Shown: piece after piece, positions 1-64,000 of the stretch
Numbering within the stretch: the first letter of the stretch is position 1
Layout of the letters: the number at the start of each line of letters is the position of its first letter
From: Rhizophagus irregularis
Lineage: Eukaryota > Glomeromycota > Glomeromycetes > Glomerales > Glomeraceae
NCBI RefSeq assembly: GCF_026210795.1
Contig: NC_089459.1
Span: forward strand, 2,728,001-2,792,000
Direction of reading: 5' to 3'
DNA: 64,000 bases
Notes under the pieces: generated by a model
What the model was told of the DNA's origin: nothing
Seen by the model: the letters and a program-made list of their open reading frames with translations, nothing else
The model's database searches: none
Position numbers and translations under genes: made by a program

Positions 1-2
1 GT

Positions 3-299
3 AACGATGTACATTCAGTTCGAATAGGAATTGGATTAGGGTTTGGAATCCCTCTAGATGGTTCCGTTGAATCTGAAGATGATTCTGATGACGACATTGA
101 AGATATTGTCTTCAATCTAAGAAAATGCGTCGATGATGTTGATTCAAGTAACTTTATGGAAGATGATGATAACTCAAAATTTTTTGGAAATATTGAGGCA
201 AATTCAATAAGCCTCGTAGAAGATACTGAAGATAACATAGAGACAAGAAAACGGAAGTGTGTAGTAGAACCGATAGAAAGAAAGAAGAGAAGAAGATAA
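3..299 (+). CDS. C-terminal part of an unknown acidic protein (partial at window edge)
   Basis: The reading frame is open from the window edge to a TAA at 297-299, giving about 98 residues. It has an acidic stretch (ESEDDSDDDIEDI) and ends in a basic cluster (KRKCVVEPIERKKRRR) that resembles a nuclear localisation signal. No domain is recognisable in this part, and the start and any upstream exons lie outside the window. Codon use is like that of the neighbouring real genes. The gene is convergent with DNA2, about 310 bp away. A nucleolar or nuclear role is only inferred from composition. Confidence 0.6.
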   Translation, partial: NDVHSVRIGIGLGFGIPLDGSVESEDDSDDDIEDIVFNLRKCVDDVDSSNFMEDDDNSKFFGNIEANSISLVEDTEDNIETRKRKCVVEPIERKKRRR

Positions 300-612
300 T
301 ATAACAGAATGAATAATATTGGACAATTGAGAGTGCAATGAATAGTATTATATTTAATAGAGCTATTCAATGTATATATAATTTGTACATAGCAATAAAG
401 CATCATAACGACGTTCATATGTTAATTAGAAGTAAGTAAAAAAACTTCATCGGTTTTTGTGGGAGCAAATTTTAGAAATTTATTTTTAACATCAAAAACT
501 TAATAAATTTAATAAATTCAAATTTTGTATAGTACATAATATATTGAATTTTTTATTGCATTTATTAATTATTTATTAAGTTATAAATATTAATAAGCGA
601 ATATGTCAAATA
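300..612. other. Convergent intergenic spacer
   Basis: This A+T-rich spacer lies between the two gene 3' ends. It should hold the polyadenylation signals of both genes. I see no gene or repeat in it. Confidence 0.5.
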
Positions 613-3600
613 TTAATTAACAATATCTCCTATGACAGTGTTTCTCTTCAGAATTGTTTCGACAAATATTGTCGATTTAATTGGCTTGTACCTTTTTGTT
701 TTAACATTTTCTTTTTCGTTATTTTCGTTAGTAGCCTCGGCACAACCTTCAAGTTTTTTAATGTCGCTTGATACAACGGACAGTGGAACATCGTGCCAAT
801 ATGGAGATCCGTTATTAGATAATTGATATATCTAGATAAGAAGTCGTTATTTGTAGGTTTTGTATTTAAAAAAATGGCATAAGAAAAAAAATTTACCATA
901 TCATTTTTTTCAAGATAATATATAATATTTCGTAATGTTGACGATGCCCACAATGTAGATCTACTACCAACAATGATCAATTTGAATTTAGCGCGAGTTA
1001 TTGCAACATTTATCCGTCGATAATCTTCAAGCAGGTTTCCAACCTTGCAAATATTAAGAATTAAAAATGAAAATTTAAAAAATTTTAAAGGAATTATTAT
1101 TTAAAATCATTACATTTTTTACATTACCTTCAGATCAGAATTCGATCTCACAAATGATAAGACTATAACTTGTTTTTCCCTTCCCTGAAAACGATCAATT
1201 GTCGAAACTTCTAATTCATTATAACCTTTAAATTTGTGTGCAATATGTTTTAATTGAGAACGAAATGGCGTTATGATACCAATTTCTTTAGCAGCTACAC
1301 CTCCCGCTAATAATGCTTTGACACTATGTTCAACAATTAAAACCTCCATTTCATTTTGATATTTTCCATTTAATGCATATTCTTTGGTAAGAAGGTTATC
1401 CGTATTAATCATAATCAATGATCTTTTTGGATCAATTACATCCTTTAGCCAACAACTTTCATGACAGCAATAATAATCCGGGTCATGAAACTGGGAAAGA
1501 AAATCTTCGTTCCATTTAGGAATGTATAAAAGTGTTTGAGCCGTAATCATTGACCCGTTAAGCATCTTACTATCATAAATTATTGAATTGGATAAATTCA
1601 TAATGTCTTCATTCATTCTATATTGGTATCTTAAATTTGCAACTGCATTTGGATGAATTTCTGTAAAGGTTTTGAATAAACTCTTTTCCATTCCTTTCTT
1701 AATAGCTTCTGTTCTGAGTACTAAAGGTTGTAATTGATTATGGTCACCAACTAGAAGGAATCGGTCTGCAAAACGAAGTGGTCCAATACAAGTAGGTAAT
1801 GTTATTTGTGTTGCTTCATCGATGATACAATAGTCGAACCTTCGTTTAGTAAATATCGGACTATGTGAAGAAAAAAAAACAGACTAAGTAAAATTAGATA
1901 ATCCTTATGTATAAAATTTGTTAAATTTACTTATTCATCCCAAGGCATGTAGTTGCAACTACTCTTCTTGATTCAATGAACTCGGTGAATTCATCAAGAC
2001 TTTCAAATTTATTATTATCTATTATATATGGCCAATTATCTTTGTGAACTTTACTTTTATCGCCGATTCTCAATATTTCTTTACTGTGACCGTTTAGTTT
2101 TGAAAGGACATTATCAACGGCAGAATGAGTATAAGAAGCAAGAAGCACTGATTCACCTCTACGTAAAAGTGCTTTAATAATTTGGGCTATAGTAAAGGTT
2201 TTTCCAGTTCCCGGCATCCCCAAAATTAATGCATAATCTTCGGCTATATGATTTATTTTTTATAATGGTTGTCAATATTTGTATGTATTTTTTTAATTAG
2301 TTTTAATTTAATATATTTTAATCATACCCTTCAAAGCCAATTCAAATGCATTAATCTGATCTTCATTCAAATCTTTTTTAAGATCATTATAATTTGTTAG
2401 AGTAGAAAAAGTTCGACTATATCGTGGTGCATCAAGATCAATAATTAGTTGTCTTAACCTTCTAGTTGAATCATCCATAAGAAGACTGACAAGATTTTGT
2501 CGTACTAATTTTATACTAGAAGTCAGCTCATCACGATCAATTCGATAAGAAGTTGTGGCCAAATCAAATCCTAAAGGATTTTTTATTATTTCTTCTTTTT
2601 TCGATCTATCTTGTAACCCTAAAAAACTGTGACAAGACTCTATATCAAAGTCTGTTGCGTGTTTCGGACCTCCACGAGGTTTTTTATCCAAAGTTAGACA
2701 AATATAATCTGGTGTAATTTCAGTCACAAAGCCAGTAGATAAAGCATAATGTCCTTGTTCAGAAGATACAACAACAAAATCATTGATACAGAATTGAGTA
2801 TCCAATAATGATCTTCCTTTAGAATCTATTTGAAAAAATTTGCAATTGAGTTGACATAATCCAGTTGACCCTGGAAATTCGATTATACTATTCAAATCTA
2901 AATGCATGTTATAAAGGCTTTGGGTAGGATCACTATTTGAACGTGATGTATTCCATATTTGTGGTCGAATCTGGTTCATATTTTCTTCTTCTAACTTAAT
3001 TAATTCTTCCCATTTTCGAAAGAATTCAACGTGATTTTCTTCAAGATGTGCAGTAGCATTATCAAAGAGTTCAACAACGCCAGATTCTTCTGATGTACCT
3101 TTTTCGAAAGCCTTATTGTAAAGAAAGCATGTGGACCTAATGTTACATTTACCACATACATAAGAATCTTTAATCATTGGTGGCAAAATATGCCGTTGTC
3201 GATTTGAGATATACCATACAATTTCGTTACGAGTCTTTAGTATTTCTCGCAATTCTTGAACTGATACATGAATTCTTTTTAATTTTCCTGCCTTTTGATC
3301 ATTACTGCTTTTTACGTAATAAAGTAAGCCTGATCCGACATCAACTTTATAATGATCATTCATCATTACGCAGTATAATATTGTTTGTAAATTATGAGCA
3401 TGATCCTCCTTCCAAGCAGTTTTTATTTCTAACGGCATAATATATTTTTTCAAAGTCTTGTTTTCTAAAACTTTGACCTCAATTGAAGCATCTAAAACTC
3501 CTTTGAGACCGAATGCTGGAGACCAAATACGTTCCTCAACATCCAAAGTTTTACTGATACAAACAAGTGAATGTTCATCGCCTCGAATGCTTTCGATCTT

Positions 3601-4605
3601 ACCCAAACCAAATTTTGGCACTTGACCGATATAACATTCAGCAAAATTATGGTATATGGTTTTTCTTTCCGATAATTCTTTAATAACTTTTGATTCTTTT
3701 AAATTAGCAAAGTATAATTTTGGGATATTTTTTTTCATAATTTGTTTTAATGTCAAATCCATATAAGATGATGAAAAATCATTATGTTTTAAACAATCTT
3801 GGAAGTACTCGTGACTAAGAGTTCCAAGAATAGCAGATGCGGTATTAAAATTGCCACTACTTATTCGCTCCTTTAAAATAGCCCTCCTCATACAACCGTA
3901 TGCTTCACTAACGCAGGTAGATGATACGAGTATATCAGGGTTGACAATTATAATAACATTGTTCGTATCGTTCGCTGTGCATGTCCTATGTTTAAATTCA
4001 CCAAAAATACTAACGGTATCATCTGTATTGATTGGGTAATTATAACGTTAAAAATGACCAAATAGCAATGATTATACAAATTTTTTTTTAAAAAAAGAAT
4101 ATATATATATATTTATATGTACAAACTCTTAAAAATCTTTGTATCCATCCAGGAATCACACAAATTGAGCAAAAATTCTTCCAAATTATTTTCATTTATT
4201 AAAGTCACTTTCTATAATTAACGAAGTCAATAAATAATTTTAAAATTTATAAATAATAATAAATTATTTTAATATAAATTGATCGATCACCTTGGATTTG
4301 TGTGTATCTTTTACGTCAACTACCAAAAGGTTATGAATCTTGGAAAGGTTTTGAAAAGTAGGTTTATCTTCGTTTCTTTCTAAATTATCAATATTTTCTT
4401 TCACTTTTTCATTATATTTCGTCGCTTGTATTTTTATTGACTTACAATCACCAGTTAATTGAACTTTGTTGTGTTGAACGTTTTCAAAATTTTCTTTATC
4501 TTCTATTTGGCGTTTTAACGCTTTTCGTGATTCCTCAACGAAAACATTCTCTTTTTGACGTGTCAAAGTCACTAAAGAAGCCTCAGGTACGTGCTCATAA
4601 GACAT
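613..4605 (-). CDS. DNA2: DNA replication ATP-dependent helicase/nuclease DNA2
   Basis: DNA2 trims long Okazaki flaps and resects double-strand breaks in the nucleus. Seven exons: 4291-4605, 4127-4211, 2328-4022, 1931-2243, 1128-1860, 897-1043 and 613-831. They total 3507 nt, in frame, 1168 aa, close to the human protein (about 1060) and shorter than budding yeast (1522). The nuclease part shows a GTLSHEYF histidine motif, an Asp in GVLDAS and PLEIKTA, the PD-(D/E)XK core. The Fe-S cysteines are visible as CVSEAYGC and CGKCNIRSTC. Helicase motifs follow: Walker A GMPGTGKT (residues about 707-714), IIDEAT, GDHNQLQP, STIDRFQGREKQ and RRINVAITRAK. The first exon starts at MSYEHVPEA, and its N-terminal region is poorly conserved, as in other DNA2 proteins. 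All key residues are present, so the enzyme is predicted active. Confidence 0.95.
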
Positions 4606-5069
4606 AATTCAATGACTCTTAAAACTCCTTATAAATAAGATCGCTTTATGAAAAACGAAAATCCGCAGGAACGAAGTCAGGTATTTATTAAAATAATTAT
4701 TTAGCACCAGGATGTGTCGTTTAAGTATCAAAAGTTACGTAACGCGTCTATTGTGTAACTTAATAAAGTGAGCTTGCACGTTTTTTATATCCGGTATGAA
4801 TTACGCGATTTTTAAAAACCATATTTAGGAGATATTCAAAAGAAATATTTTTTTATTAACAAGAATAAAAAAAAAAATTTAAAATAAAAAAATTTAACTC
4901 TACAATCAAATATAATTTTTTATAAGTACATATTAAATAAAAGATAAAGAAAGAAAAATATTATATTTTTCTTTTCTAATTCAATAATAATATAATATGA
5001 AAAAATTTTCTATACAAAATATTAATAAAATAAATATTCAACGTTAGATTTTAATAACTTTAATGAATT
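4606..5069. other. DNA2 upstream region
   Basis: This 464-bp spacer lies between the DNA2 start codon and the stop codon of the next minus-strand gene. It should contain the DNA2 promoter. The half near the large gene is A+T homopolymer-rich. No small gene or repeat is evident. Confidence 0.5.
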
Positions 5070-7405
5070 TTATGAAAATTGTAAATAACGTAAATATTCG
5101 CCATCATTTCTTTCACTTCCATCATTATTTTGGTGAGTGAGTATTCGACTTTCAAATCTATTCGCGATACTATTAACTACACTGTTTACATTTAATTCTT
5201 TTACTTCATTAGTAGCAATTGGTTCATCCTTTGTTAAAGATGTTGATTTAATGTCCGTTAAAAATTCATGATTTTTCGGTATTGACTCTATATAAGATTT
5301 TTCAAAGTAAAGATTCTTAAAAGTTCCATTTGTCTGAGGCTTTGAAACATTTCCAGATGAGATAATCTTTAAACCTGTAGTATTATCGTTAGTTATTTTT
5401 TGTTGTTCTAAACCAATATGTTCATTGTATTCATCTAAACCATGCGAATCTTGTCTCCTTTTCAATTCCAGACTACTTCCTTCAGATAGACTTGAAGCTC
5501 TAGAACGTGTTTTACGTTGAAGAGTAAACAGATCTGCCCCTAGTTCCGTTTCATCCTTCTTTAGTTCAGGTTTCTTAGTTTTTTTAAGGGTCGGCCATGT
5601 TGGAGGAAGAGGAAGTGGTGGTGGACGAGCTGATGATGAAACAGATAATGGAGGAGGAGGTGTAGGTCGTCCGGATGCCGATTTTGATCGAGTAAGAGGA
5701 GGTCTCGATATCATTGGTGAATTCAATGACAATGAAGGTGATTTTAATGTAGGTGAATTTGTGGAATTTGTGTTAGAAGTAGTTACAACATGTGTAGATA
5801 TTGGTGAGGTTGATATTTTAGATACAGGACTAACAAGTGGTGAAGTCGTTGTTCGGGATAAATTTTTTGTAGAGATGACTGGTGTAGGAAATTTTTCTTT
5901 AAAAATAGAAACCGAAAAGTGCGATGCTGATTGAGGGGTTGATGGAACTGATAAGGGAAGAGGAGGAAGTGATGACGGAGAAACGGGAGGAGAAATTTGG
6001 AAGGGTGGTGAAGAATTAGTTTTTTGTATGTTAATCAATTCTTCATAAAGTGCAGTAGGAGATTGAGGTTGTGCATATAATGTCGCTTTTTTCAATTCCT
6101 CAAACAATGTCGGTGAATTCAATTGAGGTGTTGAAGGTCTCGAATTTTGAGCTGAAGGTGAAAATTGTGGAGTTGATGGAAATGATGAAATTGTGTGTAA
6201 TGGGGTTTCTGATGATGGAGAAGACAAAGGAACTTGGGGACCGTTAGTTTCTATTTCTGATAATTTCTGAGGAACAAGCTGGGGTGTTGGTGGTGATGAT
6301 TGATGAGATAAATCGTGAGGAAAATCAGGAGTTTCAGGTCTTGAGGTCTCAGGTGAAAGTGAAAGTGAAAATTCAGCTGGAAAATATGGCGTCGAAGGTG
6401 TTGGAGGAATTGATTGTGAAAATAGAGGAGGAGGAAAATGTGGAGTGGAAGGAACTGAAGAAGAAAACGAAGCATTAGAAAGCGACGGTTGAGTAAGAAC
6501 AAGTCCACTTGTTGGTGTTGACGGAGGAGGATTAGGATGAGGTGTTGATGGAGAAGATGAATCTCTTGATGATAATGGAGTATCAGTAGCTGAAGTAGTA
6601 GTGGTATGAGTCGTAGAAGTACAAGTTGAAGTAGAATTGGATGCAGCCAATGTATTATTCATTGAATCTTCAGAAACTATCGTTAATTTTTTATTTGATG
6701 CGCTCAAAGATTCTATATTTTCGTCAATTGCAACATCAACATCCATAATAGTATCAGCTCCATCAACTTTTTCCAAATCAATATTAAATGATTCCTTTTC
6801 TTTAATGATTTCATCCTTATTTTCACTCTTATCTATTGGATCTATTGGTGATTCTTCTAGTATTGCATTAACGTTAATATCTTCCTCTTTTTCATTCACA
6901 ATAGTGAGTTTTAAAGCTTCATTATTTATATTATTTGTAGAAGTTTTATTGTTGTTTTTAATATTACTTTCCTCAATACGTAATGTTATAGAAGTATCTG
7001 ATTCCAATTGTGATTTTGACTTATTTTCAATAATATCAATTAAATTTTGAAATTCTGGATCAACTTTTGATATTAATTTCGGTTCTAAAATTTTACTTTC
7101 ATTCTCAATAATATTTTTGCTAACTTCGACATATTCATTAGTATTTTCAATCTTATCAATTTTGTTTAAATTCTCTTTTTCAACATTACTATAATCATCA
7201 AAATTTTCCGCTGAAATAACAACATCAACATTCTTTTTAACTTCTTTTTGTTCAGAATTCGATAATAACACATTTTCTTCTAATTTATAAGATTGAACTT
7301 CCGTTTTTTCATCCTCAATTTCGGCAGATTCAAGGGTAAATGATGGAATAATTGGATTAAGTTGATGAGATTGATTTGAAGGAGTAGGAATTGTAATGGT
7401 GATTG

Positions 7406-7453
<48 letters not shown>

Positions 7454-10400
7454 TTTCTTCTTCAATTTGAAGTTCTTTCATTTTCTTTGTTTTAGACGTA
7501 AGATTTTTATTATTTTCTAAACCACCTTTACTTTGAATATTAAGAAGATCGGAAGATTCACCATAATTGATTTGTTGCTGTTGTACATTATTATTTCGAT
7601 TTCCTCCAAAACCAAAAGTTCTCATGAGACGATGTCCGGCGGATCTCTTTCTTGCAGGTAAAATACTTGTTCCTCCTGGAGAAGAAGCATTTGATGAAAT
7701 CGATGAAATTGTAGAAGATATTGAAGAAGAACGATTTATCGTTGGAGCTACAATAACAGGTGATGAAGCTAAATATGCTGCTAATACTGGTGGAATAGAT
7801 CTAGAATAAGATTGAGTGGAATTCTGTTTATCATTCTGTTTCTTTTTCTTATCTTTACTATTATTATTAGATATATTTGTATTATTATTGTTATTATTAT
7901 TATTATTATTATTAACTTCATTATTAGTAGGTATTGGAATTCCTAAGAAATTAATATGATTCCAAGCACGATCAGGTGCATGAATCATAACATCTCGAAG
8001 AATTTCAATTTGTGAAACTGTATCAGAAGAAAATTTTGAGTTGGTAGATAATCTTTTTCTATTGACACTATTATCTTCATCAGTACTATTATTGGAAAGA
8101 CTTAAATTATAAACCGAAGCAGCTCGACTTGGACCAGATCTGGAAACATTAAGAGTCATTGGTCGTCCACCAAAACTATAAGCTTGCATTGTTCTTTGAC
8201 GATCCCATTCAATAGCTGTCATTGTCCAAGAAGAAGCATTCCATTGTTGTCTCAAAGTAACAATTTCATCACGAATAACATCAATAGCTTGCTGAATTTT
8301 ACGAGCATCATCAGGAACTTTATTAAATTCATCAGGATCAAAAAAGAAATCCTCAAGATTTTGTTCATTTACTTCAGAAAAATTATCAACTTTTTGTAAA
8401 CGTCTAACTACTTCTTGAGTAAAATAAGTTTTTGAAGCTTGTAAAATTTGCATCGCACGACGAGAACAAGCATATAATGAAGTATTAAAGGTAGCATGTT
8501 GAAGAGCATCATATAAAGGAAAAGGATATAACATACATAAACGAGAATAGTAAGGACCACGAATTTGATGTGGTTGACGCATAGGTTTCACAATTAAAAT
8601 TATACGAATGAAAGGTCTAATTGTATTTCCAACGTTAAAAGAGGTAATTGAAGAAGATGCAATTTCTTCAGCAACAGAAGTTGCACCACCTGTTGAAGTA
8701 CAAGTTTTAACCATTGAACCACCTTCATCTTCATCATATTCAGATTCTGGAGCACTTAATGACATTTTAAAAATTTTTCCTTTATCATCATCATTATTAT
8801 TTAATTCTTCATCTTTTACTATAATTTCTATATTATCATCATTATCATTATTACCATTATCATCAGCATCAATAACATAATTTACTTCTTGATCCTCCTC
8901 ATTATATTTGATAGAATTTCGAAATGAATCTTTTGAAACTTGTTCCCGTTGTTGCTGTTTTCGTTTCTCAAATTCTAATTCTTTTTCTATTTGAGAATCT
9001 TCTTTTTGTTCTTTTTTCTCATCATCATCATTATCATGATTTTGATGTTGTTGCTGTTGTTGTTGTTGTTGTTCTAACTTATTATTACTATTATTATTAC
9101 TAGTACTTTTATAAAAGTTTTTAAATTTATTATTATTGTGATTATTATTATTATAAATGTTATTATTATTATTATTATTAATAATATTTGGATCTAAATA
9201 TAAATCATTTTGAGATGATGAAGAATTACCATTATATTGATCAATTATATTATCATCTAATTCACCCATCATAGTATACATTTGATTAGTTTGTAAATCT
9301 AAATAAATATCAACAGTTTGATCACCATAAATATCACCAGATTCCCAATTTAAATTAGTATCAAGTTGTAATTTATGATAACAATCTAAAAAAGAAGATT
9401 GAAATTGTCCTAAAGATGATTTATTATTATCTTGATCAGATCTAGTAGCCATAGCTAAATCCATGAAACAATCTTGACTTAAACAAGTTAAAGATTTAAT
9501 CCAACTTGCTTCTTCAGGAGTAATAGTAGCTTCATCCCTTACTTTACCTAAAGGAATGAATTGTTTACGATCTTTTGGTACTAAAATTTTAATACCTTGT
9601 AAAGTACTTTCAGTATATAAAACACCTAAATAAAGTCCAGGAGATAATTTTGTTTGACGAGAACACCATTTTTCAATAAAATTAGACCAAACAGGATGAG
9701 GATCTTTTTGATAAATAGAACTAGTTTCATCAAAATTTTTCCATTTTAATACACCAGATTTTATGAGATCAGGAGCTATTTCATCTTTAATACAATTTGG
9801 TACATGTTGAAGGGCTACAATAAATTTTGATTTTGAAGTATTCATTTGTACGACATGTTCATATAAAGTTCCTAAAGATTCTAAAGATAATTCATTCTTT
9901 AATTTTAAAGCAGCTTGACCAAAAGAACGAGTCCATAAAGTATCTTGATCACCATAATATTGAGAAGAATTATTATTATCAGAAGAAGAATCAGTAGTAC
10001 CAGTATTATTTGAATGAGAAGAATGTAAAGAATCCGAATCATCATCTTTATGATCAAATTCAGATGAAGTAGCCCAATCCAAAGAAGTTCTTATAACATG
10101 AGCAAATTCTTCACTATCATCTTCAAAATTGGTAAATATTTTACTATCTTTTATTACATCTACAGTAGGAAACATTTTAGTACCTGATGTAATTAATATT
10201 TTATTATCACTTGAAAATAATATAGCAGTTAAATAAACTGTTTCAGGATGAAAACGCGTTTTCAAAGATGTTTTAGTAGTACTAAAAACTCCTCTTCGTT
10301 TTGTTTGTACGGTATTATTTGTTGATAATGATACTTTACGCTAAAAAATTTGTTTAAAAAAAAAAAAAATGAAATTGATTAAATATATGTAAAATAAAAA

Positions 10401-10951
10401 TAAAAAATAATAAAAAAATAAAATAATAATTAAAAACCTTTTTTGGATTTTCTTCATTATATACAAGTTCAAGATATTCAGGTGTCTTTTTTCGAACTAT
10501 TAAAGTATCCTATATAATTAAAAACAAATTAATATAACTTAAAAAGATAATATGTAATGAAATAATTATTATAACTTACTTCAGCTGGATATGATGATAA
10601 TAAATGTGATTCACATAACCAAGTTTTAAATAATTCACTATATAAAGCGTGATTCCAAGAATCATAAATATTCAAAGTTTTACATGCCTAAAGTTAAAAC
10701 CAAAAGTATTAAAACATTAAAATGATCTAATTATTTAAAGATATGAATGTTTCTAATATTTTACTTACCCTTTCAAGCACAGCTTGAACAGAAGTTCCTT
10801 GTGAATAACCAACGTCAACTGGTATGTCACGACCTTCAAGTCGTACTTGTATTAAACAATAACTAAAAAATCATTAAGTAAATGGTTATTATATTCTCTT
10901 TTGTTAGTAATTTAGTAATAACTAATAAAATATTATAACTTACTAATCCAT
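5070..10951 (-). CDS. Large protein with N-terminal RA/ubiquitin-like region and low-complexity tail
   Basis: Five exons: 10944-10951 (only 8 coding nt, ATGGATTA), 10769-10862, 10580-10687, 10438-10509 and 5070-10340. They give 5553 nt and 1850 aa. The first 95 residues (YYCLIQVRLEGRDIPVDVGY, then AVLERACKTL and DTLIVRKKTPEYLELVY) look like a Ras-association or FERM-type ubiquitin-like fold. A conserved-looking globular part follows: MLYPFPLYDALQHATFNTS, then YACSRRAMQILQASKTYF. The rest is low complexity: poly-Asn, poly-Gln, a run of 16 Asp encoded by CAT/ATC-type repeats, and a long Ser/Pro/Thr region with repeated STPxFP and SPPxxP motifs that could bind SH3 or WW domains. I do not recognise the family. 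A scaffold acting in small-GTPase or polarity signalling is an inference from the domain order. The gene stops 465 bp before the DNA2 start. Confidence 0.85.
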
Positions 10952-11051
10952 TTTTTTGGTATTTTTTTTTTCGGATCAGTTTTTTTTTAAGATAACTTTA
11001 TAAGAAGAGTAATTACGAATGTAAAAAAAGGAAGAAATATATAGTATAAAT

Positions 11052-11083
<32 letters not shown>

Positions 11084-12602
11084 ATATATATATATATGTG
11101 TATGTATGTATGTATGTATATATATATATCTCGAAAAAAAAATACTGTACGTAAATTAGTAAAATATATAATTGTTAAATGCTAAAAAAGGAAAAGAAAG
11201 GGATATGATGAATATTAAGTGATGAAAAAAAAACAAGGAAGGTGGTAAAATAAGGAATGATTACTGTTTGAATGTTTTGAAAAAGTAAAAATAAAAAAAA
11301 AAGGAGACAAATTTTTTTTTATTCTCGTTAAAAAAAAAAAATGAAAAAAAAAATAATAATTTTAACAGTTTTAAATTAGATTCTTTTTAATAAAAAATTA
11401 TATGTGTGATGTCGGTACAACTTAGAAAATATACCTTTCAAACGAAAGAAACGAGGGAAAGAAGTAAATAATCAAGATTTTGAGTGGTTCATAAGATAAA
11501 GTTTAGCAGTCGTATAACGAATAACAAATAAATATATTATAATAATAGGTGTAAACCGTTGATATATTTCTCGTGCTTATATGTAAAATGAAAATCTTTT
11601 TCATATCATAATAATAATATATAATTAATGAAAGAATGAAGAAAACAAGTAATAAAAATAAGAGAGAAGAGTGAGTATTTAAAGAATATTATTATTATTA
11701 TTATTGATTTTATGATAAATAACGTTATCTTGTTAAATATGATGTTTCAAGTATAAACACGCGGAAAGCTAAAAAAGTTTTAAATTGGAAATATTCTAGT
11801 ATATATTTGATTTATAATTTAAGATTCGGTAACTTATTAGAGGATAGATTCGGTGTAAAAAATCTGTCAACTCACGACTAAATACAGTAATTGCATATCA
11901 CATTATACATTATTATACATATTTATTATCTTTGATGACATCAAAAAAATTATAAAATAAATGCATATTAATTTCTTAATTACAAATCTAAGTAAATAAT
12001 AATAATATAATGCGTCACAAATTTAATATTAATTGTTAATTTTTAGTTTAGTTCATCTTTTTTTGTTTTATTGGCAAATTGGAAGTTTTTAAAATTATTT
12101 GTTTTTTTTTTTTTTTTTTTCGTAAATCTTTTTTATTAGTGTAAAAAAAAAACATTTAACCGATTTTAAACTTAAATAAAGACCCTTTTCGAAAATGTAT
12201 TAAATCACATGTTTTATGTAAACCCTGCTTTTTTGATTAAATGTGATAGTGATAAGTACTATATCTAGAATACTAATTCCTTTTTAGATAAAACTCAATA
12301 AAACTTTGTTGTTAATTTTAAATGCAAATTATTTATTAATGCATATAGTTTTTACTTTATTTGTTATATTTAGTTACATTATCATCATATATATCATATA
12401 TATCATATATATATATACATATATATATATATTAATATTAATATTAATATTAATAATAAATATATATATAATATATTATGTTAAATACTGCGGTTAGCGT
12501 TGTTATTTATAATTTATTAAATATGCAATGTAGATCTATTTTTTTGCCGATCAAAATTTTCCGTAATTTTTAATTTTAACCTTGGAGTATTGTTAATCTA
12601 CT
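10952..12602. other. Bidirectional promoter region, low complexity
   Basis: This 1.65-kb spacer separates two divergent genes (the RA-type protein and ETFRF1). It holds simple repeats: (TAAA)n, (TATG)n and (TA)n around 11060-11130, ATT runs near 11690, and (AT)n/(ATT)n at 12390-12470. I see no coding region or transposon ends. It should carry the promoters and 5' leaders of both genes. Confidence 0.5.
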
Positions 12603-13064
12603 ATGTCGAACCCACTGAAATATCAAGTCAGAGATTTATATAAAAAGGTCTTCCTCTTTTTTAACTTATTTATTCTCTAATATATTAAATTATTTATTAA
12701 ATATATATATTTAATATATATTATATATTATATTAGCTTCTATTCTTAGGTAGAGAATATCCATCAGGTTACGAAAATTTTTTTCGTCCAAAATTAAAAG
12801 CTGCCTTTTTAAAAAATCGTGATTTAAAAAATTATCATGAAATCAAAAAAGCTATTGATTTAGGAGAATATGTCATTAAAGGTATATTTATTTATTTATT
12901 TATTTACTTACTTTATTTATTTATTTATTTTTATATATATATATATATATTTTATAATTTATATTTTATATTTAAATATATATATATTATAATTATATTA
13001 AGAATTAGAAACACTTTATTATTTGAGAAAATATCGATCATTGAAACGTTCATATTACAATTGA
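12603..13064 (+). CDS. ETFRF1: ETFRF1/LYRM5, LYR-motif regulator of electron-transfer flavoprotein
   Basis: Three exons (12603-12647, 12737-12881, 13003-13064) encode 83 aa. The LYR tripeptide site reads [14 protein letters not shown]. The rest aligns by eye with human LYRM5: a basic [14 protein letters not shown] stretch, [18 protein letters not shown], and a terminal RSYYN. In animals this mitochondrial-matrix protein binds electron-transfer flavoprotein and removes its FAD, so it tunes fatty-acid and amino-acid oxidation; a conserved role here is inferred. The length matches the family (about 90 aa). It is too split by introns to be seen as one open frame. It is convergent with the cullin gene, 200 bp away. 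Confidence 0.92.
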
Positions 13065-13264
13065 TCACTTATTACTTCTATATTATTTAATTTAACATTA
13101 ATGGTACGAGTTTTATTAAATTTATTAATTAAAAACGGTAAAAAAAAACATTCTTTTGCATAATAATGCATAATATTAATAATAACAACAATAATAATGA
13201 TCTGATCTTAAAAAAAAAAAAATTATTATTAAAATTCTAAATAATAATGATCGTTCAATTCTAT

Positions 13265-16942
<3,678 letters not shown>

Positions 16943-18811
16943 TTTGTTTTTTTCCAAATGTATTAATGACAAGATTAACAAAATGACAAAATGACCAGTA
17001 AATGTGGTTGAACATATAATATCACATGACCATACATGTTGAGTATCGCTTACATGCACAATACTGCGCCAGCGATGTGTAAAGAAAACTTTATACAAAG
17101 GAGTATTTTATTATTTTACAACTCTTTCAAGTTTCTTTATTTCTACGGAATTATGGAAGCGGGTAAGTGAAATGTTTTTATGTTACAAATATTCTTTCTC
17201 ATGAAAGTCTAGGAAATCTCAAAAGAAGGTTGTCTGCCGATTCTGGAGGAGGAATCGGTTATGTAGTAACATTACTCACGCTATATATTTTTCGTCATGA
17301 TCATGTTTTACACTTTTTTTTGATTTGTCCTAAATTAGGCTCTATGAAGCGAAAACGACAGCAAAACTCCGTTGTCCTTTAACTTATTTTGTGTTCGTTG
17401 GTGAACAATTGACAGGAAAATCAGCCAGGATATTAAAGACTAAATTATAAACAATTTTTCGGTAAACGTGCCCCACATTCTTAAAACCCTAGATAATTCG
17501 TACGGGACACGCTGGACACGCTCACTTTAAAAGTGAAATGATTTTATCAGATCAAGTACTGATGGAACAACGATCAGTTTTCTATCATCTGAAGTTGTAG
17601 GAAGCAACTCATGTACTGTACACCGAGATAACATAATTTATCTTTATATTGATAATTTGACCGATTTACAGTAATTGATTTTGTTTATTTGCATTACGGC
17701 TAGGGCGAAGACGTCAACTTTGTCAACACCACCGTTTCTTTCAACGTAGGCAGTATAATTTATACCACTGCGATTTTTAAATCAGGCCAATTTTTTTTGA
17801 GCCTTTTTAAACGTAATGTTTCGACTACGTTTGATAAACATATTTATTGATTGAAGCGGTGAATTGTTTAAATATGTTGTTCACGACACGTTATTACTTG
17901 AAGATTCATTGTTAGAGGCAGAATTTTATCACATTGGAGAAATGCCAGGGAATTGTTCTTTCAATAATTTTTTCGCTTTTTCTATACTTTTCTCATTTTC
18001 CTGAAATATTTTATTACTTTGATCATATCATCTCATTCATCTAGTTCAAGTCCTTGGTTTTAAAGAAATTGTTTCTCAAATAAAGTTCCGTATAACAAAT
18101 AATTTTATGTAATCTCTAAAAGTGCCCGATAAAAGTGCCCGATATTTTCACCCGATCCACCCGATCTCTGTATCATTTAACTGGGTCCTAGTGCGTCATT
18201 TAAGTCTTTTATTACAGTTTCCACTAAAGAGATGTGTTATTTGAAGCTTCCATAATTTGATGGTGTCTTTTATACATGAATCTCAATGAGTTCATACCTC
18301 ATGGTGGAATAATCATCTACCAAGAGGAGTCTGTGACGCCATAATTTAGAAAATTCTAGAAACAGAACTGAACAGGACTCTTTTTATAGAAAAACTGGTA
18401 GTAGATTTTGAGTAAAATGCCAAGTTTTTAGAGTTTTAGAATTATATGATCATCACGATCGCCACGATCTCCACGATCATCGTCGTAATGTAATATTGAG
18501 TATGCAAAAAATAAAGGTACTGTGCATATGCACAACCAGTCACGCACGCTATGGAAATGGTGGCAAAGACAAATTTATTCTTTTTTTTTTTTAACAACAA
18601 TTAAAAAAGGCTATCTAAGTTGATATATCGTACAAATTTTACGTGAAATTTTTTTTTTTAAAGTAAAATCTATTTTATATTTAGATAATTGTATCATACA
18701 AAGTTAAGATATAAAATTACAAAAAAAAATGCAAAAATTGAAATATATATATATGTGTGTGTGAATTTAAATAAATAATAAATATGCAAATCTACTTTAT
18801 CTACTTATAAT
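16943..18811. other. Long intergenic region, no gene assigned
   Basis: This 1.9-kb stretch is less A+T-rich than the other spacers. Its left end should be the cullin promoter. Short open stretches exist on both strands (for example plus strand near 17340-17450 and minus near 17540-17640), but none shows a family motif or a consistent splice structure. Local oddities are repeated CCCGAT words near 18125-18165 and GATCNNCACGATC words near 18450-18485. It may hold remnants of an old insertion. Confidence 0.4.
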
Positions 18812-19129
18812 TTACATTTTAATAAATTTCCTGAATTTACTCAATATTCCCTCATTTTCCTCATTTTCCTCATCTGAAGTGTTAGAACTATCAGTTTGAT
18901 TATCTTTTACCTTCTTTTCGGTTTCTTTTTGTTTTTCTTGTTCAAGTTGATTAATGGCGTCTTGAATATCTTGTTCAGAAATTACATCACCAAAGAAAGC
19001 AGAGAAAGATTCAGGAACATATAAATCTTCACTGTCATCGAAAAAATCGTTTTTTGAATCTTCAGTAGGAGTATTTAGGGTTTTAAGAGCGTCATAGACA
19101 AGAGTTTTATTACCAGTTGAGGAAGACAT
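18812..19129 (-). CDS. Hypothetical 105-aa acidic protein
   Basis: A single open frame starts at MSSSTGNKTLVYDALKTL and ends KFRKFIKM. It has an acidic centre (DDSEDLYVPESFSAFF), a charged stretch likely to be helical or coiled coil (INQLEQEKQKETEKK), an acidic tail and a short basic amphipathic end. No family is recognised. Codon use and composition look coding, and the upstream side is A+T-rich without another frame. It could be a complete small gene or the main exon of one. Confidence 0.5.
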   Translation of the reverse strand: MSSSTGNKTLVYDALKTLNTPTEDSKNDFFDDSEDLYVPESFSAFFGDVISEQDIQDAINQLEQEKQKETEKKVKDNQTDSSNTSDEENEENEGILSKFRKFIKM

Positions 19130-19225
19130 TTTTTTGAGGGATAAATTTAGAGATAAAGAAGAGTTTATTTGTTTGTAAAGTTGTGGAGGATAAGAGGATA
19201 ATATGAATTTCGTTTGGTATTGTTG

Positions 19226-19495
19226 TTATCGTATTTTTTTCTTTTTTTGAATGAAAAAAAAAAGCGTGGAAATTTGTGGGCTATTTGTACTTGAAAATGA
19301 TTGAATTTTGCGTAACGGAAGAAATCCTTTTTTTAGCATCAGGTAACGATTAACGGATTGACCTTTTTTCGTAATCCCTTTATTTTTATAAAGGCTGTTC
19401 GACCAATTTGGGAAATGATACTTATTTCTTTGTTTAAGCCAAATGACTTCATCCTCAATAAATGATTTTGGTTGGTTCACAATAAGTGATTCCAT
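19226..19495 (-). CDS. Possible small hypothetical protein
   Basis: An open frame of 89 codons begins MESLIVNQPKSFIEDEVIWL. The first 65 residues look coding; the end runs into a Lys/Phe-rich stretch that is probably just A+T-rich sequence. No homologous family comes to mind. It could be an exon remnant of a decayed gene. Confidence 0.25.
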   Translation of the reverse strand: MESLIVNQPKSFIEDEVIWLKQRNKYHFPNWSNSLYKNKGITKKGQSVNRYLMLKKGFLPLRKIQSFSSTNSPQISTLFFFIQKKKKIR

Positions 19496-20242
19496 AACTC
19501 ATAAATCCGTACTTTATAAATCCAGCCACATTTACAATTGAAGTAAAAAAAAGTCATTTGAATTATCTCAAAAGTTATTAATGGTTATATAATCTCCTTT
19601 TTACAAATATTAAATTAAATAACTAAGATCCGAGAAAACAAATGTGTAACACATTAAACTAATGATCATAGAAGCCAGTATACGAAGCTCACCCTAAAAA
19701 CTAAATTACCATTATTATAAGTTGAAGTTTCTTTATATGGCAATAAATAATACAATGGATTCCTCTTACACACACATATATATACTTATTTATTTTTAAC
19801 GGAATTTATAGATCAAATTTTCAACCTGCAACGATACTTTCTTTGATTCTTTGATCATTTTTAAACCTCCTTAATTTTTCTAAATTTTAAACGTGCATCA
19901 ATTGCTTATCCAATCAATTATTTTAATTGCCTGCATATTATCTTTTTTCCTTTCTTGTATTACAGCGCCATCAATGGTAAATTATTATTACGTTATAAAA
20001 ATTCTTTGTTTTTTAATGTTCCTTGTTTCCAAGCAAGTCTCACGTGATTATTGATCGTTTTTGAAAAATTATTTATTTATTTATATCAGTATTACTATTA
20101 ATTAAAGATTAACATAATAATAGCTAAAAAAAGTTTTACATTTTTTATAGTATAAATATATATATATTTGTACAATTTACTAAATGAAATATGAACACAA
20201 TAGAAATACAAATAATATACATAAAAAAATATATTTAATCTT
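19496..20242. other. Intergenic spacer
   Basis: This spacer lies between the small hypothetical frame and the 3' end of the RhoGEF gene. It is A+T-rich. I see no gene, RNA or transposon ends. Confidence 0.4.
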
Positions 20243-23200
20243 TCATAATTCTTTCTCTATCATAACATGATTGTCACGATAGCTTTTCATTTCAGGTGTT
20301 GATGGCGGTGTTATTTGTCCTTTTGCACTCCATCCATCTGTTTCTTCATCTATTGTTACATGACTTGGGTCAATACCTACCAAATATTTATAAAAAAAAT
20401 TATTATTTAATATAAGAAATTTCTTTGATTTGTGGGGACCTACCTAAATAACAAAAATCGCATATTTTAATAACATTTGTTGTGGTACTTAATCGCTTAT
20501 TTAGAGTATTCTCAACTGTCTGTGTTTCATCTGATGATAATGCCTCCAAAATTTCTTTTGGAAGCGATGAAAAATCAATCGGTTTCTTTGTGAGACAATC
20601 AGTACAAACTAAGAAGTATATAAAACGATTAGTCAATGATGAGCCCGATTATCAAAATATAATCTAAACAATAACTTACCAATTTTTTTACATTTCAAAC
20701 ATGTATTCTAAGGATGAAAAGTTCTAAAAGTTAGTTACAATATTTATAGAAATTAATATTGTATTATAGCTTATAACATTATAACATTACCCTCCATCTG
20801 AATACAGTAAGATCAACTCTGCATTGCTCACATCGTTTAGCTACAATAGCATCATGGATGTATTTTAACTAATAAAAGTATAATAATTTAATATATCTCT
20901 CTAATAATATAAATAAATTAAAAATAATAAAAAATTAACTCACGGAAGAAGAAACTACACTTGCTCGATTGTTCTCAATGTTTTTAAAAATAGTTCTTTC
21001 AAACTTATTACATTCATTAATAACATTGTCCTTTTCTTTGTCTTTAATATTATCATCTTTTTGTGAAGATTCAACAAGTGACGTTGTACTCCTATTACCA
21101 ACAAGGTCCCACACGTGAATACCAGGTGCTAGATCTTCATCTCTTAAAGCATCTGGGAACATTGTAAAGAAACAAGAATCACATGCACGTGCCAACTGAT
21201 CATCCCGTTCAACTGTGCCAGGAATAACGAAGTTCTATAAGATTTACATAATTAGTTATCTTTCCATTATTTAATATCTACATATCCCTCCTATCGATAC
21301 TTACTCTTGTAGAACAAGCATGGCAAACAACTTTACCACATGCTCGACAGTGATGTTTTCTTCGAAATATTGTAAATTCTTCAGAACAATTCATACATCG
21401 ATCGGCTTTTGAATCCGGAATCCATACAGGTGCGTGATAATTCTCTACAATTCTCTTTTTGTATAAGTCCTTCCTTTCTAGTCTCTCGTTATTATCTTAA
21501 AACAAATGAACAAAAGTTTAATAATTATAAGCAAGGAGATAATGTACTTGTCATTAAATAGCATACCAATTTTAAGTGTTCTTTTAGCGCTTAAATATTC
21601 TTCTTTGGCATCCCGAGTCGCATTAATCCACGATTCTTTTTCTTTTTGAGTATCTATATAAGTATATATGAGGAATTAATTTAGTTACCACAAATAATAG
21701 ATTTAAGATGAATATATTGAATAGTGATATCTAACCTGCATAAACTGTAAAGCTTTTCTGAGGACTCATTATCTGGAATCCATTCTTTACATCTTGTTGA
21801 TAAAAAAAATTTATTTAGAAAATATTTACTAAATCAACATAATTGAAATATATAATTACATTGAGTATCTTCGACTACTAAAATCGTAACATCTTCAAGA
21901 CTGAACTTTCGATGAAAAGTATAAGTATCATCCATCAAACTAGGGCTAGCATATATCAAAATATCTGAAAACAAGAAAAATTCACGTTTCTGATGCGTTC
22001 GACGACATATCTATAGTAGACAAGATTAATTACGTTGATATAATGAAACATAAAAATAAAGATAAATATAAATAACTTAATACCTTTTTGACGATTCCTC
22101 GCTTAATGAAGGTGCGACCAGGAACTAACAATACTTCATCAAATCCCGTTAATGATTTTTGAATCTCCAACATAGTAATAAACATTTCATGTTGTCGAAT
22201 AGTTTCATTGACAAAAGTGGCAACATTTTCAATAACTTGGTACGCTTTCTTTAAATTGAGATAATCTGGATGAGTTTCAACTGTTTTCTTTAACAAATCT
22301 TCTAACAATAATTTGTATCTGGGTATCCGCTGTACTGGCATTATCAAATAAGCTTGTAAAGTAAGGCCTTTGCATTGTCCTGTCTTGATAATATCCTGTA
22401 AAAATTAAGAGAAAAAATAATCAATAAATAACGTATAATGTACTGACAATATTATCGATTTTCAAAAATTTACCCTTAGAAAAGCGGAAAATGTAGGGTT
22501 ATCTCTTAATTGGACGTCGATTACAGAAAGCGCGGAATTGAAGTTTTTTACATAAATTGAATACATTTTAAAGAATGGTGCCTGTTTTTGACAATTAAAA
22601 ATAAATAACATGAAAATTCATAAGGAACAAATTATTAAATATTACTATACCATATTCAAGAAAACATCTCCTAAGCAACCATCCTCAGGATTCCAAAATT
22701 TATCCTCAGAATCTTCGATTGGTTTATCATCAATAGTTATAGCAATTCTTTCATCTAATCTTCTTAATAGTTCGGTATTGACATTAATCAGTTCGGGAAG
22801 ATTTGCAAAAATTTCATTAATTGATTTCTTAGACAGTATTGGATTTGCTGACGACAATGATTTAGTCAAAGGATCAAGGAATAACTATATTGAAGCAAAT
22901 AGAACAATTTAGAAAAAAAAGACATAATAAATATTCATTTTTTGATATATATTTTAAAATTTTTCTTTCCGTCGTCGCTTTGTTTAAACTTTGTTAATTC
23001 ATACCCTCTGAACAAGCTGTAAACAATCAACGTAATGACGTTCAGTTGTTAAGATTTCGAAAGCAATATTAAAACGTTTTTGCATTAAAGAATTAAGACT
23101 CATTCTCATAGATGCTCTAGAAGCTCTCTGAGCTAATTGCGCATTGGCAGGCGATGATAATCTATTAGTACGTAAAGCAACCTCTTGAATAGAACTTTCA

Positions 23201-24081
23201 TTTGAGGCATTAGGAGAGAGGAAAGAGCTATTATTTTTTACTATTTCTTTTAATTCATCGTCTTGTTCATCATCATCATCATCATAAAGAGTTGTTGCCA
23301 TTATCGGTATATCGGATGACATAGATGAAGTCCGAATATCAGAATCAGTATTATTAGAAAGAATTGGCATTGAAGCACGTCTTGGAGCAATAATATATTG
23401 ACGTGGACTGTTCAATTCTTTTGAAGCAGATGGGATAGAATACCGATGGCGAGGGACATTATTATTGGGTAGTCTATTAAATTTATTAGGATCATCATTT
23501 GGTATTGAAGGTGAATTGCTAAGCATTGAAGTTATATCAGACATACTATCCCTATTGTTCGTTGTTATAGAAGTAGAAGCAAATGATGATGATAAGGAAT
23601 GTGATGAATCGGATAATGCATCGTATTCACTACTATCTTGATTTACAGAAGAAGAAACATTAGATATAGGTCTGCTTGAGGTTGGAGATGATGATAGTTC
23701 ATTATCAGTTAAATTCTCCATATCTGGAGCCTCATTTATTGTGCTATTAGTTATTACTCTTCCATGCTGTTGTTGATTTCCACCATCTTTTTGAACAAAA
23801 ATTGACAATCTTGATTTTGCGGTTGCCTTGTTCTTTTCAAGTATGGCAGTTGGATGAACATAAACACTTTCAGCTTCTGGAATTGAAGGGGGTGTACTAA
23901 ATACCCAAGACTGACGCACATTGGATAACATGGTTCGTCGAAAAGTAGGTGAAGAAAGATAAGAGACACCGTTATTATAGTTTTGCTGTATAGCAGTTGT
24001 ATTAACTGATAAAGCATTATTATTTCTAATAGAACTGCTTGTTAGTCCGGACCCTTGTTGTAAATCGTTAGTGTTGTCCAT
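20243..24081 (-). CDS. RhoGEF (DH)-PH-FYVE protein with a second Cys-pair domain
   Basis: Thirteen exons encode about 970 aa: 23005-24081, 22651-22884, about 22474-22581, 22084-22395, 21860-22010, 21736-21792, 21567-21653, 21305-21495, 20944-21234, 20791-20868, 20680-20707, 20444-20608 and 20243-20376. The first 330 residues are Ser/Asn-rich. The DH domain runs from [17 protein letters not shown] to [16 protein letters not shown] (about 335-545). The PH domain follows ([36 protein letters not shown]). A canonical FYVE finger follows with [11 protein letters not shown] further set of four Cys pairs (CEQC, CLKC, CTDC, CDFC) closes the protein. FGD-type proteins use this layout to activate Cdc42/Rho on PI3P membranes; that role is inferred. 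The start is the ATG of [10 protein letters not shown]. The boundary near 22474 is uncertain by 2 nt. Confidence 0.9.
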
Positions 24082-24419
24082 AACTGCAATAGTTTTCACC
24101 GTGTAAATATCAGTTTTTTTTAAAATATCATCTCAGTTCCTTCCTGACCCAAAATTAATATCAACAAGGAAAAGATGCTAAAACGAGGAGAATAAATAAT
24201 AAAGGGACTTGGAAGCATTCATTAAAAAGTTTTAATTTATTTATGAATGAATTTAGTAATATCTAATAAATCAAAAAATTTTAAAATATCATATAAAATT
24301 TCTTTAAGGGGCACTACCATAAACAGTATATTGACATCATTCGTGACATGTGAACGTGATCATAATTTACGTTACACAAAATTCTGATATTCGAACTTCG
24401 AAACTTTGTTTACATGATT
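24082..24419. other. RhoGEF promoter region
   Basis: This short spacer lies upstream of the RhoGEF start and downstream of the TPR-protein stop; both genes are on the minus strand. It is A+T-rich. No other feature is visible. Confidence 0.4.
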
Positions 24420-25835
24420 TTATTTCTTTTGTTCTTTGATAATTTCATTATCTTGTAATTGAACACGATTTAAATTTCTAGCGAAATCTTCAATCCCAAT
24501 AAAATCCTGTGCTTTTTCAGCAAATTCTATAGCATTAGTATATAAAGAAATAGCCAATTCATTATTTCCTTTTCTTTCATGTATTAAACCAAGATTATTA
24601 AGAATAACTCCAGCACATTCATCACAATCTTTATTTCCACTATTACTTTTAGCTATAGATAACCCTTTTTGTAACCAACCCAAAGCCTCATCATATTTTC
24701 CAATATCATAAAAAATTTCTCCTAAATGACAATTAATTATTGCCTCCCAACATTTCAATGTAAAGTCGTCTATTTTTTGTTTTTCTTGTATCATCTTAAG
24801 TAATCCTAAATAGAATGTTAGAGCATAATCATACTTCCTCTGTTTTGCATATATACTTGCAAGTAAATCTGTTATCGCTATAAAATCTTTGTTAATTAAT
24901 GACGAATTTGTAAATATCGAAGTTGAAGTAAATTCCACTGATTCATCATTTTCATTAAATAATTCAACTTTATTTCCTTGTAATAAACCTATTGCCCACA
25001 CAAGATATTTTTCCGCCGTATTATATTCTTTAACTCTTATATATAAATCTCCCAATTTCTTTGCAATTTCAATCTCTCTTCCTTCATTTTGTGGTTGCTG
25101 TAATAATAATTCCAAGATTTGTTTATATTGCATAATAGCATCATGTAAGCTTCCCCTCCAAACAAAATTATCACATAATAATTGCAAAATATCGATAACG
25201 ATGGGATCATTTATTTCTAATTTGTCTTTTTCAAGTACAATTTGAAGTGCTTGTCTTAAATAGATTTCTGCCATATGTGAATCAGGTGATAAATTTGTGC
25301 GTACGTAGGCTCCTCTCAAACAATCTCTTGCTGTACGTGATAATTTTGTGGGTGTTGGATGCAAAAAATGTTCAATATAAAAATGATATCCCCTCCATGA
25401 TAATAAACCGATTAGTACCGTAGATAATAAACTTATAAATAAATATTTAAGAAAACGAAGAAATTCTCGCCCTGCCTGCTTAAATGCTATTTGAAATGCT
25501 GTTTGTTGTCGTTTTATTAGTGGATATGATGGTATATGTATGTGTTGTTGCTGCCGTTTAAATGAGTTACGAAAAAATGCATTATAATTGATAATAAAAA
25601 ATTTACTATTTTGGGTAATAAATCGTAAATGGGAAGTTATTTTCGTAGTTGTCGTTGCAGTTGTGAACGGAAAAGCGTACGTCGCTTCAGTTCGAAAAGA
25701 TTTAGGCTGCAATGAACTAAATCGATAGCGAGCCGATAAACGCGCTATGACTATATTATTGTTAACATGAACTTTAACTTGTTTTTGAAATTTCGGAAGA
25801 GAAAATAAATTGGACCGATATAATTGCATAATCAT
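24420..25835 (-). CDS. Mitochondrial membrane-anchored TPR protein (Mgr3-like)
   Basis: An intronless frame of 471 aa. The N-terminus is basic and free of acidic residues over about 49 positions, like a mitochondrial presequence. A single hydrophobic segment lies at about 130-146 (YLFISLLSTVLIGLL). It is followed by a helical repeat domain with TPR-like pairs, for example SLHDAIMQYKQILELL, EYNTAEKYLVWAIGLL, YDEALGWLQKGLSIA and NNELAISLYTNAIEFA. Presequence, one membrane pass and C-terminal TPRs match the fungal Mgr3 family, adaptors that pass substrates to the i-AAA protease of the inner membrane. The function is inferred from architecture. A nearby second ATG (MQLYRS) could also be the start. 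It is divergent from MED27 across 159 bp. Confidence 0.8.
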   Translation of the reverse strand: MIMQLYRSNLFSLPKFQKQVKVHVNNNIVIARLSARYRFSSLQPKSFRTEATYAFPFTTATTTTKITSHLRFITQNSKFFIINYNAFFRNSFKRQQQHIHIPSYPLIKRQQTAFQIAFKQAGREFLRFLKYLFISLLSTVLIGLLSWRGYHFYIEHFLHPTPTKLSRTARDCLRGAYVRTNLSPDSHMAEIYLRQALQIVLEKDKLEINDPIVIDILQLLCDNFVWRGSLHDAIMQYKQILELLLQQPQNEGREIEIAKKLGDLYIRVKEYNTAEKYLVWAIGLLQGNKVELFNENDESVEFTSTSIFTNSSLINKDFIAITDLLASIYAKQRKYDYALTFYLGLLKMIQEKQKIDDFTLKCWEAIINCHLGEIFYDIGKYDEALGWLQKGLSIAKSNSGNKDCDECAGVILNNLGLIHERKGNNELAISLYTNAIEFAEKAQDFIGIEDFARNLNRVQLQDNEIIKEQKK

Positions 25836-25994
25836 TCTCGTACTAGAAAAGTTTGGTGGTAAAGTTATAAGCTGAGATTTAGTTATCCAATCAATGGTCC
25901 AATTACTTATCTATGATGACAATTCTTATCAGCCAATAATATCATTCTCAAAATGATAAATAAGAAACAAACTTAGAAAAAAAACTGAAAAAAA
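25836..25994. promoter_or_regulatory. Short shared promoter between the TPR gene and MED27
   Basis: Only 159 bp separate the two divergent start codons, so both promoters must overlap here. No defined motif can be assigned with confidence. Confidence 0.4.
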
Positions 25995-27820
25995 ATGAAT
26001 GCTAAAGAGAAAAAAGAATTTGAACTTAAGAAGAGTATGGAGATGAAAGCGAAGATAGAAAAGTTGGACAACATGATAAAAATGGTTTGTAGATTTATTA
26101 TTTATTTAATATATACGTATACAATAAATATTTACTTGTATTTTCGTTTTAGATAAATGAGATAACTGCTACATTTAATAACATTTGCGATCATTTAAGC
26201 GAAACTTGGAAGCCGCAGGAGCAAGAAGGTAAGCGAAAGGTTAAATGCTTAATTGAAATTCACGAAATATAGTTTAATTTTTGAAATATTTTGAAATAAA
26301 AAAAACCGCCAAATTTGTAAGAATTTTTTTATTTAATCATTTGATTCTATTATTATTCTATTTTATTATTAATACTTTTTTGATAAAAAAATTTAAAGAA
26401 TAAGTAAGTAGGATGAATCTTGCAAAGAATGAAGAAACAACTCTCCCACTTCCAACATATGATCCAGATTATATAGAAAAAATGAATGATAAGATAATGA
26501 ATAAAATGGAAGAATTCTCTCAGCTTCTCAAGTTGTCATCAGGTTTGTCATATTAACTTTTCTTAACCTAGTTAGATATTGAACGTTAATCAGAATATGT
26601 TCATTAGTTGATTTGGAACATGCTCAGAAAGTTGAAGAAGAATGGAATGCTAATCAGAATAATCAAAAGAAACCGTTAAGTGTATTTTAATTAATTATTT
26701 ATTTATCTATGAGAATTTATATTAATACATATATTTTCTACTGAAGTAGATATATTAAATATAATCCTAAAGATGAAGAAAAAATTATTGTAGACCTTAA
26801 AGAAGTGATGCAAAAAACGAGTCAACAAGTTACAAAGTAATTTTTAGTTTATTAGAATCCCATTTTATTTTGTAAAAATTAATCTACACTATAATAATTT
26901 AATTTTCCTTGAAAAGTACGTTTTCTAAGGATTATAAAACGTATTTTAAAAAATGTAAAAATGAAGAACAACGTATCATTACAGAATTGCCTTTTCTCAA
27001 CCGAACAAAATTATATGATGCAAGGTAATTTTCTTTTTAATTTATCAAATTTATTTCTTATACTAAGTTTTTTTTAGACAAATTGATAGAACAATTGATA
27101 ATTGGCTTGCAGAAGCAAAACAAAAATCATGTAAAGTAGAAATTGATAAAACTGACTCAGACAATTCGGGACGAGTTTCAACGTTTACGGTACATATATA
27201 AACTTTTTTTTTGTTAAAAATTTTACGATTTAATTAATTTCCTCATAAAAACATTTTGAAGGTTCTAGTAAATAATTTCTTAAAGGTTTATATATCATTG
27301 AAATATAATGATATTGATGGTTCTTCTTTAACGATCTCAAGAATAGCTTTTTTTGGGTGCCATGAAAAAGCAAGTTATTTCTTTGCATACTTCATTAAAT
27401 TTTAATTTATTTTAGACAATCTTTTTAACTTCTTTATAAAAATAATTCTTTTAGAAAGCAATTTTAGAAACATCGGATTCTTTAGAATATCAACGTATAA
27501 CACAACTAGCAACTGCTAAATTAAATGAATTAGATCCAATCAACCCAATACCAGATCTATTAGTAAGTTTTTATTTCATATTCCTCTTTCACAAAATAAT
27601 TAATTTAATATTCTTTTCCTTATCCTTTAAAATTCAGGACTGGATATACAGCTATCATGATTTAACTTCTAAACCTTGTAAAATTTGTGATAGATTATTA
27701 AATTATGATTCATTTAACTATAAATATTTACCTCCTATCGTTAGATTGCAGGAAATTAATAACAAAAAAAACTTTCTATCTTATCATTGGAAGTGTTACA
27801 AAAATTCTACTATATATTAA
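25995..27820 (+). CDS. MED27: Mediator complex subunit 27
   Basis: Ten exons are proposed: 25995-26084, 26153-26228, 26405-26542, 26608-26674, 26750-26836, 26917-27024, 27078-27189, 27262-27369, 27455-27562 and 27638-27820. They give 358 aa (human about 311). The C-terminal zinc site is clear: DWIYSYHDLTSKPCKICDRL, KYLPPIVR, then HWKC, matching W-SY-PCxxC-LPPxxR-H-C of MED27. The N-terminal exons give a helical region (KIEKLDNMIKMINEITATF) fitting the family's coiled-coil start. MED27 belongs to the Mediator coactivator that links activators to RNA polymerase II. The third exon's acceptor is ambiguous: AG at 26403-26404 joins in frame, while the earlier AG (26397-26398) would stop after 56 codons. 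The intron after 27369 has a GC donor (GCAAGT). Confidence 0.9.
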
Positions 27821-27883
27821 ATCGTTTTCTTGGATGTTTTTTATATTAATAAATATAGAATTTCGATTTCTAATTTAGGCTAG

Positions 27884-31955
<4,072 letters not shown>

Positions 31956-32421
31956 GAAAAGTATCAATGATAATAAATTATTTAAATCGAAATAAAAAGT
32001 TCTTTAAATAAATAACTTTATTCTTATTTCTTTATAAAGTAACAAAATGTTTGCGATATTAAATGTTTATCCAAAAATTCAAACGTGAATAAAATAGATT
32101 TTGCCATTTAATCATTATATCATTATATTTTCTCTATATATATATATCTTTTTAATTTTCCAATAATAACTTTCCTACTATAAAATTGATTTAATTTAAT
32201 ATATATTGTTAAAATAATTGCTAGGATGAGACAATAAAAAAATATTCACCAAATAAATAATCAATCGAATGAAAAAAAATGAGTGTTTTACAACGTTTCT
32301 ACAAATAACATAATACAACTGTATAAACTACATCAACGTCATTGAGTCTGAACAAAATATATACCAAAAATAATATATATGTGTGTCTGAATAAAATTTC
32401 CGATGATATATAATACCTACA
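31956..32421. other. Convergent intergenic spacer
   Basis: This 466-bp A+T-rich spacer lies between the 3' ends of LARS2 and the MAP kinase. AATAAA-like words occur on both sides. Nothing else is seen. Confidence 0.4.
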
Positions 32422-34613
<2,192 letters not shown>

Positions 34614-34838
34614 GATTTCTTTTTATTCTTGTCAACTAGGCGCCCGAAAAATGTCACTTCTTTCAGTTGAAACTTAAATGAGAATGTCAATGTCACTGTG
34701 TAATTGCATTCGTCGTACAAGCTGGTTGACTAACCAATAACTGTACTACTTACTAAACCAAGCATTTCGATCGTTATCTCTAAAATATATTACAGATTAC
34801 ACTTTCACTTTTCGATTTACTGCCGTTAGATTTTTATC
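34614..34838. promoter_or_regulatory. Shared promoter between MPK1 and the chelatase-like gene
   Basis: The two start codons are divergent and 225 bp apart. No specific binding site can be named. Confidence 0.4.
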
Positions 34839-36913
34839 ATGATTTCCGATTCGCCAACAAAAAATTGGCTCAAGTCAAAGCTACAATATATTAAAAAAAA
34901 TACATCCTTTCAGTTTTCCGACGACGTGTTAATTTCGATATTGGTTTGTCTCATGTCCGGTGATAAACACTTGATATTAACATGTAAACAAGAAAATATT
35001 GAAGAACTTAGATCTATGACTGAGCAAGTAATAACATAATATTTTGCAATTGTATTATAATTTCGAATTGAATAATCCAACGCGTACTTATTCTCAATGT
35101 TGTTTTAGATATTCAACCACATTTTTAATATGACTACTTCTACAGTTATTTGTGATGCTTCACAAACACCGGCTGATTTTGCTACTAATCTTTTTAGTCG
35201 ACAGAGAGAAGATAATTCTCATATATTGAATTTATCAAATAATATAAATCCTTACCCTAATGTTACAGAGGAAGCAATGCTTCGATTAAAAACTCAAAAA
35301 TCAACTAGATCCTTACAGACAATCAGCTCTACAAAATCAAATGACAAAAAACTTATACATGATTTTAAAGGATCAAAACGTCGGTCTAATTTGTCACACA
35401 GCTCAAATCAATTATCGAATCAGAGAGATTCTTACGTTGATTCAAATATGGCTGATGAACCACAATCACTTTATGGAAATAGTTACGAAAGCACAAGATC
35501 TTTTCCTTACGAAAATGACGAATTTAGTTTTCAGAAAGTTGAGAATTTTTAATTTTCTTTTCTGTTTTTGATACCATTATCTTTATTTTCTTATATAAAT
35601 TGTTTTGCTGAATCAGTCAAAAGAAAGGTCACGGACAATTGATAGCCCAAGAGAGACAAATTTTTCAGTTTCTATCCCATCAAGTTCTTATTCACGTAAG
35701 AAGATTACAAATCTATCAACTTCAGCTCAACCAATTGACATTCCTGAGAAGCCTTTGACATCATCGCGCCCAAGTCTTAGTATAAATACTGGGTCGCCTC
35801 GTAAGAATATACATTCAGCCTATCATTCTCATTTCAATCCACTTTCACAATCTCCGATAACGCCAAATGATTACACTTTATCAAAGAAAAAGCACGAAAG
35901 TTTAGGTACTGGTAGTTTTGAACCACCTTCACCATATTTTTCGGGTTCGCGGTCTTTAGCAAAGGCTGTGATTATTGAAAATTTACCAGACGCAAACGAA
36001 ATCATTTATGCATTTTTGTTGGAGGTATTTTTTATTGATTGTTTTTAAAAATTTTTAGCTAATATCTTACATTCTTTTTCAATTGAATAGATTTTGATAC
36101 GAAAACAAGTAATTGACAAATCTACTATTCATAATATATCGAAACCTTTTATCATTATCGTTTTATTGCCAATTACCGCCATGAAACATAACTTACCTAA
36201 TCAACTGGTAACTTTTTTATTGTATTTTTCTGAAGCCTATTTACATTTGTTAAAATTTGAGTCCATTTCTCTTAATTTGTTTTAGCTTGACAGATTTTTT
36301 ATTAGTTATACTTATGAGGGAATAGGAGCTGGGAAATCTTCGACAATTCCAATCAAGCGAAGTCCGCTTATTAAAGCTTCGGTATATTTAATTCAGGAAT
36401 GTTTATGACCGTTAAATATGTATTTTTATAATATATATAATTTTTTTTATTATTTAGGAAATTGAAGATTTATCAAAGAAAATGGATAGTGTAACCATTC
36501 ATAATGATATGCATAGGTATATGCGAGATGTCGTTGTAGGAATACGAACACATCGTTTGGTAAAAGGAGGTTTAACAGCTCGAGCATCATCTGATCTGGT
36601 GATACTTGTCAAGTAAGATTTTAAATTACATTGATTTTTTATTATACAATAAAAAATTAAACCTTTTGAATTTTTATTTAGAGCACTTGCCGCAGTTTTT
36701 CAACGCAATTATGCAACTCCCGAGTTAGTTCTTTTTGCAAGCGAAAAAATATTTTCTCACAGGTTAATATTAAGAGATGCTGGAGATGATAAAAGCATTA
36801 TGTATGGGACTAAATTAATAACATTGCTAAGGGCAAAAAATCTTGCACCCAAATTTCCAAGTCCTGGTGACGTTGTGGCGGATGTATTACAAGCCGTTTG
36901 GCCACCAGTATGA
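34839..36913 (+). CDS. Magnesium-chelatase (ChlI)-like fungal protein
   Basis: Seven exons encode 541 aa: 34839-35027, 35109-35537, 35617-36024, 36091-36207, 36286-36381, 36458-36612 and 36682-36913. The N-terminus ends in a segment that fits this fungal family (ILVCLMSGDKHLILTC). The middle is a 250-residue Ser-rich linker. The C-terminus has a helical lid-like domain (MHRYMRDVVVGIRTHRLVKG, GLTARASSDLVILVKALA, TPELVLFASEKIFSHRL) resembling that of magnesium-chelatase AAA+ subunits. Only a degenerate glycine loop (GIGAGKSS) is seen, so ATPase activity is doubtful. Fungi make no chlorophyll, so the role is unknown. The family call is by eye. Confidence 0.75.
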
Positions 36914-37489
36914 TAGATTAAAGTTTAAAACTATCAGTTGTGTATAACTATGATTTATCTACAATTGATTTAGATCGTCTAAAATTCGTGTTATTAACAA
37001 TCAACTTTAAAAGAGTTGTATCGAATTCAATAATTTTAAGAAACATATACTTATTTTTTTGTTGCAATAATCTAATCTTTATTAACTATCATATATTATG
37101 ATTAGTATTTTTTATTATATATTAAATATCAATAATAGAATTGAATAGATATATTCCATTCTCATTTCTTTCTTTTTTTCTTTGCTACAATAATAAAATT
37201 GTTTATTTTTGGATATAATATTGGTAATAGTTTAAATTCTTTAAATATCGTAAAGTCTTGAAACTTTTAATATTAGTATTAGGTCACATAAAAATCAGGT
37301 TAGAGTAAAAGGTTAAAAATAATTTTTGCCAGATACTTTATACTTGAATTTATATTAGGATCTCGAGCTACACTGCCTAGTGCCTATACATAAACCGAAA
37401 TAATCGTACAAATCTTTTCTTTTATAGATAATTCAGATTGAAAACCATTAAAACCATTAAGTTCAAGATAAAAAAATTAAATTTAGAGT
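36914..37489. other. Intergenic spacer before the repeat-rich half
   Basis: This A+T-rich spacer follows the chelatase-like gene. A short word near 37370-37392 (CTCGAGCTACACTGCCTAGT) resembles the end of the transposon that follows and may be an older broken end. No gene is seen. Confidence 0.4.
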
Positions 37490-38254
37490 ACAGCTCGAGC
37501 ACCCTAGTCACATCAAGTTTTAAAGCCTATTTTTAAATGGCATAAAGTTCGAAAAATTAAATATTTTTTAAAATACTCTTCATATTTTAATAGATTAGAT
37601 CAAAGGCTACAAAAGTATGATTTAGTTTTTCTAATTGGATTAATATATAAAAAGTTATGTGCATTTTATTTTAGCAAAAAATTTATATGTTCATATATAA
37701 AATATTCCGAATTTGGCCATCACATTTTTGATATAAAATTTAAATTTCAATGCTTTTTAATGTAAAAATTCACACTGAAATTTGAAATAAAGTTTGATAG
37801 CTGGCGTATCAAAGAGAAAAAAACACATAAAGAAACTTGCAGAAAAAAAACGTAAAAATATTCTCATAAAAATTGTGACTATTCTTGAACTGGTTTACAA
37901 CTAGTTGTACCAATTAGTTCCATTATCTCAAATTAAAGCATTTGCAAGAAAGTCATATGGGTATATGGATGTATATTGAAAAGAATTGGATGAAAAACAA
38001 GCAGAATATGCAGTTAAACGTTATAAAAGACATAGAATAATACCAAATACATTGTTTCACAATATTTAGTGTTTTAAATAATTTTTTCAATAAAATTTGC
38101 ATATAGCACAATAAATTTCTAAATTTTAATGCTGGCTAAAATTACGTTTATTGGTATAATTCAGGCCAAAGATCACATGATATTCACGTGAAAATTGCAT
38201 AAGGGAATTTGGCCGCTTTATTTAGGATTTGATGCGACTAGGGTGCTCGAGCTG
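37490..38254. mobile_element. 765-bp non-autonomous DNA transposon with TA target duplication
   Basis: The ends are inverted repeats of about 30 bp: left CAGCTCGAGCACCCTAGTC, and right its complement with one change near position 21. Both are flanked by TA (37488-37489 and 38255-38256). TA duplication and CAG ends fit the Tc1/mariner superfamily. The inside has no long open frame, so it needs a transposase in trans. Confidence 0.8.
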
Positions 38255-38518
38255 TACTATGTATTTTTTAGATGAGGTAGTACTAAAAAAATATCCTGCT
38301 TGTCCACCCAAATAGATAGAAATTTTATAGTCTTGTTATCTAGAATCCCAAGCTATACATAAAAAGGTAGAGTAAGAAATTTATTTCCTTTTTTAGATGC
38401 TGACTGGCATTATCATAATTCCGGCCCTAAAAAAATGCAGCTAATATGCAGTAATTTTTTTTGGCTGCACCTTACCTCTATATATAACTTGAGATTCTTG
38501 TTATCTTGTAAAATTTTA

Positions 38519-38690
38519 TCCCTTAAACTGCTTTACGAGCAAATTTGCCCGCAATTTCTAAATTAGAATGATCAACACTAAATTAATTCTTTAATTTTGG
38601 CCAGATCATCATATAATTTTGCAGATTTATTGATCTACATTCTGGCCATAGAAATTATAGTATTTATTTTTCTGATCATTAAAAATTAAG
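38519..38690. mobile_element. One-ended fragment of the TCCCTTAAACTG element
   Basis: The terminal TCCCTTAAACTG, the CAAATTTGCCCGCAATTT stretch and about 110 bp of inner sequence (including GGCCAGATC and GATCTACATTCTGGCCATA) match, in inverted orientation, the right end of the complete element at 58679-59435. The other end is missing, so this is a truncated older copy. Confidence 0.65.
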
Positions 38691-39460
38691 TCACAAATAC
38701 GCAAATAAACATGCAAGTTGGCGCTGTAAACGGTCGAATATCAAGCATGAAAAGATGATAAAATTCAACCACCAAATGTAATTGCCAAATATTAAGAACG
38801 AACAAATTAACTATGAATTGACGTAAATGGATAAATAATTAGCCGAAAAGGATAAACATTTAGGAAGAGTAATGATCTACATGATGTAATATTTGTCGAA
38901 TGATTGACAAAGAACCAATAGAATAATTAGAGTCGATCAATTGCAGCTTAGCAATCTTTAACAATAAGAACAATTAGAAAGAATAGTTATAAGCCACAAA
39001 AGATAGATTATAAGCAAAACACATAAAGCGAATTAAAAGAACATATAAAATAATGTCAGAAAGATTAAAGAACATAAAATAATATAAAAGATAATATAAA
39101 AAGATAGTATAAAGATGGAACATAAAAGATAACATATTAAAAAAGAACATATATAAAAAGATAGCATATTAAAAGATAGCGTATTTAAAATATAGATAGC
39201 ATATTAGAAAGATAGTTCAAAGATAATATGTAAAAAGAACATAAAAGATAGTATATAGATAGAATAGAAAGTAGCATAAAATTTGTATAAATAGAGAGCG
39301 GAATTCAAGGTAATTCCACAGTTCTCATTCACAGAACTCAATAAAAATATAAGTTTCATTTAATTATTTGTTGATAAAGTTTAATGTTAATTAAAGATGA
39401 ATTAAATATACGTTTTTGAAAAGTAATAATTCGTAGCGAGAGCTATCGAAGTTTGAAATT
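38691..39460. repeat. Purine-rich repeats with LTR-like end
   Basis: Positions 39000-39290 are built of loose repeats around AAAGATAGCATATTAAAAGA. They are followed by a TATA box (TATAAATAGAGAGCGG near 39285) and an AATAAAAATA signal near 39341. A promoter and polyadenylation signal this close together are typical of a retrotransposon LTR. No LTR partner, primer-binding site or reverse transcriptase is visible in the window, so a solo LTR is only a possibility. Confidence 0.3.
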
Positions 39461-39821
39461 AAAGGTAAAAGTGGATATAATTTGGGGAAAATTTAGAGAA
39501 GTTAAATTTTATTTTATATCGCTTAATGTTTTATATTACTAACGCTATTTATGTTAAGAACCAAGAATGTTGTTGTATGTTGTTCGTTGATTATGTTGTT
39601 TGATAATTATGCTGTTGATTATTTGTTTGTTCGTTTATTTGTTCGTTCGTTCGATTATTAGTTCGTTCGACCATGAGAATGCCCGTTCGATGTGGCAACT
39701 CTGTAAATTGATGACAGAGGGAATTGGGAGATCTCAGCGCTTCAGAATTTTAGTTTTTTTCGTTAATTATTTATTTTGTGGTTTTTTATTTATTTAATTG
39801 TAATTTTTTTTATTTTCTGTG

Positions 39822-39926
39822 ATGGAAGCCTTACAAGAGTATGAAAATGATGTTTATATTGCTGAATTTTCACGAAATATTTCATTAATAAATGATGCTG
39901 TTAATGACATCAGGAAATTTGTTTAG
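39822..39926 (+). CDS. Truncated 34-aa frame ending in a transposon
   Basis: The frame begins MEALQEYENDVYIAEFSRNI and its last codons and TAG stop lie inside the fold-back element that starts at 39910. It looks like the first exon of a gene cut by that insertion. No family is recognised. Confidence 0.3.
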   Translation: MEALQEYENDVYIAEFSRNISLINDAVNDIRKFV

Positions 39927-40443
39927 GCATAATTTAGTGTAATATTTTGAAGGTGGTGTAAAATTTTGAAATATTACACTAAAAACGTAATATTACAAAA
40001 GTTTACGCTCTTAAATTTAAATAATTATAGTAATTTAAGAATATCTCGCTATCTACTGATCCAATCAAGACGAGCTATAGCTCATTGGAATCAGCTCATC
40101 AAGACGAATCGAATGGTAGTAAAATCATATCTCTACGTTCGATAGATGACTTTCTATTAATTTAAAACTTTATTGCATACTATAGAGCGGCTCTATAGTA
40201 TATTAGAGCGTTCTATCAACTGTAGAAATGCGATTTTACTACCATTCTATTTGTCTTGATGAGCTGATTCCAATGAGCTATAGATCGTCTTAATTGGATC
40301 AGTAGATAGTGAGATATTCTTAAATTACTATTATTATTCAAATTTAAGAGCGTAAACTTTTGTAATATTACGTTTTTAGTGTAATATTTCAAAATTTTAC
40401 ACCACCTTCGAAATATTAGTTATATTACACTAAATTACGCCTA
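39910..40443. mobile_element. Fold-back element, copy 1 (right tip missing)
   Basis: The left part begins TCAGGAAATTTGTTTAGG and contains AATTTAGTGTAATATTTTG. The right part is its inverted complement, ending ACACTAAATTACGCCTAA. Inner arms also pair (CTCATTGGAATCAGCTCAT against its complement near 40262). Copy 2 at 55509-56022 is nearly the same but keeps its right tip. In copy 1 the tip is replaced by the end of the 5.1-kb transposon. There is no coding capacity. Confidence 0.75.
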
Positions 40444-40483
40444 AGGGGCGTGCCAGGAATCAGCTGATTTAAGAGGGGGTGGG

Positions 40484-42810
40484 TAGGGTGTCCAGGATTT
40501 GACGATCATGATTTTATAGCGATTTTGGCCAAAATTTTGCGATTTTTGCGATACCGCGATTTTGGCCAAAATTTTGCGATTTTCGCGATACTCAAATATG
40601 ATTGGCTATTTAGACACTATAAGTCACGTGAAATCGTGAATGTATCGCCGATAATAACCATTGATAATCTCTTTTTTTCGCTTAGTCATTTTTAATAAAA
40701 TGGTCGCGTGTCACATACGTTTGTCTCAAAGTGCCGAGTATCGTGAAAACTATATCGTACAAGAAAACAAACTATGGTGTCGATTTTGCAATGTAGAAAT
40801 TGATCATGAAAGAAAGAACTCTGTAGATAAACATATTAAAACATTAAAACACCTTAATAATAAAAACAAGAATAATTCTAATTTGTTAATCCAAAGAACT
40901 TTACCTTCTTTTGAAAATACACTAAATGAACGAGAAAAAATTAATAAAGAGATAGTGGAAGCATTTACTTATGCAGACATTCCTTTGGAAAAAATTGAGA
41001 AATTAAAACCATTTTTATTAAATCATTGTAAAAATGGTATGTATTTTCTGCTATTTCAATTTCAAATTTGCCTTTTTTATTTTTATTTATTAATATATTT
41101 TTGTTTATAGCGGGCTTAATTACTGGAGCAAATCAACTTCGTGAGAAATATCTTCCATTATCATATGAAATAGCGCTCCAAAAATTGAAAAATGATGTCA
41201 TCAATAAAATTATTTGTTTGACAATTGATGAAACAACAGATCGTTGTGGCCGGCATGCTGTTAATATATTATTTAGTTTTGATAATAAAACTAAATTAGC
41301 TAAAACAGAATTTTTGTCTAATGTTAACGCTTCATCTATTTCACAATTTGTTATGAATACAATTCATTTTTATAATATTTCTTATAAAAATATTATTTTT
41401 TTTATTTCTGATAACGCTTCATACATGAAATTGGCGTATTCAAATTTATCTTCCTTTTTACCAAATTTAAAACACAATTGTTGCTTAGCGCATATCCTTA
41501 ATTTAATTGGTGAAGCATGGGTAAACTTTCAAAAGTTTGAATTGGTTGACAAATTAATTATAAATTTTAAATCGATATTTACTTATAATTCACAAAGAAA
41601 AATTCGATGGAAGGAGCATTTATTACAAAATGGTATTGAATCACCTACTTTAGCACCCCTACCAGTAAAAACAAGGTGGAATTCATGGTTTTTATTTTTA
41701 TGTTGGATTAAACCTTTATATTCTCATTTAATAACTTTTGTTACTGCAGAATATTCTATTAATCATGATTCAAAAGCTGTTCGAGATCTTTACACATTTT
41801 GTCAAAACAGAAGCCATGTTTTTTGCGTTAAAATATTTATATATTTTATTACATATAATAGCAAAAGGTAAGTGAATTTAATGGATTTAATAATTTTATA
41901 ATAATATTACTAATATAATACTTTATTTATTTAGATTAATCAATGATTTGGAATTCTTTAAAATAAGAAACAAGGCTATAGCTCCATTTGTTTATTCACG
42001 AATAGTATCTCTTCAAGCTTTTTTATCATCAGGAATCAGGAATCCTCCAATTTCAAATGAAATATTCCAATTATTAAACGAAGAAAATCAAGATATTGCA
42101 TCTTTTGTTTCATTATTTTCTAGAGCTTTTATATTGGCAAATGAAAAATGTGAGAAACATATATCTCATCATCCAGCTTTATTATTTTTCAAAGCAATAC
42201 AATGTTTTGATCCAAGATTTATTCAATCTAATTCATCTAATCATAATATGGAAAATTATAGAATTATCAAAGAATTTTATCTTCCTACCTGATACTTTAA
42301 TACAAGAATGGGCTATTTACTTTGACTTAATGAATCTATTGAAGAGTTTGATGATTTGGATTTGTATTGGCGAGGTAAAAGACATATATTACCAGAACTT
42401 AGTTCACTGGCTTTAATATATATATGGTTGCCAGTATCTGGTGTAGATATTGAACGTAGTTTTTTTAGTTATAAAAGCATTTTATCAGATAGAAGAGTAG
42501 CGCTTAAAGAAGAAAATATTCAAATGCTTAATTTTCTTTATTTTAATCTTAGTAATAATGATGATTATAATAATGAATTGATGATTTATGAATAATATAA
42601 ATGTATAAATTTATTACTTAATTGTAAATAAATAAATAAAATTTGTATAGAATATAAATTATTAAAAAGTTTTTCATAATCGGAATTATGTTAATTCTGG
42701 CCAGAATTATGGTAATTCTGGCTGAAATTATGGATCACGATTTTCATGATTTTTGTGATTTTTCACGCCTGATTTTTGGGCCATCACGACGTCAAATCCT
42801 GGACACCCTA
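40484..42810. mobile_element. hAT transposon (2.3 kb) with 8-bp target duplication
   Basis: The ends are TAGGGTGTCCAGGATTTGACG and its inverted complement. The flanking 8-mers are GGGGTGGG (40476-40483) and GGGGTAGG (42811-42818), 7 of 8 identical, as expected of a hAT target duplication. Near both ends are GATTTTGGCCAAAATTTTGCG-like and GATTTTTGTGATT words, typical subterminal repeats. The plus strand carries a broken hAT transposase. Confidence 0.88.
40700..42595 (+). pseudogene. hAT transposase, frameshifted near the C-terminus
   Basis: Exons 40700-41036, 41111-41867 and 41935 onward. The N-terminus has a BED-like or CGG-binding-type zinc region (WCRFCNVEIDHERKNSVDKH, HIKTLKH). The catalytic part has TIDETTDRCGRHAVN, FFISDNASYMK, CCLAHILNLI and TRWNSW. 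The hAT dimerisation end is intact as sequence (PVSGVDIERSFFSYKSILSD) but lies in a different frame. Two frame changes, near 42275 and near 42330, separate it from the main frame, with a TGA in between. It can therefore no longer make a full protein. Confidence 0.85.
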
Positions 42811-43088
42811 GGGGTAGGGGTTAAGCTATAAATCAGGTCCATATATATCACGTGATAAGTATTTGTAATTTTATTGGCTAATTATTTATTAGTAAAATTG
42901 AATATGGAATATGGTAAATCCGTAAAATGTAACACTGAGTTTTTATGTAACGTATTTATGTATCACTAATGTCTAAAAATAAATAAAGTTTAAAACACCA
43001 TAAAAAATGTTTAAAAAAAGTAATTTAACGTTCATTTATTTATTAATTATAAAAGAAAAAAATAAAAAGAAAGAAAACACTAATTTAA

Positions 43089-45326
43089 CTAGTCTTCATC
43101 TGACTGAACTTCGCGATAATCCAAAATAACTTTCTGCCATGAGTCTTGTCCTTGGATTATATCTTCTGCAACATTAAAATTTCGAAACGGAATAACTACA
43201 CATTCCAATTCTGTTTTGTTATGAGTTCTTTTTAATTGCTTGTTATTTTGAGAGTGACGTTTAGAATGTACGTTGCGTTTATGTTCCTTCATAAATTTTA
43301 GAGTTGGAAAGTATTTACCGCAAATATTACAACACAGCCGCTGGTGTAGTTCTTGTGAAATTGAAGGACAACAACGGTCATATGGTAAGATTTTAAGCTT
43401 ATCATAATATTGAAGGGCGTGAATTGGATTAATGAAATGACCGTCTTTTTCTTTTGTAATCGGAGGAAGGAATCCGTCATTTTCATCCAAAAGTAACATT
43501 GCATCTGTGGCTCTATTTTCACTACAACATTCCCGATTTTTACATTTTTTTATATCTAGTGAATAGCGGCAAATTTGTGCATGGTTCTCTATCCATTCCC
43601 ATGATGTTGAAGAATCAAACTCATTAAATGGAATTATTTCCTTGTCAATATATTCCACTATTGCGGGCTTTCCATGTATGTCATCTCTTCTCCATATATC
43701 ACATAATCTTTTTCCCAAAAACTCAAAATTTCGTCGTGCTAATTCTTTATCTATTACATTACCTTGACTATCTAGATGTGAACCGAACTCATTTACAGGT
43801 AAAGTGATACTGGCAAGTTTTGCAGATAAAGAAGCCATACCCCGTTCTACTGGATTATATGCACTTTGACCTGGAGCATGAGTACAAACTGTTAAATAAT
43901 CCAAATTAAGAGCGCGAAAAAGGTGAGCATATTGAATAATATTTTTCATATGCTTTGGATTTTCGTCAGGTCCACCATCAACAAGAAGGATCCAAATAGG
44001 TTTAACTTCATCATCTTTTTTTATGATAGTGAAAAATTCTTCATTAGAAACAATGCTTTCTAAATCCGCTATATGGGTTTCTGATGATGTTCCAATAAAA
44101 TATTCTGGTCTAATGAATATGGAAAGTTTACCAGTTCGAAGAGTATTACTTGAATCAGTTGGATCAATAGTTAGATAAACAGAAGGTATGAGTTTCATTT
44201 TTGAACCAACTGGAAAATCATGATCTTCAATAATTACTGGTTCGTTAACAGTTTGAACTGTCTTAAATGTACGGCCAACTGCAGGTGTTCCTAATCCCAC
44301 CTTTGCCTTATTATCTTGGGAAATAATAACTGCTTCATTCGCAAAAACTTCAGCAAACATTTTTGCAGCTTTAACAGAAGCTAAACAATAGTGTTCATCA
44401 ACATGAGATTTCATTTCTGTTCGTGCTACAGATGCGAGACTAACTTTTGCTGGATGATGATGACGACGCGCTGCAAAAGTATTTTGATGGTGGGGTTGGA
44501 GATAAGTAGACAAGCATTGACGAGATAGATAGGTATTATATTTTTCTTCTAAGGCTTCGCGTAGATGCTTTACCGTTCTTACTTTAATAATTACTTTTCT
44601 ACATTTAGCATGAGCAGCTCCAAATTCAATACTATCATAAATCTTATCCCATAGATCTGGGTCTTTCATAGCTGCAGATGGTCTTCCTGGAGTATCATAT
44701 TTTTCTACAACTCCTTCTTCTTCTAGCAACTTTAATTTTTTCGTTGTTAACTTTGCTTGTGCACCAGCATGACGTTTTAATTTATTTAGTTGAGCCCTTT
44801 GTTCTGATAATATTTTTTGTTCATCAATTATTTTTGATAATAGTGTAACTTTTATTAAGTCATCTGTAGAAATTTCCATCATTTGTTCATATTCAGATAT
44901 CTTTTTAATAGCTAAATTGATTTTTTCAGCTGCATTACGTTATGATGTAGCATTTTTTGGTATTTTGGTAGTATCAATAAATCCAACTAATTGTCTTGGA
45001 GTAGAGGTGTATTTTGGAGTGGAGGTATGATAAAAACTACTAGTCACATTACATGACACAAAAATTTTTTGATGAGAATGAACAGTAGAAGGTACAGTAT
45101 CATAATATTCACAAATTTTATTTTCAATAAAAGTGGTGTCATTTTTTCTAACTTCTTTCCAAACAGTTGTACACTCTTCCATTAGTTGCTGGCGATTTAA
45201 CTTTGGATTACAGAGTGTTGCTTGTTTGTAATATGCATACGCGTTGCAAACCTCTTGATATTTATTTTGAGGTTGTTTAAAAAAAAATTTTTTATTAAAA
45301 TTCGGACCTTTCAAAAAACTTTGCAT
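43089..45326 (-). pseudogene. DDE/E transposase with C2H2 finger, one in-frame TAA
   Basis: A single reading frame of 746 codons is broken only by TAA at 44940-44942. This gives a 128-aa N-terminal part and a 616-codon remainder. Probable catalytic residues are Asp in IISQDNKAKVGLG, Asp in LLVDGGPDENPKH and Glu in NPVERGMASLS. A C2H2 zinc finger follows (CNICGKYFPTLKFMKEHKR, then H). The N-terminal part is basic and has a helical KYQEVCNAYAYYKQAT stretch. I cannot name the superfamily. The frame is otherwise open and well kept, so the stop is either a recent mutation or bypassed. It lies inside the 5.1-kb element in antisense to the nested hAT gene. Confidence 0.75.
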
Positions 45327-45536
45327 GATTTTATAGAATATAAAACAAGCAGTTTATTTAAATTTTGATTAAAATCACAGCAAGATCAATACATTTTTTT
45401 TAAAATCAATAAAAATTTTTTTATTAATTATATATTATTTTAGCCAATCAAAATGCTTAATCAGATGATCAGGTAGGGGTGGGGGGGTCAAGCCTTCTAA
45501 TTGACTGAAATCAGCTGATTTCTGGCACGCCCCTAA

Positions 45537-46759
45537 TTGTACTCATCGCTAAATTGGCAGGTTTAAGTCCTAAAATCAAACTAAAACCTAACCTTCTATT
45601 AACAATTTGAGTAAGAAGTTTTCTCATCTCATTTGTATTCTAATCCATTTTCACTTTACATGAATCACATCAAATGTCTTAAAACCATTCAGTTTATTAT
45701 TGATTTGTCTACAATGCCTACATATTTTAAAAATATACTTTTTAATACACTTAATGACTACTCTCTTATTTTATGTAAGAGAAACATTTTGAAATCTGAA
45801 ATGTGATCAAGTCAGCATTATGCAAATCATCCTCAATCTATTAAATCTTTTTTTATTCTTAAGTACCATATATGATATTTCAAATTTAAGTAGCAGAATG
45901 ATCTCGTAATTTTGGCATAACTATCAGACCAGCTAGTAGCACTTATCTATTAAATTACGGATTTGTTATATGATTCATAGCATTTTTTTTTCAAATGAAA
46001 TCTCTCTTTTGTTTGTTCTTTCCAAAGCAAAATTCTTGTCACTCTGTAATTTGTTATATTTCTTAAACAATTTATTTGAATATTTTATCAATATCACCAT
46101 TACCCCATTCAATTAATTAATCATCAGAATCATAACCTATCATAAATATGCAAACACCTAAATCTAGCAAGATTACCTTTTCACAAATATCATCTTGATT
46201 ATTGATAATGTTTAAAGGAACAGAAACACATAAATAAAAATGTTCTAAGTGATTTATAATTATGTTAACTGTATTATTAATCTCTAATAGTTATTCTGAA
46301 ATAATAATACTCTTTACATATGTCAAAAGCTGCCAAATTAAGGATCATTTAGGCTATCCTAAAAGGACCTAAATAGTCACCAATTTTTTTTTATTTATTT
46401 TTGCAGGATGTCCGATTGGTAATTATAAAATAGCCCTAATTGTGCAGAATAAGGTTATCAATAGGATACCTATTCATTCGCAACTGGATATCAATAGGAT
46501 TGACCTTATTGTTATCCAGTTTTTTTTATTTACTTGTTAGATTAACCTATTGTTATCCATTTTTCTTATTTGGTAGCTTACTGATTGATGTCATTTTGGT
46601 TAATTTTATCAATATATACATATAATTTATTAAAAAGTAATTAATAGACTATGTCCGATTGTAAAAAAAATTAACATATAGATTCAATACATGCTTTCGA
46701 TTGATTCCAAATTGCTACTTAATTTATCAATTTATTATATCAGATTTATATTACACACA
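45537..46759. other. Repeat-flanked intergenic region
   Basis: No gene is seen. A loose inverted repeat around GGTTATCAATAGGAT and AACCTATTGTTATCC lies at about 46452-46560 and may be a worn element. Confidence 0.4.
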
Positions 46760-47003
46760 TAAGGTTGCTTGTCTAAACCTCTTCAAAATCCTACGATTAG
46801 TCTCGTCAAAATTTTACTATAGATTTATTATAGTTTCGGCAGAGTTTCAGCAGTTTTGGCATTTATAATAAGTTTTGGCAGTTTCACCTTTCTCCAAAGT
46901 TTCGCCAGTTTTTTAATATAACTTTAATATAGTTTTGGCAGAATTTCGCTTTTCGGCGAAACGCCATCTTGCCCAAACCCCTAGGTTTCGGCAAGCAACC
47001 TTA
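46760..47003. mobile_element. 244-bp hAT-type MITE
   Basis: The ends TAAGGTTGCTTG and CAAGCAACCTTA are inverted complements. Perfect 8-bp duplications TACACACA flank it (46752-46759 and 47004-47011). Inside are repeated AGTTTTGGCAG/AGTTTCGGCAG words and no coding frame. The 8-bp duplication places it with hAT. Confidence 0.88.
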
Positions 47004-47539
47004 TACACACAATTAATTAATTTCAATTTATTATAATTATTTGTAATATTAATATTAGTCTGAAATATTCTATATAATTAATATATTATGATAATTAATT
47101 AAATTTTTAAATAAGAATTTTATTTAACATTATGGATCTACTGGTCAAAATTATTTCTTTTGGCATTAATACCTTTCATCAAAAGTTCATCATCATTATT
47201 ACGTAATTTGTTAAACATTCGGCCAATTATAAAAATCGAAAAAAAAATTAGCATAAATCAACTGGTCAATTTTTGGTCAATTTTTGGTTGAATTGTAACA
47301 TAAAAAAAACCATAAATTGACCAATATTTTTTTTTGATCAATTTTTATTAATAACAACAATTGACTTGACAATTTTTAACAACCTTAAACAAAATTAAAA
47401 TATTGAACCATCTAAATAATAGCCGAATACTTATTGAAAAGTAAAACTTAAATTAGTAATGATTTACATTTGACTCCCTACGATTTAAATAGACTTTTGC
47501 CATAAAAGTCTAAATTAGTTTCTTTTAATCAGGTTCAGA
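47004..47539. other. Intergenic, short direct repeats
   Basis: This stretch contains tandem GGTCAATTTTTG words near 47268-47290 with inverted partners downstream (AAATTGACCAATA). No gene is seen. Confidence 0.35.
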
Positions 47540-47679
47540 TTTTTTAAGTTTGTTTTTTTGTAGTTTCTTGGAATTTATTTTTGTAGGTCGTCTCAGTTCG
47601 TTTTGACTTCTGGACTTATTTTTTTTTCTTTTTGTAGGTTATTTCAGTCTGGTTTCTTCTATTTGGACCTTTGACTTGT

Positions 47680-47748
47680 GTCCTGAAGGCTCAACGGTAG
47701 AGCATACGATTTAGTCGTAAGATGCAGGTTCGACTCCTGCTCAGGATA
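47680..47748 (+). tRNA. tRNA-like gene, anticodon UUA (possible UAA-reading)
   Basis: It folds as a cloverleaf: acceptor GTCCTGA with TCAGGAT (seven pairs including one G-T), D arm GCTC-AACGGTA-GAGC, T arm GCAGG-TTCGACT-CCTGC and discriminator A. The B box GGTTCGACTCC is perfect. The anticodon stem has only four clean pairs (TACG/CGTA), with loop ATTTAGT, which puts TTA at the anticodon. Position 8 is A instead of the nearly invariant T. So either it is an unusual suppressor-type tRNA or a decayed tRNA-derived repeat. It lies inside the T-rich repeat domain. Confidence 0.55.
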
Positions 47749-48060
47749 ATAATATCCTTTATAGGTTGTTTCATTTTAGCTCTCAAACCAGAATTTTCTA
47801 TTTTGTAGGTTTTTCGTTTCGACTCTCAGACTTGGATGTTTTTGACTTCCAGATTTGGAATTTATTTTTTATAGGTTATTCATTTCGGTTTTTGGACTTT
47901 AGCTTGGAATTTCTTGGAATTTTTTTATCTTGTAGGTTTCTTCATTTCAGTTTTCAGACTTGGGCTTAGAATTTATTTTCGTTTCAGTTTCTGAACTTAG
48001 AATTTCTTTTTTGTAAGTCAGTTAATTTTAGTTTCTGGACTTGGAATTTTCTTTTTTGTA

Positions 48061-48304
48061 GGTCAGTTCATTTCAGTTTTCAGACTTGGAATTTCTTTTT
48101 TGTAGGTCGGTTCATTTCAGTTTCTGGACTTGGAATTTCTTTTTTGTAGGTCAGTTCATTTCAGTTTCTGGACTTGGAATTTCTTTTTTGTAGGTCAGTT
48201 CATTTCAGTTTCTGGACTTGGAATTTCTTTTTTGTAGGTCAGTTCATTTCAGTTTCTGGACTTGGAATTTCTTTTTTGTAGGTCGGTTCATTTCAGTTTC
48301 TGGA
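48061..48304 (+). repeat. 44-bp tandem repeat, about 5.5 copies
   Basis: Copies start at 48061, 48105, 48149, 48193, 48237 and 48281. The unit contains GGTCAGTTCATTTCAG, TTTCTGGACTTGGAATTTC and TTTTTTGTA. Most copies differ by one to three bases. More divergent copies extend leftward to about 47760. Each unit contains a TTTTTTGTAG acceptor-like site. Confidence 0.9.
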
Positions 48305-48402
48305 TTTGAGTTTAACTCCTATCAGTAAATAGGTTTTTCTTTTGTAGGTACGCTTCGATTTTAGGATTTGGGAGTTTTGGAAAGATAGCGTTTTAATATT
48401 AC

Positions 48403-48471
48403 ATCCTGAAGGCTCAATGGTAGAACATATGATTCAATTGTAAGGTGCAGATTCGACTCCTGCTCAAGACA
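48403..48471 (+). pseudogene. Decayed second copy of the tRNA-like sequence
   Basis: It aligns base for base with 47680-47748 (shared TCCTGAAGGCTCAA, GGTAGA, TTCGACTCCTGCTCA). It has mismatches in the acceptor stem, one in the D stem and two G-T pairs in the anticodon stem. The loop ATTCAAT would give anticodon TCA. It is probably a non-functional relative. Confidence 0.5.
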
Positions 48472-48833
48472 ATAGCTGATTCGTATTTGAACTTGAAATT
48501 TTGATTTTTCTTTGTAGGTTACTTCCGATTTATTGATTTTCTTTTTTATAGTTACTTTTGATATTTGCTTTTAATTTTCTTTTTGTAGGTTTTTTTCAAC
48601 AATTTTTTTCTTTGTAGGCCACTTCAGTTCCAATATTTCAGGTTTTTTTTTTAGGTGGTTCTTTTGGTAATATTAATAATGAACGATTACTAATAACCAT
48701 TCTTTCTTTTTTTTAGGTTCAGTGGACTTCCAAATTCTGAAGATTGGAAAAAAACCAAGATTTGTAAGTATATATGAATCTTGGTTTATTTTTTTGTTTT
48801 TGTTTTTTAATTTTATTAATGAATGGTTACTAA

Positions 48834-49130
48834 AGGACCCCGGATATCTCCAAAACAGGTCATAAGTCACACTTTCGGCAGATTGGCCCATTTTTCAGGG
48901 GCTCAAAAAATCGTTTTTTGTAAATATCTCGGCATCCAGTGGTCCAATTTTGATGAACTTTTTTTTAAATTGTAGAGCTAAATGAGGGCTACAAAATAAA
49001 AAAAAGTTCATTAAAATTGAATTACTGGATGCTGAGATATTTACAAAAAACGATTTTTTGAGTTTCAGCAAAAAGGGGTGTTTTTGGCCAAAAGTCCATT
49101 ATGACCTTTATATTAGATATCCGGGGTCCT
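48834..49130. mobile_element. 297-bp hAT-type MITE inserted in array 1
   Basis: Perfect 16-bp inverted ends AGGACCCCGGATATCT, flanked by identical 8-mers GTTACTAA (48826-48833 and 49131-49138). Removing it restores an intact hairpin A. A second inner inverted repeat (AAATCGTTTTTTGTAAATAT and its complement) makes it a strong fold-back. Confidence 0.93.
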
Positions 49131-49390
49131 GTTACTAATAACCATTCTTTTTTTTATTTTTTAGGTTCAGTGGGCTTTTGAGTCCAAAGAACAAAAAAAC
49201 CAAGATTTGTAAGTAAGTACAAATCTTGGTTTTATTTTTTTATTTTTTTTTAAAAAAAATATTATGAACGGTTACTAATAACCGTTCTTTTCTTTTTTTT
49301 AGATTCGGTGGGTTCCTGAAGAACGAAAACCCAAAGATTCGTAAGTATGAATCTTACTTTTTTATTTTTTTAAAAAAAAATATTATAAAC

Positions 49391-49573
49391 GGTCAGAGAG
49401 CTTACAGATATTACGTAATTATCAAAGGGGGAGGGGTAACTAAAATCTTACGTTACACTTAATAAAATATATAATTTATAAATATTATAATTTGATTGGT
49501 TATTAAATCTGACAAGAGAGGGGAGTAAGTTTATATTAAACTGAATATTACGTAATATATGTAACTCCCCTTA
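49391..49573. mobile_element. Probable MITE inserted in array 1
   Basis: Imperfect inverted ends of about 20 bp centred on ATATTACGTAAT interrupt a hairpin-A unit. The exact ends and target duplication are not clear. Confidence 0.6.
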
Positions 49574-50213
49574 TTAATAACCATTTTTTTCTTTATTTTT
49601 ATAGGTTCAGATGGACTTCTGAGTTCTGAAAATAGAAAAAACCAAGATTTGTAAGTATACACAAATCTTGGTTTTATTTTTTATTTTTTTAAAAAATATT
49701 ATGAACGGTTTTTACTAATAGCTGTTATTTTCTTTTTTATAGCTTTGGGTAGCCCGAAGAACAGAGAAACCAAGATTCGTAAGTAAGTACAAATCTTGGT
49801 TTATTTATTATTATTTTTTTAAAAAAAATATTATGAATGGTTACTAATAACCGTTCTTTTTTTTTAGGTTTCCATGAGCTTCTGAAAAATGAAAATCCAA
49901 AGATTCGTAAGAATCTTTATTTTTTTCCTTTCTTTGTTTATTATTACGAACGGTTTATTAACCGTTCTTATATTTTTTTTATAGGTTTAAGTGGGTTTAC
50001 GAGTTCCTAAAGAACAACGAAAAATCAAGATTCATAAGTAACTATGAATCTTGATTTTTTTTTAATATTAATAACGGTTTCTAACCATTCTTTTCTATTT
50101 TTTTTAGGTCTTGGATGTCTTAGGTGGGTTTCCGAAGAATAGAATACCCAAAGATTCGTAAAGACAGTATGAATCTAACTTTTATTTATTTATTTTATTA
50201 TGACAATTTCTAA

Positions 50214-50387
50214 GGGCAGTGACATATATTAGCTAATATTATTTTAATAGTAATGTTTACTCCCCTACCTCCAGGTAAGATTTTATGACCAATCACAACC
50301 ATTTCACATGGTTTATATTATGTGTAACCTAAGATTTTCTTTTACTTTCCCACCCCCTAAAATATTAGCTAATATATGTCATCACCC
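50214..50387. mobile_element. 174-bp MITE with TAA duplication
   Basis: The inner ends GACATATATTAGCTAATATT and their complement are perfect. The outer tips GGGCAGT and ATCACCC match partly. TAA flanks both sides (50211-50213 and 50388-50390). G-rich tips and a TAA duplication suggest PIF/Harbinger. It sits inside array 1. Confidence 0.8.
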
Positions 50388-50759
50388 TAACCGTTCTTTT
50401 ATTTTATTTTTTAGGTTTTGGGTTAATTTCCAAAGATCAGAAGAAAAGGAACCAAGATTCATAAATAAGTACAAATCTTGGTTTATTTTTATTATTATTA
50501 TTATTTTGGAACAGGTACTAACTATTCCTTTCTTTTTTTTATAGGTTTGAGTGGATTTCCGACAAATGGATGAACTAACAATAAATGAAGGAACCAAGAT
50601 TCGTAAGTATGAATCTTGGTTTATTATTTTTTTTTTAATATTATAGAACGGTTACTAATAACCGTTTCTTTCCTTTTTTTAGGTTTTGGGTGGGCTTCTG
50701 AAGAACTCTTTATACTTTTTTTAAAAAAAAATATTTTTTGTTAATTGTATTTTTTTTCT

Positions 50760-51790
50760 ATTTTGTAAGTTTCAGCCTTCAGTTATTGGGCATTGGATAT
50801 ATAGGTAAGTTTTGAAGTAAAACTTCAAAACTTTTTTTAAATAAAATTATTTTTTTTTAATTATTTTTTTGATTTTTTTTCTTCTATTTTGTAGAATTCG
50901 GCTTTCAGTTCTTGGGTTTGGATATATGGGTTTGTTTTGAAGTTAAAACTTCAAAACTTTTTTTAAAAACAAGTATTTTTTTAATTTTATTTTAATTTTT
51001 TTTTCTTTTTTGTAGATTTCGGCTTTTTATTCTTGGGGTTTGGATGTACAGGTAAGTTTTGAAGTAAAACTTCAAAACTTTTATTTTTGATTATTTTTTT
51101 ATTTTGTAGGTTTCAGCTTTTGGTTATTGGATGTTGAATATATTATATATAAGTTTCGATCAGAATGAAAGAATAGAAACTTTTAAAAAAAAATATTTTT
51201 TAATTATTTTTTTATTCTATTTTGTAGGTTTTAGCTTTCAGTTCTTGAGCATTAAATATATAGGATAGGTGAGTTTCGAAGTGAAAACTTTGAAACTTTT
51301 TTTAAATAGAATTATTTTTTTTAATTATTTTTTAATTTTGGTTCTTGAGCATTAGATATACAGGTGAGTTTCAGAGTGAAAACTTCAAAAATTTTTTTTT
51401 AAAAAAAATATTTTTTTTTAATTTTTTTTAATTTATTTTTCTTTTTTGTAGGTTTCGACTTTTGGTTCTTGGGCTTTGGATATATGAGTAAGTTTCGAAG
51501 AAACTTTAAAACTTATTTTAAAAAAAAAAGATATTTTTTTAATTTTATTTTTGATTATTTTTCTATTTTGTAGGTTTCGACTTTTGGTTGGATTTTAGAT
51601 ATATGGATAAGTTTCGAAATGAAACTTTGAAACTTATTTTAAAAAGGGATTTTTTTTTAAATTTTATTTTAATTTTTTTTTCTATTTTGTAGGTTTCGAC
51701 TTTCGGTTGAACTTTGGATATATGGATAAGTTTTTACTTCAGATTTTTGGTTGGGTAAGTTTCAAAATATTTCGAAACTTAAATTTTTTT
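50760..51790 (+). repeat. Array 2: exon-like units with GTAAGT-hairpin
   Basis: About nine units of roughly 110-130 bp. Each has a T-rich tract, GTAG, a short segment built on TTTCRGCTTTYRGTTCTTGGG and GGATATAT, then GTAAGTTT whose downstream bases form a hairpin (arms TTTTGAAGT and ACTTCAAAA, or TTTCGAA and TTTGAAA in others), and again T. Later units are more worn. The layout matches array 1 but the sequence is different. Two further worn units with ACGGTTTACTAACC lie at 51800-51960. Confidence 0.65.
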
Positions 51791-51994
51791 TATTAAAGAA
51801 TTGGTTTACTAACCGTATCTTTATTTTTTTTGTAGATTTTCCTTTGGACTTCTATTGAATGGGTAGGTTTTGAATCTTCAAAACTTTGACCTTTTTTTAT
51901 TGTAATAATAACGGTTTACTAACCATTTCTTTATTTTTTTTGTAGGTTTCTCTTTCGTACTTTTGTCAGATAGAGTAAGTCGTAGATAATTTTG

Positions 51995-52130
51995 AAGATA
52001 GTAGACGATGGTGGATGATGGATGGTGGATGACGAGTAGTAGATGATGGATGTGGATGATGGTTGATAATGGTTGATAATGGATAGTGAATGGTAAATGG
52101 TAAATGGTAAATGGTGGATAGTAGATGTAA
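51995..52130. repeat. GATGGTGGATGATGG minisatellite
   Basis: This is an imperfect tandem array of GATGGTGGAT, GATGATGGAT and AATGGTAAAT words. It marks the right edge of the T-rich domain and has no coding signal. Confidence 0.7.
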
Positions 52131-52469
52131 ATAGACAAATACTGTAGAATGTAAATATTAGATATTTAATATGATAATTTTTAATATGTAATTTTAATAA
52201 AGTGAAATAATAATAATCAATTGATTGTTATTACAAAATTAAAAATAAGCTAAATACATAAAATCATTAACAATTAGACAAAATTAGACTTAATTTCATC
52301 CAACATTTGGCAATTTGAAATTTGGACGAATGTCTAGTAAAAGTTGATAAATAGTTTATTTCCGATTTTTTAATGAAATTTTGCCAATTTGTGATTGCCA
52401 AATGGCAGGCAAACTGTACAAATCGTCCATAATAATTTTGACAATTTTTTTGGCAATAATTGGCCAAAT

Positions 52470-52724
52470 TTAGGCCAACTTTTGTCTAATATTCATCAAT
52501 TTGAAATTTGGATGAAATGGACTGTTCTGACCAGTAATACTTTCAACTGATTTTAGTTTTTTTCTTGAATAGTATCCAATATCATCATCATCATAAATTC
52601 CTTCAACCAATTTTAATTTTTTTTTTGAATGATGTCCAATATTGTCATCATCATCATTTTCTCTATATTTCTTTAACTCTTCAGTTATAATCGATAACAT
52701 CAATTCTTTGTATCCAGATCTCAT
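52470..52724 (-). CDS. Possible small hypothetical protein with internal duplication
   Basis: The 84-codon frame begins MRSGYKELMLSIITEELKKY. It has two copies of a 17-residue block (DDDNIGHHSKKKLKLVE and DDDDIGYYSRKKLKSVE). Composition looks coding at the start, but the stop lies in repeat-like sequence. It may be an exon or a remnant of a multicopy gene. Confidence 0.3.
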   Translation of the reverse strand: MRSGYKELMLSIITEELKKYRENDDDDNIGHHSKKKLKLVEGIYDDDDIGYYSRKKLKSVESITGQNSPFHPNFKLMNIRQKLA

Positions 52725-52834
52725 CCATTAAGATACGTTTAATGGAGCAGTTTCTTTCTTTAGAGCATACTGAGAATTATTAAAAACTCATTTTCATCTT
52801 CTTTTATCAACTGTTTGCCGATAAAATAATACGT

Positions 52835-53990
52835 CCCTGAATGGTTCCAGTTTGAACTGAAAACTGATTCAAAACTGACTAAAAATTCGGTTCAATTCTC
52901 AGTTCAGTTCAATTCTATTTTATTTTAAGAAAAAATGCAAAAATCGAAATAACTCAGCAACCAATGATTATATAAAGACGAGCAATAGCTCATTAGAATT
53001 GTCTCATTGAGATGTGTCGAATGGTGGTAAAATCATTTCTAGCCACCTCGATATATCACGAGATAATCAATGCTAAACATTTTTTATAAAACTAGTGATA
53101 GAATCATATCTATTGATCCTAGAAAAATGATCTTGGTATTATTTGATAAGTCTTAATGAGACAAATCTAATAAGCCTTTTTTCATTTTTTTATGATTACT
53201 ACATAATGAGTTATCTTAATTTTCACATTTTTTTAAATTTTCGAACGTCAAAAAATAAAAATTCTGATCTAAAATATAATCCATCTTTTACTGATTGTAT
53301 TGAAACAATCTTTAGCTCATTAGATCCGTCTTAATGAGATGAGTTGAATAACGGTAAGATCATATCTCTAGTATCGATAGATACCGTTCTAATGCTAATT
53401 TACTGAAATTGCTTAGCATAATTTATCTTATGATATACCAATGCTAGAGACATGATCTTACTGTTATTTAACTCATCTCATTAAGACAGATCTAATGAAC
53501 TAAAGATCGTTCCAATACAATCAGTAGAAGATGGGTTATATCTTAGATCAGAATTTTTGTTTTTTACGTTCAAAAATTTAAAAAAATGCAAAAATTAAGA
53601 TAACTCGTTATGTAGTGATCATAAAAAATGAAAAAAGGCTCATTAGATTCGTCTCATTAAGGCCTATTGAATGATGCCAAGATCATTTCTCTAGGGTCAA
53701 TAAATACGATTCTATTACTAGTTTTATAAAAAATGTTTAGTGTTGATTAACTCGTAATATATTGAGACTAGAGAGATGATTTTATTACCATTCGACGCAT
53801 CTCAATAAACCAATTCTAATGAGCTATTGCTTGTCTTTATATGATCACTGGTTGCCGAGTTATTTCGATTTTTGCATTTTTTCTTAAAATTGGATAGAAC
53901 TGAACTGAACCTGATGGTTCCGGTTCAGTTTTCATTTAGTTTCAGTTTTTACCTAAACTGGAAAAAAACTGCACCAAACTGACCCATTTG
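52835..53990. mobile_element. About 1.15-kb nested fold-back element
   Basis: The outer arms pair (TTTTAAGAAAAAATGCAAAA with its complement near 53865-53890, flanked by GAACTGAACTG-type words). Inside, a second palindrome pairs 53143-53400 with about 53410-53640 (CTCATTAGATCCGTCTTAAT and complement). It shares the AGCTCATTRGAAT and TCGAATGGTRGTAAAATCAT words with the elements at 39910 and 55509, so all three belong to one family. Its exact tips are uncertain. Confidence 0.65.
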
Positions 53991-54077
53991 GAGTTTTATT
54001 CTAACTAAAAAATACAATCAGATTACCAAAGTAGCTAATATAATATATAATTTGCAATCATTTCTCCACTTAATATC

Positions 54078-55508
54078 TTATATTACAATATGATTTTCAT
54101 TTGAATTATTATCTGAATCAATTTTGGATTCCTCTGGACTATGATACGCATTTTCTAACATGATTGGATTGAATTCTGATTTCTTTAACTTTAAGACAAT
54201 TGGATTGTCTAATAGTTGTAAATGTCTGACCATGTTTGTTCGTCTTATTTGTTTCTATTTTCACAATTTTAATGGCTAATTAGCTAATATTTTCATAAAT
54301 AAACTCAATTAATATAATATTACCTAGCTTTAGCGTGAATTTCCATATTTTCTTTTGATTTCTTCAGTTCGCTCAGATTCAGATTTCTTTTTTTTTTAAT
54401 AAATCTTTTCTCTGATAGCGGCGACACTGATGAATCATTTCATATGGCACGCCTTCACTAACCAGATACACATTGATATCTAACATTTTAAATAAAGCGG
54501 AAATAATTATTTTCGTTATCAAATCCTTTTGTGACTCAAAAGTTTTATTGATGTTGAGTTGACTGCTTGTAGGCAGTGTTGGGTTTTGGATTTGTCCAAT
54601 TGGTTTTTTTAATTGAACAATTTTAGACTGTCCAAAACCAGTTTTGGACATAGTTTTGGACATAGTTTTAGACAGTTTAAAACTGCTCAAGAGTCCTAAT
54701 ATTTATCAACTGAAACTAAAAATAAAATAAAAATATAGTGTTAAAATGTTAAAAAAGTAAATATTTAATATAAATTAAATAATAAAAATTAATGTAAAAT
54801 CAAAATAATATTAAAAATTAACATTTAAAGTTTTTTGAAGTAATTTAATAATTGAACTAAAATTAAAATTAGCCAAAATTAGTCATAATTCTGGCCAAAA
54901 TTAAATTTTTTGTCATGTGATCTGTCCAAAACCTGTCTAATGAAAAAAAGGTTTTGATTTTGGACAAGTTTTGGACAAACGTCCAATTGTCCAATTGCCT
55001 AATACTGCTTGTAGACATTCATTTGATATTCCATTTTACTTCTCACTAAATATTTATTTGTGTTAGTTTCATGCATTTAATAAATTTGAAATTAAATAAT
55101 TACTTATACGCAAGTTATCTTTCGTATCTTTTGGTAATTCTGTTAAACTGTGATAAGTTACTTTCCTGGCAGTAGCTGAACTAGAATCAGTTTCCAATCC
55201 ACTAGTTCTCTCTGAACTTGAATTTGATTGAGAATCTGATCAAGAAGTTAATTGTTTTTGTTTTCTTTGCTTCTTAGACTTCTTAGATTTGGATTTCTTT
55301 TTGCTATTCTTGCTATTCTTTTTTGGTTGGTGGCGCTTCATAATTCTTATCAGTCGAAGAAACAATTTCAGTAGATTTGTTAGAAGCTTTAATGGAAGAT
55401 GATTTCTTAGACTTCTCAGGTATCTTAGATTTCTTTTTATTTGGTTGATGATCTTTTTTACTGCTCTCATCATCAGAAGAAACAAATCTAGTGGATTTAT
55501 TTCTGTAT
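54078..55508 (-). pseudogene. Decayed host-type gene interrupted by a MITE
   Basis: Coding-looking blocks on the minus strand run from 55508 down to 54078. A Lys/Ser-rich block contains KSTRFVSSDDESS, then SSSERTSGLETDSSSATARK and TYHSLTELPKDTKDNLR. A second exon has MSTSSQLNINKTFESQKDL and VPYEMIHQCRRYQRKDLL. The last exon has KQIRRTNMVRHLQLLD and ends NSNENHIVI before TAA. There is a frame change near 55310, an in-frame TGA near 55241, another frame change in an A-run near 54395 and a 434-bp insertion at 54574-55007. No family is recognised; this looks like a species-specific multicopy gene gone to decay. Confidence 0.5.
54574..55007. mobile_element. 434-bp hAT-type MITE inside the decayed gene
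   Basis: The ends are CAGTGTTGGGTTTTGGA-like and CCTAATACTG, with inner GGACAATTGG/CCAATTGTCC pairing. The flanking 8-mers are CTTGTAGG (54566-54573) and CTTGTAGA (55008-55015), 7 of 8 identical. CAGTGTTGGG is a classic hAT tip. Confidence 0.75.
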
Positions 55509-56022
55509 CAGGAAATTTGTTTAGGTGTAATTTAGTGTAATATTTTGGAAGTAGTGTAAAATTTCGAAATATTACACTACAAATGTAATATTACAAAGTT
55601 TACGTTCTTAAATTTGAATAATTATAATAATTTAAGAATATTTCGCTATCTACTGATCCAATCAAAATGATCTATAGCTCATTGGAATTAGCTCATTAAG
55701 ACAAATCGAATGGTAGTAGAATCGCATCTTTACATTTGATAGATAGCTTACTATTAATTTAAAACTTTATTGCATACTATAGAGTGTTCTATCAACTGTA
55801 GAAATGCGATTTTACTACCATTCGATTTGTCTTGATGAGCTGATTCCAATGAGCTATAGATCATCTTGATTGGATTAGTAGATAGAAAAATATTCTTAAA
55901 TTATTATAATTATTCAAATTTAAAAGCGTAAACTTTGTAATATTACGTTTTTAGTGTAATATTTCAAAATTTTACACCACCTCCAAAATATTACACTAAA
56001 TTACACCTAAACAAATTTTCTG
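55509..56022. mobile_element. Fold-back element, copy 2 (complete)
   Basis: The ends TCAGGAAATTTGTTTAGG and CCTAAACAAATTTTCTGA are imperfect inverted repeats, and the inner arms pair almost along the whole length. TGTA lies outside both tips. It is the complete relative of the copy at 39910-40443. It lies at the upstream edge of the decayed minus-strand gene. Confidence 0.8.
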
Positions 56023-56156
56023 ATGTATTCGTTTGAATGAATAAATGGGATCTTAGGTAAATATTTTAACAATGAATGTTTTGGATTTTAATTAATATAT
56101 CATAAATTTGCCTTTTAGGTTTCTATTCCAATTCAAAATGATATATTGAACTGGAA

Positions 56157-56545
56157 TTGCTAAGAATTATTGTACAGAATTGCAGAATCAATAATTTTAT
56201 ATATATTCAATTGGACAATCAGAAGCTTGTTAATGGTCTTAAGTTAATTGAACTTCGGCAAACAACTGGTTCATTAGCGGCATATGATAACCTCAGATTA
56301 GAAGAATTAGTTCAGTTCAAACAGATTTTTTGCAGCGAATTAGAAGATACGATCACTGGCAGTGAATTTATCTGGGCAATTTATTAAGTCCAATTAAAAA
56401 TCGTGTTGATTTACCTGACAATTTATATGAACAGTTAATTACTTATTATAATGAAGTTTATAGTAAAAAGATGGATGTTAAATTCGACTTCATGTTAAAT
56501 CTGATCAGTCAAGATTTACAGAATGATTCGTATGTAGTTGTTTAA
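56157..56545 (+). pseudogene. Frameshifted fragment of an unknown gene
   Basis: The first frame holds LKLIELRQTTGSLAAYDNLR and LEELVQFKQIFCSELEDTI, ending at TAA near 56385. The next frame immediately continues GNLLSPIKNRVDLPDNLYEQ and FDFMLNLISQDLQNDSYVVV to TAA at 56545. One base shift joins the two, so this is a broken gene. No known domain is seen. Confidence 0.5.
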
Positions 56546-56614
56546 CTAATAATTAATCAATGCAGAAGAATTCAAGTGCCAACTGAAATTTTTGGATCAG
56601 CGTTAGCACCTCAA

Positions 56615-56998
56615 TAAAGATGTGATATGTAATTATTTTTAAAAGGTTGTAAGGTTGCAATTATTACAACATACATACAACACTTTTGTTGTAATTACAA
56701 CACAATATTATAATTATTATATAGTATTATAATACTATTAGTATTGTAATTATTATATAGTATTGTAATTATTTTTAATTATACAAATATGTATTATAAT
56801 ATATTAATTATTTCTTTTTATGATGATATTTATTCTATAAAAACTTATTTTTGTAATTTTTATTTTTCAAAAAGAAAATTTTTGAATAATCATAAGTGTT
56901 GTAATATTACAACACTTTAACTTTAAAAGTAGTAATAGATTGCAATCCTTACTATTACAACATAAGGTAGTAATTATCAATTACATACTACATCTTTA
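56615..56998. mobile_element. 384-bp hAT-type MITE, copy A
   Basis: The ends TAAAGATG and CATCTTTA lie between perfect 8-bp duplications CACCTCAA (56607-56614 and 56999-57006). The interior is A+T-rich with TTGTAATATTACAACA palindromes. It is almost identical and equal in length to the copy at 59888-60271. Confidence 0.95.
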
Positions 56999-57047
56999 CA
57001 CCTCAATATAAGAAAAGTTCTTATATTTTAGCAAAATTTATCTAAGA

Positions 57048-58420
57048 AGGACCCCGCTTACTTCTAATAGAGGTCTCCGAAAATATAAGGTAAAATTTAT
57101 ATTAAAAAAAAATTTTAGGTCTCTTAATAGATAAAGGTAAAATTATATATATGACAAATAAAGATCTCCGGATATGTAAGGTAAAGTTAAAATAGGTTTC
57201 CGGTTTTATAAGGTAAAATCAAATGTAAGTTTACAAATGTTTCGGTAAATAATAAGGTAAAATTGTATATAAAATTTAATATTTACCTTATATATACTAA
57301 TTTGAAATATTGTACAACAATTATTACAATATTTGGTAATATACGTTTTATAATTTTTTCTCAAAATAAAAAATTTATTCTCTTCTTTATACTTGTAAAA
57401 ACCATTTTATATTTTTAATTTTATTTGCATTAGCACTATCTTTTTGAAAATTATTACAAAAATTAGCTTTTAAAATATAAAAATTCGTACAGCAATTAGC
57501 AACTTCAGAATTTAATTTCAGTACTTTGGTTAAATCAAATCATATTTTACTATCTAAGAAAGTTGTTTAGTAAGGTCGAACTACTTATATTTGAATTTTT
57601 ATAGCAGTTGGAGTAATATTTATTGCATACGAGCATTTTTTTATTTTAATATTAACTTAAAATTTACGTTTTTTGTTTATTAAATTCGGAGCGTAATTTG
57701 GGCATTTTAGTCAAATGAAATCACCTTTTTAAGCTTAAGTAATATTGTTCGGCGAGATCGAAACTACCTGAATATTAATTTTCATAAGAATCAGTTTAAT
57801 ATTTACGGAATACGAGCAATTTTCGCACTTTTAATTTTTTTTATTTTCCCGATCAGTGATTATAGGGCGTAATTTGGGCACTTTGGTCAAATGAAATCAC
57901 TTTTTCATGCTTAAGTAAAGTTGTTCGGCAAGGTCGAAAATATTTAGATAAATATTTTCATAGCAGTTGGATTAATACTTATGGGGTACGAGCATTTTTT
58001 CATAATAATACCAATTACGAATTTATTTTTTTTAAAAAAAAATTAATTAGATTTTTTTAAAGAAAGTAAGTGAATAATAGTTTTGAAGTAAAGTTAAAGA
58101 TGTGTGTCTTTAAGATTTTTTTTATAGTATTTTTGTAATTCAAAGTACTTTTTTTACTAATAAAAGTTATTTATCTTTAAAGAATAAGAATTAAACTTAG
58201 TAAAAATAAAAAATTTTTAAAATTTATTGTAATGATTATAAAATATTTTGTTTATTTAATATTTAAAAAAATTTAGGTCTCTGAAAATCTAAGGTAAAAT
58301 TTAATATAATTTTAAAAGGTCACTATATATATATGGTAAAATTATGAGATAAGGTTGGTAAAATTACTAGTAAATCTGAAATTTTGCCTAGAGACCTTTA
58401 TTAGAAGTAAGCGGGGTCCT
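57048..58420. mobile_element. 1373-bp non-autonomous hAT-type element
   Basis: The ends AGGACCCCGCTTACTTCTAA and the inverted complement are flanked by perfect 8-mers ATCTAAGA (57040-57047 and 58421-58428). The subterminal parts repeat AGGTCTCYGRAAAT and AAGGTAAAATT. The centre has three copies of a 176-bp unit starting near 57536, 57712 and 57888 (TCAAATGAAATCACTTTTT, then GTTCGGCGAGGTCGAAA, then TACGAGCA). No open frame is present. Confidence 0.92.
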
Positions 58421-58678
58421 ATCTAAGATAATAAATCGATAGAATTATACCCAAGGATGGTGTAATTTCGAGCATATATTGTGACTTCCAACTATTGGTG
58501 AAAGAACGCACAAACTTGTTTATGTTAAATAGTACCTATCGGTTAATAATCATTAAATTAAATTTTACTGCTGAGCTGAACAGAACAATGATCACAGTGT
58601 TAATATTGAACTCTGAAAACTTATTAATGAATTTTATGAAATGTCTCGTGATAGTATAATTCCAATTCATAATATTTA

Positions 58679-59435
58679 TCCCTTAAACTGTAAGCAATTG
58701 CGGGCAAATTTGCCCGCAATTTTACCAAATTTCAGCTCTCATCTAATTTTATGAAAAATAAAGCAATTTTAATAAAATTTTTTTCCAAGATAGTTTAAAT
58801 TATATATTGTGCAGCAATTATTATCATTTATTAATTATATATTAGAAAATCGAAAATTACCCATTGGTTGAAAGTTGTATTTTAAGATAATCACAAAATT
58901 TTAAAAAACTTTGCACTTAACTTCGACGATTTCATTGATAATTAATTGTAGCTATATAAAAGCTTAATAGAATATGTAGAATTTGGTATGAGAAATGACT
59001 TTTGTTAATATGATTTTTGATATTTAAAAGTAGGATTTTGACTTTATATAGAACGCTTAATGAAAATTTTATTATGCATTTTAATTATAAATTCATAACA
59101 ATTGATTTTTTTTATCTCTATTTTGTTTATTATAATGCAAAATTTTTATAATAAAAATAAAAAGTTATAATAAATATTCAAATAGAGAAAAAATATGGTA
59201 AGAAAAGTTTAAATTTTATTATATAAAAATTCTGATACTATTTTTGCGGGTTAATTTCCAATCCAATTTTAATGATCAACTGTATATCTAACTCATACAA
59301 TTTATGGCCAGAATGTAGATCAATTTGGCTGCAAAATTATGTGACGATCTGGCCAAAATTAAAGAATTTTTTATAGCATCATTTATTCTAATTTAGAAAT
59401 TGCGGGCAAATTTACCCGCAAAACAGTTTAAGGGA
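58679..59435. mobile_element. 757-bp non-autonomous element with TA duplication
   Basis: The tips TCCCTTAAACTG and CAGTTTAAGGGA are followed by inner GCGGGCAAATTTGCCCGCAA and its near-complement. TA flanks both ends (58677-58678, 59436-59437). The GGGCAAATTTGCCC word is itself palindromic. A truncated relative lies at 38519. The TA duplication suggests Tc1/mariner-like mobilisation. Confidence 0.82.
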
Positions 59436-59847
59436 TAGTCAGTTTATTCCTACTAATTTTACAATCAAAATAAATAACAATAACAATAACAGCAGACGGA
59501 AAGTGAAAACTTATATGGCAGTAGTACCGATTAATAGAACGTTTCATTTATAATTTCTATTATTAATAAATCGTAATAAATCAGTTATTTTATTTTATAT
59601 ATGCCAAGTATACTTAGTGAATATTCATATCAAATGTATTGTCAAATATTATAAATTTGGTAAAAATAATGTAATATATATAATGGTATTATTAAACCAA
59701 CAGATTAATTTATAGCAACCAATCAGTTTATACCTATTGGATTTAGTTTTACATATAGTAATAAACCAAATGATGACTATTGAATAATTACCTAATTTAT
59801 TTAAATTAATAAATTCTTTCAATCCGGATAGCCTAAATTTTTACATA
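59436..59847. other. Spacer between elements
   Basis: A+T-rich. No gene or repeat end is seen. Confidence 0.35.
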
Positions 59848-59855
59848 GTTATCAA

Positions 59856-60460
59856 AGGACCCTGAAATATATATAAAAGGGTCAGGTTAAAGATGTGATA
59901 TGTAATTATTTTTAAAAGATTGTAAGGTTGCAATTATTACAACATACATACAACACTTTTGTTGTAATTACAACACAATATTATAATTATTATATAGTAT
60001 TATAATACTATTAGTATTGTAATTATTATATAGTATTGTAATTATTTTTAATTATACAAATATGTATTATAATATATTAATTATTTCTTTTTATGATGAT
60101 ATTTATTCTATAAAAACTTATTTTTGTAATTTTTATTTTTTAAAAAGAAAATTTTTGAATAATTATAAGTGTTGTAATATTACAACACTTTAACTTTAAA
60201 AGTAGTAATAGATTGCAATCCTTACTATTACAACATAAGGTAGTAATTATCAATTACATACTACATCTTTAGGTCAGGTCAGAGTTTGCGTATAATGAGT
60301 CAAAAAAATCATGTAGATCATTCCTTTCATGGATAATCCCAGCCAAAATAATGTTTCCTAATTTAGATAATGGCTGAAATTATTGTAATTCTGGCCCTAA
60401 AAGAATGCGTATTTTGGATCACTTCTGAACCTGACCTCTACATATATATTTCAGGGTCCT
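59856..60460. mobile_element. hAT-type MITE (about 213 bp) split by a nested MITE
   Basis: The ends AGGACCCTGAAATATATAT and ATATATATTTCAGGGTCCT lie between perfect 8-mers GTTATCAA (59848-59855 and 60461-60468). The 384-bp element at 59888-60271 is inserted near its left end. Removing the insertion and one duplication leaves about 213 bp. The AGGACCC tip is shared with the elements at 48834 and 57048. Confidence 0.93.
59888..60271. mobile_element. 384-bp hAT-type MITE, copy B (nested)
   Basis: It has the same ends TAAAGATG and CATCTTTA as copy A and the same length. Perfect duplications GGTCAGGT flank it (59880-59887 and 60272-60279). Only a few scattered base differences from copy A are visible, so both moved recently. 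Confidence 0.95.
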
Positions 60461-60468
60461 GTTATCAA

Positions 60469-62271
60469 TTGGGTATATGTTCTATTGATTACTAATTTTT
60501 GGCTAACCTATTAGTTTAATAGCTTATCCAACACGATACGCCTGATTTTTCAGCTTTCAACCTCAAGTAAGAACACATATTCTTCTCTAATCCTATTTTA
60601 ATCCTTAGCAAGAATTGAAATGATTTGTGTTTAATCCTTCTTTGATCAGTACTTCATTTGAAAATTATTTTTATACAACTTCTTATTTGCTTTATAAGTA
60701 CTCATCAATTATTAGATTGCATATGAACATACTTCTTTAAGGGTCTCTTTTATCTATGAAAATTCTTTAGTAAACTATTTATTGTTTAGATAGAATTCTC
60801 ATATGATGCTTATATCAGTGATCTCATTATTTAGTTTTGCATCATCCCAAAAATTTTATTATATATCTACTTCATGATTCCCATCTATTTTTTTAGTTTT
60901 TCTCTGATCATTGAGTAAATTTGTATTTTTCGTGTTTTAATTTCTTTTTATTATTTTTGATTTTCAGCTAATCTAAGTCCATTATATCTTACTGTAAAGA
61001 TAGTAACAATTAATAATAAGTTCTCAGCATTTCAGTAAATTCACTGGATATAATGTCATTAATGTTAATATTTGAACTGAGTATCACAACCTTTATGTTA
61101 TGTTTAACAAGAATCTATTCGGCAAGTTTAAAAGTGAAGTGGCAGAATCAGTTCTTGTAGATAATCACAAATAACTTAGTCATATTATGCAAAAAAGTAT
61201 ACATAGTACTATAAAAGATTGCATTATACTAAAGATATAAAAAAGCTAGTATTTGATTATAACGAAGATCTAAATAATCTTGATATACAAGAATGTGACA
61301 GTAGTGTTCTGAATAATATAATTATCCAAAGGATATTGGACTTGTACTTTGTAGTTATAGATAAAAATACATATTTTTGATATATAGTGATATATTATAT
61401 ACAGTAAATTATATATGTTATTGAAGAAACAATAGAAAAAATAAATGATTTATACTATTATATAGAAAATGTTTCTGAAAATACAACAATGAAGTTAACT
61501 ATTGAAGAACATCTTGCCAATGATTTTCCAATTCCTGAATTTATTTTATCAAAAATAAAAGTATAGAGAGTGGCTAATATTATGCAGATATTTAAAGATA
61601 TTTTGGTATCTAGTGTTAAAATTCATGATTTTATATTCATTGTATTCATCTTATTGAGAGGATTCAAATGATAATAAAATTGTCTTTGCATGATCAATAT
61701 TCAGTGTACAATTACATTTGATGTGATAATTGGATTTTTATGATCTTTATTTAGTTCATTGTATTCACCTTATTGAGACAATTCAAATGATGGTAAATAT
61801 ATTGACTGAATTACAATATTTTTTTGAATTTTTAACTATTTATTATACTAGTTGTACAAATTATAGAATTTTTACAGTGGGCATTCTCATATTTGCAAAA
61901 AATTCTGAAAAGTATGAAGTGTAAGAGTTTGTTTATTATGACTGTAAGTACAATATAGTTAAATTTATATTACATTAATCCCTTTGTATGTTCTATGTGT
62001 TTAGTTTATTGTTTGTTTGTCTTTGATTTTATTAAAATATTTAAGAAAATAACAAATTGAAGGATATAATTATGATAAGGGTAAAGATAAATCTAGCACA
62101 AATGCTAACTGAAGGTATGCATATTATTTCATATTAAGTATATTTAAAATAGTATTATTCCCTTTATTTAAAATATAATATTTTTGTAGTTTATGGACCA
62201 ATACTAATATCATGAAAATGTTGATATTTTGTCATTAATTTTACAAGACAGCCTAATGTTTATCATGAATA
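60469..62271. other. Gene-relic region
   Basis: Short coding-looking blocks occur on the plus strand without a continuous frame. One is at about 61247-61380 (FDYNEDLNNLDIQECDSSVL). Another at about 61417-61566 contains ETIEKINDLYYYIENVSE and EEHLANDFPIPEFILSKI, ending at TAG. A short local duplication (TTCATTGTATTCANCTTATTG) occurs near 61635 and 61752. The blocks are likely remnants of one decayed gene of unknown family. Confidence 0.35.
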
Positions 62272-62565
62272 TTGCGATCACATAGAGAACTTTCTGATAT
62301 GTTATGTACTTATGTGCCCAATAATCAAATAATTTCATTTCAAATTTTCAAGCTTCATATATTTGACTGTGATGAGATTATAGATGGCAAGCCTTCCCCA
62401 TGTCTTTACTCGATTTATTGTGAAGAACATGATGAATTATATGTTTATTTTATTGATGATCCATCTACAAAAAGATTACAGAGCCATGAAGATGATACTC
62501 TTTTGATGATTCGTAATGAAGATAAACTTAATGCATTATTATTTAGTTATAAAATAGCAAAATAA
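62272..62565 (+). CDS. Last exon or relic of an unknown gene
   Basis: A 97-codon open frame without a clear ATG start. It contains LHIFDCDEIIDGKPSPCLYS, IYCEEHDELYVYFIDDPST and LLMIRNEDKLNALLFSYKI, then TAA. Composition is coding-like. Upstream exons could be the relic blocks at 61.2-61.6 kb, but no splice chain joins them cleanly. No domain is recognised. Confidence 0.4.
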   Translation: MRSHRELSDMLCTYVPNNQIISFQIFKLHIFDCDEIIDGKPSPCLYSIYCEEHDELYVYFIDDPSTKRLQSHEDDTLLMIRNEDKLNALLFSYKIAK

Positions 62566-64000
62566 TTTTCAAAAGAAGCAAAAGAAAGACTTATTAAAAG
62601 ATGAATTGACCCTTCAATTGAGGAATTCAGCGTCGAATTCCTCAAAATCAAAATTAAACGAAAAAAAATGTTGCACAACATAAAATAACAGCAGGATGTT
62701 ATTGCTATGCGTTTTTTTATTTGTTATATTATTGTACAAAAGATTTTTAATGTGATATTTGCTATTACTTTATTTTTTACTGTTAATTTCTATTTTACAT
62801 TTTATATTATTGTAAATTTTTTTAATATAATATTTGCTATTGCTAATTCTATATAATTATATAATTTCGTTGATTCTATATGAATATCTCAATAAACTTT
62901 GCAAAAAAAAATTTGAAGAGAGGTTAGTTATTTCAAGGGAGCAATCTATAATTCTGAAGTAAATTAGAATCGTTTATCAGAACAGGTAATAGTAAATCAG
63001 AAGTATGTCGTCTATAATATGTTCAACTTTCACCTCGAATTTTTAACATTTAAAAAACTAGTCTATTAACATCTTTTTAACCGATTACTTGTATTCGATT
63101 ACAGAAGAAAACGGTTGACAAATAATTCAATAATGGATCGTTTCTTAATGCATTCGTTTATGGATTCGCTTAAAACTCAGACAGAAATATTGAACATACT
63201 GTATGTTATAGTTAGTTTTATATACGAAGAATGCTTGATTAACCGATGAGATTATATCTCACGTAAAAACGGACTATTTCTTTACCCTTTTTTTATAAGT
63301 ACCACGTTTTATTACTTTATAGTAAAGTTTTCATGCGAGCCCATTGAGTTTTCATCTGTTATTTGATCATCTATCTGTTGTTAAATATCGACAAAAATCT
63401 CTCAAGAATTTTCCGATTTTCTTTTCATTTCTTTCATTGACTGCCTGGTTGTATAGTGCAATTGATCCCGATTTGCCATCTATAGCAATAATCTTTCGAT
63501 ATTATCGTAAAAGATTGTCCTATGGAAATACAAACCTTGAATACACATGTGATATGCAATAATTTTTGATAATTATTTTCGAAATGTAACTTACTCTGAT
63601 TCCCCTAACACATAGATCAGATAGTGTATGAAGACTTCTGGTCTAAGTACCAAATCCAAACAATAAATGATAAATGAAAATGCCGAAAATAATAGAGCTA
63701 GAAAAAAATGACTCTATGACACTAGAGTTGAAAATGGGAATGAAGAAAACGGTTCTATACCAATAGAAAATAAGGCTTCAGACCTGGATCATGTTTACAA
63801 TTCTTCATACGTACTAATGAGATTCATAATCTGTTCGGATAAGTCTCGAATCAAAGTCTTTAATTATTTTATTTCATGAAATAAGTTTATCTGACGGAAC
63901 CTTAGGAGGACAGAAGAGTAGTGTTACAGGATGCGGAGCTACTTGCTCAAATAATAGCTGTCACGAGAACAACATGAAAAAAAAAAGTTTTGAAAAATCC
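62566..64000. other. Intergenic, no supported gene
   Basis: Short open stretches exist (for example MDRFLMHSFMDSLKTQTEIL at about 63133), but none has a motif or splice context. No transposon ends were found. Confidence 0.35.

Follow-up and report, generated by a model that had tools for sequence, protein, structure and literature searches.

What is the tandem array of exon-like units that lies at 48678-50720 of a 64,000-nt stretch of the Rhizophagus irregularis genome (the window, C31:2728001-2792000; genome of 146.7 Mb in 32 contigs)? A first-pass annotation had described eleven units, each with a pyrimidine-AG acceptor, a segment of 36-49 nt and a GTAAGT splice donor in or next to a covarying hairpin (hairpin B), and had proposed a spliced-leader RNA gene array, a micro-exon non-coding transcript or intron-like units spreading in tandem. 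It had overlooked a branch-point motif, an enclosing transposon, three nested insertions and a second array (~50726-51750). The last of the three proposals is the best-fitting one, the units here being transposon-borne, and we are highly confident that such arrays lie inside CACTA-type transposons and are made of complete intron modules.

In the window, all eleven pyrimidine-tract-AG acceptors were found (AG ends at 48716, 49164, 49302, 49604, 49742, 49867, 49984, 50107, 50414, 50544 and 50682), but hairpin B is present in only ten units and the donor is intact in only seven. The ten exons that end at hairpin B (donors at 48764, 49209, 49341, 49651, 49779, 49907, 50034, 50158, 50461 and 50603) measure 47, 44, 38, 46, 36, 39, 49, 50, 46 and 58 nt, and the range of segment lengths is therefore 36-58 nt rather than 36-49 nt. 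Six of the intact donors read GTAAGT and one GTAAGA, three are decayed (ATAAGT, GTAAAG and ATAAAT), and the last unit has no donor. Seven of the eleven acceptors are preceded by an exact TACTAA located in the loop of a second hairpin (hairpin A) or adjacent to it, and the rest by decayed forms. The stem variants named earlier are present, except that the GAATGGTTA/TAACCATTC hairpin exists only across a nested insertion (48834-49130). The 5.4 kb element that encloses the array contains GTAAGT 16 times on the + strand and not once on the - strand, compared to a mean of 1.3 and a maximum of 5 in 200 first-order Markov shuffles of the element, and TACTAA followed by a pyrimidine tract and AG nine times (shuffle mean 0.15, maximum 2). 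The density of signals in this element is not due to chance.

The array is the interior of this element, a DNA transposon whose borders were set where genome-wide matches start and stop, together with the terminal sequences and the flanks (Table 1). The 3-bp flanks are ATC and ATA, which agree in two of three letters. This copy has a second type of end (TACTGGTCAAAA; family 2), with the variant termini TACTGGTCA...TGACCAGTA, and a blastn comparison (E 1e-4) gave no match between its ends and those of the family 1 elements described below. Despite the different ends, it contains type-1 units like those of family 1, as well as type-2 units and a 44-nt acceptor-only array. A type-2 unit consists of a TTTTGTAG acceptor, an exon of 33-41 nt and a GTAAGT or variant donor at the base of a hairpin AAGTTTTGAAG/CTTCAAAACTT; several of these donors are decayed in the window, and type-2 units have 155 matches in the genome. 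From 47563 to 48655, about twenty successive TTTTGTAG-type acceptors, eight of them in the 44-nt tandem array, were seen without clear donors.

The window copy is old and decaying, since only 7 of its 16 GTAAGT lie in a strong hairpin (score of 8 or more), compared to 13 of 13 at the array locus L012, and since it has received three foldback insertions. All three of these nested elements interrupt a branch-point hairpin (hairpin A), and foldback elements could have a preference for palindromic or TTA/TAA targets. Of the two tRNA-like sequences listed in Table 1, the first is a good tRNA match; ARAGORN found no tRNA in nine other array loci. Upstream of the transposon, there are open frames of other mobile elements, one at 40658-41871 (+) with a DUF659 match (E 2.4e-10) and one at 43089-44939 (-) with a weak DDE transposase match (E 4e-4, under its cut-off).

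Table 1. Features of the array-bearing transposon, in positions of the window.
Feature	Position	Strand	Remark
Entire DNA transposon (old copy) with family 2 ends TACTGGTCA...TGACCAGTA	47139-52536	+	ends are the edges of genome-wide matches
5' terminal inverted repeat TACTGGTCAAAA	47139-47150	+	
tRNA-like sequence within the element, anticodon tta (reads UAA)	47680-47748	+	58.3 bits; anticodon by ARAGORN
44-nt tandem array, acceptor-like TTTTTTGTAG then GT, no clear donor	47978-48308	+	
Second tRNA-like copy, decayed	48403-48471		29 bits; upstream of the type-1 array, inside the transposon
Type-1 array, 11 acceptor-exon units	48678-50720	+	hairpin B in ten; donor GTAAGT/GTAAGA and exact TACTAA in seven each
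Nested foldback insertion in hairpin A loop	48834-49130		8-bp duplication GTTACTAA
Best-preserved unit: exon 49165-49208, donor GTAAGT 49209, hairpin A TACTAA 49273, AG end 49302	49165-49302	+	fold z -8.6
Nested insertion splitting a hairpin A	49392-49570		borders approximate; read from sequence
Nested insertion splitting a hairpin A	50206-50393		borders approximate; unsplit hairpin seen in L027
Type-2 array, sequence unrelated to type 1, layout alike	50726-51750	+	borders approximate
Two more acceptors and TACTAA hairpins, exons of 27 and 29 nt	51784-51980	+	
3' terminal inverted repeat TTCTGACCAGTA	52525-52536	-	- strand reading TACTGGTCAGAA

A 231-nt probe gave at least 452 matches in the genome, and 20 loci of 9.9 kb were fetched and compared all-against-all. 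These loci are dispersed repeats that share sharp ends, CACTAGTCGAAAAAGG...CCTTTTTCGACTAGTG (family 1). The ends were checked in 26 sources (the 20 fetched loci, five further loci with elements and a joined stretch of 14.7 kb), a count that leaves out the window copy, whose ends differ, as well as L032 and L040. In 20 of the 26, the array lies between CACTAG...CTAGTG ends (CACTAGTCGAAAAAGG at both), and the other six have one end or none. Matching 3-bp flanks, as expected of a target-site duplication, were found in 17 of the 20 two-ended elements, a number which leans slightly favourable because the end-pair script favoured matching flanks where several pairs were possible and because L020 and L022 come from a single duplicated region (97.7% identity across 9.8 kb) and are hence not independent. 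The three exceptions with unequal flanks are L019, L020 and a C12 element of 14.3 kb. The 17 flank-matched elements measure 1.4-4.1 kb and carry 3 to 20 donor-like sites, the number of units differing among copies, and the smallest copy (L033, 1429 bp) retains a 5' exon, a few units and the 3' part. Searched with up to one mismatch, the terminal motif matches the genome 103 times and its reversed control not once.

A relative with coding capacity was found at L040, where an element at 809-7984 encodes Transposase_21, that is, tnp2 (PF02992, E 2.9e-11), and adjoins a truncated array element (174-808). Its first 140 nt are identical to the end of the array element at 126 positions; its own 3-bp flanks (CCA and AAG) are unequal, so that the borders of this copy may be rearranged. 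PF02992 has at least 155 matches in the genome, and for 5 of 40 family-2 5' ends such a match is located about 2.1 kb away on the opposite strand (positions compared by eye). Termini of the form 5'-CAC..GTG-3' and 3-bp duplications are described for EnSpm elements (PMC12730594). Their ends, their 3-bp flanks and the tnp2 relative with shared ends make it most likely that the array elements are non-autonomous members of the CACTA/EnSpm transposons, with tnp2-type transposases probably mobilizing them in trans. The loci L023 and L028 have inner parts in common with family 1, but not the outermost ends. As the ends of family 1, of family 2 and of these two loci differ, the module is found in at least two, and probably three, element types.

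The genome counts of the hairpin patterns (874 for B and 1140 for A) are not copy numbers, as the patterns are near-palindromic and both strands can match at two mismatches. The first 100 exact matches of hairpin A (contigs C1-C10) fall into 41 clusters, and the hairpin-A core had no exact match in the viral and bacterial/archaeal collections, as expected for a fungal repeat. One composite locus (L032, C25:1272900-1278700) contains three end motifs per orientation and 10 and 12 donor-like sites on the two strands, as if two array elements lay head to head.

We examined the layout of the units, which were called by script in 27 sources, 21 of which provided the intron and exon statistics. An intact unit has, in order, GTAAGT at the tip of hairpin B, the intron, TACTAA in hairpin A, the pyrimidine tract with AG, and the exon, and exon-like units with a donor hairpin, as first described in the window, are thus confirmed across the genomic copies. 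In yeast, the classical branch-point sequence is TACTAAC. With the script's motif list, 242 of the 268 called units could be assigned both a branch-point motif and an acceptor. The introns are 74-102 nt long, with 18-29 nt from the branch-point A to the end of the AG, so that donor, branch point, pyrimidine tract and acceptor follow one another in the order and at the spacing normal for a spliceosomal intron. The same layout is found in the first intron of family 1, made from other sequence (read directly).

The exons (22-74 nt, 171 distinct among 242) have lengths that spread evenly over the three remainders modulo 3 (84/76/82 for 0/1/2, n=242), indicating that no reading frame runs across them. 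In the predicted spliced RNAs, the models of which skip decayed donors and therefore contain a few long 'exons', the longest ORFs of four close copies are 123, 86, 123 and 173 aa. A coding array, such as a repeat-protein gene, was rejected, given the frameless exon lengths and the variation of these ORFs among close copies. We also looked for retroposed spliced copies with a single exon-exon junction pattern, which covers exons starting G[A/T]TCGGGTGGGCTTC; it had 0 matches in the genome, compared to 685 for the unspliced acceptor pattern, and such copies were rejected within this scope. At L012 (2700-4000, family 1), the first exon is pyrimidine-rich, and a long purine-rich repeat of the GAAAGGGGAAGC type in a later exon could pair with it. 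The flanks of this locus resemble coding sequence, seemingly that of another transposase-like gene (by eye).

This unit structure bears directly on the spliced-leader reading. As in spliced-leader RNA genes, a short exon ends at a donor within a stem-loop, here at the tip of a covarying one, and a U-rich stretch follows (read directly). However, a spliced leader needs a 5'-terminal exon of fixed length without an upstream acceptor, whereas here a branch-point motif and an acceptor lie upstream of exons that vary in sequence and in length from 22 to 74 nt, and the units are located within mobile elements. In the intact copies L012 and L033, Rfam gave 29 matches at E 5 or lower, none of them to a spliced-leader family; the best match, L20_leader (E 0.011, 30.3 bits compared to a gathering score of 58.7), was taken as a chance match to T-rich hairpins. 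We therefore consider a spliced-leader array extremely improbable. The micro-exon non-coding transcript may also be true, alongside the tandem intron-like units.

The layout suggests a transcript that runs left to right, with terminal and subterminal repeats, then a first exon, the modules and a last exon. In the models of six copies, the predicted first exon measures 370-378 nt in four, and the last exon measures 424-425 nt and contains four AATAAA in five. These models argue against the possibility that the whole element is an intron of host transcripts, removed from the mRNAs of the genes into which it has inserted, as reported for the maize En/Spm termini. Plant CACTA ends are reported as intron ends (PMC4219821), and the flanks are coding-like, by eye, at least at L012. 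However, at least about 370 nt separate the 5' end from the first predicted donor, and about 425 nt separate the last predicted acceptor from the 3' end, so that most of the two ends would remain in the mRNA after splicing, and a long array would be unneeded for such a removal. Hence, the anatomy of the predicted models disfavours excision of the entire element from host mRNAs, and we regard this reading as improbable.

We then examined the placement of the splice signals relative to hairpins. On the + strand, GTAAGT lies in a strong hairpin in 12 of 13 cases at L023, 10/12 at L028, 11/13 at L014, 9/13 at L018, 8/10 at L024 and 20/22 at L026, in addition to L012 (see above), these per-locus counts including the locus flanks. 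In the controls, counted on both strands, such placement was seen for 1 of the 23 GTAAGT elsewhere in the window and for 3 of the 62 within the outermost 2.5 kb of the long loci. Branch-point sites lie in hairpins in 15/15 cases at L012, 10/14 at L023, 13/18 at L028, 5/12 at L014, 7/8 at L018, 8/10 at L024 and 13/15 at L026, and in three of nine in the window element; the controls gave 0/3 in the rest of the window and 5/9 in flanks, which may contain bits of elements. The donor is at or beside the tip of its hairpin although the loop length differs (GTAAGTAC, GTAAGTAAGTAC, GTAAGAATC and others), and the branch point is in the loop. RNA folding of four type-1 units of the window gave z of -2.6, -8.6, -5.1 and -4.0; among nine units folded in total, seven had z from -4.0 to -8.6, the exceptions being the window type-1 unit at -2.6 and a lone type-2 unit at -1.6.

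The covariation claimed for these stems was assessed on 352 hairpin-B sites from 27 sources, which gave 223 distinct stretches aligned by sequence only (44 columns), and was compared to 200 alignments of the same 44 columns and 223 sequences simulated with independent columns on the inferred tree. In the 14 stem pairs, 186 Watson-Crick cells had changed on both sides, above the null (mean 80.8, sd 20, maximum 179), while the summed mutual information of 1.36 compares to a null of 0.75 (sd 0.17) with a maximum of 1.50, at least one simulation being higher. Pairs shifted by 1-3 columns gave 45-83 paired changes and a mutual information of 0.60-1.06. Three pairs were equalled by at most 3 of the 200 simulations, and eight of the 14 showed no excess over the null. 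The covariation of hairpin B is thus real for the family, as first proposed, but is carried by few pairs, and for hairpin A the one pair that was counted (57 C-G, 8 T-A, 7 T-G, 5 C-A and 1 A-G) is weak. G-U mismatches moderately exceed A-C mismatches in hairpin B, by 70 to 48 (59 to 35 in the exon-side pairs alone, p 0.017, with units that are non-independent), but not in hairpin A (19 to 17), and these counts do not clearly point to RNA structure.

These data are to be weighed against a simpler origin, in which a CACTA transposon picked up a splice-competent fragment that then multiplied as an ordinary tandem repeat in its interior, with hairpins that are kept at the DNA level and an intron layout that has no present function. 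Internal tandem repeats are common in transposons, and the difference in unit number between copies is in line with such an origin. The stem changes include flips that look like one step (A-T to T-A), with few intermediates, and the hairpins might arise or persist in DNA, for instance by template switching at palindromes. In addition, the donor G decays as its neighbour does: among 299 distinct contexts, the donor G and the adjacent exon C, which form a CpG at the splice junction, were each lost 51 times, where the motif permitted G/A at the first and fifth donor bases and left further losses uncounted. This equality means that no constraint on the donor is visible in the extant copies and resembles neutral decay. 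However, amplification of this kind leaves unexplained why at least three unrelated types of unit have a common order of donor hairpin, branch point and acceptor, as well as the orientation on one strand in the window element (16 compared to 0 GTAAGT). We regard a passive tandem repeat as a real possibility, although short of an even chance.

Mainly because one layout was rebuilt from unrelated sequence, in type 2 and in the first intron of family 1, we prefer function over mere copying. The chances seem to us evenly balanced that the cargo of these non-autonomous CACTA/EnSpm transposons is a non-coding transcription unit with many introns. The transposon class, the complete intron layout, the lack of coding, the hairpins and the excess covariation of hairpin B can be read from the sequence itself, and from them we infer transcription, splicing, unequal exchange, a role of the hairpins and any benefit. 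Transcription would begin in the 5' part of the element and proceed to the AATAAA signals close to its 3' end, and the host spliceosome would excise tandem, self-contained introns of 74-102 nt from between very short exons; that the host splices the array transcript is, in our estimate, about an even bet. The hairpins may present each donor at a tip and each branch point in a loop, which would keep near-identical neighbouring sites distinct. The length of the array would shift by unequal exchange and the arrays would spread by transposition of whole elements, a possible benefit being that the transposon RNA would resemble that of a host gene. Against such a many-intron transcription unit stand the absence of matches to the spliced junction pattern, the donors that decay like their neighbours, the mismatch counts that do not clearly favour RNA, the eight of 14 hairpin-B pairs within the null, the five of nine flank-control branch-point sites in hairpins and the z of -1.6 of the type-2 unit.

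The array elements resemble known CACTA/EnSpm transposons in their CACTA...TAGTG ends, 3-bp target-site duplications, subterminal repeats and a tnp2-coding relative with common ends, but differ in that their interior is an array of complete intron modules, in which donor and branch point are each hairpin-borne. Among the literature matches listed on splicing and transposons and on this fungus, no intron-module arrays inside CACTA elements were described. Maize En/Spm and soybean Tgm are CACTA elements reported to have splice sites at their ends or close to them (PMC4219821, which cites Menssen 1990). Like them, the present elements are predicted to interact with host splicing; however, the ends of En/Spm and Tgm make one intron, whereas here up to about twenty introns are stacked internally. 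Introners are described as intron-generating transposons, some with inverted repeats and target-site duplications (PMC9860276). They are likewise mobile DNA with spliceosomal splice sites, but here the introns are internal and tandem and the whole element is the mobile unit. As far as we have seen, tandem introns inside element ends are absent from both the plant CACTA splice cases and the introners.

Hosts distinguish their own RNA from transposon RNA by splicing, and a transposon that contains a row of introns would be a natural experiment in this respect. In Cryptococcus, stalled splicing reportedly feeds RNAi. Human HUSH is reported to silence intronless mobile elements, introns giving protection even when unspliced (PMC8770142). 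Since HUSH spares intron-bearing RNA, a passport made of introns is thinkable, in which a non-coding gene composed of introns, with hairpin-presented donors and branch points, would by steady splicing avert the silencing of intronless or poorly spliced RNA; we know of no such system in this fungal group. We consider such a passport unlikely, and selection on the transposon for the number or quality of its introns, or for passing as host RNA, appears similarly doubtful. The near-identical introns would also be a ready set for testing the effects of donor and branch-point hairpins on splicing. Finally, this kind of genome is reported to contain repeats that remain unclassified (PMC11075540), and the array elements would give structure to part of them.
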